From Microbacterium sp. GCS4 (lineage in GTDB: Bacteria > Actinomycetota > Actinomycetes > Actinomycetales > Microbacteriaceae), in NCBI RefSeq assembly GCF_001262495.1, contig NZ_LGYE01000005.1, positions 62,001-126,000 on the forward strand: a stretch of DNA of 64,000 nucleotides, in the 5' to 3' direction. The position numbers and the translations under genes were made by a program. The notes under the pieces were generated by a model that saw only the letters and a list, made by a program, of their open reading frames with translations, did not search any database and had not been told where the DNA came from. Below, piece after piece: positions 1 through 64,000 of this stretch (position 1 is the first letter of the stretch; the number at the start of each line of letters is the position of its first letter).

Positions 1-899
1 CGACTCGACCATCGCGGTCGCGAGCGCAAGGGCGATCGCGCGGTCCGAGACGCCGAGCTGACGGCCGACGCCGATGATCAGAGCCGCGTTGCCCGCCTGC
101 TCGGCATCGAGCGCGGCGAACGACTGCGCGGGAGCGGCCGGCGCCGCGGCGGGCGCGGGGGCGGGTGCGGGCGCGCCGGTGACGGCGATGCTCTGACCCG
201 GGTAGATGATCGCGCCGGCGGAGAGCCCGTTGAGCGCGAGCAGCGTGGCGGTCGTGGTGCCGTACTTCTGCGCGATCCCGAAGAGCGTGTCGCCTGCGAC
301 GACGGTGTGCGTCTGCGCGCCCGAGGCGACCGGCGCCGGAGCGGCCGGCGCCGCGGGAGCGGTCGCGCTCAGCGCGATCGTCTGGCCGGGGTAGATGACC
401 GAGGCCCGGGTCAGGCCGTTCGCGGCGAGGACCGCGTCGACCGTGAGACCGTACTTCTTCGCGATCCCGAACACGGTGTCGCCGGCGACGACGACGTGGG
501 AGGCCGTGGGGACCGGTGCCGGAGCAGCAGCCGGAGCGGCCGCGGAGGCGGCCCCGGTCAGCGCGAGCGTTTGGCCCGGGTAGATGACCGATCTCCAGCT
601 GAGGCCGTTCCAGGTGAGCACGTCGACCGTGCGGAGTCCGAAGCCGGACGCGATCGACGACACCGTGTCTCCGGGTTGGACGACGTACGTGGGCGGCGTG
701 GTCTGGAGCGGCACGACCCGTGCGGCCGCGTGCGCCCGCTCGATCGGAGCGACCGGGGAGTCGGCGTGGGCCGGGCCACGGCGAGGGGGCCCGTGAGGGT
801 CCCGAGCACGGCGGCGGGCACCCCCAGCTGCAGGTATGTCGTCCGTCGCGCGGCGGCGCGGGATCGCGAGTCGGGCTGTCGCACAGCGTGCTGTCTCAA
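1..899 (-). CDS. LysM-repeat cell-wall protein, C-terminus outside window, apparent frameshift
   Basis: Exported peptidoglycan-binding protein. Three LysM repeats can be read on the minus strand, at about 697-560, 512-377 and 313-185. Each has a GDTVxxIA or GDTLFGIA core and ends in IYPGQ. Ala/Pro-rich linkers separate them. After the third repeat comes the start of an alpha-helical domain (GRQLGVSDRAIALALA) that runs off the left edge; in actinobacterial relatives this leads to a lytic or resuscitation-type domain. The best start is TTG at 899, with an AAGGGGG ribosome site just upstream and a hydrophobic signal segment (VPAAVLGTL). That frame (codon starts = 2 mod 3) differs from the LysM frame (0 mod 3). 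One missing base around 770-790 would join them and create an AHA|DS signal-peptidase site. It may be a real frameshift or a sequence error. The LysM assignment is firm; the catalytic function is not visible. Confidence 0.8.
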
Positions 900-935
900 G
901 GCTTCCCCCTTGTTCGGCGTCTGCTCACGCTGACA

Positions 936-983
936 CGTATGTATACGGAAGTCAACAGGAGTGATGCATGTGACGCATGTGAC
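936..983. promoter_or_regulatory. Direct and inverted repeats in the divergent LysM/Rv2175c-like spacer
   Basis: Two perfect tandem copies of GCATGTGAC lie at 966-974 and 975-983. Read toward the LysM gene they are GTCACATGC twice. Nearby at 936-947 is the inverted repeat CGTAT-GT-ATACG. GTCACA-type tandem repeats resemble the published MtrA recognition sequence, and MtrA controls cell-wall hydrolase genes in mycobacteria and corynebacteria. The assignment to MtrA is inference. Confidence 0.4.
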
Positions 984-1021
984 ATATCGGTCGTGGAAAT
1001 GCGCCCGGACCGCGGAGATGA

Positions 1022-1033
1022 GATAGTGGCAAC
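1022..1033 (+). promoter_or_regulatory. Leaderless -10 element of the Rv2175c-like gene
   Basis: GATAGT ends six bases before the GTG start. No ribosome site is seen, so the transcript probably begins at the start codon. Confidence 0.45.
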
Positions 1034-1405
1034 GTGTCTGAGCAGTCTGAGAACAGCAATCCCGAGAACGCCGGGGCCACTCCCACCGACTGGCTGGCCA
1101 TGCCGGACCTCGTCGAGGTGCTGGGCGAGCCGCTCGGCCGCGTCCGCCGCCTGATCGACGAGCACTACCTCGTCGGGTCGCGCCGGACCGGCGTATTCGC
1201 GGTGCCCTCCGTCTTCATCGTCGACGGGCACCCGCTGCCGTCGCTGCGCGGCACGGTGATCGCTCTGCAGGATGCCGGCTTCAGCGACGACGAGGTGGTC
1301 GACTGGCTTCTCGCCGACGAGGACACCCTGGGCCGTTCGCCGATCGCCGCGCTGCTCGCCGGACACAAGAGCGAGGTGCGCCGCATCGCACGGACTCTCG
1401 CCTGA
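1034..1405 (+). CDS. Rv2175c-family DNA-binding protein
   Basis: Small cytoplasmic protein of 123 residues matching the Rv2175c family. In M. tuberculosis that protein is a winged-helix DNA-binding protein and a substrate of the Ser/Thr kinase PknL. Here, residues 18-60 (WLAMPDLVEVLGEPLGRVRR onward) form the helix-turn-helix part. The C-terminal half carries the family's conserved VPSVFIVDG segment and a helical end. GTG at 1034 fits the leaderless element just upstream. Neighbours agree with mycobacteria, where idsA2, Rv2175c and a DUF3040 gene also lie near the dcw cluster. The gene is divergent from the LysM gene and convergent with the prenyl synthase. The target DNA is unknown. Confidence 0.85.
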   Translation: MSEQSENSNPENAGATPTDWLAMPDLVEVLGEPLGRVRRLIDEHYLVGSRRTGVFAVPSVFIVDGHPLPSLRGTVIALQDAGFSDDEVVDWLLADEDTLGRSPIAALLAGHKSEVRRIARTLA

Positions 1406-1438
1406 GAGTTCTGCCCGGTCCGTGTGCGGGCGCGGGGA

Positions 1439-2527
1439 TCAGGCCGAGCGCACCGTCGCCGCTCGGGCGAGGTCGCGCAGCTCCCCGACGGCCGTGTTGT
1501 CGAGTCGCGCGCCGGAGAGCGCACGGTCCGCGTCCTTCGCGTAGCCCGCGATCATCTCCTCGACGGACTCGAGCGCGCCCGACCCGGCGATGGTCGCCTG
1601 CAGGAAGGACACCTGCTCCGCGGTGAGGTCGGGGTCGCCCAGGAGCTCGTCGAACAGCGTGCGCGCTGAGGAGTCGAGCGACTGCCTCGTGAGCGCCACG
1701 AGCACGGTGCGCTTGCCTTCGCGCAGGTCGTCGCCCGCAGGCTTGCCCGTCACGGCGGCGTCGCCGAAGACGCCCAGGATGTCGTCCCGGAGCTGGAAGG
1801 CCATCCCCACGGGATGTCCGAACCGGCGCAGCGCCCGCAACTGCTCCTCGTCGGCCTCGGCCAGGGAGGCGCCGAGCACGAGTGGCTGCTCGATGCTGTA
1901 CCTGGCCGACTTGAGGGAGACCACGCGCAGGGCGCGCTCGACGTGCGAGTCCGTCGCGTTCACGCTCCAGGCGGATTCCTCCGCGATGTCGAGGAACTGT
2001 CCGACCGTGACGTCGCGACGCATCCGTGCGTACTCGCGTCGCACTCGGCGCGCGTGGGGGAGAGAGCTGACGGCGTCCTCGAGCAGGTCGTCGCTCCAGG
2101 CGACGAGGAGGTCGCCGAGGAGGATCGCGGACGAGCGGCCGAACGACTCGGCGTCGCCCGTCCAGCCGGCGCGACGATGCGACGCCTCGAGCGCGCGGTG
2201 CGCGGCCGGGCGTCCTCGACGGGTGTCGGAGTTGTCGATCAGGTCGTCGTGGACGAGGGCGGCTGATTGGAAGATCTCCAGCGCGGCGCACACGTCCCAC
2301 AGGCTCTCCGTCTCCGCTGCGGCGCGATCGCGCTGACGGGCGACCGCGCGCCAGCCCGCGTGGCAGAAACGGGCGCGGAGGCGCTTGCCTCCGACGAGCG
2401 TGTCTGCCGCGGATTCCTGGAGTGCAGCGGCATCCGGACCGTACTCGCGCGACTCGGTGCGCATCCGGTCGAGGAAGAGGTCCAGGCGGGCGGCGACGGC
2501 GTCGGGGACGAGGGAGGGGGACGGCAC
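1439..2527 (-). CDS. Polyprenyl diphosphate synthase
   Basis: Trans-type prenyltransferase that condenses isopentenyl diphosphate onto allylic diphosphates, feeding quinone, carotenoid or lipid-carrier synthesis. The first aspartate-rich motif HDDLIDNSDTRRG and the GGKRLRARF segment that binds isopentenyl diphosphate are present. The second motif reads FQLRDDILGVFGD. Length is about 362 residues, usual for IdsA/GrcC-type enzymes. GTG at 2527 was chosen because TATGCT ends seven bases before it, the leaderless arrangement common in this window. ATG at 2539 would add four residues but lacks a ribosome site. Chain length of the product cannot be told from the sequence. M. tuberculosis carries idsA2 in the equivalent neighbourhood. 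Confidence 0.88.
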   Translation of the reverse strand: MPSPSLVPDAVAARLDLFLDRMRTESREYGPDAAALQESAADTLVGGKRLRARFCHAGWRAVARQRDRAAAETESLWDVCAALEIFQSAALVHDDLIDNSDTRRGRPAAHRALEASHRRAGWTGDAESFGRSSAILLGDLLVAWSDDLLEDAVSSLPHARRVRREYARMRRDVTVGQFLDIAEESAWSVNATDSHVERALRVVSLKSARYSIEQPLVLGASLAEADEEQLRALRRFGHPVGMAFQLRDDILGVFGDAAVTGKPAGDDLREGKRTVLVALTRQSLDSSARTLFDELLGDPDLTAEQVSFLQATIAGSGALESVEEMIAGYAKDADRALSGARLDNTAVGELRDLARAATVRSA

Positions 2528-2540
2528 GACTCCCAGCATA
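2528..2540 (-). promoter_or_regulatory. Leaderless -10 element of the prenyl synthase gene
   Basis: On the minus strand TATGCT (2540-2535) ends seven bases before GTG 2527. It overlaps the alternative ATG at 2539, which argues against that upstream start. Confidence 0.4.
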
Positions 2541-2590
2541 CGTAAAGGGAACTGGGGCCGAACGGCTAGCCCGGAGGCTCATACCGCGCG

Positions 2591-2596
2591 TAGAAT
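2591..2596 (+). promoter_or_regulatory. -10 element of the DUF3040 gene
   Basis: TAGAAT lies about 27 bases upstream of ATG 2624. A CGAGGGGG ribosome site sits between them, so this transcript has a short leader, unlike many in the window. Confidence 0.5.
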
Positions 2597-2623
2597 GGAC
2601 AGACCATACCCGAGGGGGACGAA

Positions 2624-3001
2624 ATGCCACTCTCCGAACAGGAGCAGCGTCTGCTCGATGAGATGGAGCGCCATCTCCTGCACAATGACGCCGATGTCGT
2701 GAGTGCGCCGTCAGGCGACCGAGCACTCAGCTACCGCAACCTGGTGTACGGGGCGCTCCTGCTCCTCGCAGGAGTGGGCGGGCTGATCGTCGGTGTGATC
2801 CTCGGGGACGTCTGGGGCGTCGTCGTCGGCGTGATCGGATTCGCAGCGATGCTCGGCGGCGTCATGCTCGCCGTCACCCCCGTGCGCCGACCGCTCTCCG
2901 CCGCACCCCGCGAACGCGGTCCGAAGAAGCAGCCGCAGGGGTCCGCCTCGTTCATGGACCGCATGAACGACCGATGGGACCGGCGACAGGACGGTCACTG
3001 A
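2624..3001 (+). CDS. DUF3040 family membrane protein
   Basis: Small integral membrane protein of 125 residues. The N-terminal helix MPLSEQEQRLLDEMERHL is the DUF3040 hallmark. Two hydrophobic spans follow, at about residues 41-60 and 64-84. The basic C-terminal tail (KKQPQGS...DRRQDGH) should be cytoplasmic. Start ATG 2624 has a GAGGGGG ribosome site. The family is actinobacterial and of unknown function. Its position just before mraZ is conserved (Rv2169c in M. tuberculosis), which suggests but does not show a link to cell envelope or division. A strong terminator follows. Confidence 0.88.
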   Translation: MPLSEQEQRLLDEMERHLLHNDADVVSAPSGDRALSYRNLVYGALLLLAGVGGLIVGVILGDVWGVVVGVIGFAAMLGGVMLAVTPVRRPLSAAPRERGPKKQPQGSASFMDRMNDRWDRRQDGH

Positions 3002-3019
3002 CCCACCACGATCTTCCAC

Positions 3020-3052
3020 GAAGGCCCGGATGCGCTCAGCATCCGGGCCTTC
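3020..3052 (+). terminator. Rho-independent-type terminator after the DUF3040 gene
   Basis: A perfect 14-bp stem (3020-3033 with 3039-3052) closes a five-base loop. The stem is GC-rich and followed by TCGTCGTG rather than a pure T-run, as is usual in high-GC actinobacteria. Confidence 0.75.
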
Positions 3053-3094
3053 GTCGTGTGAGGAGGTGATCCGCGCGCCTCTCCTGGGGTGGAC

Positions 3095-3137
3095 CTCCAC
3101 TGCTCCTCCACCGTCCTCCACCTCCGATTCACCTCCA
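3095..3137 (-). promoter_or_regulatory. Inverted cluster of MraZ-type boxes
   Basis: CTCCAC occurs at 3095, 3106 and 3116, with CTCCA again at 3133. Read on the minus strand these are GTGGAG boxes spaced 10-11 bases apart, the same hexamer as the array beside mraZ but opposite in direction. A second MraZ site is the simplest reading, but it is unproven. Confidence 0.4.
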
Positions 3138-3163
3138 AGACCCGCGTAATCACGCGGGTCTTT
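3137..3163 (+). terminator. Hairpin with short T-run upstream of mraZ
   Basis: A 10-bp stem (3137-3146 with 3153-3162) with a six-base loop runs into TTT. It could be a second terminator insulating the dcw cluster, or an attenuator if the mraZ transcript starts upstream of it. Confidence 0.5.
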
Positions 3164-3214
3164 CTCGTGCGCCTTCTCGATGGATCGGGAATACTGCCAA
3201 TTGCTCATATGTTT

Positions 3215-3240
3215 GTGGAGGAAAGTGGAGTAAAGTGGGG
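3215..3240 (+). promoter_or_regulatory. MraZ operator: three direct repeats
   Basis: GTGGAG (3215), GTGGAG (3225) and GTGGGG (3235) repeat with exactly 10-base spacing, separated by GAAA and TAAA. MraZ proteins are known to bind arrays of TGGG/GTGGAG-type repeats at helical-turn spacing in front of their own gene. The array ends 41 bases before the mraZ start, so autoregulation of the dcw operon is likely. Confidence 0.75.
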
Positions 3241-3281
3241 CGCACCTCGAGTTTGGCCGGACGCAGAGGGGGTGATGGCCG

Positions 3282-3713
3282 ATGCTGCTGGGGACGCACT
3301 CTCCGAAGCTGGACGACAAAGGGCGGGTCATCCTGCCCGCGAAGTTCCGCGAAGACCTCGGTGGCGGCATCGTCGTCACGCGCGGCCAGGAGCGCTGCCT
3401 CTACGTCTTCAGCACGGCCGAGTTCGAGGCGATGCACGAGCGGATCCGCCAGGCCCCGCTCGCGAACAAGCAGGCGCGTGACTTCATGCGCCTCTTCCTC
3501 TCCGGTGCCAGTGCGGAGATGCCCGACAGCCAGAACCGCATCACCATCCCCGCGCACCTCCGTCAGTACGCGGGCCTGCAGAAGGAGCTCATCGTCACCG
3601 GAGTCGGCGCCCACGCCGAGATCTGGGATGCCGAGAGCTGGAACACCTACCTCGCCGCCGGCGAGGAGTCCTACGCCGACCTGGAGCAGGAGGTGATCCC
3701 GGGACTGTTCTGA
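3282..3713 (+). CDS. mraZ: Transcriptional regulator MraZ
   Basis: First gene of the dcw cluster. It is a 143-residue DNA-binding protein with two AbrB-like swapped-hairpin domains, at about residues 5-47 and 76-119. It begins with the family's [13 protein letters not shown] segment and has the second [13 protein letters not shown] copy. MraZ forms a ring-shaped oligomer that binds tandem repeats upstream of its own gene and tunes dcw expression. ATG 3282 was chosen because it gives the standard N-terminus and has an AGAGGGGG ribosome site 10 bases upstream. The direct repeat array at 3215-3240 is its expected target. rsmH follows 117 bases downstream. Confidence 0.97.
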
Positions 3714-3830
3714 CCACGGCTGTGATGCCCCGCCGCTCCCGCCCCGACACACTTCCCCGGTGCCGGGTCGCGAAGCGGAGGGGGATCAGGGCCCTGGTCA
3801 CTCACACACAGAGGTCACCCGAGAAAGATC

Positions 3831-4766
3831 ATGAACCTCCGCGACATCCACACCCCCGTCCTGCTCGAGCGCTGCATCGAGCTGCTCGCCCCTGCCCTCC
3901 AGGCCGACGGGGCCGTCCTCGTCGACGCCACGCTCGGCATGGGCGGTCACTCCGAGGCCCTGCTCGAGCGCTTCCCGAACATCCGCCTCGTCGGACTCGA
4001 CCGCGACACCGACGCCCTGCGCATCGCGGGGGAGAGGCTCGCACGCTTCCGCGACCGCATCACGCTCGTGCACACGGTCTACGACGAGATCGGCCTGCAC
4101 GCACAGGGAGCCTCGGGCATCCTGTTCGACCTCGGAGTCTCCTCCCTCCAGCTCGACGAGGCCGAGCGCGGCTTCGCCTACTCGAAGGACGCGCCGCTGG
4201 ACATGCGGATGGACCAGACCAAGGGCGTCACCGCCGCCGAGGTCATCGCGACGTACAGCGAAGGCAACCTGCGACGCATCTTCGAACGCTACGGCGAGGA
4301 GAAGCTCGCGGGACGCTACGCGCGTTTCATCGTCGAGGCCCGGCAGACGCAGCCGATCCTCCGCTCGGGGGAGCTGGTCGACATCCTCGTGGCCGCGACA
4401 CCGGCCGCCGCACAGCGTGCAGGACACCCCGCGAAGCGCGTGTTCCAGGCGCTTCGCATCGAGGTCAACACCGAGCTCAGCGTCCTCGCGGATGCGATTC
4501 CCGCCGCGATGGACTCGCTCCGAGTGGGGGGACGCATCGTCGTGATGTCCTACCAGTCCCTGGAAGACCGCTTGGTCAAGCAGGCCTTCGCGGCAGGCGC
4601 CGCGTCGACCGCGCCCCGGGGACTCCCGGTCGAGCTGCCCGAGCATGCCCCGCGCTTCCGCGTGGTCACGCGCGGCGCCGAGCTCGCGAGCGACGAGGAG
4701 CGCGCCCGCAACCCCCGAGCGATCCCGGTCCGTCTGCGGGCGGCGGAGAAGGTGCGTGAATCATGA
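3831..4766 (+). CDS. rsmH: 16S rRNA (cytosine1402-N4)-methyltransferase RsmH
   Basis: Methylates N4 of C1402 in the ribosomal P site using S-adenosylmethionine; formerly MraW. The 311-residue protein opens with [13 protein letters not shown] and has the SAM-binding loop [15 protein letters not shown] at about residues 32-46, then [26 protein letters not shown] and the C-terminal [14 protein letters not shown] motif are typical of the family. Length is normal. The stop overlaps the start of the next gene by four bases (ATGA), so the two are translationally coupled. A 117-base spacer after mraZ contains no obvious terminator. Confidence 0.97.
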
Positions 4767-5332
4767 GCATGTCCGCGATCGCCCGGAAGCCCCGCTCCCT
4801 CGAGACCGAGGCTCCCACCCGCGCACCGCGCCGGCGACTCGAACCCGTCACCGGCACCCCGGCACGCCGCAAGCCCAAGCTCGCCTACGCGATCATCGCG
4901 CTGGCCGGCGCCATGGCGATCGGGGCCGCGCAGATCGGTCTGTCGCTCGCGATCACGCAGGACTCGTTCCTGCTCGCGAGCCTCACGTCCCAGCAGCATG
5001 ATCTCGATCTGCGGACCGACGCCCTGCAGGACGATCTCACCGGGCTCAGCTCACCGCAGGCGCTCGCGAGCAGCGCGGCCTCGCTCGGCATGGTCGTCGC
5101 CGGCTCGCCCGCCTACATCCGACTCAGCGACGGAGCGGTGTTCGGACAGGGCACCGGAGCGGCGGGGACGTCCACGATCGACCCGAACGGCGCCGGAGCC
5201 GTGGCGAACTCGCTGCTGCAGGCACCGCCTGCCGCGACGGACGAGGCCGCCGACGAGACGACAGCAGGGCAGACGCAGCAGGAGCTGCCCCCCGCGATCA
5301 CCGACGGACTCCCGAGTCCCACGACCCGATAG
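4763..5332 (+). CDS. FtsL-like septum protein (bitopic membrane protein)
   Basis: Occupies the ftsL slot between rsmH and ftsI. The 189-residue protein has a basic cytoplasmic N-terminus, one membrane span at about residues 39-64 ([20 protein letters not shown]), then a short predicted coiled coil ([19 protein letters not shown]). A low-complexity Ala/Thr/Pro-rich C-terminal tail follows. FtsL proteins diverge too much in sequence for a firm match. The assignment rests on topology and position; the family's role is to bridge FtsQ and the FtsW/FtsI synthase at the septum. It overlaps rsmH by four bases. The C-terminal tail is longer than in typical FtsL. Confidence 0.7.
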
Positions 5333-5372
5333 CCGACACGAGACCCGCATCACGATCTGACGGAGACAGTCC

Positions 5373-7157
5373 ATGACGACACGAGCCACCCGGACGCCAC
5401 GGCGACGCACGGTCGTCGCGCTGGCCGTCATCCTGTCGGTCCTCGCCGCGTTCATCGTGCGCCTCGTCGACATCCAGATCGTGCGCGCCGACGAGCACGT
5501 CACGCAGTCCCTCGAGTACATCTCCCGGGGTACGCCCATCTACGGCGACCGCGGCTCGATCGTGGACTCGACCGGCAGCGTGCTCGCCGAGAGCGTCACG
5601 GTGTACGACGCCCAGCTCAGCCCGCAGGTCATCCGTCTCCTCGAGGAGGACGACAAGAACCCGCCGAAGACGCCGTGGGCCGAGGCATCCACTCGGATCG
5701 CCGAGATCCTGGGCCTCGACGCCGACAAGCTGCGCGCCGACGTGGCGGCTGCGCTCGAGGCGGACCCCGACTCGCAGTACCTCCCGTTGATGAAAGGCGT
5801 CACCGCCGAGCAGTACATCGAGCTGCGCGACTTGAAGGTCTCGTCCTATCTGTCGCTGAAGGCGCGCGAGGTGCGGGTCTACCCCAACGGCGCGGTTGCG
5901 GGCAACGTGGTCGGATTCCTCGACGGCACCGGCACGGCGCAGGCCGGCATCGAGAAGATGGACGACCGCTGCCTCGCGCCCACGAACGGCGAGGAGAGCT
6001 ACCGCACCGGCAAGGACGGGGTGGTCATCCCCGGCAGCGAGAGCCGGACGGATGCCGTCGACGGCGGCACCGTGCAGCTCACGATCAACGCGGATCTGCA
6101 GTGGTACATGCAGCAGATGATCGCGGAGGAGGCTCAGGCGCAGGGCGCCCAGGGCGGCACCGTCACGGTCGTCGAGGTCGCGACCGGCAAGATCCGCGCG
6201 GCCGCCGAGTGGCCCACCATGGACCCGAACGACCTGAACGCCGCCTCGCAGAACGGCACGCTCGTCAGCAAGCTGTTCTCCTACCCGTTCGAGCCCGGCT
6301 CCACGTTCAAGGCCGTGACCGCGGCGGCGGTGATGGAGAACGCGGGCGTCACGATGACGAGCCCGACCGTGTCGGCGTCCTCGAAGGAGAAGTTCGACAA
6401 CGGGGCCGTGATCAACGACGCGTTCGTGCACCCCACGTACCAGTACACGCTCGCCGGGGCCCTGATCGACTCGTCCAACGTCGCCCTGTCGAAGTTCGGC
6501 ACGATGGTCAGCCCCGACGTCCGCTACGACTACCTGCAGCGCTTCGGTGTCGGCGAGTCGACGATCGGCTTCCCCAGCGAGGCGAGCGGCATGCTGCATC
6601 CGACCAGCGACTGGGACAACCAGTCGCTCTACACGACGACCTTCGGCCAGTACTTCACGGTCACCGCTCCCCAGCTCGCCGGCGCCTACCAGGCGATCGC
6701 GAACGGCGGCGAGAAGATCGGGCTGTCCCTCATCGAGTCGTGCACCGCGACCGACGGCACCGTGATCACGCCGGACGCGCCGACCACCGAGCAGATCATC
6801 CAGCCGCAGACGGCGGCCGATCTCACCCGGATGCTGGAGAACGTCGCGGTGCAGGGCGGCAACGCCGAGCGCATCCAGGTGCCGGGCTACCGCGTGACCA
6901 GCAAGACCGGTACTGCGCAGATCGAAGACGGCAACGGCGGCTACAAGCAGGGCGTCTACTACACGAGCATGGTGGGCTTCGCTCCGGTGGACGATCCCCA
7001 GTACGTCGTCGTGGTCACGCTCGACCAGCCGACTAGAATCACATCATCCGCGGCGACCGCGTCGGCCTTCCAGAAGGCGATGACCCAGACGATGAAGACG
7101 TACCGCGTGATGCCGTCCTCCTCCCCGATGGACGCACTGCTTCCCAAGTTCGAATGA
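5373..7157 (+). CDS. ftsI: Septal peptidoglycan transpeptidase FtsI (PBP3-type)
   Basis: Class B penicillin-binding protein that crosslinks septal peptidoglycan together with FtsW. The 594-residue protein has a membrane anchor at about residues 13-32, a PBP dimerisation domain and a transpeptidase domain. The catalytic Ser310-Thr-Phe-Lys313, the Ser367-Ser-Asn369 motif and the Lys511-Thr-Gly513 motif are all visible. The start follows a 40-base spacer after the FtsL-like gene. A short run of rare codons around 7030-7050 spells TAGAAT and may hide an internal promoter. The next gene is murF, 28 bases on; murE is absent from between them. Confidence 0.96.
   Translation: MTTRATRTPRRRTVVALAVILSVLAAFIVRLVDIQIVRADEHVTQSLEYISRGTPIYGDRGSIVDSTGSVLAESVTVYDAQLSPQVIRLLEEDDKNPPKTPWAEASTRIAEILGLDADKLRADVAAALEADPDSQYLPLMKGVTAEQYIELRDLKVSSYLSLKAREVRVYPNGAVAGNVVGFLDGTGTAQAGIEKMDDRCLAPTNGEESYRTGKDGVVIPGSESRTDAVDGGTVQLTINADLQWYMQQMIAEEAQAQGAQGGTVTVVEVATGKIRAAAEWPTMDPNDLNAASQNGTLVSKLFSYPFEPGSTFKAVTAAAVMENAGVTMTSPTVSASSKEKFDNGAVINDAFVHPTYQYTLAGALIDSSNVALSKFGTMVSPDVRYDYLQRFGVGESTIGFPSEASGMLHPTSDWDNQSLYTTTFGQYFTVTAPQLAGAYQAIANGGEKIGLSLIESCTATDGTVITPDAPTTEQIIQPQTAADLTRMLENVAVQGGNAERIQVPGYRVTSKTGTAQIEDGNGGYKQGVYYTSMVGFAPVDDPQYVVVVTLDQPTRITSSAATASAFQKAMTQTMKTYRVMPSSSPMDALLPKFE
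7034..7039 (+). promoter_or_regulatory. Possible internal promoter -10 inside ftsI
   Basis: TAGAAT lies in the 3' part of ftsI, where the reading frame uses the rare codons AGA, ACA and TCA in a row. It is about 147 bases before murF. No convincing -35 was found. Confidence 0.3.
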
Positions 7158-7185
7158 ATCGGCGCCTGCTGCGCCTGGAGATGTC

Positions 7186-8598
7186 ATGATCGCCCTGTCG
7201 CTTGCCGAGATCGCCGCCGTCCTCGGGGGTGATCTGCGGCTCGCCGGTACCGCCACGCCCGAGACGACCGTCGAGGGGGTGGTCGACACCGACTCGCGGA
7301 ACATGGGCCCGGGAGCGATCTTCGTCGCCAAGCCGGGTGCGGAGACCGACGGCCACCGTTTCGTCGGCGCCGCCCTGGCGGCCGGCGCCGTGCTCGCGAT
7401 CGTCGAGCGTCCCGTGGACGACGAGATCACGCAGATCGTCGTGCCCGACGCGGTGCTCGCCCTCGCCGATCTCGCCCGCGAGGTCGTGGCGCGCGTCCGT
7501 GCCGGTGGCGGCCTGAAGATCGTCGGCATCACCGGCTCCAACGGCAAGACCACCACCAAGAACTTCCTCGCGCGGATCCTGTCGGATGAGGGCGAGACGA
7601 TCGCCCCGATCAACTCCTACAACAACGAGGTCGGCGCCCCGGTCACGATGCTGCGCGTCACGCATGGCACACGGTTCCTCGTGAGCGAGTTCGGCGCCGA
7701 CGCACCCGGCAGCATCGCGAGGCTCGCAGGACTCGTCGAGCCCGACGTCGCGGTCGTCCTCATGGTCGGTCTCGCGCATGCGGGCGGGTTCGGCGGCATC
7801 GAGGCCACCGCGCGCGCCAAGTCCGAGCTCGTGGCGGCCGCTGCGGTCGGCGGCACGGCCGTGCTCAACGTCGACGACCCGCGTGTCGCCGGGATGCGGG
7901 ACCTGGCCGACTCCCGGGGGCTGACGGTCGTCGGGTTCGGCCAGAGCAGCGCCGCCGACGTCCGCGCGCACGATCTCGAGGTCACGGCCTCCGGGACGAC
8001 GTGCGTGATCGAATCCGCGGGGGAGCGCATCCCGCTGCACCTCCGCGTCCTCGGCGCCCACCACGTCAACAACGCCCTCGCTGCGATCGCAGCGGCCGGT
8101 GTGCTCGGCGTCGCGGCCGCGGACGCGATCGCTCGCCTCGAGACCGTCGAGATCGCCGAGCGCTGGCGGATGCAGCCCCTCGGCAGCGATCGGGTGCGGA
8201 TCATCAACGACGCGTACAACGCGAGCCCCGACTCGATGGCGGCGGCGCTGCGCACGCTCGCGCAGATCACCGGCCCCGGGGAGCGCACCGTCGCGGTGCT
8301 CGGTGCCATGAGCGAGCTGGGCGAGACCGCGGGGGAGGAGCACGACCGCATCGGGCTGCTCGCGGTGCGCCTCAACATCCAGCGCATCGTCGTGGTCGGC
8401 CAGGAGGCGAGGCGGCTGTACATCTCCGCGATCGGCGAGGGCTCCTGGGACAGCGAGGCCGTGTTCTTCGCGGATCAGGACTCCGCGTTCGAGTACCTCC
8501 TCACCGAGCTGCGCGACGGCGACCGCGTGCTCGTCAAGTCATCCAACTCCGTGGGCCTCCGGCATCTCGGCGATCGTCTGGGAGAATCGTTCTCGTGA
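7186..8598 (+). CDS. murF: UDP-N-acetylmuramoyl-tripeptide:D-Ala-D-Ala ligase MurF
   Basis: Cytoplasmic ATP-dependent ligase that adds D-Ala-D-Ala to the UDP-MurNAc tripeptide, completing the stem peptide. Of 470 residues, the N-terminal domain binds the uridine nucleotide. The central P-loop GITGSNGKTTTKN has Lys at about residue 121. NSYNNEVGAPVT is a MurF-specific stretch, and INDAYNASPDSM in the C-terminal domain distinguishes MurF from MurE. The stop overlaps the mraY start (GTGA). It follows ftsI directly, without the usual intervening murE. Confidence 0.96.
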   Translation: MIALSLAEIAAVLGGDLRLAGTATPETTVEGVVDTDSRNMGPGAIFVAKPGAETDGHRFVGAALAAGAVLAIVERPVDDEITQIVVPDAVLALADLAREVVARVRAGGGLKIVGITGSNGKTTTKNFLARILSDEGETIAPINSYNNEVGAPVTMLRVTHGTRFLVSEFGADAPGSIARLAGLVEPDVAVVLMVGLAHAGGFGGIEATARAKSELVAAAAVGGTAVLNVDDPRVAGMRDLADSRGLTVVGFGQSSAADVRAHDLEVTASGTTCVIESAGERIPLHLRVLGAHHVNNALAAIAAAGVLGVAAADAIARLETVEIAERWRMQPLGSDRVRIINDAYNASPDSMAAALRTLAQITGPGERTVAVLGAMSELGETAGEEHDRIGLLAVRLNIQRIVVVGQEARRLYISAIGEGSWDSEAVFFADQDSAFEYLLTELRDGDRVLVKSSNSVGLRHLGDRLGESFS

Positions 8599-9707
8599 GG
8601 TCACTCATCATGGCGGCGGCCATCTCGCTCGCCTTCACACTCTTCCTGACTCCCGTCTTCCTCCGGCTTTTCCGCAAATGGGGATGGGGTCAGGTCATCC
8701 GCACCCCCGAAGCGATCGAGAATCCGAGCCACGAGGCCAAGCGCGGCACGCCCACGATGGGCGGGGTGATCTTCATCCTCGGCACCATGGTCGGCTACTT
8801 CACCGGCGTGTACGTCGGCGGCGGCACCCCCGCGCTCTCCGCGCTGCTGGTGATCTGGCTCATGATCGGCTTCGGCGCCGTCGGATTCATCGACGACTAC
8901 ATGAAGGTGCGCAGCCAGCGCAGCCTCGGGCTCTCCGGTTGGCGCAAGATCATCGGGCAGCTGCTGGTGATCATCCCCTTCGGCATCGTGGCCCTGAACT
9001 TCCCCAACAAGTTCGACCAGACCCCGGCATCCGGGTCGATCTCCCTGTTCCGTGACATCCCCTGGCTCAACCTGTTCGCGTTCACGGTCGTCCTCGGGTG
9101 GGCGCTGTACCTGCTCTGGATCTCGGTGATCGGCGTCGCGACCTCCAACAGCGTGAACCTCACGGACGGCCTGGACGGACTCGCTGCGGGAGCGGGCGTG
9201 ATCGTGGTGGGCGCCTACAGCCTCATCGCCTTCTGGCAGTTCAAGCAGTCCTGCGTCGGCGAAGGTGTCGAGAAGGCCGCGATCGGCGGATGCTACGAGG
9301 TACGCGACCCGTTCAGCCTGGCCATCATCGCCGCATCCTTCGCCGCGAGCCTCATCGGGTTCCTGTGGTGGAACGCACCCAAGGCCAAGGTGTTCATGGG
9401 CGACGTGGGCTCCATGGCGATCGGCGGCGTCATCACGGCGATGGCGATCCTGACCCGCACCGAGCTGCTGCTGCTCGTGATCGCCGGCGTGTTCGTCATG
9501 GCCTCCGGCTCGGTCATCCTGCAGCGCGCCTACTTCAAGGTCACGCGCGGCAAACGGCTCTTCCTCATGAGCCCGTTCCACCATCACCTCGAGATGCGGG
9601 GCTGGTCCGAGGTCACGATCGTGGTGCGCATGTGGATCATCGCGGGTCTTCTCGCGGTCTCGGCGGTCGGTCTGTTCTACGTCGAGTGGCTGACCCGTGT
9701 CGGCTGA
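8595..9707 (+). CDS. mraY: Phospho-N-acetylmuramoyl-pentapeptide transferase MraY
   Basis: Polytopic membrane enzyme that transfers phospho-MurNAc-pentapeptide to undecaprenyl phosphate, giving lipid I. The 370-residue protein has about ten membrane spans. Conserved family motifs are present: RGTPTMGG near the N-terminus, the catalytic FIDDYMK, NLTDGLDGLAAG, VFMGDVGS and the late HHHLEM. GTG 8595 was chosen because it overlaps the murF stop (GTGA) and gives the usual short N-terminus; ATG 8610 is an alternative. It overlaps murD by 11 bases. Confidence 0.96.
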   Translation: MRSLIMAAAISLAFTLFLTPVFLRLFRKWGWGQVIRTPEAIENPSHEAKRGTPTMGGVIFILGTMVGYFTGVYVGGGTPALSALLVIWLMIGFGAVGFIDDYMKVRSQRSLGLSGWRKIIGQLLVIIPFGIVALNFPNKFDQTPASGSISLFRDIPWLNLFAFTVVLGWALYLLWISVIGVATSNSVNLTDGLDGLAAGAGVIVVGAYSLIAFWQFKQSCVGEGVEKAAIGGCYEVRDPFSLAIIAASFAASLIGFLWWNAPKAKVFMGDVGSMAIGGVITAMAILTRTELLLLVIAGVFVMASGSVILQRAYFKVTRGKRLFLMSPFHHHLEMRGWSEVTIVVRMWIIAGLLAVSAVGLFYVEWLTRVG

Positions 9708-11232
9708 GGCGCGACTCGCGACGCTCACGAGCTGGAGCGCCGACTGGTCGGGCCTGCGCGTCGCGGTGCTCGGTCTGTCGATGACCGGGTTCTCTGTCGC
9801 GGACACGCTCGCCGAGCTCGGGGCGGATGTGCTCGTGCTCAGCGAGTCCGCCGACGAGGAATACGCGAGGCTCGTGCCCGTGGTCGGCGCCCGGCTCGAG
9901 ATCGGGGCGCTGTCGGACGTGCCGCAGGCTCTCGTCGACTTCGACCCCGAAGTCGTGATCGCCTCGCCCGGCTTCTCTCCGTCGCATCCTGTGATCCGCT
10001 GGGTGCAGGAGTCGGGGATCGCGCTCTGGGGCGACATCGAACTCGCCTGGCGGGTGCGCGACAAGGTGACGAGGCCGGACGGTACTCCCGCCGACTGGGT
10101 GCTGATCACCGGCACGAACGGCAAGACCACGACGACGCAGCTCACCGCGACGCTGCTCGTCGAGGGCGGTCTGCGTGCGGCGCCGTGCGGCAACATCGGC
10201 GTACCCGTGCTCGACGCGGTGCGCGACCCCGCCGGGTTCGACGTGCTCGTGGTCGAGCTGTCCAGCCACCAGCTCTGGTATCTCGGACTCTCGGCACCGG
10301 AGGGGCAGCCGGTCCCGCACTCCGCCGTCTGCCTCAACCTCGCGGACGACCATCTCGTGTGGCACGGCACCGCTCAGGCGTACCGGGACGCCAAGGCGCT
10401 CGTCTACCGCAACACCCGAGTCGCGTGCGTGTACAACAAGGCCGATGAAGCGACCCGGATCATGGTCGAGGAGGCCGAGGTCGTCGAGGGCGCGCGCGCC
10501 ATAGGCTTCGACCTCGGCGTGCCGGGGCCGAGCGATCTCGGAGTCGTCGAGGGCCTGCTGGTAGACCGGGCGTTCCTGGAGGATCGCGCCCGCAGCGCAC
10601 TCGAACTCACGACGCTCGCCGACCTGGAGGACGCGGGCCTCGCCGCGCCCCATATCGTGCAGAACATCCTCGCCGCGAGCGCACTCGCCCGCTCGCTCGG
10701 CACCGAGCCCGAGGCGATCCACGCGGCGCTGCAGGCCTTCCGCCTCGACGCCCACCGCATCCAGGTCGTCGCCCGCCACGCCGGCATCACCTGGGTCGAC
10801 GACTCCAAGGCCACGAACCCGCACGCCGCCGCGTCCTCGCTGCGCGCCTACCCCGGCGCGGTCTGGGTCGTCGGCGGGGACCTGAAGGGCGTCGACATCG
10901 CCGAGCTGGTGGCCACGGCCGGCACGACCGCGCGTGCCGCGGTCGTGATCGGGGTAGAGCGGGCCGGGGTGATCGCGGCATTCGAGCGACACGCGCCCGC
11001 GGTGCCGGTCTTCGAGGTGGATGCTGGCGAGACTGGACACGTCATGAACCGCGTCGTGGAGATCGCTGCGGGGATCGTCGACGGCGAGGGAACGGTGCTG
11101 CTGGCCCCCGCCGCCGCATCCTTCGATCAGTTCACGAGCTACGCGGATCGCGGACACCGCTTCGCCGAGGCGGTGCGGGACTGGATAGACCGGGGGAGCG
11201 ATGACACAGGTCGAACGCCCCCCGCGCTCTGA
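9697..11232 (+). CDS. murD: UDP-N-acetylmuramoylalanine:D-glutamate ligase MurD
   Basis: Adds D-glutamate to UDP-MurNAc-L-alanine in the cytoplasm. The 511-residue protein has a Rossmann-like N-terminus (RVAVLGLSMTGFSVADTL). The central ATPase has the P-loop ITGTNGKTTTTQL and the GNIGVPVLD and ELSSHQLWY segments typical of MurD. The C-terminal domain contains DDSKATNPHAA. Start GTG 9697 overlaps the mraY stop, and the 3' end overlaps ftsW by 32 bases. The protein is somewhat longer than E. coli MurD, partly through an N-terminal addition of about 15 residues. Confidence 0.96.
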   Translation: MSAEARLATLTSWSADWSGLRVAVLGLSMTGFSVADTLAELGADVLVLSESADEEYARLVPVVGARLEIGALSDVPQALVDFDPEVVIASPGFSPSHPVIRWVQESGIALWGDIELAWRVRDKVTRPDGTPADWVLITGTNGKTTTTQLTATLLVEGGLRAAPCGNIGVPVLDAVRDPAGFDVLVVELSSHQLWYLGLSAPEGQPVPHSAVCLNLADDHLVWHGTAQAYRDAKALVYRNTRVACVYNKADEATRIMVEEAEVVEGARAIGFDLGVPGPSDLGVVEGLLVDRAFLEDRARSALELTTLADLEDAGLAAPHIVQNILAASALARSLGTEPEAIHAALQAFRLDAHRIQVVARHAGITWVDDSKATNPHAAASSLRAYPGAVWVVGGDLKGVDIAELVATAGTTARAAVVIGVERAGVIAAFERHAPAVPVFEVDAGETGHVMNRVVEIAAGIVDGEGTVLLAPAAASFDQFTSYADRGHRFAEAVRDWIDRGSDDTGRTPPAL

Positions 11233-12457
11233 CGCCGGACGCGGCGCAGGGCTCGCGGCCCGCGTCTCGCTCGGACGCCGATTCACGCCTCTGTCGACCG
11301 AGTTCCTCATGATCGCCTCGGCGGCGCTGCTCCTCACGATCTTCGGGATCGTCATGGTGCTGTCGGCGACGAGCGCGACGGCGGTGGCGAGCGGCCAGAA
11401 CCCCATGGGCGGCGCGCTGCGCCAGGGAGTGTTCGCCCTGCTCGGGATCCCGCTCATGTTCCTGCTCTCGCGCATGCCCATGAAGTTCCTCAAGCGGATG
11501 GCCTGGCCCGCGCTGTTCGGCGCGATCGCCCTGCAGCTGCTCGTCTTCACGCCCCTCGGCATCGAGGACGGCGGAAACCGGAACTGGATCAACATCGCGG
11601 GCTTCACGCTGCAGCCGTCCGAGTTCCTCAAGCTGTCGCTCGCTGTCTGGATCGGCTACGTGCTGATGCGCAAGCACACGATGCTCGGCACGTGGCACCA
11701 GGTCTTCATCCCTGTCGTCCCCGTGGGCGCCCTGGCCATCGGCACGGTGCTCGCGGGAAAGGACCTCGGCACCGCGATGGTGATGGTGCTCGTGCTGCTC
11801 GGGTGCCTGTTCTTCTCCGGCGTCAAACTCCGGCTGTTCATCCTCCCGGTGATCCTCGGCGTGATCTCGGTCATCGCGCTGGCGATCACGAGCCCCGACC
11901 GGATGCGTCGGATCACCGCGACGTGCTCCGACATGTCGGCGTACACCGGCGACTGCTACCAGTCGATCCATGGCATCTGGGGCATGGCGTCCGGCGGCAT
12001 CTTCGGCGTCGGCCTGGGGAACTCGCAGGAGAAGTACGGCTGGCTTCCCGCCGCGGGCAACGACTTCATCTTCGCGATCGTGGGCGAGGAGCTCGGACTC
12101 ATCGGCTGCATCGTCGTGCTCGCGCTCTTCACGATCTTCACGGTCGGTGCGTTCCACGTGATCCGCAAGACCGACGACCCCTTCATCCGCGTGGCGGCGG
12201 GCGGCATCACGGTGTGGATCACGGGTCAGGCCGTGCTCAACATCGGCGTCGTGATCGGGGTCTTCCCCGTGATGGGCGTGCCGTTGCCGTTCATGTCGCA
12301 GGGTGGCACCGCCCTGCTCGCCGTGCTCATCGCGTGCGGCGTGCTGCTCTCCTTCGCGCGCACGCTTCCGGGGGCCGAGGAGAAGGCGGCCGCACGATCG
12401 GCCGCCGTCGCGCGCGGCGCGGGACGCACGGCGGGTCGGGGTAGGGTCGCACGGTGA
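11201..12457 (+). CDS. ftsW: Septal peptidoglycan glycosyltransferase FtsW
   Basis: SEDS-family membrane protein that polymerises septal glycan from lipid II in complex with FtsI. The 418-residue protein has about ten membrane spans. GGNRNWINIAGFTLQPSE, GKDLGTAMV and LPFMSQGGTALLAV are standard SEDS motifs. Two cysteines (ATCSDM, GDCYQS) lie in the large extracellular loop. The tail is short and basic, rich in Ala/Arg. The start lies inside murD and the stop overlaps murG (GTGA), so its translation depends on the operon. Confidence 0.96.
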   Translation: MTQVERPPRSDAGRGAGLAARVSLGRRFTPLSTEFLMIASAALLLTIFGIVMVLSATSATAVASGQNPMGGALRQGVFALLGIPLMFLLSRMPMKFLKRMAWPALFGAIALQLLVFTPLGIEDGGNRNWINIAGFTLQPSEFLKLSLAVWIGYVLMRKHTMLGTWHQVFIPVVPVGALAIGTVLAGKDLGTAMVMVLVLLGCLFFSGVKLRLFILPVILGVISVIALAITSPDRMRRITATCSDMSAYTGDCYQSIHGIWGMASGGIFGVGLGNSQEKYGWLPAAGNDFIFAIVGEELGLIGCIVVLALFTIFTVGAFHVIRKTDDPFIRVAAGGITVWITGQAVLNIGVVIGVFPVMGVPLPFMSQGGTALLAVLIACGVLLSFARTLPGAEEKAAARSAAVARGAGRTAGRGRVAR

Positions 12458-13530
12458 CCACGTACCTTCTCGCCGGCGGAGGCACCGCCGGCCATGTGAA
12501 CCCCCTGCTCGCCGTCGCCGACGGTCTCCGTGCCCGCGACACGGCGGCGGAGATCCTCGTGCTCGGTACGGCCGAAGGGCTGGAGTCGCGCCTTGTGCCG
12601 GCGCGCGGCTACGAGCTGCTGATCGTCGACAAGGTTCCGTTCCCGCGGCGCCCGAACGCGCAGGCCGTGCGCTTCCCCTCACGCTTCCGCCGGGCCGTCG
12701 CCCAGGTCCGCGACCACATCCGCGCGCACGCGGTCGACGTCGTCGTCGGATTCGGCGGCTACGCCTCCGCACCCGCCTACGTCGCCGCCCGCCGCGAGGG
12801 CGTGCCCTTCGTGGTGCACGAGGCCAACGCCAAACCGGGGCTCGCCAACGTCCTGGGCGCCCGCGGTGCCGCGGCCACCGGCGTCGCCTTCGACGGCACC
12901 CCTCTGCGGGGCGGCGAGGTCGTGGGGATGCCGTTGCGTCGCGAGGTCATCGAGCTCGATCGCGCCGCGGCACGTGCCGAGGCCGCCGAGCACTTCGGCC
13001 TCGACGCCGACCGCCCGGTGCTTCTCGTGTTCGGCGGATCCCTCGGCGCCCAGCGTCTCAACGAGGCACTCGCGGACTCCTGGGGCGACGTGCTCGCCGC
13101 CGGATGGCAGCTCCTGCACGTCACGGGGGAGCGCAGCGAGCTCACCGACCCCGAGGTGCCCGGCTACTCGCTGCAGCGCTATGTCGACCGCATGGACCTC
13201 GCGTTCGCGCTCGCCGACCTGGTCGTGTCGCGCTCGGGCGCGGCCACGGTCAGCGAGATCAGCGCCCTCGGCATCCCCGCCCTCTACGTGCCGTACTCGG
13301 TCGGCAACGGCGAGCAGCGCCTGAACGCGGCGTCCGCGGTCGCCGCCGGGGCAGCCCGACTCCTCGACGATGCCACATTCGACGGCGACGCCGTGCGCCG
13401 CATCGTGATCCCCGTGCTGAACGATCCGGCGCGACTGACCGCGATGGCCGAGGCCGCCGGTCGTGTCGGCACGCGCAGCGGCACCGAGAACGTGATCGCC
13501 CTCGTGGACCGGGCGCTCGGCGTCGCCTGA
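12454..13530 (+). CDS. murG: UDP-GlcNAc:lipid I N-acetylglucosaminyltransferase MurG
   Basis: Membrane-associated GT28 glycosyltransferase that converts lipid I to lipid II. The 358-residue protein starts with TTYLLAGGGTAGHVNPLLAV, the glycine-rich lipid I/membrane loop. GFGGYASAPAYVAA, HEANAKPGLAN, FGGSLGAQRLNEAL and the UDP-GlcNAc site region SRSGAATVSEISALGIPA are all present. GTG 12454 overlaps the ftsW stop. A 62-base gap with its own promoter separates it from murC. Confidence 0.96.
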   Translation: MTTYLLAGGGTAGHVNPLLAVADGLRARDTAAEILVLGTAEGLESRLVPARGYELLIVDKVPFPRRPNAQAVRFPSRFRRAVAQVRDHIRAHAVDVVVGFGGYASAPAYVAARREGVPFVVHEANAKPGLANVLGARGAAATGVAFDGTPLRGGEVVGMPLRREVIELDRAAARAEAAEHFGLDADRPVLLVFGGSLGAQRLNEALADSWGDVLAAGWQLLHVTGERSELTDPEVPGYSLQRYVDRMDLAFALADLVVSRSGAATVSEISALGIPALYVPYSVGNGEQRLNAASAVAAGAARLLDDATFDGDAVRRIVIPVLNDPARLTAMAEAAGRVGTRSGTENVIALVDRALGVA

Positions 13531-13577
13531 CCCGCGATCGCCCGCCGCGGCCCACCCGAGTACGCCCGACCGAAAAG

Positions 13578-13592
13578 TAGACTGAACACGAC
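13578..13592 (+). promoter_or_regulatory. -10 element immediately before murC
   Basis: GAAAAGTAGACT, with hexamer TAGACT at 13578-13583, ends nine bases before ATG 13593. The same GAAAGTAGACT string precedes dnaE. It probably gives murC-ftsQ a nearly leaderless internal transcript. Confidence 0.5.
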
Positions 13593-14990
13593 ATGATCAG
13601 ACCCGACCTCTCGCTCCCGATCCCCGAATCGATCTCCTCCGCGCACTTCATCGGCATCGGCGGTTCCGGCATGAGCGGCCTCGCCCGCATGTTCCTCGAC
13701 GCCGGCATCCGGGTGTCCGGCAGCGACCGTGCCGACAGCGACAACCTGCGCGCCCTCGCGGCCGCCGGCGCGACCGTGCACGTGGGGCATGACGCCGCGC
13801 ACCTCGGCGATGCCGACACAGTCGTGCACACCGGGGCGATCTGGCCCGAGAACCCCGAGTTCGTGACGGCCAAGGAGCGCGGTCTGCACGTGATCCACCG
13901 TTCGCAGGCTCTGCACTGGCTGATCGGGTCGCGACGGTTGGTCTCGGTTGCCGGCGCGCACGGCAAGACCACGTCGACGGGCATGATCGTCACGGCGCTG
14001 CAGGCGCTCGGCGCCGATCCGCACTTCGTCAACGGAGGCGTGATCGAGCAGCTCGGCGTCTCGAGCGCGACCGGCTCGGGCGATCTGTTCGTGATCGAGG
14101 CCGATGAGTCCGACGGCACGTTCCTGCTGTACGACACGGCTGTCGCGCTGATCACGAACGTCGACCCCGATCATCTCGACCACTACGGCTCCGAGGAGGC
14201 GTTCCACGATGCCTTCGTGCGCTTCGCCGACGCCGCGACCGAGGCCGTCGTGATCTCCAGCGACGATCCGGGAGCCCTCCGGGTCGGGGCCGGGCTCTCG
14301 CATCCCCGGGTGATCACCTTCGGGCAGGCCGAGGACGCGGACGTCCGCCTCACCGACATCGTCGCCTCGGGTCCCGTGTCGGCGACTGTCACGTTCGGAG
14401 GCGAGAGCGTCCGCCTTCAGCTCGCGGTGCCCGGTGTGCACAATGCGGTCAACGCGACCGGCGCCGTCGCGGTACTGCTGTCGCTCGGTTTCGGGCTCGG
14501 GGAGTCTGTCACGGCCGTCGAGGGCTTCGCCGGCACCGTGCGTCGTCTCGAGCAGCACGGGATCGAGCGCGGCGTGACCGTCTACGACGACTACTCGCAT
14601 CATCCGACCGAGGTGCGCGCGGCGCTCGAGGCCATGCGCTCGATCGCCGGCTCCGGACGGATCATCGCGATCCAGCAGCCGCACACCTATTCGCGCACGC
14701 AGCACATGTACCGCGAGTTCGCCGAGGTGCTCGAGACGTACGCGGATCACACGGTCATGCTCGACGTGTACGGCGCGCGAGAGGATCCCGTGCCCGGGGT
14801 CACGGGCGAGCTCGTGAGCGGTGCCTTCGACGATCAGTCCCACGTGCACTTCGTGGCGGACTGGCAGCAGGCCGCCGACTACACCGCCTCCGTCGCCCGC
14901 GACGGCGACTTCGTCGTGACGCTCGGCTGCGGCAACGTGTACCAGATCATCCCGCAGGTGCTCGAGTCGCTGCGGTCGACCGGGGCGTAG
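13593..14990 (+). CDS. murC: UDP-N-acetylmuramate:L-alanine ligase MurC
   Basis: First amino-acid ligase of stem peptide synthesis in the cytoplasm. The 465-residue protein has the N-terminal nucleotide fold [15 protein letters not shown], the P-loop [12 protein letters not shown], and [12 protein letters not shown] and [11 protein letters not shown] in the central domain. The C-terminal [11 protein letters not shown] and QPHTYSRT are typical of MurC. It starts immediately after a TAGACT element, so transcription can restart here within the cluster. The ftsQ start lies three bases after its stop. Confidence 0.96.
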
Positions 14991-14993
14991 TCG

Positions 14994-15926
14994 ATGCGCC
15001 GGCCGCCCCCGCTCCCGACGTCGCCCGGCGGTGCGACGGACGACGCGACGACGCGACGTCCGCGGGGCGGGGCGCGCGCGAGCGCGACGGATGCCGGACG
15101 CGCGGCCGATTCGGCGACAGCGTACGACGGGTCTGCGGAGGCGCCCCGCGCGGGGCACGATGACCCGGGCCCCATGTCGGCTCGGGACGTGTGGCGGGCG
15201 GCGCGTGCACGTCGGAAGGCGCTGCGCGCGGAGATCCGTCGCTTCACGCAGCGGTCGCGCCGTCGCCGCATCGTCTGGCTCAGCGCCGTGGGCGCGTCGG
15301 TGCTCCTGATCGGCGGGAGCATCGCCGCGGCCTACAGCCCGCTGTTCGCTGTCGAGCGCATCACGGTGGTCGGGGCCTCGACGCTCGATGCGTCGACCGT
15401 CGAGTCGGCGCTGTCGGACCAGTTGGGGACCCCGCTCGCGCTGGTCGATGCGAGCGAGGTCAAGGCCGCGCTGCTCGCGTTCCCGCTCATCGAGACCTAT
15501 GCGCTGGAGGCCAGGCCCCCGCACGATCTCACGGTGCGGATCGTGGAGCGCACGCCGGTCGGCGTGATCCGCTCCGATGCCGGGTACACCCTCGTGGATG
15601 CCGCGGGCGTCGCGCTCTCGACCACCTCCGACCAGCCCGCCGGGCAGCCGCTGCTCGACGTCGCGGGCGGCACCGGCTCGGCGGCGTTCGAGAGCGCGGG
15701 ACTCGTCGTGCGCTCGGTGCCCGCGGACGTGCGGGCCGCATTGACGAACGTGAGCGCGTCGACGCAGGACGACGTGACGCTGACGTTGAACTCCGGTCTG
15801 ACGATCGTGTGGGGGAGCGCGGACGAGTCGCCGTTGAAGAGCGAGGTCCTCACGAAGACGCTCCTCTCGAGCCCCGGGGCGTCGACGATCGACGTGACCT
15901 CGCCGCGTGCGGTCGTGGTCGGCTGA
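14994..15926 (+). CDS. ftsQ: Cell division protein FtsQ
   Basis: Bitopic divisome protein linking FtsL and the septal synthase. The 310-residue protein has an unusually long, low-complexity cytoplasmic N-terminus of about 93 residues, very rich in Arg, Ala and Gly. One membrane span follows at about residues 94-115, then the POTRA domain beginning AVERITVVGASTLDASTVESAL. The beta domain has LVRIVER-like DLTVRIVERTPVGVI. ATG 14994, three bases after murC, gives a complete protein. The first 150 bases are close to pure G/C with GACGACGC repeats. Confidence 0.92.
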   Translation: MRRPPPLPTSPGGATDDATTRRPRGGARASATDAGRAADSATAYDGSAEAPRAGHDDPGPMSARDVWRAARARRKALRAEIRRFTQRSRRRRIVWLSAVGASVLLIGGSIAAAYSPLFAVERITVVGASTLDASTVESALSDQLGTPLALVDASEVKAALLAFPLIETYALEARPPHDLTVRIVERTPVGVIRSDAGYTLVDAAGVALSTTSDQPAGQPLLDVAGGTGSAAFESAGLVVRSVPADVRAALTNVSASTQDDVTLTLNSGLTIVWGSADESPLKSEVLTKTLLSSPGASTIDVTSPRAVVVG

Positions 15927-16129
15927 GGCCTCCGGGCGCGAGTCGGGACGAGGTTCCGACGGCAAACGGGCGACACGCCCGTGTCGCTGCGTCCGCGCGT
16001 GCGTGCGGCGCTTACCTTCGAACAAGAGAAACCGATACCGGGAAATACTTTACACCTCTAGTTGAGGTTTAAGGTTTGACCCGGCCGGTGGACACCACAA
16101 GACAGGCTCGAATCTTTCGGAGGCCGGCC
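15927..16129 (+). promoter_or_regulatory. ftsZ leader and promoter region
   Basis: The 203-base spacer is more AT-rich than its surroundings from about 16018 on. It holds the small inverted repeat ACCTC-TAGTT-GAGGT at 16054-16068 and the direct repeats GAGGTTTAAGGTTT. A TTTCGGAGG ribosome site at 16116-16124 precedes ftsZ. The exact -10 could not be fixed; a separate ftsZ promoter with a leader is likely. Confidence 0.5.
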
Positions 16130-17290
16130 ATGAGCCAGAACCAGAACTACCTCGCCGTGATCAAGGTCGTCGGCGTCGGCGGTGGCGGCGTCAACGCCGT
16201 CAACCGCATGATCGAGCTCGGCCTCCGCGGAGTCGAGTTCATCGCCGTCAACACCGACGCGCAGGCGCTCCTCATGAGCGACGCCGACGTCAAGCTCGAC
16301 GTGGGCCGTGAGCTCACCCGCGGACTCGGAGCAGGCGCCGACCCCGAGGTCGGACGCCGCGCCGCCGAGGACCACGCGGAGGAGATCGAGCAGGCCCTGA
16401 CCGGCGCCGACATGGTCTTCGTCACGGCCGGCGAGGGTGGCGGCACCGGAACCGGCGGCGCCCCCGTGGTCGCTCGGATCGCGAAGTCGATCGGAGCGCT
16501 CACCATCGGTGTCGTCACGAAGCCGTTCTCGTTCGAGGGCCGTCGCCGACAGAGCCAGGCCGAGGCAGGCGTCTCCAAGCTCAAGGAAGAGGTCGACACC
16601 CTCATCGTCGTCCCGAACGACCGGCTCCTCGAGATCAGCGACCGTGGCATCTCGATGATCGAGGCGTTCGCCACGGCGGACCAGGTGCTCTTGGCCGGTG
16701 TTCAGGGCATCACGGACCTCATCACGACGCCGGGTCTCATCAACCTCGACTTCGCCGACGTGAAGTCGGTCATGCAGGGGGCAGGCTCCGCGCTCATGGG
16801 CATCGGCTCGGCACGCGGCGCTGACCGAGCGATCAAGGCCGCCGAGCTCGCGGTCGAATCGCCGCTCCTCGAAGCGTCGATCGAAGGCGCACACGGCGTG
16901 CTCCTCTCGATCCAGGGTGGATCGAACCTCGGGATCTTCGAGATCCACGACGCCGCCGACCTCGTCAAAGAGGCCGCGCACCCGGAGGCGAACATCATCT
17001 TCGGAACGGTCATCGACGACACCCTCGGCGACGAGGTGCGCGTCACGGTGATCGCCGCGGGCTTCGACGGCGGCGAGCCGTCGCTGCGCCTCGACCCGAT
17101 GGTCGTCACCCGCCCTGCCGCGGCGAGCACGCTGCCGGAGGTGTCGCTCCCCAGCGACGAGGACGCCGCTCCCTCGGCATCCGAGTCCGCCGCCGAGAAG
17201 CCCGAGCAGACGCCGCAGCGCGTGACCGCGACGAGCATCGAGCCGGCCTTCGCCGACGACGACATCGACATCCCCGAATTCCTCAAGTGA
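16130..17290 (+). CDS. ftsZ: Cell division GTPase FtsZ
   Basis: Tubulin homologue that assembles the division ring. The 386-residue protein begins [20 protein letters not shown]. The tubulin signature [13 protein letters not shown] and the T7-loop region are present. A disordered acidic linker leads to the C-terminal peptide [11 protein letters not shown], which binds SepF and FtsW in actinobacteria. ATG 16130 was chosen for its ribosome site and standard N-terminus over an in-frame start 54 bases earlier. The stop overlaps the yggS start (GTGA). Confidence 0.98.
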
Positions 17291-17967
17291 CCGAGCTGGC
17301 CGCGCGGCTGTCGGCGATCGATGATCGCATCGCCGACGCCGCGCGTCTCGCTGGACGCGATCCCGCGGAGATCACCCGCATCGTCGTCACCAAGTTCCAC
17401 CCCGCCTCGCTCGTGCGCGAGCTCGCAGAGCTGGGCGTTCGCGACGTGGGGGAGAACCGGCAGCAGGAGCTCTCCGGCAAGACCGCCGAGCTCGGCGACG
17501 TGGATGTGCGCTGGCACTTCATCGGCCAGGCCCAGACCAACAAGGCCGCCGCGATCCGACGGAGCGCGGATGCCGTGCACTCGGTCGATCGTGACCGGTT
17601 GGCCGACGCGTTGCACCGCGCCGCCGAGGGAGACGACGTCCTCGATGTGACCGTGCAGGTCAATCTGACCGACGACCCGGGTCGTGGGGGCGTCGCTCCC
17701 GCCGACGTGCGATCGCTCGCGGAGCACATCCTCACGCTGCCGTCGCTCCGCCTGCGGGGCGTGATGGCCGTCGCCCCGCTCGATCAGGACCCGGCTCCGG
17801 CGTTCGCCCGTCTGCGCGACCTCTCCGAGCAGGTCAGAGAGGTCGCGCCCGACGCCGACTGGATCTCGGCGGGTATGACCGGCGACTTCGTCGAGGCGAT
17901 CGCGGCCGGCGCGACACACCTTCGGATCGGCTCCGCAATCACGGGACCCCGCCCCGACCGGGGTTAA
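17287..17967 (+). CDS. PLP homeostasis protein (YggS/PLPBP family)
   Basis: Single-domain pyridoxal phosphate-binding protein with a TIM-barrel fold like alanine racemase, thought to balance PLP and amino acid pools rather than catalyse a reaction. The 226-residue protein has the cofactor lysine in [10 protein letters not shown] (Lys36), plus [21 protein letters not shown] and the phosphate-binding end [14 protein letters not shown]. It follows ftsZ with a GTGA overlap, the usual actinobacterial order ftsZ-yggS-sepF. The Gly usually seen in IGxLQxNK is kept, with Ala replacing Leu. Confidence 0.93.
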
Positions 17968-18010
17968 CCTCTAACCAGACCAGCCCGACACGTTCGAACC
18001 GGAGGACACG

Positions 18011-18496
18011 ATGGGTAACCCGCTGAAGAAGACCATGGTGTATCTCGGCCTCGCCGACGAGGAAGAGGTCTACGAGGAGGAGCAGCAGGCTCCGGCCCGC
18101 GCCCACCGCGAGCGTGATCGCGACCGTGACCGTGACCGTGAAGAGCCGGCCCCCGCGCCGATCACCCCGCTGCGTCGTCCCGTCGCCGTGCGTCAGCCCG
18201 CAGGAGGGGCCGTGAACGAGATCCTCACCGTGCACCCCAAGCAGTACCGCGATGCCCAGCTCATCGCCGAGAGCTTCCGCGAGGGCGTGCCGGTCATCAT
18301 CAACCTCTCGCAGATGAGCGACGCGGATGCGCGCCGTCTGATCGATTTCGCCTCCGGCCTCTCACTGGGCCTGTACGGCCGCATCGAGCGCGTGACCTCG
18401 AAGGTGTTCCTCCTCTCGCCGGAGAACATCAACGTCTCCGGTCACGGGGGCATCGCGCACGCGGACGCCGAGTCCGCGGGCTTCGACCAGTCGTAA
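18011..18496 (+). CDS. sepF: Cell division protein SepF
   Basis: Membrane-tethering partner of FtsZ and the main FtsZ anchor in actinobacteria, which lack FtsA. The 161-residue protein has an amphipathic N-terminus ([19 protein letters not shown]), a charged linker, and the globular domain from about residue 70 ([33 protein letters not shown]). The linker contains an [12 protein letters not shown] run encoded by five tandem hexamers at 18113-18142. A GGAGGA ribosome site precedes ATG 18011. yggT starts three bases after the stop. Confidence 0.96.
18113..18142 (+). repeat. Hexanucleotide repeat in sepF linker
   Basis: Five tandem hexamers of the type CGTGAC (CGTGAT, CGCGAC, CGTGAC, CGTGAC, CGTGAA) encode an Arg-Asp run. 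Unit gain or loss would keep the frame and alter only linker length. Confidence 0.7.
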
Positions 18497-18499
18497 CCC

Positions 18500-18796
18500 G
18501 TGGGGCTCGTCTCCGTCCTCGCGAGCATCGTCCACACGGCGCTGCTGCTGTACCTGCTCGTCCTCTTCGCGCGGCTGATCCTCGACTACATCCCGCTGTT
18601 CAACCGCGAGTGGCGCCCCAAGGGCGCCGGTCTCGTGGCCGCCGAAGTCGTCTACACCATCACCGATCCGCCGGTCCGGTTCTTCCGGCGGCTCATACCG
18701 CCGTTGCGGATCGGATCGCTGTCGCTCGACTTCGGGTTCTCCCTCACGATCCTGATCGTGCTGATCCTCATGAACATCGTGGGGATCTTCCGCTGA
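18500..18796 (+). CDS. YggT family membrane protein
   Basis: Small integral membrane protein of 98 residues with two hydrophobic segments, at about residues 2-27 and 72-96. The conserved core LILDYIPLFNREWRPKGAG and TDPPVRFFRRLIPPLRIG is typical of YggT. GTG 18500 starts three bases after the sepF stop. The molecular function is not established. Its fixed place between sepF and divIVA suggests a link to envelope or polar growth. The divIVA promoter lies in the 153-base spacer that follows. Confidence 0.92.
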   Translation: MGLVSVLASIVHTALLLYLLVLFARLILDYIPLFNREWRPKGAGLVAAEVVYTITDPPVRFFRRLIPPLRIGSLSLDFGFSLTILIVLILMNIVGIFR

Positions 18797-18855
18797 CACG
18801 CCGCGAGTTCCGGGTGACCGGGTGTCGCGGCATCGCGACGACCAGGCTCGGGGAC

Positions 18856-18861
18856 TATGCT
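18856..18861 (+). promoter_or_regulatory. -10 element of divIVA
   Basis: TATGCT at 18856-18861 precedes a leader of roughly 80 bases ending in the GAAGGAG ribosome site of divIVA. No clear -35 was seen. Confidence 0.4.
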
Positions 18862-18949
18862 TGGCTCCCAGGTGCGCGCCCCGGGTTCGCGCCACATCAC
18901 GACCACGCCATTCTCGAAACTGGCAACCGAACTCATCGAAGGAGCCACC

Positions 18950-19537
18950 ATGGCACTTACCCCGGATGACGTCGTCACCAAGCAGTTCCAGCACGTCCGC
19001 TTCAAGGACGGATTCGACCCGGACGAGGTCGACGACTTCCTCGACGAGATCGTCATCGAGTGGCGCAAGGCCCTCGAGGAGAACGTCGAGCTCAAGGCCA
19101 AGCTGGCCGCTTTCGAGTCCGGCGAGGCCGCCGCTCCGGCTGCTCCCGTCGCCGAGGCACCCGCGCCCGTCGTCGAAGCTCCCGCTGCCGAGCCCGCCCC
19201 GTCGGGTTCCGCGACCGCCACCGCCGGCATCATCGAGCTCGCGCAGCGTCTGCACGACGAGCACGTCGCCGAGGGTGAGGCCAAGCGCGCCCAGCTCATC
19301 GCGGACGCAGAGGGCGAGGTCACGCGCATCCGCACCGAGGCCGAGGCCAAGCAGCGCGAGGAGTCGGCACGTCTGGAGCGCGAGCGCAACACGCTCGAGG
19401 CCCGCATCACCGAGCTCCGTAACTTCGAGCGCGACTACCGCTCGCAGCTGCGCGGTTACATCGAGGGCCAGCTCCGCGACCTCGACGAGAAGTCGGCGTC
19501 GACGGACTCGACCCCGGTCTCCGCGATCGGTCTGTAG
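18950..19537 (+). CDS. divIVA: Polar growth protein DivIVA (Wag31)
   Basis: Coiled-coil scaffold that gathers at curved membrane and poles and directs polar cell wall growth in actinobacteria. The 195-residue protein begins with the membrane-binding domain MALTPDDVVTKQFQHVRF and FDPDEVDDFLDEIV. An Ala/Pro-rich linker (about residues 60-85) is followed by a long coiled coil from IIELAQRLHDEHVAEGEAKR to about residue 180. ATG 18950 was chosen for its GAAGGAG site and family-standard N-terminus; an in-frame start 93 bases earlier lacks support. Confidence 0.96.
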   Translation: MALTPDDVVTKQFQHVRFKDGFDPDEVDDFLDEIVIEWRKALEENVELKAKLAAFESGEAAAPAAPVAEAPAPVVEAPAAEPAPSGSATATAGIIELAQRLHDEHVAEGEAKRAQLIADAEGEVTRIRTEAEAKQREESARLERERNTLEARITELRNFERDYRSQLRGYIEGQLRDLDEKSASTDSTPVSAIGL

Positions 19538-19546
19538 GTCGTCCTT

Positions 19547-20212
19547 TTGCCAGGACGCCCTCCTCTTCGTCGGTCGGCGGCCGGCGCGATCGTTGCGATC
19601 ATCGCAGCGCTCGTGCTGGCCGCCGATCAGTGTGTGAAGTACCTCACGATCACGTACCTGCCCCTGCAGGAGCCGGTGCCGGTTCTCGGCGAGTTCCTCC
19701 AGTGGTACTACGTCCGGAATCCCGGCGCGGCGTTCTCGCTCGGCTCCGACGTGACGTGGATCTTCACGATCGCGCTCGCGGTCGTGGCGGTCGTGATCGT
19801 GTGGAAGGCCACGGGGCTGCGCTCGCGGCTCTGGGCCGTCGTGCTGGGCGGTCTGCTCGGAGGCGTGCTCGGAAACCTCGGCGATCGTCTGTTCCGTGAG
19901 CCGGGCTTCGGCGTGGGGCATGTCGTCGACATGATCTCGATGCCGTGGATGCTCCCGGCGATCTTCAACGTCGCCGACGTGTTCATCGTCACGGGCATGA
20001 TCTCCGTCGCTCTCCTGGTCGTGTTCGGCCTGCGCTTCGACGGAACGCGCGAGCGCGACCACGAGCATGCGGTCGTCGAGAACGACGAGGATGCCGAGGC
20101 TGCGGCGGCGGCCGCGGATCACGAGGCCGATGTCGCGAACGACGACTATTCCGCGGGCCGTCCGGACACGCCGGAGGCCTCCGCCGGAGCACCGACCGCG
20201 GACGGTCGCTGA
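19547..20212 (+). CDS. lspA: Lipoprotein signal peptidase LspA with acidic tail
   Basis: Membrane aspartyl protease that removes signal peptides from prolipoproteins. The 221-residue protein has four spans. [11 protein letters not shown] and GNLGDR are present, and the two catalytic aspartates lie in GVGHVVD (Asp128) and FNVADVF (Asp144). TTG 19547 lies nine bases after the divIVA stop. Unusually, about 55 residues rich in Asp, Glu and Ala follow the last membrane span, making it longer than the usual 160-170 residue enzyme. Lipoproteins in this window that would need it include CtaC and the ABC binding protein. Confidence 0.94.
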
Positions 20213-20214
20213 TC

Positions 20215-21135
20215 GTGGAGTTCCGATCTCTTCCCGTCCCGGACGGGCTGGACGGCGTGCGCGTCGATGCGGCGCTCGCGAAGATGCTGGGCTTCTCCCG
20301 GACGTTCGCGGCAGACGTCGCCGCCGCCGGTGGCGTCCGCGTCGACGGGACCGTGCTCGACAAGTCCGACCGTCTGCGCGGCGGGGGCTGGCTCGAGGTC
20401 GAATGGCAGCCGAAGGAGGAACCGCGGATCATCCCGATCGCGGTTCCGGAACTCGGCATCGTGTACGACGACGATGACATCGTGGTGGTCGACAAGCCCA
20501 CGGGCGTCGCCGCGCATCCCTCCCTCGGGTGGGACGGCCCGACGGTGGTCGGCGCGTTGGCCGCGGCGGGGTTCCGCATCGCGACCAGCGGTGCTCCCGA
20601 GCGGCAAGGCGTCGTGCATCGCCTCGACGTCGGCACGAGCGGGCTCATGGTCGTCGCCAAGACCGAGTCGGCCTACACCGCCCTCAAGCACGCCTTCAAG
20701 GAGCGCACGGTCGAGAAGATCTACCACGCGGTCGTCCAGGGGCATCCCGACCCGCTCGCGGGAACGATCGACGCTCCGATCGGTCGGCATCCCGGGCACT
20801 CGTGGAAGTTCGCGGTCGTCCCCGACGGCAAGCCCTCTGTCACGCACTACGAGACGCTCGAGGCGTTCCCCGGGGCATCGCTGCTCGAGATCCACCTCGA
20901 GACCGGCCGCACGCACCAGATCCGCGTGCACATGGCCGCGCACCGGCATCCGTGCGTGGGCGATCCCCTCTACGGGGCGGACCCGACGCTGTCGGCACGT
21001 CTCGGACTGACCCGGCAGTGGCTGCATGCCCATCGGCTCGCGTTCACGCACCCCGCGACGGGGGAGTGGGTGCAGTTCGAGTCGCCGTATCCCGCCGATT
21101 TCCAGCATGCGCTCGAGGTGCTGCGCGGGGAGTGA
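20215..21135 (+). CDS. RluD-family 23S rRNA pseudouridine synthase
   Basis: Isomerises uridine to pseudouridine in rRNA. The 306-residue protein has an N-terminal S4 RNA-binding domain ([16 protein letters not shown]...[12 protein letters not shown]) and the catalytic [15 protein letters not shown] with Asp138. [13 protein letters not shown] and the DPLYG segment follow. GTG 20215 starts two bases after the lspA stop; lspA-rluD pairs are common. The exact target uridines cannot be told from sequence. The 3' end lies one base from the convergent TetR gene, with no visible terminator between. Confidence 0.94.
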
Positions 21136-21136
21136 C

Positions 21137-21736
21137 TCAGAAGCGTGCGTCCCGCGCCGCGGCGACGACGCCGTCGAGCGTCCTCTCGAGGAAGTCGACG
21201 ACAGCATCATCGCCGACTCGCCGATCCACGACCAGTTCGAGAAGCGCCTCCTCGGTGAACGACACCCAGGCGCGCAGCGCCACGCGCAGCGCCACGTCGT
21301 CGCGCACACCCAGCTCGACGAAGGCCTCTCGGAGGCGCAGCGCGTTGAGTTCGCGGGACTCGTCGACGATCGCGCGCACGGCCGGGTCGCCGCTCGCGAC
21401 GCCGCGGACGAGGGAGGAGAAGGTGCCGCTGTGGTCCCGCACGAACCCGGAGATCCGCAGCAGGGTGTCTCTGATCCGTTCGCGCGGGGGGAGGTCGAGG
21501 CGCGGCTCGGTCGCGAGGAGGAGGCTGTCCTTGGCGGTCGTGACGATCGCCCGCTCGAGCCCCTGGCGACTTTCGAAGTAGTGGAAGACCAGGGCTTTCG
21601 ATACGCCGGCGCGGAGCGCGAGCTCCTCGATCGTGAGGTCGTCGAGCGGATGCTCTGTCAGGAAGTGCACCCCGATCGCGATCAGCTGGGCGCGGCGCTC
21701 GTCGGGGCTGAGGCGAGAACGGCGCTCCGACGACAT
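21137..21736 (-). CDS. TetR family transcriptional regulator
   Basis: The 199-residue repressor-type protein has an N-terminal helix-turn-helix (RRAQLIAIGVHFLTEHPLDD, then ELALRAGVSKALVFHYFESR at about residues 35-54). The variable ligand-binding C-terminus gives no clue to the effector. It is divergent from the DUF6230 operon, and the shared 99-base spacer holds a strong 19-bp palindrome over that operon's -35. It therefore most likely controls the operon, and possibly itself. On the minus strand TAGGCT ends six bases before its ATG, so its own mRNA is probably leaderless. Confidence 0.93.
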   Translation of the reverse strand: MSSERRSRLSPDERRAQLIAIGVHFLTEHPLDDLTIEELALRAGVSKALVFHYFESRQGLERAIVTTAKDSLLLATEPRLDLPPRERIRDTLLRISGFVRDHSGTFSSLVRGVASGDPAVRAIVDESRELNALRLREAFVELGVRDDVALRVALRAWVSFTEEALLELVVDRRVGDDAVVDFLERTLDGVVAAARDARF

Positions 21737-21742
21737 GCCTGA

Positions 21743-21748
21743 AGCCTA
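21743..21748 (-). promoter_or_regulatory. Leaderless -10 element of the TetR gene
   Basis: TAGGCT on the minus strand ends six bases before ATG 21736. Confidence 0.45.
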
Positions 21749-21759
21749 ACGAGTACAGG

Positions 21760-21789
21760 TATTGACTCTGAATCAATAAGGCATAGGAT
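21760..21789 (+). promoter_or_regulatory. DUF6230 operon promoter with TetR operator
   Basis: -35 TTGACT (21762-21767) and -10 TAGGAT (21784-21789) are 16 bases apart. A near-perfect 19-bp palindrome, TATTGACTCTGAATCAATA at 21760-21778, covers the whole -35. Only one base pair either side of the centre mismatches. Repressor binding here would exclude RNA polymerase. A leader of about 40 bases with GAAGGAGGAG precedes the first gene. Confidence 0.75.
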
Positions 21790-21835
21790 CGGACCATCGC
21801 GCTGACGGAGCCGTCCGCGCGAAGGAGGAGGATCG

Positions 21836-22453
21836 ATGAAGTTCCCGAAGCCGTCCAGAGTCCTGTCCGCCGCGACCTCGTCGCACGCCGGACGCATCAC
21901 TCTCGCCGCCGTCCCGGCGGGGATCGTCGCCGCAGTCCTGCTCGGAGGAGTGGCGCAGGGCTCCGTGCCCGTATCGTTCGCCGTCTCGGGCAGTCAGTTC
22001 CAGATCGGCGCGAGCCAGCTCGAGGGCACAGGGTTCTCGCAGTACGCGGGCGTCGCGACCGACACCGAGGGCGGAGAGCACACCGTCGCGATCGCCAACA
22101 TCAAGAGCGCGACGCTCAGCGACCTCTGCCAGTCGGTCATCACCGAGACGCCGCTCGGCACCGTCGGGGTTCTCATCAAGGCCGGCGGGGGCGGGGAACC
22201 GGCGACCGCGAGCGACCTGCAGATCGGGATGACCGGTCTCAAGGGCGACGCGACGTTCGGCGGGATCCGCATCGGCGTCGACGCCTCGACCGTGAACACC
22301 GACGCCAAGGGCACACCGGGCGACTTCGCCCAGGACTCCGACACGATCTCGATCACGAACCTCCAGCAGACCGCATGGAGCACCCAGGCGTCCGTGTTCA
22401 CGCTGAAGGGGATGTCGCTCGAGCTCACGGACGGTTCGCAGGGATGCTTCTGA
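21836..22453 (+). CDS. DUF6230 family secreted or membrane-anchored protein
   Basis: The 205-residue protein has an N-terminal signal or anchor (AAVPAGIVAAVLLGGVAQGS) and an extracellular beta-rich domain. FAVSGSQFQIGASQLEGTGF and the paired-cysteine context LSDLCQSV...GSQGCF are features I associate with DUF6230 proteins, sometimes mislabelled cholesterol esterase. Function is unknown. It begins an operon with DUF6114 and a third exported protein, a pairing also known in Streptomyces. Expression is likely repressed by the divergent TetR. The strong GAAGGAGGAG ribosome site implies good translation once induced. Confidence 0.82.
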   Translation: MKFPKPSRVLSAATSSHAGRITLAAVPAGIVAAVLLGGVAQGSVPVSFAVSGSQFQIGASQLEGTGFSQYAGVATDTEGGEHTVAIANIKSATLSDLCQSVITETPLGTVGVLIKAGGGGEPATASDLQIGMTGLKGDATFGGIRIGVDASTVNTDAKGTPGDFAQDSDTISITNLQQTAWSTQASVFTLKGMSLELTDGSQGCF

Positions 22454-22467
22454 ACGGGACGGATGCC

Positions 22468-22890
22468 GTGACCGACAACTCGCCGGAGACCGCCGTCGCC
22501 GTGCCCGGGCGCTTCCGCGCGTGGTGTCGCCAGCGTCCCTTCATCGGCGGCATCCTCGTCGCGCTCGGCGGCATCGAGATGTTCTTCTCGGGGCAGCTCG
22601 ACATCGGACACCTGCATGTGCAGCTCGGCATCGAAGGACTCCAGGCGACGATCATCCCCGTCGTGCTGCTGCTCCTCGGCATCCTGGCGATCACCATGCC
22701 CGCGCACCATGTGTTCTACGGAGTGATCGCGCTCGCGGTCGCCCTGTACTCGCTGATCGGCGTCAATCTGGGCGGGTTCCTCATCGGCATGCTCCTGTCC
22801 GTCGTCGGGGGCGTCCTCGTCGTGGCGTGGATGGCCCCGCGTGAGACGATCTCCGTCGAGGCGCCGGACGTCGGGGCGACAGCGACGTGA
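22468..22890 (+). CDS. DUF6114 family membrane protein
   Basis: The 140-residue integral membrane protein has about four spans, covering roughly IGGILVALGGIEMFF, TIIPVVLLLLGILAIT, HHVFYGVIALAVALYSLIG and GFLIGMLLSVVGGVLVV. RPFIGGILVALGGIE near the N-terminus is typical of DUF6114. GTG 22468 has a modest ribosome site; ATG 22444, overlapping the previous stop, would add eight residues. The family travels with DUF6230 proteins, so it probably forms the membrane part of one exported complex. Its stop overlaps the next start (GTGA). Confidence 0.82.
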   Translation: MTDNSPETAVAVPGRFRAWCRQRPFIGGILVALGGIEMFFSGQLDIGHLHVQLGIEGLQATIIPVVLLLLGILAITMPAHHVFYGVIALAVALYSLIGVNLGGFLIGMLLSVVGGVLVVAWMAPRETISVEAPDVGATAT

Positions 22891-23585
22891 TCCGTCGCCC
22901 CGCCCTCGCCGCCGCTGCGCTCCTCGTCGCCGCCGCGGTGACGCCGATGACGCTCGGAGCGGCCGCCCCGCACCCTCAGGCGGGCTTCTGCATCCCGCTG
23001 ATCTACTGTCCGGATCCGGAGACCGATCCCGTGACGCCGTCCGAGAGCCCGTCCCCGACCGATCCCGCGGATCCGTCGCTGCCCGCGGTTCCTCTGCCGA
23101 CGGTCCCGGCTCCGCCCGTGCAGCCCGCACCGGTCGACCCCGTGCCCGCACCCGTCGACGATGCCGCGCCTGTCTTCACCGGTACGCCGGCGGCTCTAGG
23201 GTCGAAGTCGTTGTCCTTCACGGGACTCTCCGGGATCTCGATCGTCACCGTGCCGACCGTGGACGGTGGCGGAGTGCGAGTGCTCAAGATCAGCGCCGAC
23301 TCGATCACGATCGACGGATTCTCGCTCACGGTCCGTCCGCCCGACGGCCCGGGGCTCGTCACCACCGCCGACACGATGTCCTTGCAGGGGCATGTGAGCG
23401 TCTACCTCGGATCGGTGAGCGCCTCCGCGCTGGGCGGGGAGCCGCTCACGATCGGACTCGACACGCCGCCGCCGCTCACCGACATCGAGCCGGGTCTGCT
23501 GGACGTGACCATGGGTCTCGTCGGCAGCACGGCGGACTCGATCACGTACTCGAACACGGATCAGCGGATCGTCGAGCTCGACTAG
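22887..23585 (+). CDS. Secreted protein of the DUF6230/DUF6114 operon
   Basis: The 232-residue protein has a signal peptide (AAAALLVAAAVTPMTLGAAA), a CIPLIYC cysteine pair, and a Pro/Asp/Ser-rich linker of about 55 residues. The C-terminal domain consists of alternating beta strands (SLSFTGLSGISIVTVPTV, LKISADSITIDGFSLTV). I do not recognise a named family. The beta pattern with SADSITIDG and TADTMSLQG loosely resembles the DUF6230 domain, so it may be a diverged paralogue on a wall-spanning linker. GTG 22887 overlaps the upstream stop. It is the last gene of the operon. Confidence 0.7.
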   Translation: MIRRPALAAAALLVAAAVTPMTLGAAAPHPQAGFCIPLIYCPDPETDPVTPSESPSPTDPADPSLPAVPLPTVPAPPVQPAPVDPVPAPVDDAAPVFTGTPAALGSKSLSFTGLSGISIVTVPTVDGGGVRVLKISADSITIDGFSLTVRPPDGPGLVTTADTMSLQGHVSVYLGSVSASALGGEPLTIGLDTPPPLTDIEPGLLDVTMGLVGSTADSITYSNTDQRIVELD

Positions 23586-23608
23586 GTGCGCATGTCGGAG
23601 CCGTGGTC

Positions 23609-23620
23609 CAGACTGGGCCC
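23609..23620 (+). promoter_or_regulatory. Leaderless -10 element of the GNAT gene
   Basis: CAGACT ends six bases before ATG 23621. Confidence 0.4.
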
Positions 23621-24208
23621 ATGAGCACCGGGAGCGAGCGGATCGAGGTGAGGCCGGCCACCGCGTTCGATGACGTCGCGACCCTCGTCGGTCCGAAGAA
23701 GCCGACGTCGAACGTGTGCTTCTGCCTGAGCTACCGGATCGGCAGCAAGGAGAATCAGGCGTTGAAGGGGCACGCCCGCGCCGAGCGGGTGCGCGAGCTC
23801 TGCCGACACGATCCGCCTCCGGGGGTGATCGCCTATCTCGAAGACGAGCCCGTGGGGTGGGCGGCACTGCACCCGCGCAGCGATACGAGCTTCGCGACGA
23901 ACCGCCTCATCCCGCACATCGACGACCTCGACGTATGGTCGCTGTGGTGCCTGCGAGTGCGACCCGGCCATCGCAAGCAGGGCATCACGCACGCCCTGGT
24001 CGACGGCGCCGTCGCCTATGCGCGAGAGCGCGGGGCGCCCATGGTCGAGGCGTATCCCGTCGACAACAAGGGTCAGAAGGTCGACCTGACCATGGCCTAC
24101 GTCGGCACGCGCAAGATCTTCGAGGATGCGGGCTTCGTCAAGGCCGCCGACACCGGGTCGGTCCTGAACGGCTTCCCCCGGGTGCTGATGCGGCTCGATC
24201 TGCGGTGA
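23621..24208 (+). CDS. GNAT family N-acetyltransferase
   Basis: The 195-residue single-domain acetyltransferase has the acetyl-CoA-binding core LWCLRVRPGHRKQGITHALV, with the R/Q-x-x-G-x pyrophosphate loop, and ARERGAPMVEAYPVDNKG. The early NVCFCLSYR stretch is often seen in small actinobacterial GNAT proteins of unknown substrate. ATG 23621 is preceded by CAGACT at leaderless spacing. It is not obviously linked to its neighbours: the DUF6230 operon ends 35 bases before and dnaE has its own promoter. Confidence 0.88.
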   Translation: MSTGSERIEVRPATAFDDVATLVGPKKPTSNVCFCLSYRIGSKENQALKGHARAERVRELCRHDPPPGVIAYLEDEPVGWAALHPRSDTSFATNRLIPHIDDLDVWSLWCLRVRPGHRKQGITHALVDGAVAYARERGAPMVEAYPVDNKGQKVDLTMAYVGTRKIFEDAGFVKAADTGSVLNGFPRVLMRLDLR

Positions 24209-24272
24209 CCACGAGAGACCTCGCATCGCGGAACGGCCAGCGCTCCGCGGCCGCGATGTCGGACGCCGAAAG

Positions 24273-24284
24273 TAGACTCGGACC
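24273..24284 (+). promoter_or_regulatory. Leaderless promoter -10 of dnaE
   Basis: GAAAGTAGACT, with TAGACT at 24273-24278, ends six bases before the dnaE ATG. No ribosome site is present. Confidence 0.6.
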
Positions 24285-27200
24285 ATGGCATCCGACTCCT
24301 TCGTCCACCTGCACGTGCACAGCGAGTACTCCATGCTCGACGGTGCGGCGAAGATCGCGTCGATGACCCAGGCCGCCGCCGATTACGACATGCCGGCGAT
24401 CGCGGTGACCGACCACGGCAACACGTTCGCGGCCTTCGAGTTCTACAAGGCGGCGAACGCCGCAGGCGTGAAGCCGATCATCGGTCTCGAGGCGTACGTG
24501 ACGCCCGGCACCCACCGCAGCGACAAGACGCGAGTGCAGTGGGGCTCGCCCGACCAGAAGAGCGACGACGTCTCGGGGTCCGGTGCCTACACCCACATGA
24601 CCATGTGGAGCGAGAACACGCAGGGCATGCACAATCTGTTCCGCCTCAGCTCCCTGTCGAGCATGGAGGGGTACTACTTCAAGCCCCGTATGGACCGGGA
24701 GCTCCTGCAGACCTACGGCAAGGGGCTGATCGCCACGACCGGCTGCCCCTCGGGCGAGATCCAGACCCGACTGCGCCTCGGGCAGTACGACGCGGCGCGT
24801 GCGGCCGCGGCGGAGTTCCAGGACCTCTTCGGCAAGGAGAACTACTTCGCCGAGATCATGGACCACGGTCTCTCGATCGAGCGGCGCGTGATGTCGGACC
24901 TCATCCGGCTCGCGAAGGACCTGAACATCCCGCTCGTCGGCACCAACGACTCGCACTACACCCACCAGCACGAGGCCGACGCGCACGAGGCGCTGCTGTG
25001 CGTGCAGTCCGGCTCGACGCTCGACGACCCGAACCGGTTCAAGTTCGACGGCGACGGCTACTACATCAAGACCGCCGCCGAGATGCGCCAGCTCTTCCGC
25101 GATCACCCGGAGGCGTGCGACAACACGCTCCTGATCGCTGAGCGCTGCGAGGTGGAGTTCAACACCGCCGCAAACTACATGCCGCGCTTCCCCGTTCCGG
25201 ACGGCGAGACCGAGGACAGCTGGCTCATCAAGGAGGTGGAGGCCGGCCTCCACTACCGGTACCCGAACGGCATCCCCGACAAGGTCCGCAAGCAGGCGGA
25301 GTACGAGACCGGCATCATCCTGCAGATGGGCTTCCCCGGGTACTTCCTCGTCGTCGCCGACTTCATCAACTGGGCCAAGGACAACGGCATCCGCGTCGGA
25401 CCGGGCCGCGGCTCGGGCGCCGGCTCCATGGTCGCCTACGCCATGAAGATCACCGACCTCGATCCTCTCGAGCACGGACTGATCTTCGAGCGGTTCCTCA
25501 ACCCCGACCGCGTCTCGATGCCCGACTTCGACGTCGATTTCGACGACCGTCGCCGCGGCGAGGTCATCGAGTACGTGACGAAGAAGTACGGCTCCGAGCG
25601 CGTCGCGCAGATCGTGACCTACGGAACCATCAAGTCCAAGCAGGCCCTCAAGGATGCCGGCCGCGTGCTCGGCTTCCCGTTCAGCATGGGCGAGCGCCTC
25701 ACGAAGGCCATGCCGCCGCCCGTCATGGGCAAGGACATGGAGCTCGGCGGCATGTTCGACTCCGCTCACAAGCGGTACAAGGAGGCGAGCGAGTTCCGCG
25801 CGCTGATCGAGACCGATCCCGAGGCGAAGACGGTGTTCGATCGCGCACTCGGTCTCGAGGGGCTCAAGCGCCAGTGGGGCGTGCACGCCGCCGGTGTGAT
25901 CATGTCGTCCGAGCCGCTGCTCGACATCATCCCGATCATGCGCCGTGAGCAGGACGGCCAGATCGTCACGCAGTTCGACTACCCGTCGTGCGAGTCCCTC
26001 GGACTCATCAAGATGGACTTCCTGGGGCTCCGCAACCTCACCATCATCTCCGACGCTCTCGACAACATCCGCATGAACAGGGGAGAGGAGCTCGACCTCG
26101 AGCACCTCGCGCTCGATGACCGCGGCGCGTACGACCTCCTCGCGCGCGGTGACTCGCTCGGCGTCTTCCAGCTCGACGGCGGGCCGATGCGCTCGCTCAT
26201 GCGCCTGATGAAGCCCGACAACTTCGGCGACATCTCGGCCCTCATCGCGCTGTACCGTCCCGGCCCCATGGGAGCCAACTCGCACACCAACTACGCGCTG
26301 CGCAAGAACGGCGCGCAGCCGATCACACCGATCCACCCCGAGTTCACCGAGTCGCTCGCCGACATCCTCGAGGAGTCCTACGGTCTGATCATCTATCAGG
26401 AGCAGGTCATGGCCATCGCTCAGCGCGTGGCCGGGTTCTCCCTCGGACAGGCCGACATCCTCCGGCGCGCGATGGGCAAGAAGAAGAAGTCCGAACTCGA
26501 CAAGCAGTTCGAGGGCTTCCAGGCGGGCATGCACGCCAACGGCTACTCCGACGCCGCGGTCAACGCGCTGTGGGAGATCCTGCTGCCCTTCTCCGACTAC
26601 GCGTTCAACAAAGCCCACTCCGCCGCCTACGGCGTGGTGTCCTACTGGACCGCCTACCTCAAGGCGCACTACCCGGCCGAGTACATGGCCGCGCTGCTCA
26701 CCAGCGTCGGCGACTCCAAGGACAAGATGGCGCTCTACCTCAACGAGTGCCGCCGCATGGGGATCAAGGTCCTCCCGCCCGACGTCTCCGAGTCGATCAA
26801 CTACTTCGCGGCCGTCGGCGACGACATCCGCTTCGGCCTCGGCGCCGTGCGCAACGTCGGCAGCAACGTGGTCGACGGCATCGTCACCTCGCGCAAGGAC
26901 GAACGGTTCACGTCGTTCCATCACTTCCTCGACACCGTGCCGCTGCACGTCTCGAACAAGCGCACGGTCGAGTCGCTGATCAAGGCCGGAGCCTTCGACT
27001 CCATGGGCGATACCCGCCGCGCGCTCATGGAGATCCACGAGGATGCGGTCGAAGCGGCCGTGGACCGCAAGCGCAACGAGGCCCAGGGCGCGATCGGCTT
27101 CGACTTCGACAGCCTCTACGACGGGATGGAGGAGACGGCACCGGCCAAAGTCCCCGCCCGCCCGGAATGGATCAAGAAGGACAAGCTCGCGTTCGAGAGG

Positions 27201-27803
27201 GAGATGCTCGGGCTCTACGTGTCCGACCATCCGCTCGCCGGACTCGAGGTCCCCCTCGCGAAACATGCGTCGATCTCGATCCACGACCTCAACAACTCGG
27301 AAGACCTCCAGGACGGCGACCAGGTGACCGTCGCCGGGCTCGTCACGAGTGTGCAGCACCGCGTCGCGAAAGCCAGCGGAAACCCGTACGGCATGATCAC
27401 GGTCGAGGACTTCAACGGCGAGGTCACCGTCATGTTCATGGGAAAGACCTACACGGAGTTCCAGCACACCCTGCAGCAGGACTCGATCCTCGCGGTGCGC
27501 GGACGGGTCTCGCGACGCGACGACGGCCTCAATCTCCACGCACAGTCGGCGTTCGCCCCCGACGTCGGGTCGTTCGACGCCGCCGGTCCACTAGCGCTCG
27601 TGCTCGCGGAGCAGCGTGCGACCGAACGGGTCATGCTGGATCTCGCGGATATCCTGCGGCGACACAGCGGCGAGACCGAGGTCATGCTGCGTGTTCATCG
27701 CGGCGGCATGGCCAAGGTGTTCGAGGTGCCGATGCCCGTCAAGGTCTCGGCGGATCTGTTCGGCGACCTGAAGTCGCTGCTCGGCCCCTCCTGCCTCGGC
27801 TGA
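24285..27803 (+). CDS. dnaE: DNA polymerase III alpha subunit DnaE1
   Basis: Main replicative polymerase. The 1172-residue protein has an N-terminal PHP domain (FVHLHVHSEYSMLDG) with its metal-binding histidines, which proofread in many actinobacterial DnaE1 proteins. The palm has the catalytic aspartates in PDFDVDFDDRRRGEV (Asp414, Asp416). YQEQVMAIAQRVAGFS and NKAHSAAYGVVSYWTAYLK mark the fingers. Helix-hairpin-helix and OB-fold regions (VTVAGLVTSVQHR, ITVEDFNGEVTVMFMG) lie near the C-terminus. Length is typical of DnaE1. The start is leaderless, and a hairpin terminator follows at 27867. Confidence 0.98.
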   Translation: MASDSFVHLHVHSEYSMLDGAAKIASMTQAAADYDMPAIAVTDHGNTFAAFEFYKAANAAGVKPIIGLEAYVTPGTHRSDKTRVQWGSPDQKSDDVSGSGAYTHMTMWSENTQGMHNLFRLSSLSSMEGYYFKPRMDRELLQTYGKGLIATTGCPSGEIQTRLRLGQYDAARAAAAEFQDLFGKENYFAEIMDHGLSIERRVMSDLIRLAKDLNIPLVGTNDSHYTHQHEADAHEALLCVQSGSTLDDPNRFKFDGDGYYIKTAAEMRQLFRDHPEACDNTLLIAERCEVEFNTAANYMPRFPVPDGETEDSWLIKEVEAGLHYRYPNGIPDKVRKQAEYETGIILQMGFPGYFLVVADFINWAKDNGIRVGPGRGSGAGSMVAYAMKITDLDPLEHGLIFERFLNPDRVSMPDFDVDFDDRRRGEVIEYVTKKYGSERVAQIVTYGTIKSKQALKDAGRVLGFPFSMGERLTKAMPPPVMGKDMELGGMFDSAHKRYKEASEFRALIETDPEAKTVFDRALGLEGLKRQWGVHAAGVIMSSEPLLDIIPIMRREQDGQIVTQFDYPSCESLGLIKMDFLGLRNLTIISDALDNIRMNRGEELDLEHLALDDRGAYDLLARGDSLGVFQLDGGPMRSLMRLMKPDNFGDISALIALYRPGPMGANSHTNYALRKNGAQPITPIHPEFTESLADILEESYGLIIYQEQVMAIAQRVAGFSLGQADILRRAMGKKKKSELDKQFEGFQAGMHANGYSDAAVNALWEILLPFSDYAFNKAHSAAYGVVSYWTAYLKAHYPAEYMAALLTSVGDSKDKMALYLNECRRMGIKVLPPDVSESINYFAAVGDDIRFGLGAVRNVGSNVVDGIVTSRKDERFTSFHHFLDTVPLHVSNKRTVESLIKAGAFDSMGDTRRALMEIHEDAVEAAVDRKRNEAQGAIGFDFDSLYDGMEETAPAKVPARPEWIKKDKLAFEREMLGLYVSDHPLAGLEVPLAKHASISIHDLNNSEDLQDGDQVTVAGLVTSVQHRVAKASGNPYGMITVEDFNGEVTVMFMGKTYTEFQHTLQQDSILAVRGRVSRRDDGLNLHAQSAFAPDVGSFDAAGPLALVLAEQRATERVMLDLADILRRHSGETEVMLRVHRGGMAKVFEVPMPVKVSADLFGDLKSLLGPSCLG

Positions 27804-27866
27804 ATCCGCCTCCGACGTCATCGAGCCCCGTCTCCACCGTCATCCGAGGTCGCGCGGGGCGACCTG

Positions 27867-27892
27867 CCGGGTGCACTCTCCGGAGCACCCGG
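27867..27892 (+). terminator. Hairpin terminator after dnaE
   Basis: An 8-bp GC stem (27867-27874 with 27885-27892) closes a 10-base loop. It runs directly into TAGGAT at 27893, a likely -10 of the next gene, so terminator and promoter abut. Confidence 0.5.
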
Positions 27893-27898
27893 TAGGAT
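27893..27898 (+). promoter_or_regulatory. -10 element of the membrane protein gene at 27954
   Basis: TAGGAT lies directly against the dnaE terminator stem. A leader of about 50 bases with GAAAGGA precedes the start. Confidence 0.4.
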
Positions 27899-27953
27899 CT
27901 TGACCCGTTGGGTACGAGGCGTCCGAACCCGTACCGTGACGAAAGGACCACCC

Positions 27954-29195
27954 ATGAGCACGGAATCCCCCTTCCTGAACAGTGATCCCGCGGATGCCGA
28001 CACGACGGCCTCCGTGTCCGCCGTCTCCGCCGCCGACGAGACCTTCTCCGACGACGACGGCGTCCTCTACGACGACGAGGTGACGCCGGAGTACGGCATC
28101 CTCGGTCTCACCCTGCGCGAACTCGTGATCGTGGGTGCATGGCTCGTCCTCTTCGTCCTGTCGTTCGTGCCCCTCGGCTGGTCGCCGTCGCTGTGGGCCC
28201 AGGGGATCTCCTGGGTGCTGCCGATCGGCGTTCCTACCGTCGCCGTGTTCCTGCTCGTCCTCCGCCGGTTCTCACCCGAGGGCATCCGTCGCGTCGGCTC
28301 ACTGGGAATCGACCAGTTCGCGTCCGTGGCCTTCTCTGTCGCGGCCGTCTGGTGGGCTCAGCTCCTGTGGGAGTACGTGTCCGTCGTGATCGCGACGGGC
28401 GTCTCCGCGGTCGTCTGGGTGCCCTGGGTGCAGTTCGCCGTCGCCCTCGCCCTCGTCGCTGTCACCGTCTTCGCGCCTCTCATCCCCGGCCTCCGCGAGG
28501 ACTTCCACGGTCGCCTCGTCACGCTCGCGCACCGCAACGCCAACCCGGCGCGCCCCGTGATCGCGCGTCCGCGCCCCGAGCGCCCTGAGCCGACTGTCGC
28601 CGACCCCGCCGCCGAGGGCGCCGGGTTCCCGGAAGGCCAGCAGAACCCGACGCTCGCACCCGACAGCTACGTGACGCTCTCCGCCGACGGCCTCGACGTC
28701 GAGCTCTCGGGTCAGCAGGCGACCGACGAGGTCGCCCGCCTCGATCTCGCGTCACAGGTGCCGCTGTCCTCCCACGCCTCCGGTGGCGGGACGGGGACCG
28801 AGCAGGCGACCTCCGATGAGGAGTACACGCCGGCCTACTCGCGTCGCACTTGGAACGAGGAACCGGACATCGTCTCCGACACCGGCAGTATCGAGTCGAT
28901 CCTGGGTGCTCCCGCACAGGAGGTCGGCGCACCCCGGACCGAGGCTTTCGCAGCCGTGGGAGACGTCGACCTCGATGCCACGAATCCGCGTGAATCCGCA
29001 CCAGCGCCCCAACCGTTCTGGATCCTCGCGCCCACCGAGCGCGACGTCCACGACGAGCGCGGCGACGCGATCTTCCGGATCGGGCCGACCGCCTGGGCGC
29101 TCGTGATCGAGGATCGCGGCGGCGCCTACGTGGTGCGTCATGACGACGGCCGCATCGGCTATCTGCACGACATCGCGGACATCACGAAGGGCTGA
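27954..29195 (+). CDS. Membrane protein of unknown function upstream of hisD
   Basis: The 413-residue protein has an acidic N-terminus (about 60 residues), four to five membrane spans between residues about 65 and 185 (ELVIVGAWLVLFVLSFVPLG, VLPIGVPTVAVFLLVL, FASVAFSVAAVWWAQLLW, VQFAVALALVAVTVF), then a long disordered stretch. It ends in a compact C-terminal segment (QPFWILAPTERDVHDERGDA...GYLHDIADI) that is the best conserved part by eye and looks like a small beta domain. I do not recognise a named function. ATG 27954 has a GAAAGGA site. hisD starts three bases after the stop. Confidence 0.8.
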   Translation: MSTESPFLNSDPADADTTASVSAVSAADETFSDDDGVLYDDEVTPEYGILGLTLRELVIVGAWLVLFVLSFVPLGWSPSLWAQGISWVLPIGVPTVAVFLLVLRRFSPEGIRRVGSLGIDQFASVAFSVAAVWWAQLLWEYVSVVIATGVSAVVWVPWVQFAVALALVAVTVFAPLIPGLREDFHGRLVTLAHRNANPARPVIARPRPERPEPTVADPAAEGAGFPEGQQNPTLAPDSYVTLSADGLDVELSGQQATDEVARLDLASQVPLSSHASGGGTGTEQATSDEEYTPAYSRRTWNEEPDIVSDTGSIESILGAPAQEVGAPRTEAFAAVGDVDLDATNPRESAPAPQPFWILAPTERDVHDERGDAIFRIGPTAWALVIEDRGGAYVVRHDDGRIGYLHDIADITKG

Positions 29196-29198
29196 TCT

Positions 29199-30503
29199 GT
29201 GCGCACGATCGATCTGCGAGGGCGAGAGCTCTCGCCCGCCGACATGCTCGCGGCCGTGCCGCGCGCCACTCAGGCCAGGGCCGAGGCCCTCGACACCGCG
29301 GCGCGCATCGTCGACGACGTCCGCGACCGCGGCGAGGTCGCTCTGCGCGAGCAGGCCGAGCGGTTCGACCAGGTGACGGGACACGACATACGCGTGCCCG
29401 CCGCGCACATCCAGGAGGCGCTGGACGCCCTGGACCCCGCGGTGCGCGATGCACTGGAGGAAGCGATCCGCCGCGTGCGTCTCGCCTCCACTGCGCAGGT
29501 GCCCGCACCGCAGGTCACGCAGATCGGCGACGGCGCCACGATCACCCAGCGCTGGCAGCCGGTGCAGCGCGTCGGCGTCTACATCCCCGGCGGCAAGGCC
29601 GTGTACCCGTCGAGCGTCATCATGAACGTCGTACCGGCGCAGGTCGCAGGCGTGACGCAGATCGCTCTGGCCTCGCCGCCTCAGGCCGACCAGGGCGGCC
29701 GCATCCACCCGACGATCCTCGCCGCTGCGGGTCTGCTCGGCATCACGGAGGTGTACGCCATGGGGGGAGCCGGCGCGATCGGCGCGTTCGCCCACGGTGT
29801 CGCGTCAGTCGGCCTCGACCCGGTCGATGTCGTGTCGGGCCCTGGCAACAACTACGTCGCCTCCGCCAAGCGTGCCGTCGCGGGAGTGGTGGGCACAGAT
29901 TCGGAGGCGGGCGCGACGGAGATCCTCGTGGTCGCCGACTCCGCCGCGGATGCGCGACTCGTCGCCGCCGATCTCGTGAGTCAGGCCGAGCACGACGAGG
30001 AGGCGTCCGTCGTGCTCGTGACGGATTCCGTCGAACTTGCGGAGCAAGTCGCAGCGGAGGTGTCACGCCAGGCCGAGCGGACCCGCCACGCCGCGCGCGT
30101 CGCGGTCGCACTCGACGGCCCCCAGTCGGCGATCGTCCTCGTGGACGGCCGCGGCATGGCCACCGCTTTCAGCAACGCCTACGCCCCCGAGCACCTCGAG
30201 CTGCACCTCGCGGATGCCGAGGAAGCCGCCGCGTCCTTCACCAGCGCGGGAGCCGTCTTCGTCGGGGACCAGACGCCCGTGAGCCTCGGGGACTACATGG
30301 CCGGAAGCAACCACGTGCTGCCGACCGGCGGGCAGGCGCGATACGCACCCGGGCTCGGTGCCTACACGTTCCTGCGCCCGCAGCAGGTCATCCGGTACGA
30401 CCACGCCGCCCTCTCCGCGGTGCGCGCAGGCGTCGTGGCGCTCGCGAACACCGAGATCCTGCCCGCTCACGGCGAGGCCGTCGAGGCGCGCTTCACCGCG
30501 TAG
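29199..30503 (+). CDS. hisD: Histidinol dehydrogenase HisD
   Basis: Catalyses the last two steps of histidine synthesis, oxidising L-histidinol to L-histidine with NAD and zinc. The 434-residue protein has [49 protein letters not shown], and the zinc/catalytic region [17 protein letters not shown]. The end contains [11 protein letters not shown] and [17 protein letters not shown] 29199 follows the previous stop by three bases. The rest of the his operon is not in the window. The hisD stop codon forms part of the nrdR -10 element. Confidence 0.96.
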
Positions 30504-30513
30504 GATCGGTCAG
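30501..30513 (+). promoter_or_regulatory. Leaderless -10 of nrdR overlapping the hisD stop
   Basis: TAGGAT at 30501-30506 starts with the hisD TAG stop codon and ends seven bases before the nrdR ATG. Confidence 0.5.
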
Positions 30514-30984
30514 ATGCACTGCCCGTTCTGCCGTCACCCGGACTCCCGCGTCATCGACTCGCGCACCAGCGACGACGGCCTCTCGATCCGCCGACGTCGC
30601 CAGTGTCCCGAATGCGGCGGTCGCTTCACGACGACCGAGACCGCGAGCCTCAACGTGATCAAGCGCTCCGGCGTCATGGAGCCGTTCAGCCGGGAGAAGG
30701 TGATCTCGGGCGTGCGCAAGGCCTGCCAGGGGCGTCCCGTCACGGAGGCCGACCTCGCGATCCTCGCCCAGCGGGTGGAGGAGGCCGTGCGCCAGACGGG
30801 CGTCTCGCAGCTCGACACGAACGAGATCGGCCTGGCCATCCTCGGTCCGCTCCGTGATCTCGACGAGGTCGCCTACCTGCGTTTCGCGAGCGTCTACCAG
30901 GCGTTCGACTCCCTCGAGGACTTCGAGAGCGCGATCACCGACCTCCGGGCCGATCACGCCGAGCGCGAGCCCGCCGACCGGTAA
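30514..30984 (+). CDS. nrdR: Transcriptional repressor NrdR
   Basis: Represses ribonucleotide reductase genes when bound to dATP. The 156-residue protein has an N-terminal zinc ribbon ([17 protein letters not shown] and [15 protein letters not shown], four cysteines). The ATP-cone domain ([20 protein letters not shown]) follows at about residues 48-138. Length is standard. ATG 30514 has a TAGGAT element at leaderless spacing. pyrD starts 10 bases after the stop, and its -10 begins with the nrdR stop codon. No NrdR boxes were noticed in the window. Confidence 0.97.
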
Positions 30985-30994
30985 CCTGGCAGGG
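30982..30994 (+). promoter_or_regulatory. Leaderless -10 of pyrD overlapping the nrdR stop
   Basis: TAACCT at 30982-30987 starts with the nrdR TAA and ends seven bases before the pyrD ATG. AGGG also lies near the start, so ordinary coupling is possible. Confidence 0.35.
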
Positions 30995-32026
30995 ATGTAT
31001 CCGCTGCTCTTCCGCGCCGTCCTGGCGCGCTTCGACCCCGAGTTCGCCCATCACGCCGGCATGGCGGTGATCAGGGTGCTCGGCGCGCCGCCGTTCGCCG
31101 GTGCGACCCGCGCGCTGACGAAGCCCGACCCGTCTCTGCGCGTCGACGCGCTGGGGCTCACGTTCCCCTCGCCGTTCGGTATCGCGGCAGGGTTCGACAA
31201 GAACGCCGTCGGCGTGAAGGGGCTCGCCGCGCTCGGGTTCGGACATGTCGAGGTCGGTACGCTCACGGCGATCCCGCAGGACGGCAACCCGAAGCCCCGA
31301 CTGTTCCGACTCCTCGCCGACCGTGCGGTCATCAACCGCATGGGGTTCAACAACCAGGGAGCGGATGCCGCGGCTCGGCGCCTCGCGAAGCTCCGCCGTG
31401 GCGCGCCCGACACGGTGATCGGCGTCAACATCGGCAAGAGCCGCGTGGTCGAAGTGGAGGACGCGACCGCGGACTACGTCGCCTCCGCGACGCGTCTCGC
31501 CCCGCTCGCGGACTACCTCGCGGTCAACGTCTCCTCGCCGAACACGCCGGGATTGCGCGGGCTGCAGGCCGTCGAGACGCTCGCGCCGCTGCTGCGCGCC
31601 GTGAAGGCGGCGTCCGGCGACACACCGCTTCTCGTCAAGATCGCTCCTGACCTCCCCGACGAGGAGATCACCGCGATCGCGCAGCTCGCCGTCGCGGAGG
31701 GTCTCGCGGGAATCATCGCGCACAACACGACGATCAGTCGCGACGGTCTCCTGACCGACGACGCGACCGTGGAGGCCGCGGGGGCCGGAGGTCTGTCCGG
31801 AGCCCCGCTCAAGGAGCGTTCCCTGCAGGTGCTGCGCCTGGTGCGCGGGGCCGTCCCCGAGGACTTCTGCGTGATCGCGGTCGGCGGCGTCGAGACGCCC
31901 GCCGACGTGCAGGAGCGTCTGGATGCCGGTGCGACGCTCGTGCAGGGCTACACGGCCTTCCTCTATCGCGGTCCGCTCTGGGGCCGGGAGATCAACCGGG
32001 GTCTCCTCCGGCTCCGCCGTCGCTGA
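30995..32026 (+). CDS. pyrD: Quinone-dependent dihydroorotate dehydrogenase PyrD
   Basis: Class 2 enzyme of pyrimidine synthesis that oxidises dihydroorotate to orotate and passes electrons to membrane quinone. The 343-residue protein has an N-terminal membrane-associating helix (MYPLLFRAVLARFDPEFAHH), the FMN barrel with FGIAAGFDKNAVGVKGL, NRMGFNNQGAD, VNVSSPNTPGLRGLQ (active-site serine region) and NTTISRDG. The C-terminal phosphate-binding AVGGVETPADVQERLDAGAT is present. Its electrons feed the quinone pool used by the bc1-aa3 chain encoded further on. A strong terminator lies just downstream. Confidence 0.96.
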   Translation: MYPLLFRAVLARFDPEFAHHAGMAVIRVLGAPPFAGATRALTKPDPSLRVDALGLTFPSPFGIAAGFDKNAVGVKGLAALGFGHVEVGTLTAIPQDGNPKPRLFRLLADRAVINRMGFNNQGADAAARRLAKLRRGAPDTVIGVNIGKSRVVEVEDATADYVASATRLAPLADYLAVNVSSPNTPGLRGLQAVETLAPLLRAVKAASGDTPLLVKIAPDLPDEEITAIAQLAVAEGLAGIIAHNTTISRDGLLTDDATVEAAGAGGLSGAPLKERSLQVLRLVRGAVPEDFCVIAVGGVETPADVQERLDAGATLVQGYTAFLYRGPLWGREINRGLLRLRRR

Positions 32027-32041
32027 CGTGAGCGGCAGCGA

Positions 32042-32080
32042 AAAGGCGCCTCCGGCTCGCACAGAGCGGGAGGCGCCTTT
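32042..32080. terminator. Bidirectional terminator between pyrD and the DUF3043 gene
   Basis: A perfect 12-bp stem (32042-32053 with 32069-32080) is flanked by A-run and T-run ends. A small inner stem lies in the loop. It lies between convergent genes and can serve both strands. Confidence 0.8.
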
Positions 32081-32092
32081 CACATACGTGGG

Positions 32093-32680
32093 TCAGGCCG
32101 GGTACTGGCCGCGCTTGACCTGAGCCTTCGGGAGACGCATGAACCGCATCTGCAGCGACCGCATGGCGGCGTACCAGCCCAGGCCGCGCTCCATCCGCTC
32201 CTTGCCGAACTTCGCCGCGATCTTCCTCTTCACGCGGTAGCCGAGCAGGATCATTCCGCCGATCGCGATCACGAGGTAGGCCATCATCACGAGGTACGCC
32301 CAGCCGGCGACCGCGAAGCCGCCGATCGCGAGGTTCGGCGGGAGCAGCGAGATGAGGATCACGAGCACCATGACGCCCATCACGAACTCGGCGGGGTGCC
32401 ATCCGGCATCCACATAGTCTCGGACCCATCGGCGCTGCGGACCCTTGTCACGGGCAGGCAGGTACTTCTCCTCACCCGCTGCGAGGCCCGCCTGGGCGCG
32501 CGAGCGGCGCTCGTTGAGCTCGGCGCGCGCGGCGGCCTTGGCCTCCTTGGTGTTCGCGACGAGCGGGCGTCGGCGAGCCGCCTCCTGTTCTGCACGGGTC
32601 GGCGTGGCGCGCCCCTTGCCCACGGCGTTCGTCTCGGGGGCGTCGTCGTTCGTCGGCGGAGATGCGGGGGAAGTGGCCAC
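32093..32680 (-). CDS. DUF3043 family membrane protein
   Basis: The 195-residue actinobacterial protein has a charged, disordered N-terminus (about 85 residues rich in Ala, Lys, Arg), then KGPQRRWVRDYVDAGWHPAE, which I associate with DUF3043. Two membrane spans follow at about residues 100-122 and 125-148, and a basic tail (FGKERMERGLGWYAAMRSLQ). Function is unknown. GTG 32680 has a GAGGAA ribosome site. It is divergent from the M20 dipeptidase with a 46-base spacer. Confidence 0.85.
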   Translation of the reverse strand: MATSPASPPTNDDAPETNAVGKGRATPTRAEQEAARRRPLVANTKEAKAAARAELNERRSRAQAGLAAGEEKYLPARDKGPQRRWVRDYVDAGWHPAEFVMGVMVLVILISLLPPNLAIGGFAVAGWAYLVMMAYLVIAIGGMILLGYRVKRKIAAKFGKERMERGLGWYAAMRSLQMRFMRLPKAQVKRGQYPA

Positions 32681-32713
32681 GAGGTTCCTCGGTTCGATGA
32701 GAGCGGATCACCT

Positions 32714-32726
32714 TAAGATTACTCGC
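32714..32726 (+). promoter_or_regulatory. Leaderless -10 of the M20 dipeptidase gene
   Basis: TAAGAT ends seven bases before ATG 32727, inside a short AT-rich patch. Confidence 0.5.
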
Positions 32727-34148
32727 ATGACTTCTCCTGTTCAGCCCGGCGACCAGATTCCGACCAGCGACCGCGAACCCGCCGTCCTGGAGTCGGCCGC
32801 AACCGGGATGCCGGCTGCTCTCAGCGACCTGGGGCGCCTCGTGCGCATCCCCGGGATGGCCTGGCCCGCGTTCGACCAGACGCAGCTCGAGCGCAGCTCC
32901 GAGGCCGTTGCGGCGCTGGCCGAGGACACGGGCGTGTTCGACAGCGTCCGGATCCTTCGTGCGGCGATCCCGGGCAACGACGAGGTGGGGCAGCCGGCCG
33001 TGCTCGCGACGCGCGCGGCGAAGAACGGCAAGCCGACCATCCTGCTCTACGCGCACCACGACGTGCAGCCTCCGGGTGACGACGCGCTGTGGGAGACCCC
33101 GCCCTTCGAACCGACGGTGCGCGACGGGCGCCTCTACGGACGCGGAGCCGCCGACGACAAGGCTGGGATCATGGCGCACATCGCCTCGATCCGCGCCGTC
33201 GCCGAGGTGCTCGGTGACGACCTCGAACTCGGCATCGCGATGTTCATCGAGGGGGAGGAGGAGTACGGCTCCCGCTCGTTCGCGCAGTTCCTGTCCGACA
33301 ACAAGGAGGCGCTGCGCGCGGATGCGATCGTCGTCGCCGACTCCGGCAACTGGGACTCGGAGACCCCGGGCCTCACGGTCTCGCTGCGGGGCAACGCGCG
33401 CTTCACGGTGCGCGTGCGCACGCTCGATCACGCCTCGCACTCCGGCATGTTCGGGGGAGCGGTGCCCGACGCCATGATGGCGACGGTCACCATGCTGTCC
33501 ACGCTGTGGAACGCCGACGGCTCGGTCGCCGTCGAGGGCATGACCGAGCGCGACGCACCCACGCCCGACTACACCGAGGAGACCCTCCGTGACGAGGCGG
33601 GTCTGCTGCCCGGGACCACGCCGATCGGTGACGGCACGATCCTCAGCCGTATCTGGAACAAGCCCTCGGTGACGATCATCGGCATCGACGCCACGAGTGT
33701 CGCCGCGGCATCCAACACCCTCCTGCCGGAGGTCTCGGTCGTGATCAGCGCCCGCGTCGCACCGGGGCAGTCCGGGGAGGAGGCGTACGCGGCACTCGAG
33801 GCCCATCTGCGCGCCCACGCACCGTTCGGCGCCGAGCTGACGTTCTCCGACGTCGACCTCGGCAACGGCTTCCTCGTGGACACGAGCGGCTGGGCCGTGT
33901 CCCTCACGCGCTCGGCGATGCACGACGGCTACGGCGTCGCCCCGATCGACCTCGGAGTCGGCGGCTCGATCCCGTTCATCGCGGACCTCGTCCGCGAGTT
34001 CCCCGAGGCGCAGATCCTCGTCACCGGCGTGGAGGATCCTCATTCGCGTGCGCACAGCCCGAACGAATCCCTGCACCTCGACACGTTCCGGCATGCCGTC
34101 GCGACCGAGGCGCTGCTGCTGGCGCGCATGAACGACGTCGTGATCTGA
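32727..34148 (+). CDS. M20 family metallodipeptidase
   Basis: Cytoplasmic two-zinc peptidase of the M20 dipeptidase type (CNDP/DapE-like fold). The 473-residue protein has YAHHDVQPPGDDALW with the first zinc histidine, the bridging aspartate in GRGAADDKAGIMAH, and the catalytic glutamates in FIEGEEEYGSRSF. DSGNWD carries another ligand. The lid domain follows (RTLDHASHSGMFGGAVPDAM). The end has GVEDPHSRAHSPNES with the last histidine ligand. The full set of metal ligands suggests an active enzyme; the actual peptide substrate is not known. Confidence 0.92.
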   Translation: MTSPVQPGDQIPTSDREPAVLESAATGMPAALSDLGRLVRIPGMAWPAFDQTQLERSSEAVAALAEDTGVFDSVRILRAAIPGNDEVGQPAVLATRAAKNGKPTILLYAHHDVQPPGDDALWETPPFEPTVRDGRLYGRGAADDKAGIMAHIASIRAVAEVLGDDLELGIAMFIEGEEEYGSRSFAQFLSDNKEALRADAIVVADSGNWDSETPGLTVSLRGNARFTVRVRTLDHASHSGMFGGAVPDAMMATVTMLSTLWNADGSVAVEGMTERDAPTPDYTEETLRDEAGLLPGTTPIGDGTILSRIWNKPSVTIIGIDATSVAAASNTLLPEVSVVISARVAPGQSGEEAYAALEAHLRAHAPFGAELTFSDVDLGNGFLVDTSGWAVSLTRSAMHDGYGVAPIDLGVGGSIPFIADLVREFPEAQILVTGVEDPHSRAHSPNESLHLDTFRHAVATEALLLARMNDVVI

Positions 34149-34170
34149 CCCCGCCCCGCAGGGCGAAGGG

Positions 34171-34176
34171 TAAAAT
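34171..34176 (+). promoter_or_regulatory. -10 element of the ErpA-type gene
   Basis: TAAAAT lies about 45 bases before ATG 34222, with an AAGGAG ribosome site in the leader. Confidence 0.5.
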
Positions 34177-34221
34177 CGAGCTACCAGCCGTGTGCGAGCA
34201 CGGCCGATCACAAGGAGCGAC

Positions 34222-34587
34222 ATGAGCGACACCACACTCACCCCGGCAGAGACCACCCAGGCGCACGGCGTGAAGCTGACCGACGCGGCCGCCACCAAGG
34301 TCAAGAACCTGCTCGAGCAGGAGGGCCGCGACGACCTGCGCCTGCGCGTCGCCGTGCAGCCCGGCGGATGCTCGGGACTCATCTACCAGCTCTACTTCGA
34401 CGAGCGCTTCCTCGAGGGCGACGAGACGGTCGACTTCGACGGCGTCGAGGTCATCGTCGACAACATGAGCGTCCCGTACCTGGACGGCGCATCGATCGAC
34501 TTCAAGGACACGATCTCCGAGCAGGGCTTCACGATCGACAACCCGAATGCTGCGGGCAGCTGCGCCTGCGGCGACAGCTTCCACTGA
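34222..34587 (+). CDS. erpA: Iron-sulfur cluster insertion protein (ErpA/HesB family)
   Basis: A-type carrier that delivers Fe-S clusters to target proteins. The 121-residue protein has VKLTDAAATKVKNLLEQEG, then the three conserved cysteines: one in QPGGCSGLIYQLYFD and two in the C-terminal GSCACGDSF. ATG 34222 has AAGGAG eight bases upstream. Its place next to ctaC is conserved in actinobacteria. A plausible client nearby is the Rieske protein QcrA; this is an inference from position. The distinction between ErpA and other A-type carriers is not certain. Confidence 0.9.
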   Translation: MSDTTLTPAETTQAHGVKLTDAAATKVKNLLEQEGRDDLRLRVAVQPGGCSGLIYQLYFDERFLEGDETVDFDGVEVIVDNMSVPYLDGASIDFKDTISEQGFTIDNPNAAGSCACGDSFH

Positions 34588-34601
34588 TCCGGATCGCCTC
34601 C

Positions 34602-34620
34602 GCCAACCTGCGTGGTTGGC
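34602..34620 (+). terminator. Short hairpin after the ErpA-type gene
   Basis: GCCAACC (34602-34608) pairs with GGTTGGC (34614-34620) around a five-base loop. There is no T-run, so termination may be weak. Confidence 0.4.
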
Positions 34621-34643
34621 ATGAATCGGGTGTGAGGTTGCCC

Positions 34644-34649
34644 TAGACT
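34644..34649 (+). promoter_or_regulatory. -10 element of the ctaC operon
   Basis: TAGACT lies 35 bases before the ctaC GTG, with a GAAAGG ribosome site in between. A matching -35 at good spacing was not found. Confidence 0.4.
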
Positions 34650-34684
34650 TGGGTGTGCCCTGTCCGCAATCTGAAAGGTGCATC

Positions 34685-35587
34685 GTGCCCTCGAAACGCC
34701 GCCTTCGTTGGGTCGCTCTTCCCCTGGGAGTAGTGACCGCCGTGGCCCTGGCTGGATGTACCACCACCGAGCTGAACGGGTACCTCCCGGGCTTCGTGGA
34801 CGACGGACCAGCAGCCACGAACCAGACCGAGCGGGTGTCCTCGCTCTGGGTCAACTCGTGGATCGTCCTCCTCGCCGTCGGCGTGATCACCTGGGGCCTG
34901 ATGGCCTGGGCTGCGATCGCCTACCGTCGCCGCAAGGGACAGACCGGTCTGCCGGTGCAGATGCGCTACAACATGCCGATCGAGATCTTCTACACGATCG
35001 TGCCGCTCATCCTCGTGCTGGGCATGTTCTTCTTCACGGCCCGCGACCAGGCCGCGATCGAGGCGAAGTGGGACGACCCCGACGTCGAGATCACCGCGAT
35101 CGCCAAGCAGTGGGCGTGGGACTTCCAGTACGACGGCGATGAGGACGACAACTCCGACGCCGTGTGGACCATGGGCATCCAGGCCCAGCCGGACGCCGAG
35201 GGCAACATCGACCAGGAGCAGCTCCCCACGCTGGTGCTGCCGGTCGACAAGAAGGTCACGATCGACCTGCAGTCCCGCGACGTCATCCACTCCTTCTGGA
35301 TCATCGACTTCCTCTACAAGAAGGACATGTACATCGGGAAGGACAACTCCTGGTCGTTCATCCCCACCCGCGTCGGGGAGTACGCCGGCAAGTGCGCCGA
35401 GCTCTGCGGCGAGTACCACTCGATGATGCTCTTCAACGTCAAGGTCGTTGAGCAGGACGAATACGACGCCTACCTCGAGTCGCTGAAGGAGGAGGGGAAC
35501 ACGGGAGACATCACGGACGCTTACGACCGTCTGGGCAACTACCCGGGTACCACCGCCCCCGCCGGCACCGAGGAAGGGGAGGAGTAA
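34685..35587 (+). CDS. ctaC: Cytochrome c oxidase subunit II CtaC
   Basis: Receives electrons from cytochrome c at its CuA centre and passes them to CtaD. The 300-residue lipoprotein has signal peptide and lipobox VALAGC, two membrane spans at about residues 53-75 and 100-120, and a periplasm-facing cupredoxin domain. The CuA ligands appear as CAELCGEYHSMM (C-x3-C-x3-H-x2-M). KQWAWDFQY is the aromatic electron-entry patch. An insertion (YDGDEDDNSDAVW) is typical of actinobacterial subunits. GTG 34685 has GAAAGG upstream. ctaD starts three bases after the stop. Confidence 0.97.
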   Translation: MPSKRRLRWVALPLGVVTAVALAGCTTTELNGYLPGFVDDGPAATNQTERVSSLWVNSWIVLLAVGVITWGLMAWAAIAYRRRKGQTGLPVQMRYNMPIEIFYTIVPLILVLGMFFFTARDQAAIEAKWDDPDVEITAIAKQWAWDFQYDGDEDDNSDAVWTMGIQAQPDAEGNIDQEQLPTLVLPVDKKVTIDLQSRDVIHSFWIIDFLYKKDMYIGKDNSWSFIPTRVGEYAGKCAELCGEYHSMMLFNVKVVEQDEYDAYLESLKEEGNTGDITDAYDRLGNYPGTTAPAGTEEGEE

Positions 35588-35590
35588 GCC

Positions 35591-37324
35591 ATGTCGACCA
35601 CTGAAGCCCCCCGCACCGACGAGGCGCCCCGTTCGCGCCCCACGACCCTCCCGGCACGCCAGGCCGCTCTCATGAGCTCCTCGCGCGTCGAGCAGAAGGG
35701 CAACATCGTCGTCAAGTGGATCACCTCCACCGACCACAAGACGATCGGGTACATGTACCTCATCGCCTCGGTGCTGTTCTTCCTCCTCGGCGGCGTGATG
35801 GCCCTCGTCATCCGCGCCGAGCTCTTCGCCCCGGGCATGCAGATCATCCCGACGAAGGAGCAGTACAACCAGCTGTTCACGATGCACGGCACGATCATGC
35901 TGCTGATGTTCGCGACGCCGCTCTTCGCGGGCTTCGCGAACGCGATCCTGCCCCTGCAGATCGGTGCGCCGGACGTCGCCTTCCCGCGTCTGAACGCCTT
36001 CGCCTTCTGGCTCTTCCTGTTCGGATCGACCATCGCGGTCGCCGGCTTCCTCACCCCGCAGGGTGCGGCCTCGTTCGGCTGGTTCGCCTATCAGCCCCTC
36101 GCGAGCGCCTCGTTCTCGCCGGGCGCGGGTGGAAACCTCTGGATGCTGGGACTCGGCATCTCCGGTTTCGGAACCATCCTCGGTGCCGTGAACTTCATCA
36201 CGACCATCATCACGATGCGCGCGCCGGGAATGACGATGTGGCGCATGCCGATCTTCTCCTGGAACACGCTCATCACGAGCCTCCTGATCCTGATGGCGTT
36301 CCCCGTGCTCGCCGCCGCGATCTTCGCCGCCGGCGCCGACCGCGTGCTCGGTGCCCACATCTACGACCCGGCCAACGGCGGCGTGCTCCTGTGGCAGCAC
36401 CTGTTCTGGTTCTTCGGCCACCCCGAGGTGTACATCATCGCGCTGCCGTTCTTCGGCATCGTGTCGGAGGTCTTCCCGGTCTTCAGCCGCAAGCCGATCT
36501 TCGGGTACAAGACGCTCGTCTACGCGACCATCGCCATCGCGGCGCTCTCGGTCGCGGTGTGGGCGCACCACATGTACGTCACAGGTTCTGTGCTGCTGCC
36601 GTTCTTCGCCCTCATGACGATGCTCATCGCGGTGCCGACAGGCGTGAAGATCTTCAACTGGATCGGAACCCTCTGGCGAGGCTCCGTGACGTTCGAGACC
36701 CCGATGGTCTTCGCCCTCGGCTTCCTCGTGTCCTTCGTCTTCGGCGGTCTGACCGGTGTCATCCTCGCGGCCCCGCCGCTGGACTTCGCCCTGTCCGACT
36801 CGTACTTCGTCGTCGCCCACTTCCACTACGTGGTGTTTGGAACCGTCGTGTTCGCGATGTTCTCCGGCTTCTACTTCTGGTGGCCCAAGTGGACCGGCCG
36901 CATGCTGAACGAGCGCCTCGGCTACGTGCACTTCTGGATGCTGTTCATCGGCTTCCACATGACGTTCCTCATCCAGCACTGGCTGGGCGTCGACGGCATG
37001 GTGCGTCGCTACGCGGACTACTCGGCGGCGGACGGCTGGACGTGGCAGAACCAGGTCTCGACGATCGGTGCGATCATCCTCGGAGCCTCGATGCTGCCGT
37101 TCTTCCTGAACGTGTGGATCACGGCCCGCAAGGCTCCGAAGGTCACGGTCAACGACCCGTGGGGCTACGGCGCCTCGCTCGAGTGGGCGACATCGTGCCC
37201 GCCGCCGCGTCACAACTTCACCTCGATCCCGCGCATCCGCAGCGAGCGTCCGGCATTCGATCTGAACCACCCGGAGGCCGCGGAGTTCGCTACCACGGCA
37301 CCCGGCGAGCGAGAGGGCCACTGA
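35591..37324 (+). CDS. ctaD: Cytochrome c oxidase subunit I CtaD
   Basis: Catalytic subunit of the aa3 oxidase, holding haem a, haem a3 and CuB, and pumping protons. The 577-residue protein has twelve membrane spans. [12 protein letters not shown] holds a haem a ligand histidine. [11 protein letters not shown] has the CuB histidine with the crosslinked tyrosine. [10 protein letters not shown] supplies two more CuB ligands, and [12 protein letters not shown] the haem a3 and haem a histidines. The tail [21 protein letters not shown] is typical of actinobacteria. ATG 35591 has GGAGGAG upstream. Confidence 0.98.
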
Positions 37325-37327
37325 CCC

Positions 37328-37762
37328 ATGCGCGACAACGTCATCCTCTGGTGGATCCTGACCGCGTTCTTCGCGCTGGTCGGCGTCGTCTACACCGGCT
37401 GGCACATCCTGGCCACCCCGAACGACAACTTCGCGATGCGGATCGAGTGGGTCGGCACTGTGGCGCTGTTCTTCGCCGCCTTCATGGGCGCGATGATCGC
37501 GTTCTACCTCGACCGGACCCACAAGGCTCAGCAGGGTGAGCTCCCCGAGGACATCCTGACCAGCGACATCGACGACGGCGACCCCGAGCTCGGCGAGTTC
37601 AGCCCGTGGTCCTGGTGGCCGCTCGTGCTCGCGGGTTCTGCGGCGGTGTTCGTGGTGGGACTGGCCGTCGGCCACTTCCTGCTCCCGATCGGTCTCGCGA
37701 TCTTCGTGGTCGCGATCGTCGGCTGGGTCTACGAGTACTACCGGGGCAACTTCGCCCGCTGA
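37328..37762 (+). CDS. ctaF: Cytochrome c oxidase subunit IV CtaF
   Basis: Small actinobacterial oxidase subunit that stabilises the aa3 complex. The 144-residue protein has four membrane spans in two pairs (ILTAFFALVGVVYTGWHI, IEWVGTVALFFAAFMGAMIAFY, then WWPLVLAGSAAVFVVGLAVG and IGLAIFVVAIVGWVYEYYRG). A charged loop (LPEDILTSDIDDGDPELGEF) lies between the pairs. It starts three bases after ctaD, ends the ctaCDF operon, and is followed by a strong terminator. Confidence 0.95.
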   Translation: MRDNVILWWILTAFFALVGVVYTGWHILATPNDNFAMRIEWVGTVALFFAAFMGAMIAFYLDRTHKAQQGELPEDILTSDIDDGDPELGEFSPWSWWPLVLAGSAAVFVVGLAVGHFLLPIGLAIFVVAIVGWVYEYYRGNFAR

Positions 37763-37771
37763 TCGACATGC

Positions 37772-37805
37772 AGAAGGCCCCTGGGACGCGTCCCAGGGGC
37801 CTTCT
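37772..37805. terminator. Bidirectional terminator after ctaF
   Basis: A perfect 15-bp stem (37772-37786 with 37791-37805) closes a CGCG loop. It lies between the convergent ctaF and rhodanese genes. Confidence 0.85.
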
Positions 37806-37820
37806 CCGCATCCACGATGT

Positions 37821-38240
37821 CTATGCGTGCGTACGGATGCGGGCAATGCCGGTGAGGGGATCCACGGGGCGGCGGTGCACGCCGTCGGCATCCTCCACGG
37901 GATAGCCTTCTCGCACCCAGTACTCGAAGCCGCCGATCATCTCTCTGACGTCGTATCCGAGTCTCGCGAACTCGAGTGCGCCCTTGGCTCCGGCGTTGCA
38001 TCCGGGACTCCAGCAGTACACGACGACCGAGGCGTCCTGAGGGATCTCCGCTGCGGCGCGGGCGGCTATCTCGCTGTAGTGCATGTGGACGGAGCCGGCG
38101 ACGCGTCCCTGGGCCCAGGCTTCGTCGGAGCGCACGTCGACGATCACGAGAGGCTCTCCAGCCTTCTGTGCGGCATAGGCGTCGCTCGCGTCCGTCTCGG
38201 CGGCGAGCTTGGTGGCGTAGTAATCGGCGCGATCCATCAT
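37821..38240 (-). CDS. Rhodanese-domain protein
   Basis: Single rhodanese domain of 139 residues. GEPLVIVDVRSDEAWAQGRV begins the fold, and the active-site cysteine lies in VVVYCWSPGCNAGAKGA. LGYDVREMIGGFEYWVREGY is the standard ending. Such proteins move sulfane sulfur or act as sensors; the partner here is unknown. ATG 38240 was chosen because TACGCT ends six bases before it. An in-frame upstream start at 38312 would add 24 low-complexity residues. Confidence 0.9.
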   Translation of the reverse strand: MMDRADYYATKLAAETDASDAYAAQKAGEPLVIVDVRSDEAWAQGRVAGSVHMHYSEIAARAAAEIPQDASVVVYCWSPGCNAGAKGALEFARLGYDVREMIGGFEYWVREGYPVEDADGVHRRPVDPLTGIARIRTHA

Positions 38241-38252
38241 GCTCTCAGCGTA
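38241..38252 (-). promoter_or_regulatory. Leaderless -10 of the rhodanese gene
   Basis: On the minus strand TACGCT (38252-38247) ends six bases before ATG 38240. Confidence 0.45.
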
Positions 38253-38328
38253 GGGAGTGGCACCGGCAGCGCGCCGCCCTGATCCAGTCGACGAGGCGCC
38301 GGATCCCGCCAACCTCGTGGTCGAGGAG

Positions 38329-38832
38329 TCAGAGCTCGACGGTCATCTGGATGCGCCGTCCGTAGCGGTCGATGCCGAGGGAGGCCTCGGTCTCGACGAG
38401 GGCGAGCTGAAACCCCGACTCCGGGATGCTCTCCAGGAACCCGCAGGAGGCATAGAACGGGGCGTTCCACGGCACCTCCGCGTATGTGCGGAGTGTCACG
38501 CGTGAGTAGCCCCGCTCACGCGCCTCCACGAGTGCTGCGTCGACAAGACGGCGTCCGTGTCCCCGACGGCCCGATTCAGGTAGGACCGAGAGCTGTTCGA
38601 GATGTGCGTGGCCGTCGATGTCGAGCACGTGCACGAAGCCGAGCGGTGAGGCGTCGGCTGACTCCTCGAGCACGAGAACGAACCCCGGTTGTCCCAGGCG
38701 CTGGACCGGGTCGCCTGGCGGGGGCCACTCCGGCGCGCCGAGCACACCGATGAGGAGCGCGTCGGCCGAGGCCTCGATCGCCTGGATCACCTCGGCGTCC
38801 TCGGCTGCGGCCTCGCGGATGGTCGTGCTCAT
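38329..38832 (-). CDS. GNAT family N-acetyltransferase
   Basis: The 167-residue acetyltransferase has TTIREAAAEDAEVIQAI at the start, the acetyl-CoA loop LSVLPESGRRGHGRRLVDAA (R-x-x-G-x-G/R) and NAPFYASCGFLESIPESG. It starts inside the RidA stop (ATGA overlap), so it is translationally coupled to RidA and probably acts in the same small pathway. The substrate cannot be told from the sequence. The three-gene block RidA-GNAT-rhodanese sits between the two oppositely oriented respiratory operons. Confidence 0.9.
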   Translation of the reverse strand: MSTTIREAAAEDAEVIQAIEASADALLIGVLGAPEWPPPGDPVQRLGQPGFVLVLEESADASPLGFVHVLDIDGHAHLEQLSVLPESGRRGHGRRLVDAALVEARERGYSRVTLRTYAEVPWNAPFYASCGFLESIPESGFQLALVETEASLGIDRYGRRIQMTVEL

Positions 38833-39242
38833 GATGCCGCCCCTTCCACTGCGGCGACCGCTTCGATCTCGACGAGCTGGTCGTCGTAGCCGAGCACCGT
38901 GACTCCCAGGAGAGTACTGGGGACGTCGTGGTCGCCGAACGCGGCGTGGATGACGTCCCAGGCCGTCACGAGATCCTGCTGACGGCTGGACGCCACGAGG
39001 ACGCGGGTGCTGATCACGTCGCCGAGCGCGGCTCCACTGGCCTCGAGGGCCGTCGTCAGGGTCTGCACGCAGCGTGCGGCCTGTGCCGCGTAGTCACCCG
39101 GCGCGGTGGTCGACCCGTCGTCCTCGAGAGGACACGCACCGGCGAGGAAGATCAGGCGCGCACCCGCCGGAGCGGTGGCGGCGTGCGCGTAGGGGGCCGC
39201 GGCGAGGGAGTCGGATCGGAGGAGTTGGACGACGGAGGCCAT
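38829..39242 (-). CDS. RidA/YjgF family enamine/imine deaminase
   Basis: Likely hydrolyses reactive enamine/imine intermediates, such as those from PLP enzymes, to protect metabolism. The 137-residue protein has a family-like YAHAATAPAGARLIFLAGACP start, GDYAAQAARCVQTLTTALEASG, and VISTRVLVAS. The end (VPSTLLGVTVLGYDDQLVEIEAVA) keeps the terminal IEA(V/I)A. The arginine in TRVLVAS matches the position of the conserved substrate-binding Arg of the family. Its stop overlaps the GNAT start. Confidence 0.9.
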   Translation of the reverse strand: MASVVQLLRSDSLAAAPYAHAATAPAGARLIFLAGACPLEDDGSTTAPGDYAAQAARCVQTLTTALEASGAALGDVISTRVLVASSRQQDLVTAWDVIHAAFGDHDVPSTLLGVTVLGYDDQLVEIEAVAAVEGAAS

Positions 39243-39269
39243 GCTCCGATCCTTTCATGCCGACATGAA

Positions 39270-39299
39270 AGGGCCCTGTCCGCGAACGGACAGGGCCCT
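39270..39299. terminator. Terminator after qcrB
   Basis: A perfect 13-bp stem (39270-39282 with 39287-39299) closes a CGAA loop. It ends the ctaE-qcrCAB transcript on the minus strand, just upstream of the RidA gene. Confidence 0.8.
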
Positions 39300-39318
39300 G
39301 AGTGGGGGAGCGGGAGTT

Positions 39319-41166
39319 CTACTCGCCGTCCTCCGACTTCTTCTTCCGAGGCTTCGCTTCGTCTCGCTCCGCTCGCTCAGTGCGACGCTTCACCGGCTCG
39401 GTCGCGATGACCGTGCTGGGGGTGTTCGGCGTCTCGTCGACGTGGGTCTCGTCCACGGCGATGGGGGCGTCGGGGAAGCCGGCGCGCTCGTGAGCGCCCT
39501 GGATCTCCGCGACCTCGGCCTCGTCGTTGTGAGCCGTGACATGGTGCTGGTGGGCGTCTGCCTCGTCGATCTCGGCCTGCGTGAGCGGGGCGAGACGGTC
39601 CTCGAAGAACCACCGCGAGATCGACGACCGCAGGTTCTCGCTCCACGGGATGCGGCCCTTGTCGTTCGGGCGCACCACGAGGGGCTCGTAGCCGTCGACA
39701 TCGATGAGCTTCCAGCGGTCGTACTTGTCGACCGGCTCGTGCACCTCGATGAACTCGCCGCCGGGGAGGCGGACGATGCGGCCGGACTCGAAGCCGTGCA
39801 GGACGATCTCGCGATCCTTCTTCTGCAGTGCCAGCGCGATGCGCTTCGTGACGAAGTAGCCGAGGATCGGACCCAGGAACAGCAGGGCCTGGAGCGTGTG
39901 GATCACGCCCTCCATCGTGAGCATGAAGTGCGTCGCGATGAGGTCGGACGATGCCGCCGCCCACAGGACCGCGTAGAAGATGACGCCGGCCGCGCCGATC
40001 GCGGTGCGGGTCGCCGCGTTGCGCGGACGCTGAGCGATGTGGTGCTCGCGCTTGTCGCCCGTGACCCACGCCTCGATGAAGGGGTAGAACATGACGATCA
40101 CGATGAAGACACCGAGCACCGCGACAGGCGCGAGGATGCCGAACGACCACGTGTGGTTCAGGAACACGACGTCCCAGTTCGAGGGAGCGAGACGCAGAGC
40201 ACCGTCCGCGAAGCCGATGTACCAGTCGGGCTGAGTACCGGCGGACACGGGGGAGGGGTCGTACGGCCCGTAGTTCCAGATCGGGTTGATCTGGAAGAAC
40301 GTCGCGATCAGCACGATCGTGCCGAAGACGATGAACAGGTAGCCGCCCATCTTCGACATGTAGACCGGCATCATCGGGTAGCCCACGACGTTGTCGTTCG
40401 TGCGGCCCGGGCCGGCGAACTGCGTGTGCTTGTTGACGATCATCAGCATCAGGTGCACGACGATCAGCGCGATCACGAGCATCGGCAGCAGCAGGATGTG
40501 CAGCGTGTACAGGCGACCGACGATGTCGGTGCCGGGGAACTCGCCGCCGAACAGCAGGAACGAGATCCAGGTGCCGACGAGCGGGAAGCCCTTGATCATG
40601 CCGTCGATGATGCGGAGGCCGTTGCCCGAGAGCAGGTCGTCGGGAAGCGAGTAGCCCGTGAAGCCCTCTGCCATGGCGAGGATGAACAGCACGAAGCCGA
40701 TCACCCAGTTGAGCTCGCGGGGCTTGCGGAACGCACCGGTGAAGAAGACGCGCAGCATGTGCACGCCGATGCCGGCGACGAAGACCAGAGCGGCCCAGTG
40801 GTGGATCTGGCGGACCAGGAGACCACCGCGCAGGTCGAACGAGATGTGCAGCGACGACTCGAGGGCCGCCGACATCTCGATGCCGCGCATCGGGGCGTAG
40901 GCGCCCGTGTAGTGCGTCTCGACCATGGAGGCCTGGAAGAAGAACGTCAGGAAGGTTCCGGAGAGGAACACGACGACGAAGCTCCACAGCGCGATCTCGC
41001 CGAGCATGAACGACCAGTGGTCGGGGAAGATCTTGCGGCCGAGCTCCTTGACGAAGCCGGAGAGGCTGGTGCGCTCATCGATGTAGTTCGACGCGGCGCC
41101 GACGAAGCGGCCGCCGAGAGGCGCCTTGGTGTCCTTGTCCTCTTTGGACAGCGTTGCGGTGCTCAA
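39319..41166 (-). CDS. qcrB: Cytochrome bc1 complex cytochrome b subunit QcrB
   Basis: Membrane cytochrome b that oxidises menaquinol and splits its electrons toward QcrA and the low-potential haems. The 615-residue protein has the two haem-ligand pairs in the span with SLHISFDLRGGLLVRQIHHW and the later HILLLPMLVIALIVVHLML. GFVLFILAMAEGFTGYSLPDD and the quinol-site PDWYIGF (instead of PEWY) follow. An extended C-terminal region of about 200 residues with a charged tail is usual in actinobacteria. The start overlaps the qcrA stop. A strong terminator follows. Confidence 0.96.
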   Translation of the reverse strand: MSTATLSKEDKDTKAPLGGRFVGAASNYIDERTSLSGFVKELGRKIFPDHWSFMLGEIALWSFVVVFLSGTFLTFFFQASMVETHYTGAYAPMRGIEMSAALESSLHISFDLRGGLLVRQIHHWAALVFVAGIGVHMLRVFFTGAFRKPRELNWVIGFVLFILAMAEGFTGYSLPDDLLSGNGLRIIDGMIKGFPLVGTWISFLLFGGEFPGTDIVGRLYTLHILLLPMLVIALIVVHLMLMIVNKHTQFAGPGRTNDNVVGYPMMPVYMSKMGGYLFIVFGTIVLIATFFQINPIWNYGPYDPSPVSAGTQPDWYIGFADGALRLAPSNWDVVFLNHTWSFGILAPVAVLGVFIVIVMFYPFIEAWVTGDKREHHIAQRPRNAATRTAIGAAGVIFYAVLWAAASSDLIATHFMLTMEGVIHTLQALLFLGPILGYFVTKRIALALQKKDREIVLHGFESGRIVRLPGGEFIEVHEPVDKYDRWKLIDVDGYEPLVVRPNDKGRIPWSENLRSSISRWFFEDRLAPLTQAEIDEADAHQHHVTAHNDEAEVAEIQGAHERAGFPDAPIAVDETHVDETPNTPSTVIATEPVKRRTERAERDEAKPRKKKSEDGE

Positions 41167-42239
41167 TGGCGCTCCCAGAAGCTCGGGCCGACGGGCTCGG
41201 TGAAGTCACTGCGTGCGACGAGGTAGCCCTCGTCGTCGACGGTGATGGGCAGCTGAGGCAGCGGACGGGCGGCCGGGCCGAAGATGACCTTGGCGTGGTC
41301 CGTGACGTCGAACTGCGACTGGTGGCAGGGGCAGAGGAGGTGGTGCGTCTGCTGCTCGTACAGGGCGACGGGGCAGCCGACGTGCGTGCAGACCTTGGAG
41401 TACGCGACGATGCCGTCGTACGACCAGTCCTTGCGCTCCTCCGACTCGATCAGCTGCTCGGGACGCAGGCGCATCATCAGCACGATGGCCTTGGCCTTCT
41501 CCTCGAGGTAGCCGTCGTGGTGGCTGAGGGTCGCGAGCTCTTCCGGGATCACGTGGAAGGCGGATCCGAGGGTCACGTCCGCAGCGCGGATCGGGGTGCC
41601 GTCGGGGTCCCGGACGAGACGAGCGCCCTCTTCCCACATGGTGTGCTTGAGCAGCGCGACCGGGTCGCCCGCGGTGGGGTCCTCGGGGGTGCTGTGCGGC
41701 GCCAGGCCGCGGAACAGCGTGACACCGGGGATGATCGACGCGACGATCGCCGCGAACAGCGAGTTGCGGATCATGGTGCGACGGCCGAAGCCGGACTCCT
41801 CGTTCGCGGCGGCGAAAGCGGCGACCGCGGCCTCACGCGTCGAGTCCTTGCCCCGGGTGGGGTGACGGTGCTCGATGTGCTCCTTGTCGCTCATCAGCGC
41901 CTTGGACCAGTGGATCGCGCCGATGCCGATCGCGAGCAGCGCGAGGGCGATGCCGAGACCGATGAAGAGGTTGTTCTGGCGGATGTCGATGAGCGCGCCG
42001 CTCTCGATCGGGAACAGCATGTAGGCGGCGACCGCCCAGATGCTGCCCGCGAGCGAGAGGTAGAACAGGGTGTAGACCGTGCGCTCCGCCGTCTTCTCGG
42101 CGCGCGGGTCCTTGTCGGTCATCCGCTCACGGTGCGGCGGCAGCCCCGGGTTCTGCACGGGGTCGCTGACTGCGACACCCAGCCCCGGAGAGGGCTGGTA
42201 GGCCCTTTCGAGAGCCTGCGAGTCGTCGTCGTGTGCCAT
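41163..42239 (-). CDS. qcrA: Rieske iron-sulfur subunit QcrA
   Basis: Carries the high-potential 2Fe-2S cluster of the bc1 complex. The 358-residue protein has three membrane spans (AGSIWAVAAYMLFPIESG, FIGLGIALALLAIGIGAIHW and a third near SLFAAIVASIIPGVTLF), as in other actinobacteria, rather than the single span of proteobacteria. The cluster ligands are in CTHVGCPVALYE and CPCHQSQFD. ATG 42239 follows qcrC by 36 bases. The ErpA-type gene at 34222 is a plausible source of its cluster. Confidence 0.96.
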   Translation of the reverse strand: MAHDDDSQALERAYQPSPGLGVAVSDPVQNPGLPPHRERMTDKDPRAEKTAERTVYTLFYLSLAGSIWAVAAYMLFPIESGALIDIRQNNLFIGLGIALALLAIGIGAIHWSKALMSDKEHIEHRHPTRGKDSTREAAVAAFAAANEESGFGRRTMIRNSLFAAIVASIIPGVTLFRGLAPHSTPEDPTAGDPVALLKHTMWEEGARLVRDPDGTPIRAADVTLGSAFHVIPEELATLSHHDGYLEEKAKAIVLMMRLRPEQLIESEERKDWSYDGIVAYSKVCTHVGCPVALYEQQTHHLLCPCHQSQFDVTDHAKVIFGPAARPLPQLPITVDDEGYLVARSDFTEPVGPSFWERH

Positions 42240-42275
42240 GGTGCTCCTCGTACGTTCCTCTTCGATGAATAAGCG

Positions 42276-43079
42276 TCAGTTGGACTTCGCCGTGATCCAC
42301 ACGGTGATGGCGACCAGGGCGCCGATTCCGAAGATCCAGACGAACAGGCCCTCGGACACGGGTCCGAGCGAGCCGAGCGAGAAGCCGCCGATCTGCACCG
42401 ACTGCTGCTGGAACAGCAGAGCCGAGATGATGTCGCGCTTGTCCTCGTCGGACAGGTTCATGTCACCGAAGACGGGCATGTTCTGGGGGCCGGTGACCAT
42501 GGCCGCGTAGATGTGCAGCGCGCTGGTCTCGGTCAGGGCGGGGGCGTACTTGCCCTCGGTGAGCGCGCCACCGGCGGCGGCCACGTTGTGGCACATCGCG
42601 CAGTTGACGCGGAAGAGCTCGGCGCCGTGGGCGACGTCTCCCTTGCCGTCGAGCGTCTCGTCCGACGGGAAGGTCGGGCCGGGCGCCACGGACTGCACGT
42701 ACGACGAGACCGCGAGGATCTGGTCCTCGGTGAACTGCGGGTGCTTCTGCGGGGCCTGGGGGCCCTGCATCTGCAGCGGCATGCGTCCGGTCGACATCTG
42801 GAACTCGACGGCCAGCTCGCCGACGCCGTAGAGGCTCGGGCCGTTCGCGGTGCCCTGCATGTCCAGACCGTGACACGTCGCGCAGTTCGCCTGGAACAGC
42901 TTCTCGCCGTCCTCGACCGTGAGCGTGCTCGACGCCGCGGTCTGCGTGTCCGTCGCGGCGAACGCGGCAGACGCTCCGGCGTACACGGCGCCGGTGATCA
43001 TGAGGCCTGCGCCGATGAGGGCGGCCGCAGCCAGGGGACTGCGACGACCGTTCGAACGGCGCTTCTTCTCTCGTGCCAT
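42276..43079 (-). CDS. qcrC: Dihaem cytochrome c subunit QcrC
   Basis: Actinobacterial cytochrome c that passes electrons directly from bc1 to the aa3 oxidase within a supercomplex, replacing soluble cytochrome c. The 267-residue protein has an N-terminal span (LAAAALIGAGLMITGAVYAG), two haem c motifs (CATCHG and CAMCHN), distal methionines in likely MPLQMQGP and MPVFGDM contexts, and a C-terminal anchor (GLFVWIFGIGALVAITVWI). It lies 20 bases after ctaE in the same operon. Confidence 0.97.
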   Translation of the reverse strand: MAREKKRRSNGRRSPLAAAALIGAGLMITGAVYAGASAAFAATDTQTAASSTLTVEDGEKLFQANCATCHGLDMQGTANGPSLYGVGELAVEFQMSTGRMPLQMQGPQAPQKHPQFTEDQILAVSSYVQSVAPGPTFPSDETLDGKGDVAHGAELFRVNCAMCHNVAAAGGALTEGKYAPALTETSALHIYAAMVTGPQNMPVFGDMNLSDEDKRDIISALLFQQQSVQIGGFSLGSLGPVSEGLFVWIFGIGALVAITVWITAKSN

Positions 43080-43099
43080 CTCGGGGATCAGCTCCGCTC

Positions 43100-43753
43100 T
43101 TATTTCAGGAAGTAGATAACGACGAACAGCACGATCCAGACGACGTCGACGAAGTGCCAGTAGTAGGACACCACGATCGAGGAGGTCGCCTCCTTGTGCC
43201 GGAAGTTCTTCACGGCGTACGCGCGGCCGATCACCAGGAGGAACGCGACGAGGCCTCCGGTGACGTGCAGGGCGTGGAAGCCGGTGGTCAGGTAGAACGC
43301 CGAGGCGTACGAGTCGGCGCTGATCGGCATGCCCTCAGCGACCAGCGTGGCGTACTCCCACACCTGACCGGAGACGAAGATCGCGCCGAGGGCGAAGGTG
43401 AGGAAGAACCACTCGACCATGCCCCAGCCGAACAGGCGACGACGTCCGGCGCCGTTCTTCTGGCCCTTGGCGATGCGGTAGGGCTGCAGGTCCTCGGCGG
43501 CGAAGACGCCCATCTGGCAGGTGAACGAGGAGAGCACCAGGATCGCCGTGTTGACGAACGCGAAGGGCACGTTCAGGAGCTCGGTGCGGTCGGCCCAGAG
43601 CTCGGGAGAGGTGCTGCGGAGGGTGAAGTAGATCGCGAAGAGTCCCGCGAAGAACATCACCTCGCTGCCGAGCCACACAATGGTGCCGACAGCTACCGGG
43701 TTGGGCCGCTTGATGGTTCTCGCCGCCGGGGCATACGTCGCTGAGGTCGTCAC
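43100..43753 (-). CDS. ctaE: Cytochrome c oxidase subunit III CtaE
   Basis: Membrane subunit of the aa3 oxidase, first gene of the ctaE-qcrCAB operon. The 217-residue protein has about five spans. [36 protein letters not shown] and [19 protein letters not shown] are characteristic. GTG 43753 was chosen because CATAAT ends six bases before it. The upstream in-frame start at 43816 would add 21 residues unlike the family. Placement next to trpD is common in actinobacteria. Confidence 0.95.
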
Positions 43754-43765
43754 CCCTCCATTATG
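43754..43765 (-). promoter_or_regulatory. Leaderless -10 of the ctaE-qcrCAB operon
   Basis: On the minus strand CATAAT (43765-43760) ends six bases before GTG 43753. GGAGGG in between is too close to act as a normal ribosome site. Confidence 0.5.
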
Positions 43766-43820
43766 GCCGATCCTCGGGGGTGATTCTTGCACTCGGGGCA
43801 CCCGATTCGCCCGCATTCGA

Positions 43821-43836
43821 CTTAGGGGACCCTAAG
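43821..43836. promoter_or_regulatory. 16-bp palindrome between ctaE and trpD
   Basis: CTTAGGG-GA-CCCTAAG has perfect 7-bp arms and a two-base centre, followed by AAAACA. A two-base loop makes it a poor hairpin, so it looks more like a protein-binding site. It lies about 55 bases upstream of the ctaE -10. Confidence 0.5.
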
Positions 43837-43932
43837 AAAACACTGCGAATCCACGGTGAATCCGCGGGAAACGGGGGATGCTCGCCAGACGACCGTCCGT
43901 CACGAAGAATCTGGCCCGAGGTGTCGCGCCGA

Positions 43933-43945
43933 TAGGATCGCACAC
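43933..43945 (+). promoter_or_regulatory. Leaderless -10 of trpD
   Basis: TAGGAT ends seven bases before ATG 43946. Confidence 0.5.
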
Positions 43946-45010
43946 ATGGCTGAATCGCTGACCTGGTCCGACGTCCTCACCACTCTCCTGGAGCGTCGCG
44001 ACCTCAGCGTCTGGGAGTCCACCTGGGCCATGCGCCAGATCATGCGCGGAGACGTCACCGAGGCGCAGCTCGCCGGGTTCCTGATCGCGCTCCGAGCCAA
44101 GGGCGAGACGATCGACGAGATCGTGGGCTTCCGGGACGCGATCCTCGAGGCCGCGGTTCCGCTCCCGGTCTCGCCGAACGTGCTCGACATCGTCGGCACC
44201 GGCGGCGATCGCGTCGGCACTGTGAACGTCTCGACCACCGCCGCCATCATCATCGGCGCCTCGGGCATCCCCGTCGTCAAGCACGGGAACCGGGCCGCGA
44301 GCTCGGCATCCGGCTCCTCCGACGTCCTGAGCGCGCTGGGCCTGGAGCTCACGCTCGACCCCGCCGCCGTGTCGTCGATCCTCGACCGCACGGGCATCAC
44401 CTTCGCGTGGGCGGGCGCTTTCCATCCGGGCTTCAAGCACGCGGGCGCCGTGCGAGCCGAACTCGGGGTCCCCACCGTCTTCAACATGCTCGGACCTCTG
44501 TGCAACCCGGCGCGCGCCGAGGCCAACGCCGTGGGCGTCGCCCAGATCGAGCGCGTGCCGCTCATCACCGGCGTGTTCCGCACACGGGGGGCGACCGCGC
44601 TGGTCTTCCGCGGCGACGACGGCCTCGACGAGCTCACGACCACGGGGCACAGCCGCATCTGGGAGGTCACCCGCGGCGACATCCACGAGCACGATCTCGA
44701 CCCCCGCGACCTGGGCATCCCGATCGCCGACCTCGCCGACCTCATCGGCGGCTCTCCCGAGCACAACGCCGGAGTGCTGCGTCGCACGCTCGAGGGCGAG
44801 AAGGGCGCGGTGCGCGACATCGTGCTGCTCAACGCGGCGGCAGGCATCGTCGCCTTCGAGCTCTCGCAGGATGCCGCGCAGGCGCAGCGGCCGATCGTCG
44901 AGCGGCTGCGGGAGGGATACGCCCGCGCGGCCGAGGCGGTCGACGACGGACGGGCCGCGGCCAAGCTCGAGCAGTGGATCGGCGTGAGCCGGGAACTGGC
45001 CTCGGCCTAG
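43946..45010 (+). CDS. trpD: Anthranilate phosphoribosyltransferase TrpD
   Basis: Transfers the phosphoribosyl group from PRPP to anthranilate in tryptophan synthesis. The 354-residue protein has the PRPP-binding loop VGTGGDRVGTVNVSTTAAI, KHGNRAASSASGSSDVLSALG (anthranilate and metal site) and FNMLGPLCNPA. VFRGDDGLDELTTTGHS carries the second metal site. The CSGxADVLEALG motif of many bacteria reads SGSSDVLSALG here. ATG 43946 fits the leaderless TAGGAT element. Other trp genes are not in the window. Confidence 0.96.
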   Translation: MAESLTWSDVLTTLLERRDLSVWESTWAMRQIMRGDVTEAQLAGFLIALRAKGETIDEIVGFRDAILEAAVPLPVSPNVLDIVGTGGDRVGTVNVSTTAAIIIGASGIPVVKHGNRAASSASGSSDVLSALGLELTLDPAAVSSILDRTGITFAWAGAFHPGFKHAGAVRAELGVPTVFNMLGPLCNPARAEANAVGVAQIERVPLITGVFRTRGATALVFRGDDGLDELTTTGHSRIWEVTRGDIHEHDLDPRDLGIPIADLADLIGGSPEHNAGVLRRTLEGEKGAVRDIVLLNAAAGIVAFELSQDAAQAQRPIVERLREGYARAAEAVDDGRAAAKLEQWIGVSRELASA

Positions 45011-45018
45011 GAGACGTC

Positions 45019-46005
45019 ATGGACCCGGTCGCTGCGCTGCTCGAGATCGCCTCGCTGCTGGAGCGCGAGCGGGCGTCGCGCTACCGGGCGAAGGCGTTCC
45101 GTCAGGCGGCGGCGACCCTGCAGCAGCTTCCGGCGGACGTCCGGGAGGACCCCACGCGGCTGCGTGCCGCGAAGGGCATCGGAGAGTCGACCTTCGGGGT
45201 GATCCGCCAGGCCCAGGCGGGTGAGGTGCCCGACTATCTCGTCGAACTCCGCGGCGAGGTCGAGCCGGAGATCGCATCAGAGCTCCGCGGGAAGCTCCGC
45301 GGCGACCTGCACGCGCACACGGACTGGTCGGACGGGACGACGCCGATCGCGGTCATGGCGGCCGCCGCCCGAGCATTGGGCCACGAGTATCAAGCCGTCA
45401 CCGACCACTCGCCGCGCCTGCGCGTGGCACGCGGGCTCTCGGCGGAGCGGCTCCGCGAGCAGATCCCGCTTGTGCGAGCCGAGTCCGGCGACGGCTTCAC
45501 TCTGCTCGCCGGAATCGAGGTCGACATCCTCGAAGACGGCGCCCTCGATCAGGACGACGACCTCCTGGGCGAACTCGACATCGTCGTGGCCTCGGTGCAC
45601 TCGAAGCTCCGTATGGAGTCGCGGCCCATGACGGCGCGGATGCTGGCGGCCATCGCGCATCCCCGGGTGAACGTGCTCGGTCATTGCACGGGCCGTCTCG
45701 TGCAGGGGGAGCGCGGCACGCGACCGGAGTCGCAGTTCGACGCGCGAACGGTGTTCGCCGCGTGTGCCGAGCACGGGGTCGCTGTCGAGATCAACTCCCG
45801 GCCCGAACGTCAGGATCCCCCAGACGAGCTCATCGCGATCGCCCTCGAGGAAGGATGCCTGTTCTCGATCGACTCCGACGCGCACGCTCCCGGACAGCTG
45901 TCGCTGCTCGATCACGGAGCGCAGCGTGCGGAGAGGGCCGGTGTCCCGGCATCCCGCATCGTCACGACCTGGGGACTCGAGCGGCTGCTCGCGTGGGCGG
46001 GCTGA
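45019..46005 (+). CDS. PHP-domain phosphoesterase with PolX-like N-terminal helical domain
   Basis: The 328-residue protein has an N-terminal helical region of about 90 residues (ERASRYRAKAFRQAAATLQQ, then RLRAAKGIGESTFGVIRQ) resembling the 8-kDa and helix-hairpin-helix part of family X polymerases. It joins directly to a PHP domain starting RGDLHAHTDWSDGTTPI. Metal-binding motifs include TDHSPRL, GIEVDIL, VASVHSK, LGHCTGR and SIDSDAHAPGQL. No polymerase palm is present. PHP domains of PolX have exonuclease or phosphoesterase activity, so a DNA repair nuclease is a reasonable inference. It starts nine bases after trpD. Confidence 0.88.
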   Translation: MDPVAALLEIASLLERERASRYRAKAFRQAAATLQQLPADVREDPTRLRAAKGIGESTFGVIRQAQAGEVPDYLVELRGEVEPEIASELRGKLRGDLHAHTDWSDGTTPIAVMAAAARALGHEYQAVTDHSPRLRVARGLSAERLREQIPLVRAESGDGFTLLAGIEVDILEDGALDQDDDLLGELDIVVASVHSKLRMESRPMTARMLAAIAHPRVNVLGHCTGRLVQGERGTRPESQFDARTVFAACAEHGVAVEINSRPERQDPPDELIAIALEEGCLFSIDSDAHAPGQLSLLDHGAQRAERAGVPASRIVTTWGLERLLAWAG

Positions 46006-46030
46006 CGACCGCCGTTCAGTCGGCGGTCGT
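46005..46030. terminator. Terminator overlapping two stop codons
   Basis: A 10-bp stem (46005-46014 with 46021-46030) closes a TTCAGT loop between convergent genes. It begins at the last base of the PHP gene's stop and contains the stop codon of the exonuclease gene. Confidence 0.65.
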
Positions 46031-46951
46031 GCCCACCGCCGCGATCGCACGGGCCATCGAACCCCCGAGGTTCCACTTCTCGGCCAGCGCCAGGGCGGCA
46101 TCGACCCGCTCGGGCCCGAGCGGGAGGAGGGGCTCGGCCGGGACGGTGACATCGAGGCTCTTCGCGACCTCCACCACGGTGGGCGCCACGTCGAGGTAGA
46201 CGGTCGACGCCAGGATCTTGGCGCGCACGCCGGCGCTCATGCCCTCGCCCGCCTCGGCCGCCGCGCGGATGCCGGCGAGATCGCCGTGCTCCTTGAGGAG
46301 CGTCGCCGCGGTCTTCTCTCCCACCCCGGCCACGCCGGGCAGGCCGTCGGAGGCATCGCCGCGCATCGTCGCGAAGTCCGCGTACTGAGAAGGGAGCACG
46401 CCGTACTTGGCCACGACCACGGCATCCGTCACGATTTCGAGGTTGCTCATGCCCTTCGCCGTATAGACGACGCGGACGCCGCGCTCGTCGTCGACCAACT
46501 GGAAGAGGTCGCGGTCGCCGGTCACGATGTCGACCGGCATCGTCGCGACGGTCGCGAGCGTCCCGATCACATCGTCCGCCTCGTGCTCGGCGACGCCGAT
46601 GATCGGGATGCCGAGGACTCCGAGCGTCTGCCGGATCAGCGGGATCTGCGCTTCGAGCGGATCGGGGACCTCCTCGACGTCCGGCCCGGCAGGCACGACC
46701 TCGACCACGCGGTGCGCCTTGTAGCTCGGGATCAGATCGACCCGCCACTGCGGGCGCCAGTCATCGTCCCAGCAGGCCACGACATGCGTGGGCTCGTACA
46801 GCGTCACGAGCTTCGCGACGATATCGAGCAGCCCCCGGGCGGCGTTGATGGGGGAGCCGTCCGGCGCCGTCACCTTGTCTGGCACCCCGTAGAACGCGCG
46901 GAAGTACAGACTTGCGGTGTCGAGCAGGAGAAGCTTCTCGGGGCGGGGCAT
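46016..46951 (-). CDS. Stand-alone 5'-3' exonuclease (flap nuclease)
   Basis: Corresponds to the 5' nuclease domain of DNA polymerase I, without polymerase. The 311-residue protein has KLLLLDTASLYFRAFYGVP with the first metal aspartate, VACWDDDWRPQWR, YKAHR, the acidic cluster AEHEADDVIGTLA, VTGDRDLFQLVDD, and a helix-hairpin-helix MRGDASDGLPGVAGVGEKTA. These cover the usual metal ligands, so it should be active. ATG 46951 was chosen because CAGACT ends six bases upstream; GTG 46957 would add two residues. It is divergent from rpsA, the place where polA lies in mycobacteria. Confidence 0.93.
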   Translation of the reverse strand: MPRPEKLLLLDTASLYFRAFYGVPDKVTAPDGSPINAARGLLDIVAKLVTLYEPTHVVACWDDDWRPQWRVDLIPSYKAHRVVEVVPAGPDVEEVPDPLEAQIPLIRQTLGVLGIPIIGVAEHEADDVIGTLATVATMPVDIVTGDRDLFQLVDDERGVRVVYTAKGMSNLEIVTDAVVVAKYGVLPSQYADFATMRGDASDGLPGVAGVGEKTAATLLKEHGDLAGIRAAAEAGEGMSAGVRAKILASTVYLDVAPTVVEVAKSLDVTVPAEPLLPLGPERVDAALALAEKWNLGGSMARAIAAVGTTAD

Positions 46952-46963
46952 GAGCACAGTCTG
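46952..46963 (-). promoter_or_regulatory. Leaderless -10 of the exonuclease gene
   Basis: On the minus strand CAGACT (46963-46958) ends six bases before ATG 46951. Confidence 0.4.
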
Positions 46964-47161
46964 TCAGCGCGCGTGCTCCGCGTCAGCATCCGCATCGTCA
47001 GAGACGCCTCCGATCTGATAGCCTGAAGTGTCACTCGTGGCGTGCCTATGCATGCCCGCGTGACGGAACATCACAATCCCACCGCTGAGAGGCATCCACT
47101 CGACCGTGCGCGGTCGACGCCGTCCCAGCCCGAGTATCCATTCACAAGGACAACCCACTAC
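46964..47161 (+). promoter_or_regulatory. rpsA promoter and long leader
   Basis: A candidate -10, TAGCCT at 47019-47024, would give an untranslated leader of about 130 bases before ATG 47162. AAGGACAA close to the start is a modest ribosome site. Long leaders are common before rpsA and could hold translational control, but no clear structure was identified. Confidence 0.4.
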
Positions 47162-48616
47162 ATGACTACCGCAACGACCGCCCCGGCCACCAAGCAGGTC
47201 GCCATCAACGACATCGGATCTGCTGAGGACTTCCTGGCCGCGGTCGAGAAGACCCTGAAGTTCTTCAACGACGGCGACATCATCGAGGGCACGATCGTCA
47301 AGATCGACCGCGATGAGGTTCTGCTCGACGTCGGCTACAAGACCGAGGGCGTCATCCCCTCGCGCGAGCTCTCCATCAAGCACGACGTCGACCCCAACGA
47401 GGTCGTCAAGGTCGGCGACGAGGTCGAGGCCCTCGTCCTCCAGAAGGAGGACAAAGAAGGCCGCCTGATCCTCTCCAAGAAGCGTGCGCAGTACGAGCGC
47501 GCCTGGGGAGACGTCGAGAAGATCAAGGAGAACGACGGCGTCGTCACCGGTACGGTCATCGAGGTCGTCAAGGGTGGACTCATCGTCGACATCGGCCTCC
47601 GCGGCTTCCTGCCGGCCTCGCTCATCGAGCTGCGCCGCGTCCGCGACCTCACGCCGTACCTCGGCCAGGAGATCGAGGCCAAGATCCTCGAGCTCGACAA
47701 GAACCGCAACAACGTGGTCCTCTCGCGCCGCGCCCTGCTCGAGCAGACGCAGTCCGAGTCGCGCACCACGTTCCTCAACAACCTGCACAAGGGCCAGGTC
47801 CGCAAGGGCGTCGTCTCGTCGATCGTCAACTTCGGTGCGTTCGTCGACCTCGGCGGCGTGGACGGCCTCGTGCACGTCTCCGAGCTGTCCTGGAAGCACA
47901 TCGAGCACGCCTCCGAGGTCGTCGAGGTGGGCCAGGAGGTCACCGTCGAGATCCTCGAGGTCGACCTCGACCGCGAGCGCGTCTCCCTGTCGCTGAAGGC
48001 GACGCAGGAGGACCCGTGGCAGGTCTTCGCCCGTACCCACGCGATCGGTCAGGTCACGCCGGGTAAGGTCACGAAGCTCGTCCCGTTCGGTGCGTTCGTG
48101 CGCGTCGCAGACGGCATCGAGGGCCTCGTCCACATCTCCGAGCTCTCCAGCAAGCACGTCGAGCTGGCCGAGCAGGTCGTCTCCGTCGGCGAAGAGGTCT
48201 TCGTCAAGGTCATCGACATCGACCTCGAGCGTCGCCGCATCTCGCTGTCGCTCAAGCAGGCCAACGAGTCCGTCGACCCCAACGGCACCGAGTTCGACCC
48301 GGCCCTGTACGGCATGGTCGCGGAGTACGACGAGAACGGCGAGTACAAGTACCCGGAGGGCTTCGACGCCGAGACCGGTGCGTGGAAGGAAGGCTTCGAC
48401 GCCCAGCGCGAGGCATGGGAGCAGGAGTACGCTGCGGCCCAGGCTCGCTGGGAGGCGCACAAGGCTCAGGTCACCAAGGCGGCCGAGGCAGAGGCTGCGG
48501 CCGGCGACGACTTCGGCGGCCAGTCCTTCACGAGCGAGGCCGCCGGTGCGGGCACGCTCGCTGACGACGAGGCTCTCGCGGCTCTGCGCGAGAAGCTCTC
48601 GGGTGGCAACTCCTAA
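47162..48616 (+). CDS. rpsA: 30S ribosomal protein S1
   Basis: Binds mRNA on the small ribosomal subunit and aids initiation. The 484-residue protein has four S1 RNA-binding domains. They start near GDIIEGTIVKIDRDEVLLDV, GVVTGTVIEVVKGGLIVDIG, GQVRKGVVSSIVNFGAFVDL and GQVTPGKVTKLVPFGAFVRV. Four domains, rather than the six of E. coli, are usual in actinobacteria. An acidic/Ala-rich C-terminal tail with a coiled-coil-like repeat (EAWEQEYAAAQARWEAHKAQ) follows. ATG 47162 gives the standard MTTATTAPATKQ start. A strong terminator follows. Confidence 0.97.
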   Translation: MTTATTAPATKQVAINDIGSAEDFLAAVEKTLKFFNDGDIIEGTIVKIDRDEVLLDVGYKTEGVIPSRELSIKHDVDPNEVVKVGDEVEALVLQKEDKEGRLILSKKRAQYERAWGDVEKIKENDGVVTGTVIEVVKGGLIVDIGLRGFLPASLIELRRVRDLTPYLGQEIEAKILELDKNRNNVVLSRRALLEQTQSESRTTFLNNLHKGQVRKGVVSSIVNFGAFVDLGGVDGLVHVSELSWKHIEHASEVVEVGQEVTVEILEVDLDRERVSLSLKATQEDPWQVFARTHAIGQVTPGKVTKLVPFGAFVRVADGIEGLVHISELSSKHVELAEQVVSVGEEVFVKVIDIDLERRRISLSLKQANESVDPNGTEFDPALYGMVAEYDENGEYKYPEGFDAETGAWKEGFDAQREAWEQEYAAAQARWEAHKAQVTKAAEAEAAAGDDFGGQSFTSEAAGAGTLADDEALAALREKLSGGNS

Positions 48617-48646
48617 GCAGCTCAGCACGTCTGAGACGCTCTGACA

Positions 48647-48682
48647 GAACGGGCCGTCACCCCTCGGGGTGGCGGCCCGTTC
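48647..48682 (+). terminator. Terminator after rpsA
   Basis: A long stem pairs 48647-48656 with 48673-48682 and continues through an inner CACCC/GGGTG stem with a four-base loop. Only one G-U pair interrupts about 16 pairs. Confidence 0.85.
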
Positions 48683-48722
48683 CGTGTCTCCGGGCACCGG
48701 GATGCGCGGGCCTCGGAGCTTC

Positions 48723-48752
48723 GTGACCGAACATTACGAGGCGGTTCGTCAC
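48723..48752. promoter_or_regulatory. Imperfect inverted repeat upstream of the sulfur operon
   Basis: GTGACCGAAC (48723-48732) and GTTCGTCAC (48744-48752) form an inverted repeat with one unpaired C. It overlaps where the -35 of the operon should lie. A sulfur-responsive regulator is a guess from the genes controlled. Confidence 0.4.
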
Positions 48753-48769
48753 ATTCGGCCGCACTCGGA

Positions 48770-48781
48770 CACCATGGGGAC
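48770..48781 (+). promoter_or_regulatory. Leaderless -10 of the ABC-acsA-metY operon
   Basis: CACCAT ends six bases before ATG 48782. It is a weak hexamer, judged mainly by spacing. Confidence 0.3.
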
Positions 48782-49630
48782 ATGACCTCCCTGCTCAGCG
48801 CGCCCTCGGGCACCGACGCCTTCGGAGCGCCCGGCGCCGCGGTCCCGGTGCGTCTGGACGCGGTGGAGCGCTCCTTCCCCCTCGGACGGGGAACACGCGC
48901 GGTGCTGCGTGGCGTCGACGTCGAGATCGCGGCCGGCGAGATCGTCGCGGTCGTCGGGCCCTCGGGCTGCGGCAAGTCCACGCTGCTGCGACTGGTCGGC
49001 GGACTCGATTCGCCGAGCGGAGGTCGTATCGCGCTCGCAGGCGACCCCGTCGCGGACGCCGACGAGCGGACCGCCGTCGCTTTCCAGGAGCCGCGTCTGC
49101 TGCCCTGGCGCACCATCGCGCAGAATGTCGAACTCGGCCTGCCTCGGCGGACTCCCCGCCGTGAGGGTCGCGAGCGCGTCGCCGAGCTGCTGCGACTGGT
49201 CGGCCTCGAGCATGCCGCGGGGCAGCGCCCCCGCGAGGTCTCCGGGGGAATGGCGCAGCGCGCGTCGCTGGCGCGAGCGCTCGCGCGAAACCCCGGTGTG
49301 CTGCTGCTCGACGAGCCCTTCGGGGCACTCGACGCGCTCACGCGCCTCCGCATGCACGACCTGCTTCTCGAGATCCACGCCGCAGAGCCCACGACGATCC
49401 TTCTCGTGACGCACGACGTCGAGGAGGCCCTGTACCTGGCCGACCGCGTGCTGCTGCTCCGCACGCTGGCCGGTGAGGCCGCCGAGCCGTCCATCGCACG
49501 CACGATCACCGTCCCGGGCACCCGGCCCCGCGACAGGGCGGACCGCGCCCTCGCCGACCTCCGCGCCGAGCTCCTCGAAGGCCTCGGCGTCGACACCCAC
49601 CACCGCATCCCCACCGAGGAGACCCGATGA
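48782..49630 (+). CDS. ABC transporter ATPase, SsuB/TauB type
   Basis: Cytoplasmic ATPase of a nitrate/sulfonate/taurine-type importer. The 282-residue protein has Walker A GPSGCGKSTLLR, a Q-loop in VAFQEPRLLPWRTIAQNVE (the family's LPWRT is clear), signature VSGGMAQRASLARAL, Walker B VLLLDEPFGALDALTR and the H-loop in VTHDVEEALYL. Its stop overlaps the next start (ATGA). With the binding protein and permease it forms a complete importer. The downstream metY points to organic sulfur as substrate, though aromatic or nitrate-like ligands are not excluded. Confidence 0.93.
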   Translation: MTSLLSAPSGTDAFGAPGAAVPVRLDAVERSFPLGRGTRAVLRGVDVEIAAGEIVAVVGPSGCGKSTLLRLVGGLDSPSGGRIALAGDPVADADERTAVAFQEPRLLPWRTIAQNVELGLPRRTPRREGRERVAELLRLVGLEHAAGQRPREVSGGMAQRASLARALARNPGVLLLDEPFGALDALTRLRMHDLLLEIHAAEPTTILLVTHDVEEALYLADRVLLLRTLAGEAAEPSIARTITVPGTRPRDRADRALADLRAELLEGLGVDTHHRIPTEETR

Positions 49631-50673
49631 GCACCATCACCCGCCGAATCGTCCCTGCGATCGCGATCGCCGGCACGACGATGCTCCTCGCGACCGGTTG
49701 CGTCGCAGGCGAGGACGCTCCGGCCGCCGACGCCGCGAAGGACGACGCCGCGGCGTCGGGCGAATGGTCGGCCGACACGTTGTCGATCGACTTCGCGACG
49801 TACAACCCGCTGAGCCTCGTCGTCAAGGACCAGGGTCTGCTCGAGGACATCCTCGGCGACGACGTCACCGTCGAGTGGGTGCAGTCCGCCGGCTCGAACA
49901 AGGCCAACGAGCTGCTGCGCTCGGGATCGATCGACGTCGGCTCGACCGCAGGGTCGGCGGCGCTGCTCGCTCGGGCGAACGGTTCGCCCATCCAGGTCAT
50001 CGACATCTACTCGCAGCCCGAGTGGTCGGCGATCGTCGTCGGCCCCGACAGCGACATCACCTCGGTCGAGGACCTCGCGGGCAAGTCGGTTGCCGCGACC
50101 AAGGGCACCGATCCCTACTTCTTCCTGCTCCAGGCCCTCGAAGAGGCCGGTCTCTCGGTCGACGACGTCGAGGTGCAGAACCTCCAGCACGCGGATGGCC
50201 GTGCAGCGCTCGACGGCGGCTCGGTCGACGCCTGGTCGGGTCTGGACCCGATCATGGCCGCCGCCGAGGTGGAGTCCGGCGACAAGCTCGTCTATCGCAA
50301 CGTCGACTTCAACTCCTACGGATTCCTCAACGCCACCGAGGACTTCATCGACAACCACGCCGACCTGGCGCAGGCCGTGGTCGACGCCTATGAGCAGGCA
50401 CGCGAGTGGGCGCTCGAGAACCCGGAGGAGACCGCGGCGCTGCTCGCCGAGGTCGCCGGCATCGACCCCGCCGTCGCCACGACGGTGATCGAGGAGCGCT
50501 CGAACCTCGACGTGAGCGGCGTCCCCGGAGACGACCAGATCGCCGTGCTCGAGAAGATCGCCCCGGTGCTCGTCGACTCGGGTGACGTGCAGGGCGGCAA
50601 GGAGTCGGTCGACAAGGCCCTGGACTCGATCGTGAACGACACGTTCGCCAAGAGGGCGGTCGGAGGAGAGTGA
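49627..50673 (+). CDS. ABC transporter substrate-binding lipoprotein, sulfonate/taurine type
   Basis: The 348-residue exported lipoprotein has lipobox LLATGC at about residue 25. An acidic linker is followed by the NMT1/SsuA-like fold: WVQSAGSNKANELLRSGSID, STAGSAALLARANGSPIQ, EDLAGKSVAATKGTDPYFF and SGLDPIMAAAEVESG. Residues that set substrate choice cannot be judged without structure. It overlaps the ATPase and permease genes by four bases each, so the importer is made in balance. LspA (19547) would process it. Confidence 0.93.
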   Translation: MSTITRRIVPAIAIAGTTMLLATGCVAGEDAPAADAAKDDAAASGEWSADTLSIDFATYNPLSLVVKDQGLLEDILGDDVTVEWVQSAGSNKANELLRSGSIDVGSTAGSAALLARANGSPIQVIDIYSQPEWSAIVVGPDSDITSVEDLAGKSVAATKGTDPYFFLLQALEEAGLSVDDVEVQNLQHADGRAALDGGSVDAWSGLDPIMAAAEVESGDKLVYRNVDFNSYGFLNATEDFIDNHADLAQAVVDAYEQAREWALENPEETAALLAEVAGIDPAVATTVIEERSNLDVSGVPGDDQIAVLEKIAPVLVDSGDVQGGKESVDKALDSIVNDTFAKRAVGGE

Positions 50674-51530
50674 CGGGCCCGGACCAGCGCGTGGTCGTCC
50701 TCGCGGACGCGCGCGACGCGCTCGACGCCGCGAAGGGCACGTATCGTCCCGCGGATGCACGTTCGCGCCGCGGCTGGGACCGTCCTGCGGTGCGGATCGT
50801 GGGAGGATTCGTCCTTCCCGTGCTCATCATCGCCGCCTGGCAGATCACGACCACCACCGGGATGGTGGAGGCATACCGCCTCCCGAGTCCGGCGTCCGTG
50901 TGGGCCGCGGGCGTCGAGCTCGCCGAGCGCGGTGCCCTGTGGACGCACATCGCGATCTCGGTGCAGCGCGTGCTGCTCGGCTTCGCGATCGGCTCGATCA
51001 TCGGTCTCGCCGCCGCGGGCATCGTCGGCCTCTCCCGGCTCGGAGACATCCTGCTGAGCCCGACGCTCGCCGCGATCCGCGCCGTCCCCTCGCTCGCGTG
51101 GGTCCCGCTGCTGATCCTGTGGATGCAGATCGGCGAGTCCTCCAAGGTCACGCTCATCGCGATCGGCGCGTTCTTCCCGGTGTACACCACCGTCGCGACG
51201 GCATTGCGCCACGTCGACCCGCACCTCGTGGAGGCGGGCCGTTCGTTCAGCCTGCGCGGGTGGTCGCTGTTCCGCACCGTCCAGCTCCCCGCCGTGGTGC
51301 CGTCGGTCGTCGCGGGCCTCCGACTGGCGCTCGCGCAGGCCTGGCTGTTCCTCGTCGCCGCCGAGCTCATCGCGTCGTCCATGGGTCTGGGATTCCTGCT
51401 GACCGATTCGCAGAGCAGCGGACGCGTCGACCGCATCATCCTGTCTATCGTTCTCCTCGCGCTACTCGGCACGATCACGAACGGCGTCCTGGCGCTCGTG
51501 GAGAAGTACCTGCTGCGGCGGTGGACGTGA
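50670..51530 (+). CDS. ABC transporter permease, SsuC/TauC type
   Basis: The 286-residue inner membrane permease has about six spans, from VGGFVLPVLIIAAWQITTT on. The coupling region IRAVPSLAWVPLLILWMQIGE is typical of the nitrate/sulfonate family, as is the later VAGLRLALAQAWLFLVAAELI. GTG 50670 overlaps the binding protein stop, and its own stop overlaps the acsA start (GTGA). The N-terminal 40 residues are cytoplasmic and charged. Confidence 0.93.
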   Translation: MTGPDQRVVVLADARDALDAAKGTYRPADARSRRGWDRPAVRIVGGFVLPVLIIAAWQITTTTGMVEAYRLPSPASVWAAGVELAERGALWTHIAISVQRVLLGFAIGSIIGLAAAGIVGLSRLGDILLSPTLAAIRAVPSLAWVPLLILWMQIGESSKVTLIAIGAFFPVYTTVATALRHVDPHLVEAGRSFSLRGWSLFRTVQLPAVVPSVVAGLRLALAQAWLFLVAAELIASSMGLGFLLTDSQSSGRVDRIILSIVLLALLGTITNGVLALVEKYLLRRWT

Positions 51531-53533
51531 GCGGATCGGAAGCGCGACTGCACGAGTCGCGCCGCTACCCGCCGCCCGCCGACCTCGCCGCCAGCGCGAA
51601 CGTGCAGGCCGAGGCCTACGCACGGGCCGCCGCCGACCCGATCGCGTTCTGGGAGGATGCCGGCAGGCGACTGGATTGGGCGGAGTCCTGGCACACCGCG
51701 CACGAGTGGGAGCCGCCTGTCGAGGGCGCCGTACCCGCGGCGCGATGGTTCCTCGGCGGACGACTCAACGTCGCGTACAACTGCGTCGACCGGCACGTCG
51801 AGGCCGGTCGTGGAGACAAGGTCGCCCTGCACTTCGAGGGAGAACCCGGCGACCGCACGACGGTCACGTACGCCGATCTGCAGCGTCGGGTGTCCCAGGC
51901 GGCGAACGGACTGCTGGCCCTCGGCATCCACCCCGGCGATCGCGTCGTGATCTACCTCCCCGTGCTCGTCGAGACCGTGGTGATCACGCTCGCCTGCGCC
52001 CGCATCGGCGCCGTGCACTCGCTCGTCTTCGGCGGTTTCTCGGCCGAAGCGCTGCGCTTCCGCCTCGCCGACACCGGAGCGAAGCTCCTCGTCACCACCG
52101 ACGGTCAGTTCCGTCGCGGCACCGCCACCGAGGTGAAGTCGACCGCCGACACCGCCGCCGCGGGTCTGCCCGACCTCGAACACGTGCTCGTGCTCCGCCG
52201 CACCGGCCAGGACGTTCCGTGGACCGGCGGTCGCGACGTGTGGTGGCACGACGTCGTCGACACCGCATCGCCGGTGCACGCACCCCAGCCGTTCGACGCG
52301 GAGCATCCGCTCTTCATCATCTACACGTCCGGCACGACCGGGAAGCCCAAGGGCCTCGTGCATACCTCCGGCGGCTATCTCGCGCACGCGAGCTGGGCGC
52401 ACTGGGCGCACTTCGACGCCAAGCCCGACGATGTGCACTGGTGCACCGCGGACCTGGCCTGGGTCACCGCGCACACCTACGAGATCTACGGCCCGCTGTC
52501 GAACGGTCTGACTCAGGTCATCTACGAGGGAACGCCCGACACCCCCTCGCGGGAACGGCACCTCGAGATCATCGAGCGCTACGGGGTGACGGTCTACTAC
52601 ACCGCCCCCACGCTCATCCGGACTTTCATGACCTGGTTCGGAGCCGACCTCCCGGCGGGTCACGACCTGTCCACGCTGCGTCTTCTCGGCACCGTGGGCG
52701 AGGCGATCAACCCCGAGGCGTGGGTGTGGTTCCGCAGGAACTTCGGGCGCGACGAGATCCCCGTCATCGACACCTGGTGGCAGTCCGAGACGGGCGCGGC
52801 GATGATCGCGCCCCTCCCTGGCGTCACCACGATCACTCCCGGCTCCGCTTCCGTGCCGCTTCCCGGCATCGACGCCGCCGTGGTCGACGAGAACGGCGAG
52901 GAGGTCGCCCCCGGACGCTCGGGCACCCTCGTGGTCCGGCGACCCTGGCCCGGCATGGCTCGCACGGTGTGGGGCGATCCGCAGCGCTACCGCGACGCCT
53001 ACTGGGCGACCTACGCCGGACACGGCGAGTGGGGCGGCTACTACGTCGCGGGCGACGGCGCGACGCGCGACGCCGACGGCAGCATCCGCATCCTCGGCCG
53101 GCTCGACGACGTCGTGAACGTGTCGGGTCACCGCCTCTCGACCATCGAGATCGAGTCGGCGCTGGTGGCGCACGACACCGTGGGCGAGGCGGGGACCGCG
53201 GGCGTCGCGGATCCCGTGACCGGTCAGGCGGTCGTCGCCTTCGTCACCGGTTCCGGTCGCGCCGAGATCTCGACGGCCGCACTCCGCGACGAGGTGGCCC
53301 GCGCGATCGGCCCCGTGGCCAAGCCGCGTCATATCGTGGTGGTGGAGGACCTGCCCAAGACCCGATCGGGCAAGATCATGCGCCGGCTGCTCGCGCAGCT
53401 GTGGGAGGCCGAGCACGACCGTCGCGCCGGTCGGCCGGTCGCACCGTTGGGGGACACCACCTCCCTGCAGAACCCGTGGGCCGTCGACGACATCGCCGCC
53501 GTGCTCGAGAACGTCGAACTGAGGACACCATGA
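51527..53533 (+). CDS. Acetyl-CoA synthetase within the sulfur operon
   Basis: AMP-forming acid:CoA ligase of 668 residues. The full acetyl-CoA synthetase pattern is present: WFLGGRLNVAYNCVDRH, the P-loop YTSGTTGKPKGLVHT, DTWWQSETGA with the tryptophan that limits the pocket to acetate-size acids, GRLDDVVNVSGHRLSTIEIE, and PKTRSGKIMRRLL with the lysine that can be acetylated to switch the enzyme off. It overlaps the permease and metY genes by four bases each. In this place its likely job is to re-activate acetate released by MetY. Propionate or a sulfur-containing acid remain possible substrates. Confidence 0.92.
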   Translation: MSGSEARLHESRRYPPPADLAASANVQAEAYARAAADPIAFWEDAGRRLDWAESWHTAHEWEPPVEGAVPAARWFLGGRLNVAYNCVDRHVEAGRGDKVALHFEGEPGDRTTVTYADLQRRVSQAANGLLALGIHPGDRVVIYLPVLVETVVITLACARIGAVHSLVFGGFSAEALRFRLADTGAKLLVTTDGQFRRGTATEVKSTADTAAAGLPDLEHVLVLRRTGQDVPWTGGRDVWWHDVVDTASPVHAPQPFDAEHPLFIIYTSGTTGKPKGLVHTSGGYLAHASWAHWAHFDAKPDDVHWCTADLAWVTAHTYEIYGPLSNGLTQVIYEGTPDTPSRERHLEIIERYGVTVYYTAPTLIRTFMTWFGADLPAGHDLSTLRLLGTVGEAINPEAWVWFRRNFGRDEIPVIDTWWQSETGAAMIAPLPGVTTITPGSASVPLPGIDAAVVDENGEEVAPGRSGTLVVRRPWPGMARTVWGDPQRYRDAYWATYAGHGEWGGYYVAGDGATRDADGSIRILGRLDDVVNVSGHRLSTIEIESALVAHDTVGEAGTAGVADPVTGQAVVAFVTGSGRAEISTAALRDEVARAIGPVAKPRHIVVVEDLPKTRSGKIMRRLLAQLWEAEHDRRAGRPVAPLGDTTSLQNPWAVDDIAAVLENVELRTP

Positions 53534-54834
53534 CGGAAGAACACCGCTTCGGATTCCGCACCCGAGCGCTCCACGCAGGCGGCACGCCGGATGCCGCGAC
53601 GGGCGCGCGAGCCATGCCGATCTACCAGACGACGTCGTTCGTGTTCGACGACGCGGCGGACGCCGGCAACCTCTTCGCGCTGCAGAAGTACGGCAACATC
53701 TACTCGCGCATCGGCAACCCGACCGTCGCGGCCCTCGAGGAGCGCCTCGCCTCGCTCGAGGGTGGGATCGGCGCCGTGGCGACCGCGTCCGGCATGAGCG
53801 CGGAGTTCATCACGTTCGCAGCCCTCGTCGGCGCGGGTGACCATGTCGTGGCCGCCGCCCAGCTGTACGGGGGAACGGTGACGCAGCTCGACGTGACCCT
53901 GCGTCGCTTCGGTGTGGAGACGACGTTCGTCTCCTCCACCGACCCGGCTGACTTCGCCGCCGCGATCCGCCCCGAGACCAAGGTCGTCTACGTCGAGATG
54001 ATCGGCAACCCCTCGGGCGAGATCGCCGACATCGAGGGGCTCGCCGAGGTCGCGCACGCGGCCGGCGTGCCGCTCGTGGTGGATGCCACGCTCGCGACGC
54101 CGTACCTCGCGCGACCCCTGGAGCACGGCGCCGACATCGTCATCCACTCGGTCACCAAGTTCCTCGGCGGACACGGCACGACGCTCGGCGGCGTGGTGAT
54201 CGAGAAGGGCACGTTCGACTGGGGCAACGGACGCTTCCCGCAGATGACCGAGCCGGTCGCCTCCTACGGCGGGATCAAGTGGTGGGACAACTTCGGCGAG
54301 TACGGGTTCCTCACCAAGCTCCGCACCGAGCAGCTGCGCGACATCGGTCCCGCACTCAGCCCGCAGTCCGCGTTCAACCTCCTGCAGGGCATCGAGACCC
54401 TGCCGCAGCGGATCGACGCGCACGTCGCGAACGCGCGCGTGGTCGCCGACTGGCTCGCCTCTGACCCGCGAGTCGAGTACGTGACGTGGGCGGGGCTCGA
54501 AGGGCACCCGCACCATGAGCGCGCTGCGAAGTACCTGCCCCTGGGGCCGGGCTCCGTCTTCGCGTTCGGCGTCAAGGCAGAGGACGGACGTGCGGCGGGG
54601 GAGAAGCTCATCGAGAGCCTGCAACTCGCGTCGCACCTCGCGAACATCGGCGACGCGCGCACGCTCGTGATCCACCCCGCGTCCACGACGCACCGTCAGC
54701 TCACCGAGGAGCAGCTCGTCGCGGCGGGTGTGCGCCCCGATCTGATCCGCATCTCGGTGGGCCTGGAAGACGCCGCCGATATCATCTGGGACCTCGACCA
54801 GGCCCTGACCCTCGCGACGGGAGCGAACCGATGA
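53530..54834 (+). CDS. metY: O-acetylhomoserine sulfhydrylase MetY
   Basis: PLP enzyme that makes homocysteine from O-acetylhomoserine and sulfide, releasing acetate. The 434-residue protein has FRTRALHAGGTPDAATGARA and the IYQTTSFVFDDAADAGNLFAL stretch in two parts, SRIGNPTVAALEERLASLEG, VVDATLATPYLARPLEHGAD and the cofactor lysine in HSVTKFLGGHGTTLGG. SLQLASHLANIGDARTLVIH and STTHRQLT are typical of MetY rather than MetB. Length and order are normal. It lies between acsA and the CoA-binding gene, overlapping both by four bases. metX is not in the window. Confidence 0.95.
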   Translation: MTEEHRFGFRTRALHAGGTPDAATGARAMPIYQTTSFVFDDAADAGNLFALQKYGNIYSRIGNPTVAALEERLASLEGGIGAVATASGMSAEFITFAALVGAGDHVVAAAQLYGGTVTQLDVTLRRFGVETTFVSSTDPADFAAAIRPETKVVYVEMIGNPSGEIADIEGLAEVAHAAGVPLVVDATLATPYLARPLEHGADIVIHSVTKFLGGHGTTLGGVVIEKGTFDWGNGRFPQMTEPVASYGGIKWWDNFGEYGFLTKLRTEQLRDIGPALSPQSAFNLLQGIETLPQRIDAHVANARVVADWLASDPRVEYVTWAGLEGHPHHERAAKYLPLGPGSVFAFGVKAEDGRAAGEKLIESLQLASHLANIGDARTLVIHPASTTHRQLTEEQLVAAGVRPDLIRISVGLEDAADIIWDLDQALTLATGANR

Positions 54835-55409
54835 GCGACACCGTGAACGCCGGCGACGCCTGCACCATCCCCACCCCGGATGCCGTCGCCTGCGCGCTGC
54901 CCGGCGCGGCGCCGACCGTGGAGGGGCGCACGTGGGTCGGCCCGGGTGCACAGGGGCGCTTCGAGATCCTGCGTCGCACGAAGAGCGTCGCGATCGTCGG
55001 CGCCTCGAACAACCCGGCGCGGGCCTCGTACTTCGTGACCACCTACCTTCTATCGAGCAGCGGCTACGACGTGTACCTGGTGAACCCGCGCGAGACCGAG
55101 ATCCTCGGACAGCCCGTGTACGCCTCGCTTGCCGACCTCCCGGTCGTGCCGGACGTGGTCGACGTGTTCCGTCGCCACGACGACCTCCCGGGCGTCGCGC
55201 AGGAGGCGATCGATGCGGGCGCGAGCACGCTGTGGCTGCAGCTCGGCTCGTGGAACGAGGATGCCGCAGCTCTCGCCGAGTCCGCGGGGCTCTCGGTCGT
55301 CATGGACCGATGCATCAAGATCGAGCACGCCCGCTTCCACGGTGGGCTGCACCTCGCAGGATTCGACACCGGTGTGCTGAGCTCGCGACGGCAGCTGCTC
55401 GCACGCTGA
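54831..55409 (+). CDS. CoA-binding domain protein (YccU type)
   Basis: The 192-residue protein has a Rossmann-type CoA-binding domain. TKSVAIVGASNNPARASYFV holds the nucleotide loop, YDVYLVNPRETEILGQPVY and LPVVPDVVDVFRR follow, and VVMDRCIKIEHARF ends the domain. An N-terminal extension of about 40 residues contains two cysteines. Homologues are often next to metY in actinobacteria. No catalytic residues are evident, so a regulatory or CoA-sensing role linked to the acetyl-CoA synthetase is a reasonable guess. It overlaps metY by four bases and ends the operon. Confidence 0.88.
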   Translation: MSDTVNAGDACTIPTPDAVACALPGAAPTVEGRTWVGPGAQGRFEILRRTKSVAIVGASNNPARASYFVTTYLLSSSGYDVYLVNPRETEILGQPVYASLADLPVVPDVVDVFRRHDDLPGVAQEAIDAGASTLWLQLGSWNEDAAALAESAGLSVVMDRCIKIEHARFHGGLHLAGFDTGVLSSRRQLLAR

Positions 55410-55427
55410 CGCGCCGGGCATCGAGCC

Positions 55428-55439
55428 TAGACTGACGTC
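55428..55439 (+). promoter_or_regulatory. Leaderless -10 of coaE
   Basis: TAGACT at 55428-55433 ends six bases before the coaE ATG, with the same hexamer and spacing as dnaE. Confidence 0.55.
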
Positions 55440-56039
55440 ATGCCTCTCATCGCTCTCACCGGCGGCATCGCGTCGGGGAAGTCGACCATCGCCCGGCGGC
55501 TCGCGGAGCACGGCGCGATCATCGTGGACGCCGACCGGATCGTCCGCGACGTGCAGGCTCCTGGGACGCCCGTCCTCGCAGCGATCGCCGAGACCTTCGG
55601 CGAGGGGGTGATCGCGGCGGACGGATCGCTCGATCGCGCGGCTCTCGGAGCCATCGTGTTCGGCGACCAGGAGCGGCTGCAGCGGCTCAACGCGATCGTG
55701 CACCCCGCCGTTCGGGCCGAGTCGCAGCGTCGATTCGAGGAGGCTGCCGCCGGGGCTCCCGACGCGGTCGTGGTGTACGACGTGCCCCTGCTCGTCGAGG
55801 CGCGGGTGGACGACCCCTGGGATCTCGTCGTCGTCGCGCACGCACCGGCCGAGGTGCGCCTTCGACGCCTCGTCGAGCTTCGCGGCATGGACGCAGCGTC
55901 TGCGCAGGGGCGCATCGACGCGCAGGTGTCCGACGAACGGCGCCTCGCGATCGCGGACGAGATGATCGACACGTCGGGCACGCTCGACCAGACGCTCGCT
56001 CAGACCGACGCGCTCTGGCAGCGCCTCCGCGCGCGGTGA
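55440..56039 (+). CDS. coaE: Dephospho-CoA kinase CoaE
   Basis: Last step of coenzyme A synthesis, phosphorylating the ribose 3' hydroxyl of dephospho-CoA. The 199-residue protein begins with the P-loop LIALTGGIASGKSTIARRL. VDADRIVRDVQAPG, LNAIVHPAVRAESQRRF and VVYDVPLLVEARVDD are family motifs, and the lid region has LRRLVELRGMDAASAQGRID. There is no C-terminal UPF0157 extension as found in mycobacteria. Its stop overlaps the MFS transporter start (GTGA). rpsA-coaE-uvrB order is conserved with M. tuberculosis apart from the inserted sulfur operon. Confidence 0.96.
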   Translation: MPLIALTGGIASGKSTIARRLAEHGAIIVDADRIVRDVQAPGTPVLAAIAETFGEGVIAADGSLDRAALGAIVFGDQERLQRLNAIVHPAVRAESQRRFEEAAAGAPDAVVVYDVPLLVEARVDDPWDLVVVAHAPAEVRLRRLVELRGMDAASAQGRIDAQVSDERRLAIADEMIDTSGTLDQTLAQTDALWQRLRAR

Positions 56040-57268
56040 CCTTCTCCGGGCACGCGCCGGGGTCGACTGCGTACCGCCGTCTGATCGCCGGCCTCTTCTT
56101 CGCGGGCATCGCGACCTTCGCGCAGTTGTATTCGCCGCAGGCGGTCCTGCCTCGGCTGTCGGCCGATCTCGGGGTCGCGCCGGCGACGGCGGCGCTCACG
56201 GTGTCGGCCGCGACGCTCGGACTCGCCGCAGCCGTGATCCCGTGGTCGCTCGTAGCGGATCGTATCGGGCGCATCCCGGCGATGGGCATCGGGGTGCTCG
56301 CCGCGACCGTGCTCGGGCTCCTGGCGCCGTTGAGCACGACTCTGGAGATGCTGCTCCTGCTCCGTCTGGTGGAGGGTGTGGCGCTCGGCGCGGTCCCGGC
56401 CGTCGCGCTCGCGTATCTGAGCGAGGAGGTCCGGGCGCGCAGCGCCGCGGCGGCAGCCGGCAGCTACATCGCCGGGACGACCGTCGGAGGCCTGCTCGGC
56501 CGCATCCTCTCGGGGATCGTCGGGGAGCCCGCCGGATGGCGGGTCGGGATGTGGACGGTCGCCGCGATCTGCGCGGTCGCTGCGGTGCTCTTCCTGTGGC
56601 TCGTGCCGCGGGCGGAGGGGTTCGTGCCGGGACGCCTGCGTCCTCCGGGCGACGCCGTCGGGGCGCTCGCACGGCTCGTCACGCCCCTGAGGTCGGCATC
56701 TCAGCTCGCCCTCTACGCGCAGGGGTTCCTGTTGATGGGCGCGTTCGTCGCGGTCTACAACTATCTCGGGTTCCATCTCGCCGCCGAACCGTTCGCATTG
56801 CCGAGCTGGCTCGTCACGCTGCTGTTCCTCGCCTACCTCTCGGGCACGTTCTCCTCGCCGTGGGCGGGCTCGCTCGCGTCGCGGTTCGGTCGATACCCCG
56901 TCCTGCTCGGAGCGATCGCCGTCATGGTCGCAGGCGCACTGCTGCTGCTCGCGGGCGTCACGGCGTTGGTGCTGCTCGGACTCGTGCTGTTCACCGCGGG
57001 GTTCTTCGGAGCCCATGCCGTCGCCTCGGGATGGGCCCCGGTCGCCGCCGACCCCTCGACCCGCGCGCAGGCGTCGTCGCTGTACTACTTCGGGTATTAC
57101 GCGGGGTCGAGTCTCTTCGGCTGGGCGCTGGGCATCGTGTTCGGAGGCGTCGACTGGACCTGGTTCGTCGTCGCGGTCGTCGTGATGTGCGGGGTCGCGG
57201 CGGCGCTGGCGGGCGGTGCGCTGCATCGGGCATCCGGCTCGCACGCACTCGACGACGGCGGGTCCTGA
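56036..57268 (+). CDS. MFS transporter
   Basis: Major facilitator of 410 residues with twelve membrane spans in two halves. The signature loop between spans 2 and 3 reads WSLVADRIGRIPAMG. LSEEVRARSAAAAAGSYIAG and the second-half SLASRFGRYPVLLG are clear. FAGIATFAQLYSPQAVLPRL at the start resembles the YnfM/CynX-like drug or small-molecule efflux group. M. tuberculosis also has an MFS gene beside uvrB. GTG 56036 overlaps coaE. The substrate is unknown. Confidence 0.92.
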   Translation: MTFSGHAPGSTAYRRLIAGLFFAGIATFAQLYSPQAVLPRLSADLGVAPATAALTVSAATLGLAAAVIPWSLVADRIGRIPAMGIGVLAATVLGLLAPLSTTLEMLLLLRLVEGVALGAVPAVALAYLSEEVRARSAAAAAGSYIAGTTVGGLLGRILSGIVGEPAGWRVGMWTVAAICAVAAVLFLWLVPRAEGFVPGRLRPPGDAVGALARLVTPLRSASQLALYAQGFLLMGAFVAVYNYLGFHLAAEPFALPSWLVTLLFLAYLSGTFSSPWAGSLASRFGRYPVLLGAIAVMVAGALLLLAGVTALVLLGLVLFTAGFFGAHAVASGWAPVAADPSTRAQASSLYYFGYYAGSSLFGWALGIVFGGVDWTWFVVAVVVMCGVAAALAGGALHRASGSHALDDGGS

Positions 57269-57307
57269 GCTCTCAGGCTTCGGCGGAGACGTCAGGGCGC
57301 GGTGGGC

Positions 57308-57913
57308 TCACGGCACCGGGACGGATGCGCGCTCGCGACGTCGCCGCGCGCGCCGTCGCAGCAGCACGATCACGAGCACGATCAGGGCCAGCAGGAGAAC
57401 GGCGGCGAGGATCGGGACCAGGATGGCCGCGGCAGCGAGGGCGAACGAGGCGCCGTCCTCGGCAGTGCTGAGAACGGGGGCCGCCAACCCGCCGGTCGTC
57501 GCGTTCGCGGCCAGCCGCGCCGTCGCCTTGATGACGTGCACGGCGAGCGCGATCACGATGCCGACGGCGACGGGCACCCACGTGCTGTCGGCGAAGAAGG
57601 AGGCGGGGTCGTCGACGGCGACCGTCTGCGCACCGGCCCCTGCACCGAAGGCGATTCCGCCCGACGCCGGACGGAGGATGCTCTGGATCACGTCGTTGAT
57701 CGAGTCGAGCGCGGGGATCTTGTCGGCGACGATCTCGAGCACGAGGAGTGCGCCGACGATCCACAGCGCGAGATCGCTCGACAGCCACGCCCAGGCAGAG
57801 GGCAGCTCGACCGGCGGGAGGAGCCGGTCGGCGAGTCCCAACAGGAAGAGCGGCATCCAGGCGTTGAGGCCTGCGGATGCCGCGAGGCTGGTGCCGATCA
57901 CGAACTCGATCAC
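57308..57913 (-). CDS. DUF4126 family membrane protein
   Basis: The 201-residue integral membrane protein starts [21 protein letters not shown], as is typical of DUF4126. About five spans follow ([20 protein letters not shown], the [27 protein letters not shown]-like region in two parts, and [22 protein letters not shown]). It ends in a very basic tail ([16 protein letters not shown]). Function is unknown. GTG 57913 is preceded by TAGAGT at leaderless spacing. It is convergent with the MFS gene across 39 bases without a visible terminator, and divergent from uvrB. Confidence 0.88.
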
Positions 57914-57925
57914 GGCCCCACTCTA
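57914..57925 (-). promoter_or_regulatory. Leaderless -10 of the DUF4126 gene
   Basis: On the minus strand TAGAGT (57925-57920) ends six bases before GTG 57913. Confidence 0.5.
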
Positions 57926-57966
57926 GGCGCAGCGACGGACACGGCCCGGATGTCGGTGGTCCCGCC

Positions 57967-57978
57967 TACGCTGGAGGT
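57967..57978 (+). promoter_or_regulatory. -10 element next to the uvrB start
   Basis: TACGCT ends six bases before ATG 57979. GGAGG lies in the gap, too near the start for normal use if the mRNA is leaderless. No LexA box was recognised. Confidence 0.4.
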
Positions 57979-60051
57979 ATGCAGACCACCCGCAGCGTCC
58001 GTCCCTTCGAGGTCGTCAGCGAATACGCTCCCGCCGGCGACCAGCCTCAGGCGATCGCCGACCTCGCCGCCCGCATCAACGCGGGCGAGACCGACATCGT
58101 GCTGCTCGGCGCGACCGGAACGGGAAAGTCGGCGACGACGGCCTGGCTCATCGAGCAGGTGCAGCGTCCGACCCTCGTGCTCGCCCACAACAAGACCCTG
58201 GCGGCTCAGCTCGCGAACGAGTTCCGCGAGCTCATGCCGAACAACGCGGTCGAGTACTTCGTGTCGTACTACGACTACTACCAGCCCGAGGCGTACGTGC
58301 CGCAGACCGATACGTTCATCGAGAAGGACTCCTCGATCAACGCCGAGGTCGAGCGGCTGCGGCACTCCACGACGAACTCGCTGCTCAGCCGCCGCGACGT
58401 CGTCGTGGTGTCGACCGTGTCGTGCATCTACGGCCTCGGCGCGCCCGAGGAGTACCTGCGGGCAATGGTCGCGCTGCAGGTGGGGGAGCGGTACGACCGC
58501 GACGCCCTCATCAGGCAGTTCATCGCGATGCAGTACAACCGCAACGACGTCGACTTCTCGCGCGGCAACTTCCGGGTACGCGGCGACACGATCGAGATCA
58601 TCCCGGTGTATGAGGAGCACGCGATCCGCATCGAGCTGTTCGGCGACGAGATCGAGGCGCTCTACTCGCTGCACCCGCTCACGGGCGAGGTCATCGAGAA
58701 GCTCGACTCCGTGCCGATCTTCCCGGCTTCGCACTACGTGGCCGGCACCGACGTGATCCAGCGCTCGATCGGGACGATCGAGCACGAGCTGGAGGAGCGC
58801 CTCGCCGAGTTCGAGCGTCAGGGCAAGCTGCTCGAGGCCCAGCGTCTGCGCATGCGCACGACGTTCGACCTCGAGATGCTGCAGCAGCTCGGCTTCTGCT
58901 CCGGCATCGAGAACTACTCGCGACACATGGACGGCCGACAGGCGGGGGAGCCGCCGCACACGCTGCTGGACTTCTTCCCGGACGACTTCCTGCTCGTGAT
59001 CGACGAGTCGCACGTCACGGTCCCGCAGATCGGCGCGATGTACGAGGGCGACGCCTCGCGCAAGCGCACCCTGGTCGACCACGGCTTCCGGCTGCCGAGC
59101 GCGATGGACAACCGTCCTCTCCGCTGGGACGAGTTCAAGAACCGCATCGGCCAGACCGTGTACCTCTCGGCGACGCCGGGCAAGTATGAGATGGGCATCG
59201 CGGACGGCGTGGTCGAGCAGATCATCCGTCCGACCGGACTCGTCGACCCGCACATCATCGTGAAGCCGTCGAAGGGGCAGATCGACGACCTGCTCGAGGA
59301 GATCCGCCTGCGTGTCGAGCGCGACGAGCGCGTCCTGGTCACCACCCTCACCAAGAAGATGGCGGAGGAGCTCACGGACTTCCTCGGCGAGCACGGCGTG
59401 CGAGTCCGTTACCTGCACTCCGACGTCGACACGCTGCGCCGCGTCGAGCTGCTGAGCGAGCTCCGTGCCGGCGTCTATGACGTGCTCGTGGGCATCAACC
59501 TGCTCCGAGAGGGACTCGACCTCCCCGAGGTGTCGCTGGTGGCGATCCTCGACGCCGACAAGGAGGGCTTCCTCCGCTCCGGCACCTCACTCATCCAGAC
59601 GATCGGCCGCGCCGCGCGAAACGTCTCGGGCGAGGTGCACATGTACGCCGATAATATGACCGACTCGATGGCCAAGGCCATCGAGGAGACCGACCGCCGC
59701 CGCGACAAGCAGATCGCGTACAACAAGGAGAACGGCATCGATCCGCAACCGCTGCGCAAGCGGATCGCCGACATCACCGAGGTCCTCGCGCGCGAGGGGC
59801 AGGACACCGCCGACATGATGGCGGGTCGCGGCCGGGCCACCGGCAAGGGCAAGTCGCCGACGCCGAACCTGCGTCGCACGGGCATCGCGGCGGAGGGGGC
59901 GCAGCAGCTCGAGGCGACGATCCAGGATCTGTCGGACCAGATGCTCGCCGCCGCCTCCGAGCTGAAGTTCGAGCTCGCTGGACGACTGCGTGACGAGGTG
60001 CAGGATCTCAAGAAGGAGCTGCGCGCCATGGAGCGCGCCGGGCACGCCTGA
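57979..60051 (+). CDS. uvrB: Excinuclease ABC subunit B UvrB
   Basis: DNA damage-verifying helicase-like subunit of nucleotide excision repair. The 690-residue protein has Walker [16 protein letters not shown], the beta-hairpin region [37 protein letters not shown], the DExx box [18 protein letters not shown], and the helicase motifs [19 protein letters not shown] and QTIGRAARN. The C-terminal UVR motif, which binds UvrC, is [20 protein letters not shown]. Length is normal. TfoX-like starts 14 bases downstream. Confidence 0.98.
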
Positions 60052-60065
60052 TCGAAGGGACCGCG

Positions 60066-60398
60066 ATGGATGCCGCCGGAGAGGAACTCGCCGATCGGGT
60101 GCGCGCGCTGCTGACGTTCGGGGGTGACGTCGAGGAGAAGCGGATGTTCGGCACCCGCGCCTTCCTCGTCGACGGGCACATCCTCGTCGGCGCTCGCTCA
60201 GGAGGCGTGCTGCTCGTGCGAGTGCAGGAGGAGAACGGCGCGGCGCTGGTCACACGACCCGGCGTGGCGACCGCGGTCATGGGACCGCGGACCATGGGCA
60301 CGGGGTGGCTCGACGTCTCGCCGAGCGCGACCGCCGACGACGAGGCGCTCGCCTTCTGGCTCGACGTCGCTCGAGAGGACGCCTCAGGTCTGCACTGA
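60066..60398 (+). CDS. TfoX N-terminal domain protein
   Basis: The 110-residue protein matches the TfoX N-terminal fold: EELADRVRALLTFGGDVEEK, then the conserved RMFGTRAFLVDGHILVGA. MGTGWLDVSPSATADDEALAFWL ends it. Full-length TfoX regulates competence in Gammaproteobacteria, but short actinobacterial proteins with only this domain have no known role. It probably shares the uvrB transcript, since the gap is 14 bases. It is convergent with the zinc-ribbon gene. Confidence 0.88.
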   Translation: MDAAGEELADRVRALLTFGGDVEEKRMFGTRAFLVDGHILVGARSGGVLLVRVQEENGAALVTRPGVATAVMGPRTMGTGWLDVSPSATADDEALAFWLDVAREDASGLH

Positions 60399-60418
60399 CC
60401 CGCCGCTGACCCCCGTGC

Positions 60419-60661
60419 TCAGGGGCAGTGCACCAACGGCTTGGGCCCCGAGCGGTCGATCTCGTGCTGCGTCATAGGGGCTCCGCACAGCGGGCATCCT
60501 CGTTCCGCGCGCTCCGCGGCGCTCGGCGGAGGCGTCTTCTCGTACGGTCCGACCGACGCCGGGCCGGCGAAGCGGATGAGGTTCGTGTTGATCCACGAGT
60601 ACAGCCCGCCGGCCTCGCGGATCCTGTCGCGGAGGGGAGGGCGCTCATCGGGGCTCGTCAT
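60419..60661 (-). CDS. Small zinc-ribbon-like protein
   Basis: The 80-residue protein is of unknown function. Its N-terminal half contains RDRIREAGGLYSWINTNLIR, a conserved-looking helix. The C-terminal half ends in a possible metal site: CPLCGAPM, then two histidines and a terminal HCP. ATG 60661 is preceded on the minus strand by TACACT at leaderless spacing. That -10 overlaps a TTAGT-GT-ACTAA palindrome shared with the divergent MarR gene, so MarR may control it. No named family was recognised. Confidence 0.72.
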   Translation of the reverse strand: MTSPDERPPLRDRIREAGGLYSWINTNLIRFAGPASVGPYEKTPPPSAAERAERGCPLCGAPMTQHEIDRSGPKPLVHCP

Positions 60662-60666
60662 GTTGC

Positions 60667-60706
60667 TTAGTGTACTAACTATTAGGGGGCATGTATAGTC
60701 GATCGC
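60667..60706. promoter_or_regulatory. Divergent promoters and MarR-type operator
   Basis: TTAGT-GT-ACTAA (60667-60678) is a perfect inverted repeat covering the minus-strand -10 TACACT (60674-60669). A second partial copy, CTATTAG, follows. On the plus strand TATAGT (60694-60699) ends seven bases before the marR ATG. MarR proteins usually bind short palindromes in such spacers. Confidence 0.6.
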
Positions 60707-61147
60707 ATGTCGACCCGAGACGACCTGCTGAAGCTGGACAATCAACTGTGCTTCGCCGTGGTCACGGCGGCACGCAACGTCGTGGCGATCTACCGGCCGA
60801 TCCTCGAGCCGCTCGGGCTCACGCATCCGCAATACCTGGTCATGCTGGCGCTGTGGGAGAAGGCGCCGCGCCCGTTGAACGACCTCGCGGCCGACCTCGC
60901 GCTCGACCCGGCCACCGCTTCTCCGCTCGTGAAGCGTCTCGAGTCCGACGGACTCGTGACCCGGCAGCGCAGCGCGCAGGACGAGCGCCGGCTCGACATC
61001 GCGCTCACGGACGCCGGACGGGCGTTGCGCGAGCGGGCACTCGACGTGCCCCATCAGGTCATGGCGGCCGTGGGCATGGACATCGACCAGATATCCGCGC
61101 TGCGCGACGGGCTGTCGAGGTTCGCGGGGCGACGACAGGACGCCTGA
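60707..61147 (+). CDS. MarR family transcriptional regulator
   Basis: The 146-residue winged-helix regulator has an N-terminal dimer helix, LGLTHPQYLVMLALWEKAPR, and the recognition helix region LALDPATASPLVKRLESDGL. The wing VTRQRSAQDERRLDIALTDAG follows. LDNQLCFAVVTAARN with Cys near residue 16 resembles the OhrR/MgrA-like group, whose reactive cysteine senses organic peroxides. That is suggestive only, as no ohr gene is nearby. It is divergent from the zinc-ribbon gene, with the operator between. Confidence 0.9.
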   Translation: MSTRDDLLKLDNQLCFAVVTAARNVVAIYRPILEPLGLTHPQYLVMLALWEKAPRPLNDLAADLALDPATASPLVKRLESDGLVTRQRSAQDERRLDIALTDAGRALRERALDVPHQVMAAVGMDIDQISALRDGLSRFAGRRQDA

Positions 61148-61198
61148 CCGCTCCGCCGACACCGTCCACAGGGTCCGAGCTGTCGCCGAGCATCCACC

Positions 61199-61210
61199 TA
61201 GGGTGGAGGC
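61199..61210 (+). promoter_or_regulatory. -10 element of the DUF4129-moxR operon
   Basis: TAGGGT at 61199-61204 ends six bases before ATG 61211; GGAGG lies in the gap. Confidence 0.45.
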
Positions 61211-61966
61211 ATGTCGCGCACCGTCCCGCCCGAGAACCCGCGGACAACCGATGTCGCGCGACGAACGGGCCTCGCGCTTCCGCTTCTCGCCGTCGCCGGC
61301 TTCTTCGCGGTCCTCATGCTCGCTGCCGCGGTCCAAGGACATCCGATCTTCCGTACGGCAGACGACGCCGAGCCGCTCCCGACCACGACTCCGGTGCCCG
61401 AGCCTGCTCCGACGACATCGGGGCTGCCCGAGTTCGAACCTCCGCAGGATTCGATCGTCCTGACGATCCTCACGGCCGTCGTGGCCATTGTCATCGGCGC
61501 GGTGATCCTCCTCGTCCTGTTCTTCGGACTCCGCCTCCTGGTACGCACCCTGATGAGCCTGTGGCACGGGCGCCGTCTGCGTCGTCGCGGCGGCGCGGAC
61601 GTCGCCGTGGGTGCCGTCGCCGCAGAGCCCGCGCCGACGGATGCTCCGGATGCGGTCGAGATCCGTCGGGGGATCGCCGAAGCGCGCGTCGCGATCGAGC
61701 GGGACGACATCCCCGCGGACGCGATCGTCGCCGCCTGGATCGGTCTCGAGGAATCCGCCGCGGATGCCGGGGTCATCCGTGGCGCGTCGGAGACGGCAGC
61801 GGAGTTCACGGTGCGCATCCTCGCGCGACGCGCGTCGATCACCCGCGAGGTCGCACGACTGCTGCGGCTGTACGAGGACGTGCGCTTCGGGGGACTCGTC
61901 ACGACGGAGCACGATCGTGAGGTGGCCGCGCAGTGTCTGCGATCGATCGAGGAGGGATGGCGATGA
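61211..61966 (+). CDS. DUF4129 domain membrane protein
   Basis: The 251-residue protein has two membrane spans at about residues 22-43 and 81-107, flanking a Pro/Thr-rich extracellular stretch (PLPTTTPVPEPAPTTSG). The cytoplasmic C-terminal domain AWIGLEESAADAGV, RGASETAAEFTVRILARRAS and LLRLYEDVRFGG is the DUF4129 signature. The domain is often at the end of transglutaminase-like membrane proteins and travels with MoxR and DUF58 genes. Its stop overlaps the next start (ATGA). Confidence 0.88.
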   Translation: MSRTVPPENPRTTDVARRTGLALPLLAVAGFFAVLMLAAAVQGHPIFRTADDAEPLPTTTPVPEPAPTTSGLPEFEPPQDSIVLTILTAVVAIVIGAVILLVLFFGLRLLVRTLMSLWHGRRLRRRGGADVAVGAVAAEPAPTDAPDAVEIRRGIAEARVAIERDDIPADAIVAAWIGLEESAADAGVIRGASETAAEFTVRILARRASITREVARLLRLYEDVRFGGLVTTEHDREVAAQCLRSIEEGWR

Positions 61967-62487
61967 GGCGGAGGATCCTCGTACTCGTGGTCGGCGCCGT
62001 TCTCGTCGTCGCCGTACCTCTGCTGCTGACCGCCGTCGGCGCGCCCTACGACTTCGCCCTTTCTTGGGCGCTGCTGGCGGTCGCGCTCATGCTCCTCACC
62101 CGCCCGACGCTCGTCGACGAGAGCGGGGCCTGGCCTCCGCCCGCGCCATCGAGCTCCGCGCAGGGCTCGGACGTGTCCCGGCTCGCCTGGTCGATCAACA
62201 GCCGCACGGGCATCGCAGGCCACGCGGTGATCCGTCGGGTCGACCGCGTGCTGCGACGTCGGCTCGCCCGCCACGGACTCGACCCCGAGGACCCCGCGGA
62301 TCGGCTGCGCATCGATGAGCTCCTCGGTACCGGCGTCCTCGACCTGATCCGCGCGAGAGAGGTGCGCGGCGCGGATGTCGAGAGAGTCCTCGACGCGCTC
62401 GACCGCCTCCCCGAACAGGGCTCGCCACCCGGCGATGCCCGCACACTGACCGACCCCACCGCCCAGGAGAGAACGCATGACCGCTGA
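61963..62487 (+). CDS. Membrane protein of the moxR operon
   Basis: The 174-residue protein has two N-terminal spans (ILVLVVGAVLVVAVPLLLTA and FALSWALLAVALMLLT) and a cytoplasmic C-terminal part with charged helices (HAVIRRVDRVLRRRLARHGL...RLRIDELLGTGVLDL). I do not recognise a named family. ATG 61963 was chosen because it overlaps the previous stop. The end overlaps moxR by 11 bases, so it is clearly part of this operon and probably of the same membrane assembly. Confidence 0.8.
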   Translation: MRRRILVLVVGAVLVVAVPLLLTAVGAPYDFALSWALLAVALMLLTRPTLVDESGAWPPPAPSSSAQGSDVSRLAWSINSRTGIAGHAVIRRVDRVLRRRLARHGLDPEDPADRLRIDELLGTGVLDLIRAREVRGADVERVLDALDRLPEQGSPPGDARTLTDPTAQERTHDR

Positions 62488-63445
62488 GACCGTCGACATC
62501 GCCGCCGCCGGACGCCGCATCCTGGAGGGGGTGCGCACCGCCGTCGTGGGCATGGACGAACCCCTGACGCTCGCGCTCGCGAGCATCCTCGCCGGTGGTC
62601 ACGTGCTGTTCGAGGACGTTCCCGGACTCGGCAAGACGCTCGCCGCCCGAAGCCTCGCCGCAGCGCTCGGGCTCGACTTCCGGCGTCTGCAGTGCACGCC
62701 TGACATGCTTCCGGGCGACGTCACAGGCTCGTCGGTGTACGTCCCCGCCACGGGATCGTTCGAGTTCCGACCGGGGCCCATCTTCACGGGACTACTGCTC
62801 GCGGACGAGATCAACCGCACGACGCCCAAGACCCAATCAGCGATGCTCGAGGCGATGGCGGAGCGTCAGGTCACCGTCGACGGCGTCCGACACGCGCTCG
62901 CCGATCCCTTCCACGTGATCGCCACGTCCAACCCGATCGAGTACGAAGGGACGTACGCGCTGCCCGAGGCGCAGTTGGACCGCTTCATGGTCAGGCTGTC
63001 GGTCGGCTACCCCACGACCGACGACGAGTCGCGGATCGTCTCGGAGCGGATCAGGAGGCGCAGTGCCGATGCGCCCGTGGAGCCCGTCGTCGACAGCGCG
63101 CAGCTCCGCGGCATCCAGGATGCCGTCGAGCGCATCCACGTCGATGCGGATGTGATCGCGTACTGCGTCGATCTGGCTCGCGCGACCCGGACGGCCGCGA
63201 CGGTCTCGGTGGGAGCTTCGCCCCGCGGTTCGCAGGCGCTCGTGCTGCTCGGTCGTGCGCTGGCGGCTCTCGACGGACGTGACTACGTGCGCCCCGACGA
63301 CGTCAAGCGCATCGCGGTCCCGGTGCTCGCACATCGGCTGACGCTCACTCCGCAGGCCTGGGCGCAGGGCACGGATCCCGCCTCGGTCGTCGAGGCCGCG
63401 CTCGCGCAGACACCCGTCCCACCCACCGCATCCGTCGCACGATGA
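62477..63445 (+). CDS. MoxR family AAA+ ATPase
   Basis: The 322-residue AAA+ chaperone-like ATPase has Walker A EDVPGLGKTLAARSLA, Walker B LLADEINRTTPKTQSAML, sensor 1 in VIATSNPIEYEGTYALPEAQ, and sensor 2 near SVGASPRGSQALVLLGRALA. GSFEFRPGPIF is typical of MoxR. These ATPases mature or activate partner proteins, commonly with a DUF58 protein as partner, as encoded next. It overlaps both neighbours. Confidence 0.95.
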   Translation: MTAETVDIAAAGRRILEGVRTAVVGMDEPLTLALASILAGGHVLFEDVPGLGKTLAARSLAAALGLDFRRLQCTPDMLPGDVTGSSVYVPATGSFEFRPGPIFTGLLLADEINRTTPKTQSAMLEAMAERQVTVDGVRHALADPFHVIATSNPIEYEGTYALPEAQLDRFMVRLSVGYPTTDDESRIVSERIRRRSADAPVEPVVDSAQLRGIQDAVERIHVDADVIAYCVDLARATRTAATVSVGASPRGSQALVLLGRALAALDGRDYVRPDDVKRIAVPVLAHRLTLTPQAWAQGTDPASVVEAALAQTPVPPTASVAR

Positions 63446-64000
63446 CGGAGGAGGTCCGGTCCGAGTCGCGGATGCCGGTGCGATGGCACCGGAGTCCGGT
63501 GGTGGCCGTCGGCATCATCGGCTCGGCGCTGGTCGCCGTCGTCGGTCTTGCGATGTCCCGAGCCGACCTGGTCGCGATCGGACTCCCGCTCGCCCTCGCA
63601 TCGACGTGGGCGCTGCTGCGGCGCCCGACGAGCGCCTCCGTGAGCGTCGCGTTGCGGGCGCGCACCGCCGACGGGGAGACGGGAGCCGAGGTGTGCGGTG
63701 CGGTCGACGTGCAGGCTCCCGCCGACCTCGACTGGATCCAGCTCGCGGTGGACCAGGGTGGACGCCGGGCGGGCCTCGTCGACGTGCCGCCCGGGCGCGG
63801 CGTCGTCACCACCTCGACCCGCCCGCTGCACTCGGGACCGGTCGAGCTGCTCGCGGTGACCGGGCGCTCGATCTCCGTCGACGGTGCCTGGGCCTCCGGG
63901 GTCGGGGAGCGGGTCTCGCTCGACTGGCGCGTCCCGCCGAGACGACACGACGTGGGGCGGCTGCCGCTCGCCCCTCGCCTCCTGGGCCTCCACGGAGGGC
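63442..64000 (+). CDS. DUF58 domain protein, cut by the right edge
   Basis: The first 186 codons are open to the end of the window. A basic N-terminus is followed by two membrane spans (VAVGIIGSALVAVVGLAM and LVAIGLPLALASTWALL), then a beta-rich region (SASVSVALRARTADGETGAE). RLPLAPRLLGLHGG at the edge is the run-up to the usual DUF58 motif region. ATG 63442 overlaps the moxR stop (ATGA). DUF58 proteins are the standard MoxR partners; the vWA-like domain would lie outside the window. Confidence 0.88.
   Translation, partial: MTEEVRSESRMPVRWHRSPVVAVGIIGSALVAVVGLAMSRADLVAIGLPLALASTWALLRRPTSASVSVALRARTADGETGAEVCGAVDVQAPADLDWIQLAVDQGGRRAGLVDVPPGRGVVTTSTRPLHSGPVELLAVTGRSISVDGAWASGVGERVSLDWRVPPRRHDVGRLPLAPRLLGLHGG

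Follow-up and report, generated by a model that had tools for sequence, protein, structure and literature searches.

A conserved, TetR-linked cassette of DUF6230, DUF6114 and a third exported protein in Microbacterium sp. GCS4, with a possible role in handling lipid esters

The cassette and its regulator gene

The cassette lies within a stretch of 64,000 nucleotides of Microbacterium sp. GCS4 (contig NZ_LGYE01000005.1, positions 62,001 to 126,000; here denoted the window), in a genome of 3.65 Mb whose nearest named relatives, among the best 80 of 554 confirmed stretches, are Microbacterium species. Three genes, denoted A, B and C, follow one another on the plus strand, and a gene encoding a TetR-family regulator is divergent from them. 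On one side the locus is flanked by an rluD-like gene (end 21135) and on the other by a GNAT gene and then dnaE, all named by sequence reading. The features, in coordinates of the window, are the following.

21137-21736, minus strand: TetR-family regulator, 199 aa, divergent from the cassette; PF00440 (35.9 bits) and PF21943 (35.5 bits), both above cut-off
21760-21778, no strand: putative TetR operator TATTGACTCTGAATCAATA; consensus TATTGAC-N5-GTCAATA with 1 mismatch in 14
21836-22453, plus strand: A, DUF6230 protein, 205 aa; PF19741 at 158.8 bits; N-terminal membrane helix and beta domain; Cys98 and Cys204
22444-22890, plus strand: B, DUF6114 membrane protein, 148 aa; PF19609 at 109.4 bits; four hydrophobic segments
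22887-23585, plus strand: C, exported protein, 232 aa; hydrophobic N-terminus, Cys35 and Cys41, Pro-rich linker at about residues 43-92, beta domain
23166-23561, plus strand: beta domain of C, about residues 94-225; putative distant DUF6230 relative; AlphaFold2 pLDDT 81.5

A matches DUF6230 over the full model (positions 1-145 of 145, cut-off 27.5 bits), as B does DUF6114 (positions 1-106 of 106, cut-off 27.9 bits); C exceeds the cut-off of no Pfam family and, up to E 1, matches nothing in NCBIfam. We placed the start of B at 22444, within an open frame that runs from 22375; B then shares 10 nt with A and 4 nt with C, which bears out the coupling of the three genes proposed in a preliminary description of this DNA. 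The interval given there, 21836-23585, leaves out the TetR gene. The characters which that description gave to the proteins were recovered as well. By hydropathy, A, described as signal-anchored and beta-rich, carries a single hydrophobic N-terminal segment (residues 21-39) and is predicted to be all-beta after a helix; B, described as a four-span membrane protein, has hydrophobic segments at residues 33-49, 69-85, 90-107 and 112-128 (17-residue window); and C, described as exported with a Pro-rich linker, has a single hydrophobic N-terminal segment (residues 6-24) ahead of the linker. Both Cys98 and Cys204 of A are kept in 61 of 66 A rows and both are missing in the other 5; a disulphide between them is likely. 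The corresponding motif of C, C-[ILVM]-[PL]-x(3,6)-C, occurs in 47 of 78 C rows, so the pair is not general. We also weighed a cleavable lipoprotein signal on C and rejected it, as we read no lipobox in the sequence ahead of Cys35.

The nearest solved structure to the TetR regulator by sequence is 2qib_A (E 2.5e-18). We examined its gene in 80 named loci, selected by similarity to A as the best 80 of 554 confirmed stretches. It is divergent from and adjacent to A in 65 of these 80; in 14 it was not found, and one of these 14 offers little space upstream. In the window, the 99 bp gap between TetR and A holds a 19 bp palindrome, TATTGACTCTGAATCAATA. Allowing up to 3 mismatches in 14, TATTGAC-N5-GTCAATA was found in 60 of the 65 TetR-A gaps of the named relatives (best 80 of 554), as against 0.15% of shuffled gaps; 14 of the 65 carry the exact consensus, and the remaining 5 gaps have 5 mismatches. 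In the whole 3.65 Mb of its own genome, TATTGACN5RTCAATA with up to 2 mismatches occurs as a single site. As read from the sequence, the operator overlaps a TTGACT -35-like box of the A promoter, with TAGGAT 16 bp on, so repression by promoter blocking is likely. The conservation of the operator supports the TetR control claimed earlier, and the cassette is very probably regulated by its own TetR; we infer that the protein binds this operator and that it answers to a ligand, whose nature is taken up below.

Three observations concern the regulator elsewhere. In L129 (3102-5573) TetR lies about 1.4 kb from A and an operator-like site still stands beside A, perhaps owing to an insertion between them. 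In L213 (G783; 2434-3033), from a close relative, an orphan TetR, identical at 168 of 199 residues, occupies the same site with a GNAT gene directly after it; neither A nor the operator was found there (the best site has 5 mismatches), and it looks as if the cassette was lost. At the site after rluD in 18 other genomes of the genus, L213 included, no A was found within the 1.5 kb examined.

Conservation of the three genes

We surveyed 296 genomes sampled from the class. The 80 named loci, being the best-matching ones, lean towards close relatives, and the class survey is less biased. A was found at 104 places in 61 genomes, with B at most 600 bp downstream at 100 of the 104. B without A was rare (5 of 105 places), and 4 of those 5 matches fall below the Pfam cut-off. 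C domains were detected at 61 places in 54 genomes and all 61 lie beside A and B, in a search that scored at most 13 candidates per genome, so that C elsewhere could be missed; at 43 A places in the survey no C was found. These counts indicate that C goes with A and B. At 28 of the 61 places the open frame of the B match is as long as that of the C match nearest to it, and we counted such pairs as one gene, having read examples from end to end. Such a fusion puts the C domain on the same chain as B, in which it would lie outside the membrane. Fusion and linkage together suggest that A, B and C may form a complex. The preliminary description had made its grouping depend on whether the third gene keeps its place in other genomes, and these figures answer that it does.

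Among 120 genomes of family f1, which we take to be Microbacteriaceae, A is present in 16, with B beside it in all 16, and C is present in the same 16. C neighbours A in 15 of these, and the sixteenth has the two on separate short contigs. Three C-like matches (G005, G051 and G077; E 2.0e-5 to 8.5e-4, one with internal stops) were set aside as chance or Pro-rich matches. In the named loci (best 80 of 554), B was found in 79 of 80, C in 76 and the whole TetR-A-B-C order in 61. Of the four named loci where C was not found, three are on contigs that end less than 530 bases from A, and one (L156) has room for it. In genus g91, which we infer to be Streptomyces, A and C occur together in 27 of 27 genomes among the matches listed, which makes the function directly testable in S. 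coelicolor. The cassette is real and conserved.

Some loci depart from the simple order. In L065 (5137-9621), whose genome falls in the same taxonomic order, three DUF6230 matches and two DUF6114 matches stand side by side, possibly an expanded module, and in L069 (5456-7372) a DUF6114-like segment runs into a longer open frame directly after the DUF6230 gene. A Frigoribacterium MAG (L136, 2071-6756) holds two A-B-C copies arranged back to back, one on each strand, and the stretch examined around them yielded no TetR. On plasmid pR8L1 of Rhodococcus sp. 008, typed as mobilizable, a DUF6230-DUF6114 pair follows a row of glycosyltransferase genes (L166, 6079-7037).

Predicted folds and the relatedness of A and C

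The preliminary description had seen in C a faint repeat of the DUF6230 pattern and proposed a set built on two related domains. The repeat is weak when C is compared with a broad A profile (hhalign E 0.0037, probability 9%; in a second comparison E 0.0084, score 21.4 against a shuffled maximum of 21.7), and the broad profile by itself does not beat shuffles. It is clear with five divergent A proteins (L051, L052, L053, L055 and L056, from two other families of the phylum, none with the Cys pair), which align with C over 49 columns at E 7.5e-6, probability 84% and score 38.0; the best of 60 block-shuffled C profiles scores 20.9 and the reversed C profile 10.0. The five were chosen after C matched one of them, and the hhalign filter kept 3 (effective diversity 1.85). 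Since the broad profile fails against shuffles, the claim of A-C homology rests on these five rows. When seven divergent A proteins were run singly against C with phmmer, four matched in the same register at E 5.8e-6 to 4.2e-4 and the other three (L049, L056 and L076) weakly, at E 0.027 to 0.073. 'Rubrobacter-type' as a name for the divergent rows would be a guess. C does not score as DUF6230: even at E values up to 10, PF19741 matched none of the 71 C rows. By way of the divergent proteins, the view that A and C are distantly related exported beta domains is supported. Two outlying loci that were read with their surroundings and a TetR (L067 and L068) have A and B without C, suggesting an origin of C from a duplicated A domain.

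Both proteins were modelled with AlphaFold2. The A model (pLDDT 92.2) has one long helix followed by very long strands and is otherwise all-beta; the C domain is also predicted to be all-beta, with a weak stretch at residues 109-116. In sequence comparisons of the A and C profiles with all solved chains, no match was found up to E 1. With Foldseek, A gave nothing below E 0.001 in the PDB (best E 0.015, TM about 0.1), and the C domain likewise gave nothing below E 0.001, with LptA at E 0.87 or worse. When the C domain was re-aligned to 994 chains, 9 reached Z 2: chain F of LptBFGC (Z 3.2), four LptA (2.5-2.9), BPI (2.3, sixth) and three others, the Lpt rows aligning over 62-67 residues. These Lpt-like matches are weak, and at such low Z values they show no function; OstA/LptC is not among the 15 Pfam families matched by 71 C rows.

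Several other candidates were discarded. Similarity of A to aldolase-dehydratase or acetoacetate-decarboxylase-like chains (VIA) reached Z 3.2 at best and is not believed. Three Foldseek matches of A to viral structures below E 0.001 (best 5.4e-4, a tail protein, probability 0.77) have TM of 0.17 or less and were taken as chance beta matches. In Pfam scans up to E 10, the matches of the 71 C rows to lumazine-binding (9 rows, best E 0.011), H-lectin (9, 0.05), phage-sheath (8, 0.0036) and PilN (2, 0.0032) families are inconsistent, and for the whole set of A rows DUF6230 is the one consistent family.

Neighbouring genes, the cholesterol esterase label and a possible lipid module

Genes next to the cassette in other lineages bear on its substrate. 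A cholesterol-oxidase-like gene (NF058674) is divergent from A, at 408-530 bp from the A domain, at no fewer than 15 of the 104 A places, all in family f93. This corresponds to at least 15 of the 19 A-bearing genomes of that family and to 7 of its 8 genera, and C-bearing copies adjoin the gene. Fourteen of these genes are full length and score 550-586 bits, below the 850-bit equivalog cut-off, and the fifteenth is truncated by the end of its contig; the comparison used rows of at least 468 bits and that fragment, so that neighbour counts are lower bounds. Since the f93 genomes share ancestry, the 15 are not 15 independent events. The other four A-bearing f93 genomes, G526, G585, G624 and G639, all of genus g338, had no such neighbour among the matches listed. 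Again among the matches listed, the 3 kb around A contain no strong oxidase-like row, either in the window or at any of the 89 other A places, and an NF058674 match of any strength, in no case above 850 bits, occurs in 60 of the 61 A-bearing genomes. The window's own genome has one of 526.6 bits on another contig. Presence alone therefore means little, and it is the position of the oxidase-like gene beside A that is telling.

In addition, MPAB_Lcp_cat oxygenase genes accompany divergent A-B(-C) copies at four or more loci (G280, G726, G765 and G247, that of G247 being seen in its own locus), and the G765 cluster adds alcohol, aldehyde and acyl-CoA dehydrogenases and an AMP-binding enzyme. Oxidase, oxygenase and dehydrogenase neighbours point to the oxidation of lipophilic substrates. 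A further arrangement is found in L076 (5742-7652), where squalene/phytoene synthase and undecaprenyl-diphosphate-synthase-like domains, joined in one protein, are encoded next to a divergent DUF6230-DUF6114 pair and an MPAB oxygenase gene.

DUF6230 is also presumably the family of the enzyme of Xiang et al. 2007 (BBA 1774:112), reportedly a protein of 217 residues. In two loci that we take to be from Streptomyces (L071 and L077), a thioredoxin-like gene is followed by A, B and C and then, on the other strand, by a gene that reads as pyruvate-kinase-like. For S. coelicolor, PMC7494193 names SCO5423 as pyk2 and reports 'cholesterol esterase (SCO5420)' to be almost 37-fold up on Tween 40 relative to glucose. 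By gene order, A would be SCO5420, B SCO5421 and C SCO5422, and on that order A is the putative counterpart of the labelled protein. Elsewhere a 'putative cholesterol esterase' is given as up on xylose and xylobiose, and another entry of that kind stands in a nitrogen-response table; these may or may not be DUF6230 proteins. Within the literature searched, DUF6230 is named in one paper, as a promoter source, and DUF6114, PF19741 and PF19609 in none. The DUF6230 family and the actinomycete 'cholesterol esterase' label, names that appear unconnected so far, can thus be joined, and this would make the labelled protein one of three components of a conserved surface module, another being its distant relative that spans the wall. 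The earlier statement that no function is established for these families now seems too strong, given the label of SCO5420, its reported induction on Tween 40 and the oxidase-like neighbour of a C-bearing copy.

Does A cleave esters? Among 66 A rows, none of the positions with His, Asp or Glu is conserved in more than 50 (at most 45 for His), and the 9 rows taken as Streptomyces have one Asp common to all, no His and no Glu, which makes a classical serine-esterase triad unlikely. A may be a non-classical hydrolase or a lipid binder.

The best-supported reading, to which we give somewhat less than an even chance, is that the cassette forms a cell-surface module under local control in which sterol-like or other lipid esters are bound or cleaved. 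It builds on what was computed here, namely the genes, their linkage, the shared frames, the conservation of the operator, the A-C similarity through divergent A and the oxidase-like neighbourhood in f93, and adds to it lipid binding and a direction, uptake, that we would propose. TetR would occupy the single palindrome, which overlies the promoter, and would be released from it by a ligand that is probably derived from a lipid. A would be fixed to the membrane by its N-terminal helix, bind the lipid and perhaps split it through non-classical chemistry, with B as its putative four-span membrane partner. C, the presumed distant paralogue of the A domain on a Pro-rich linker, would extend across the wall and hand lipid on to the other two proteins. 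A bolder form of this proposal, which we consider unlikely, is that A and C represent a new superfamily of exported lipid-groove beta proteins, A at the membrane and C across the thick wall, joined through B into a lipid relay that resembles a small reversed Lpt bridge for sterol-like esters in monoderm actinobacteria, with the 'cholesterol esterase' activity secondary.

That A is a true non-canonical secreted esterase of the 'actinomycete cholesterol esterase' family, with B and C just anchoring or displaying it and no transfer taking place, would fit the name of SCO5420 and its strong induction on Tween 40 (PMC7494193), as well as the cholesterol-oxidase-like neighbour in family f93. We nevertheless judge it improbable, because A lacks strongly conserved residues of catalytic type and is predicted to be all-beta with no confident enzyme match, and because simple anchoring would not need C, a relative of A that is kept in the set.

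Tween is a surfactant too, and the induction could accordingly be a detergent response. The cassette would then be an envelope-stress or membrane-homeostasis device, with TetR as the sensor of membrane-active compounds and the three proteins protecting or stabilising the membrane. TetR control through a single operator-like site in the genome and the membrane and wall-spanning architecture agree with such a device, but sterol-type and long-chain oxidation enzymes as neighbours in other lineages suggest a substrate rather than stress, and we regard this explanation as doubtful. Transport might also run outwards, the module exporting a cell-made lipid or polyprenoid to the outer wall. The C model is somewhat like LPS export proteins, and one divergent copy lies by the fused squalene/phytoene synthase; however, that synthase neighbours the cassette at one locus only, and induction on an external lipid ester together with oxidation-pathway neighbours suits uptake better, so that export appears very unlikely. 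The module acting on lipid esters thus remains our preferred reading.

Among known systems, the Lpt proteins (LptA, LptF-type beta domain, OstA fold) provide the best, if weak, structural matches of the C domain, in 5 of 9 rows at Z 2.5-3.2, but the cassette has no OstA/LptC Pfam match, no LptBFG partners were noticed near it and A is not matched. The host lacks an LPS outer membrane, unlike the Gram-negative owners of Lpt. TULIP/LmeA phospholipid-binding proteins are likewise exported and beta, BPI stands sixth among the C matches and 1 of 71 C rows matches PF11209 (E 0.05), although the cassette proteins have no significant sequence or fold match to them. Loci of cholesterol oxidase, a GMC flavoenzyme, resemble the f93 arrangement, in which an oxidase-like gene lies beside A and B-C in at least 15 genomes; they differ in that those enzymes fall below the equivalog cut-off and the window cassette has no such gene beside it. 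As to the actinomycete 'cholesterol esterase' (SCO5420), A of the window shares 32-36% identity with the 9 presumed Streptomyces rows, yet it is a DUF6230 protein and its partners B and C stand in the same order in the loci taken as Streptomyces.
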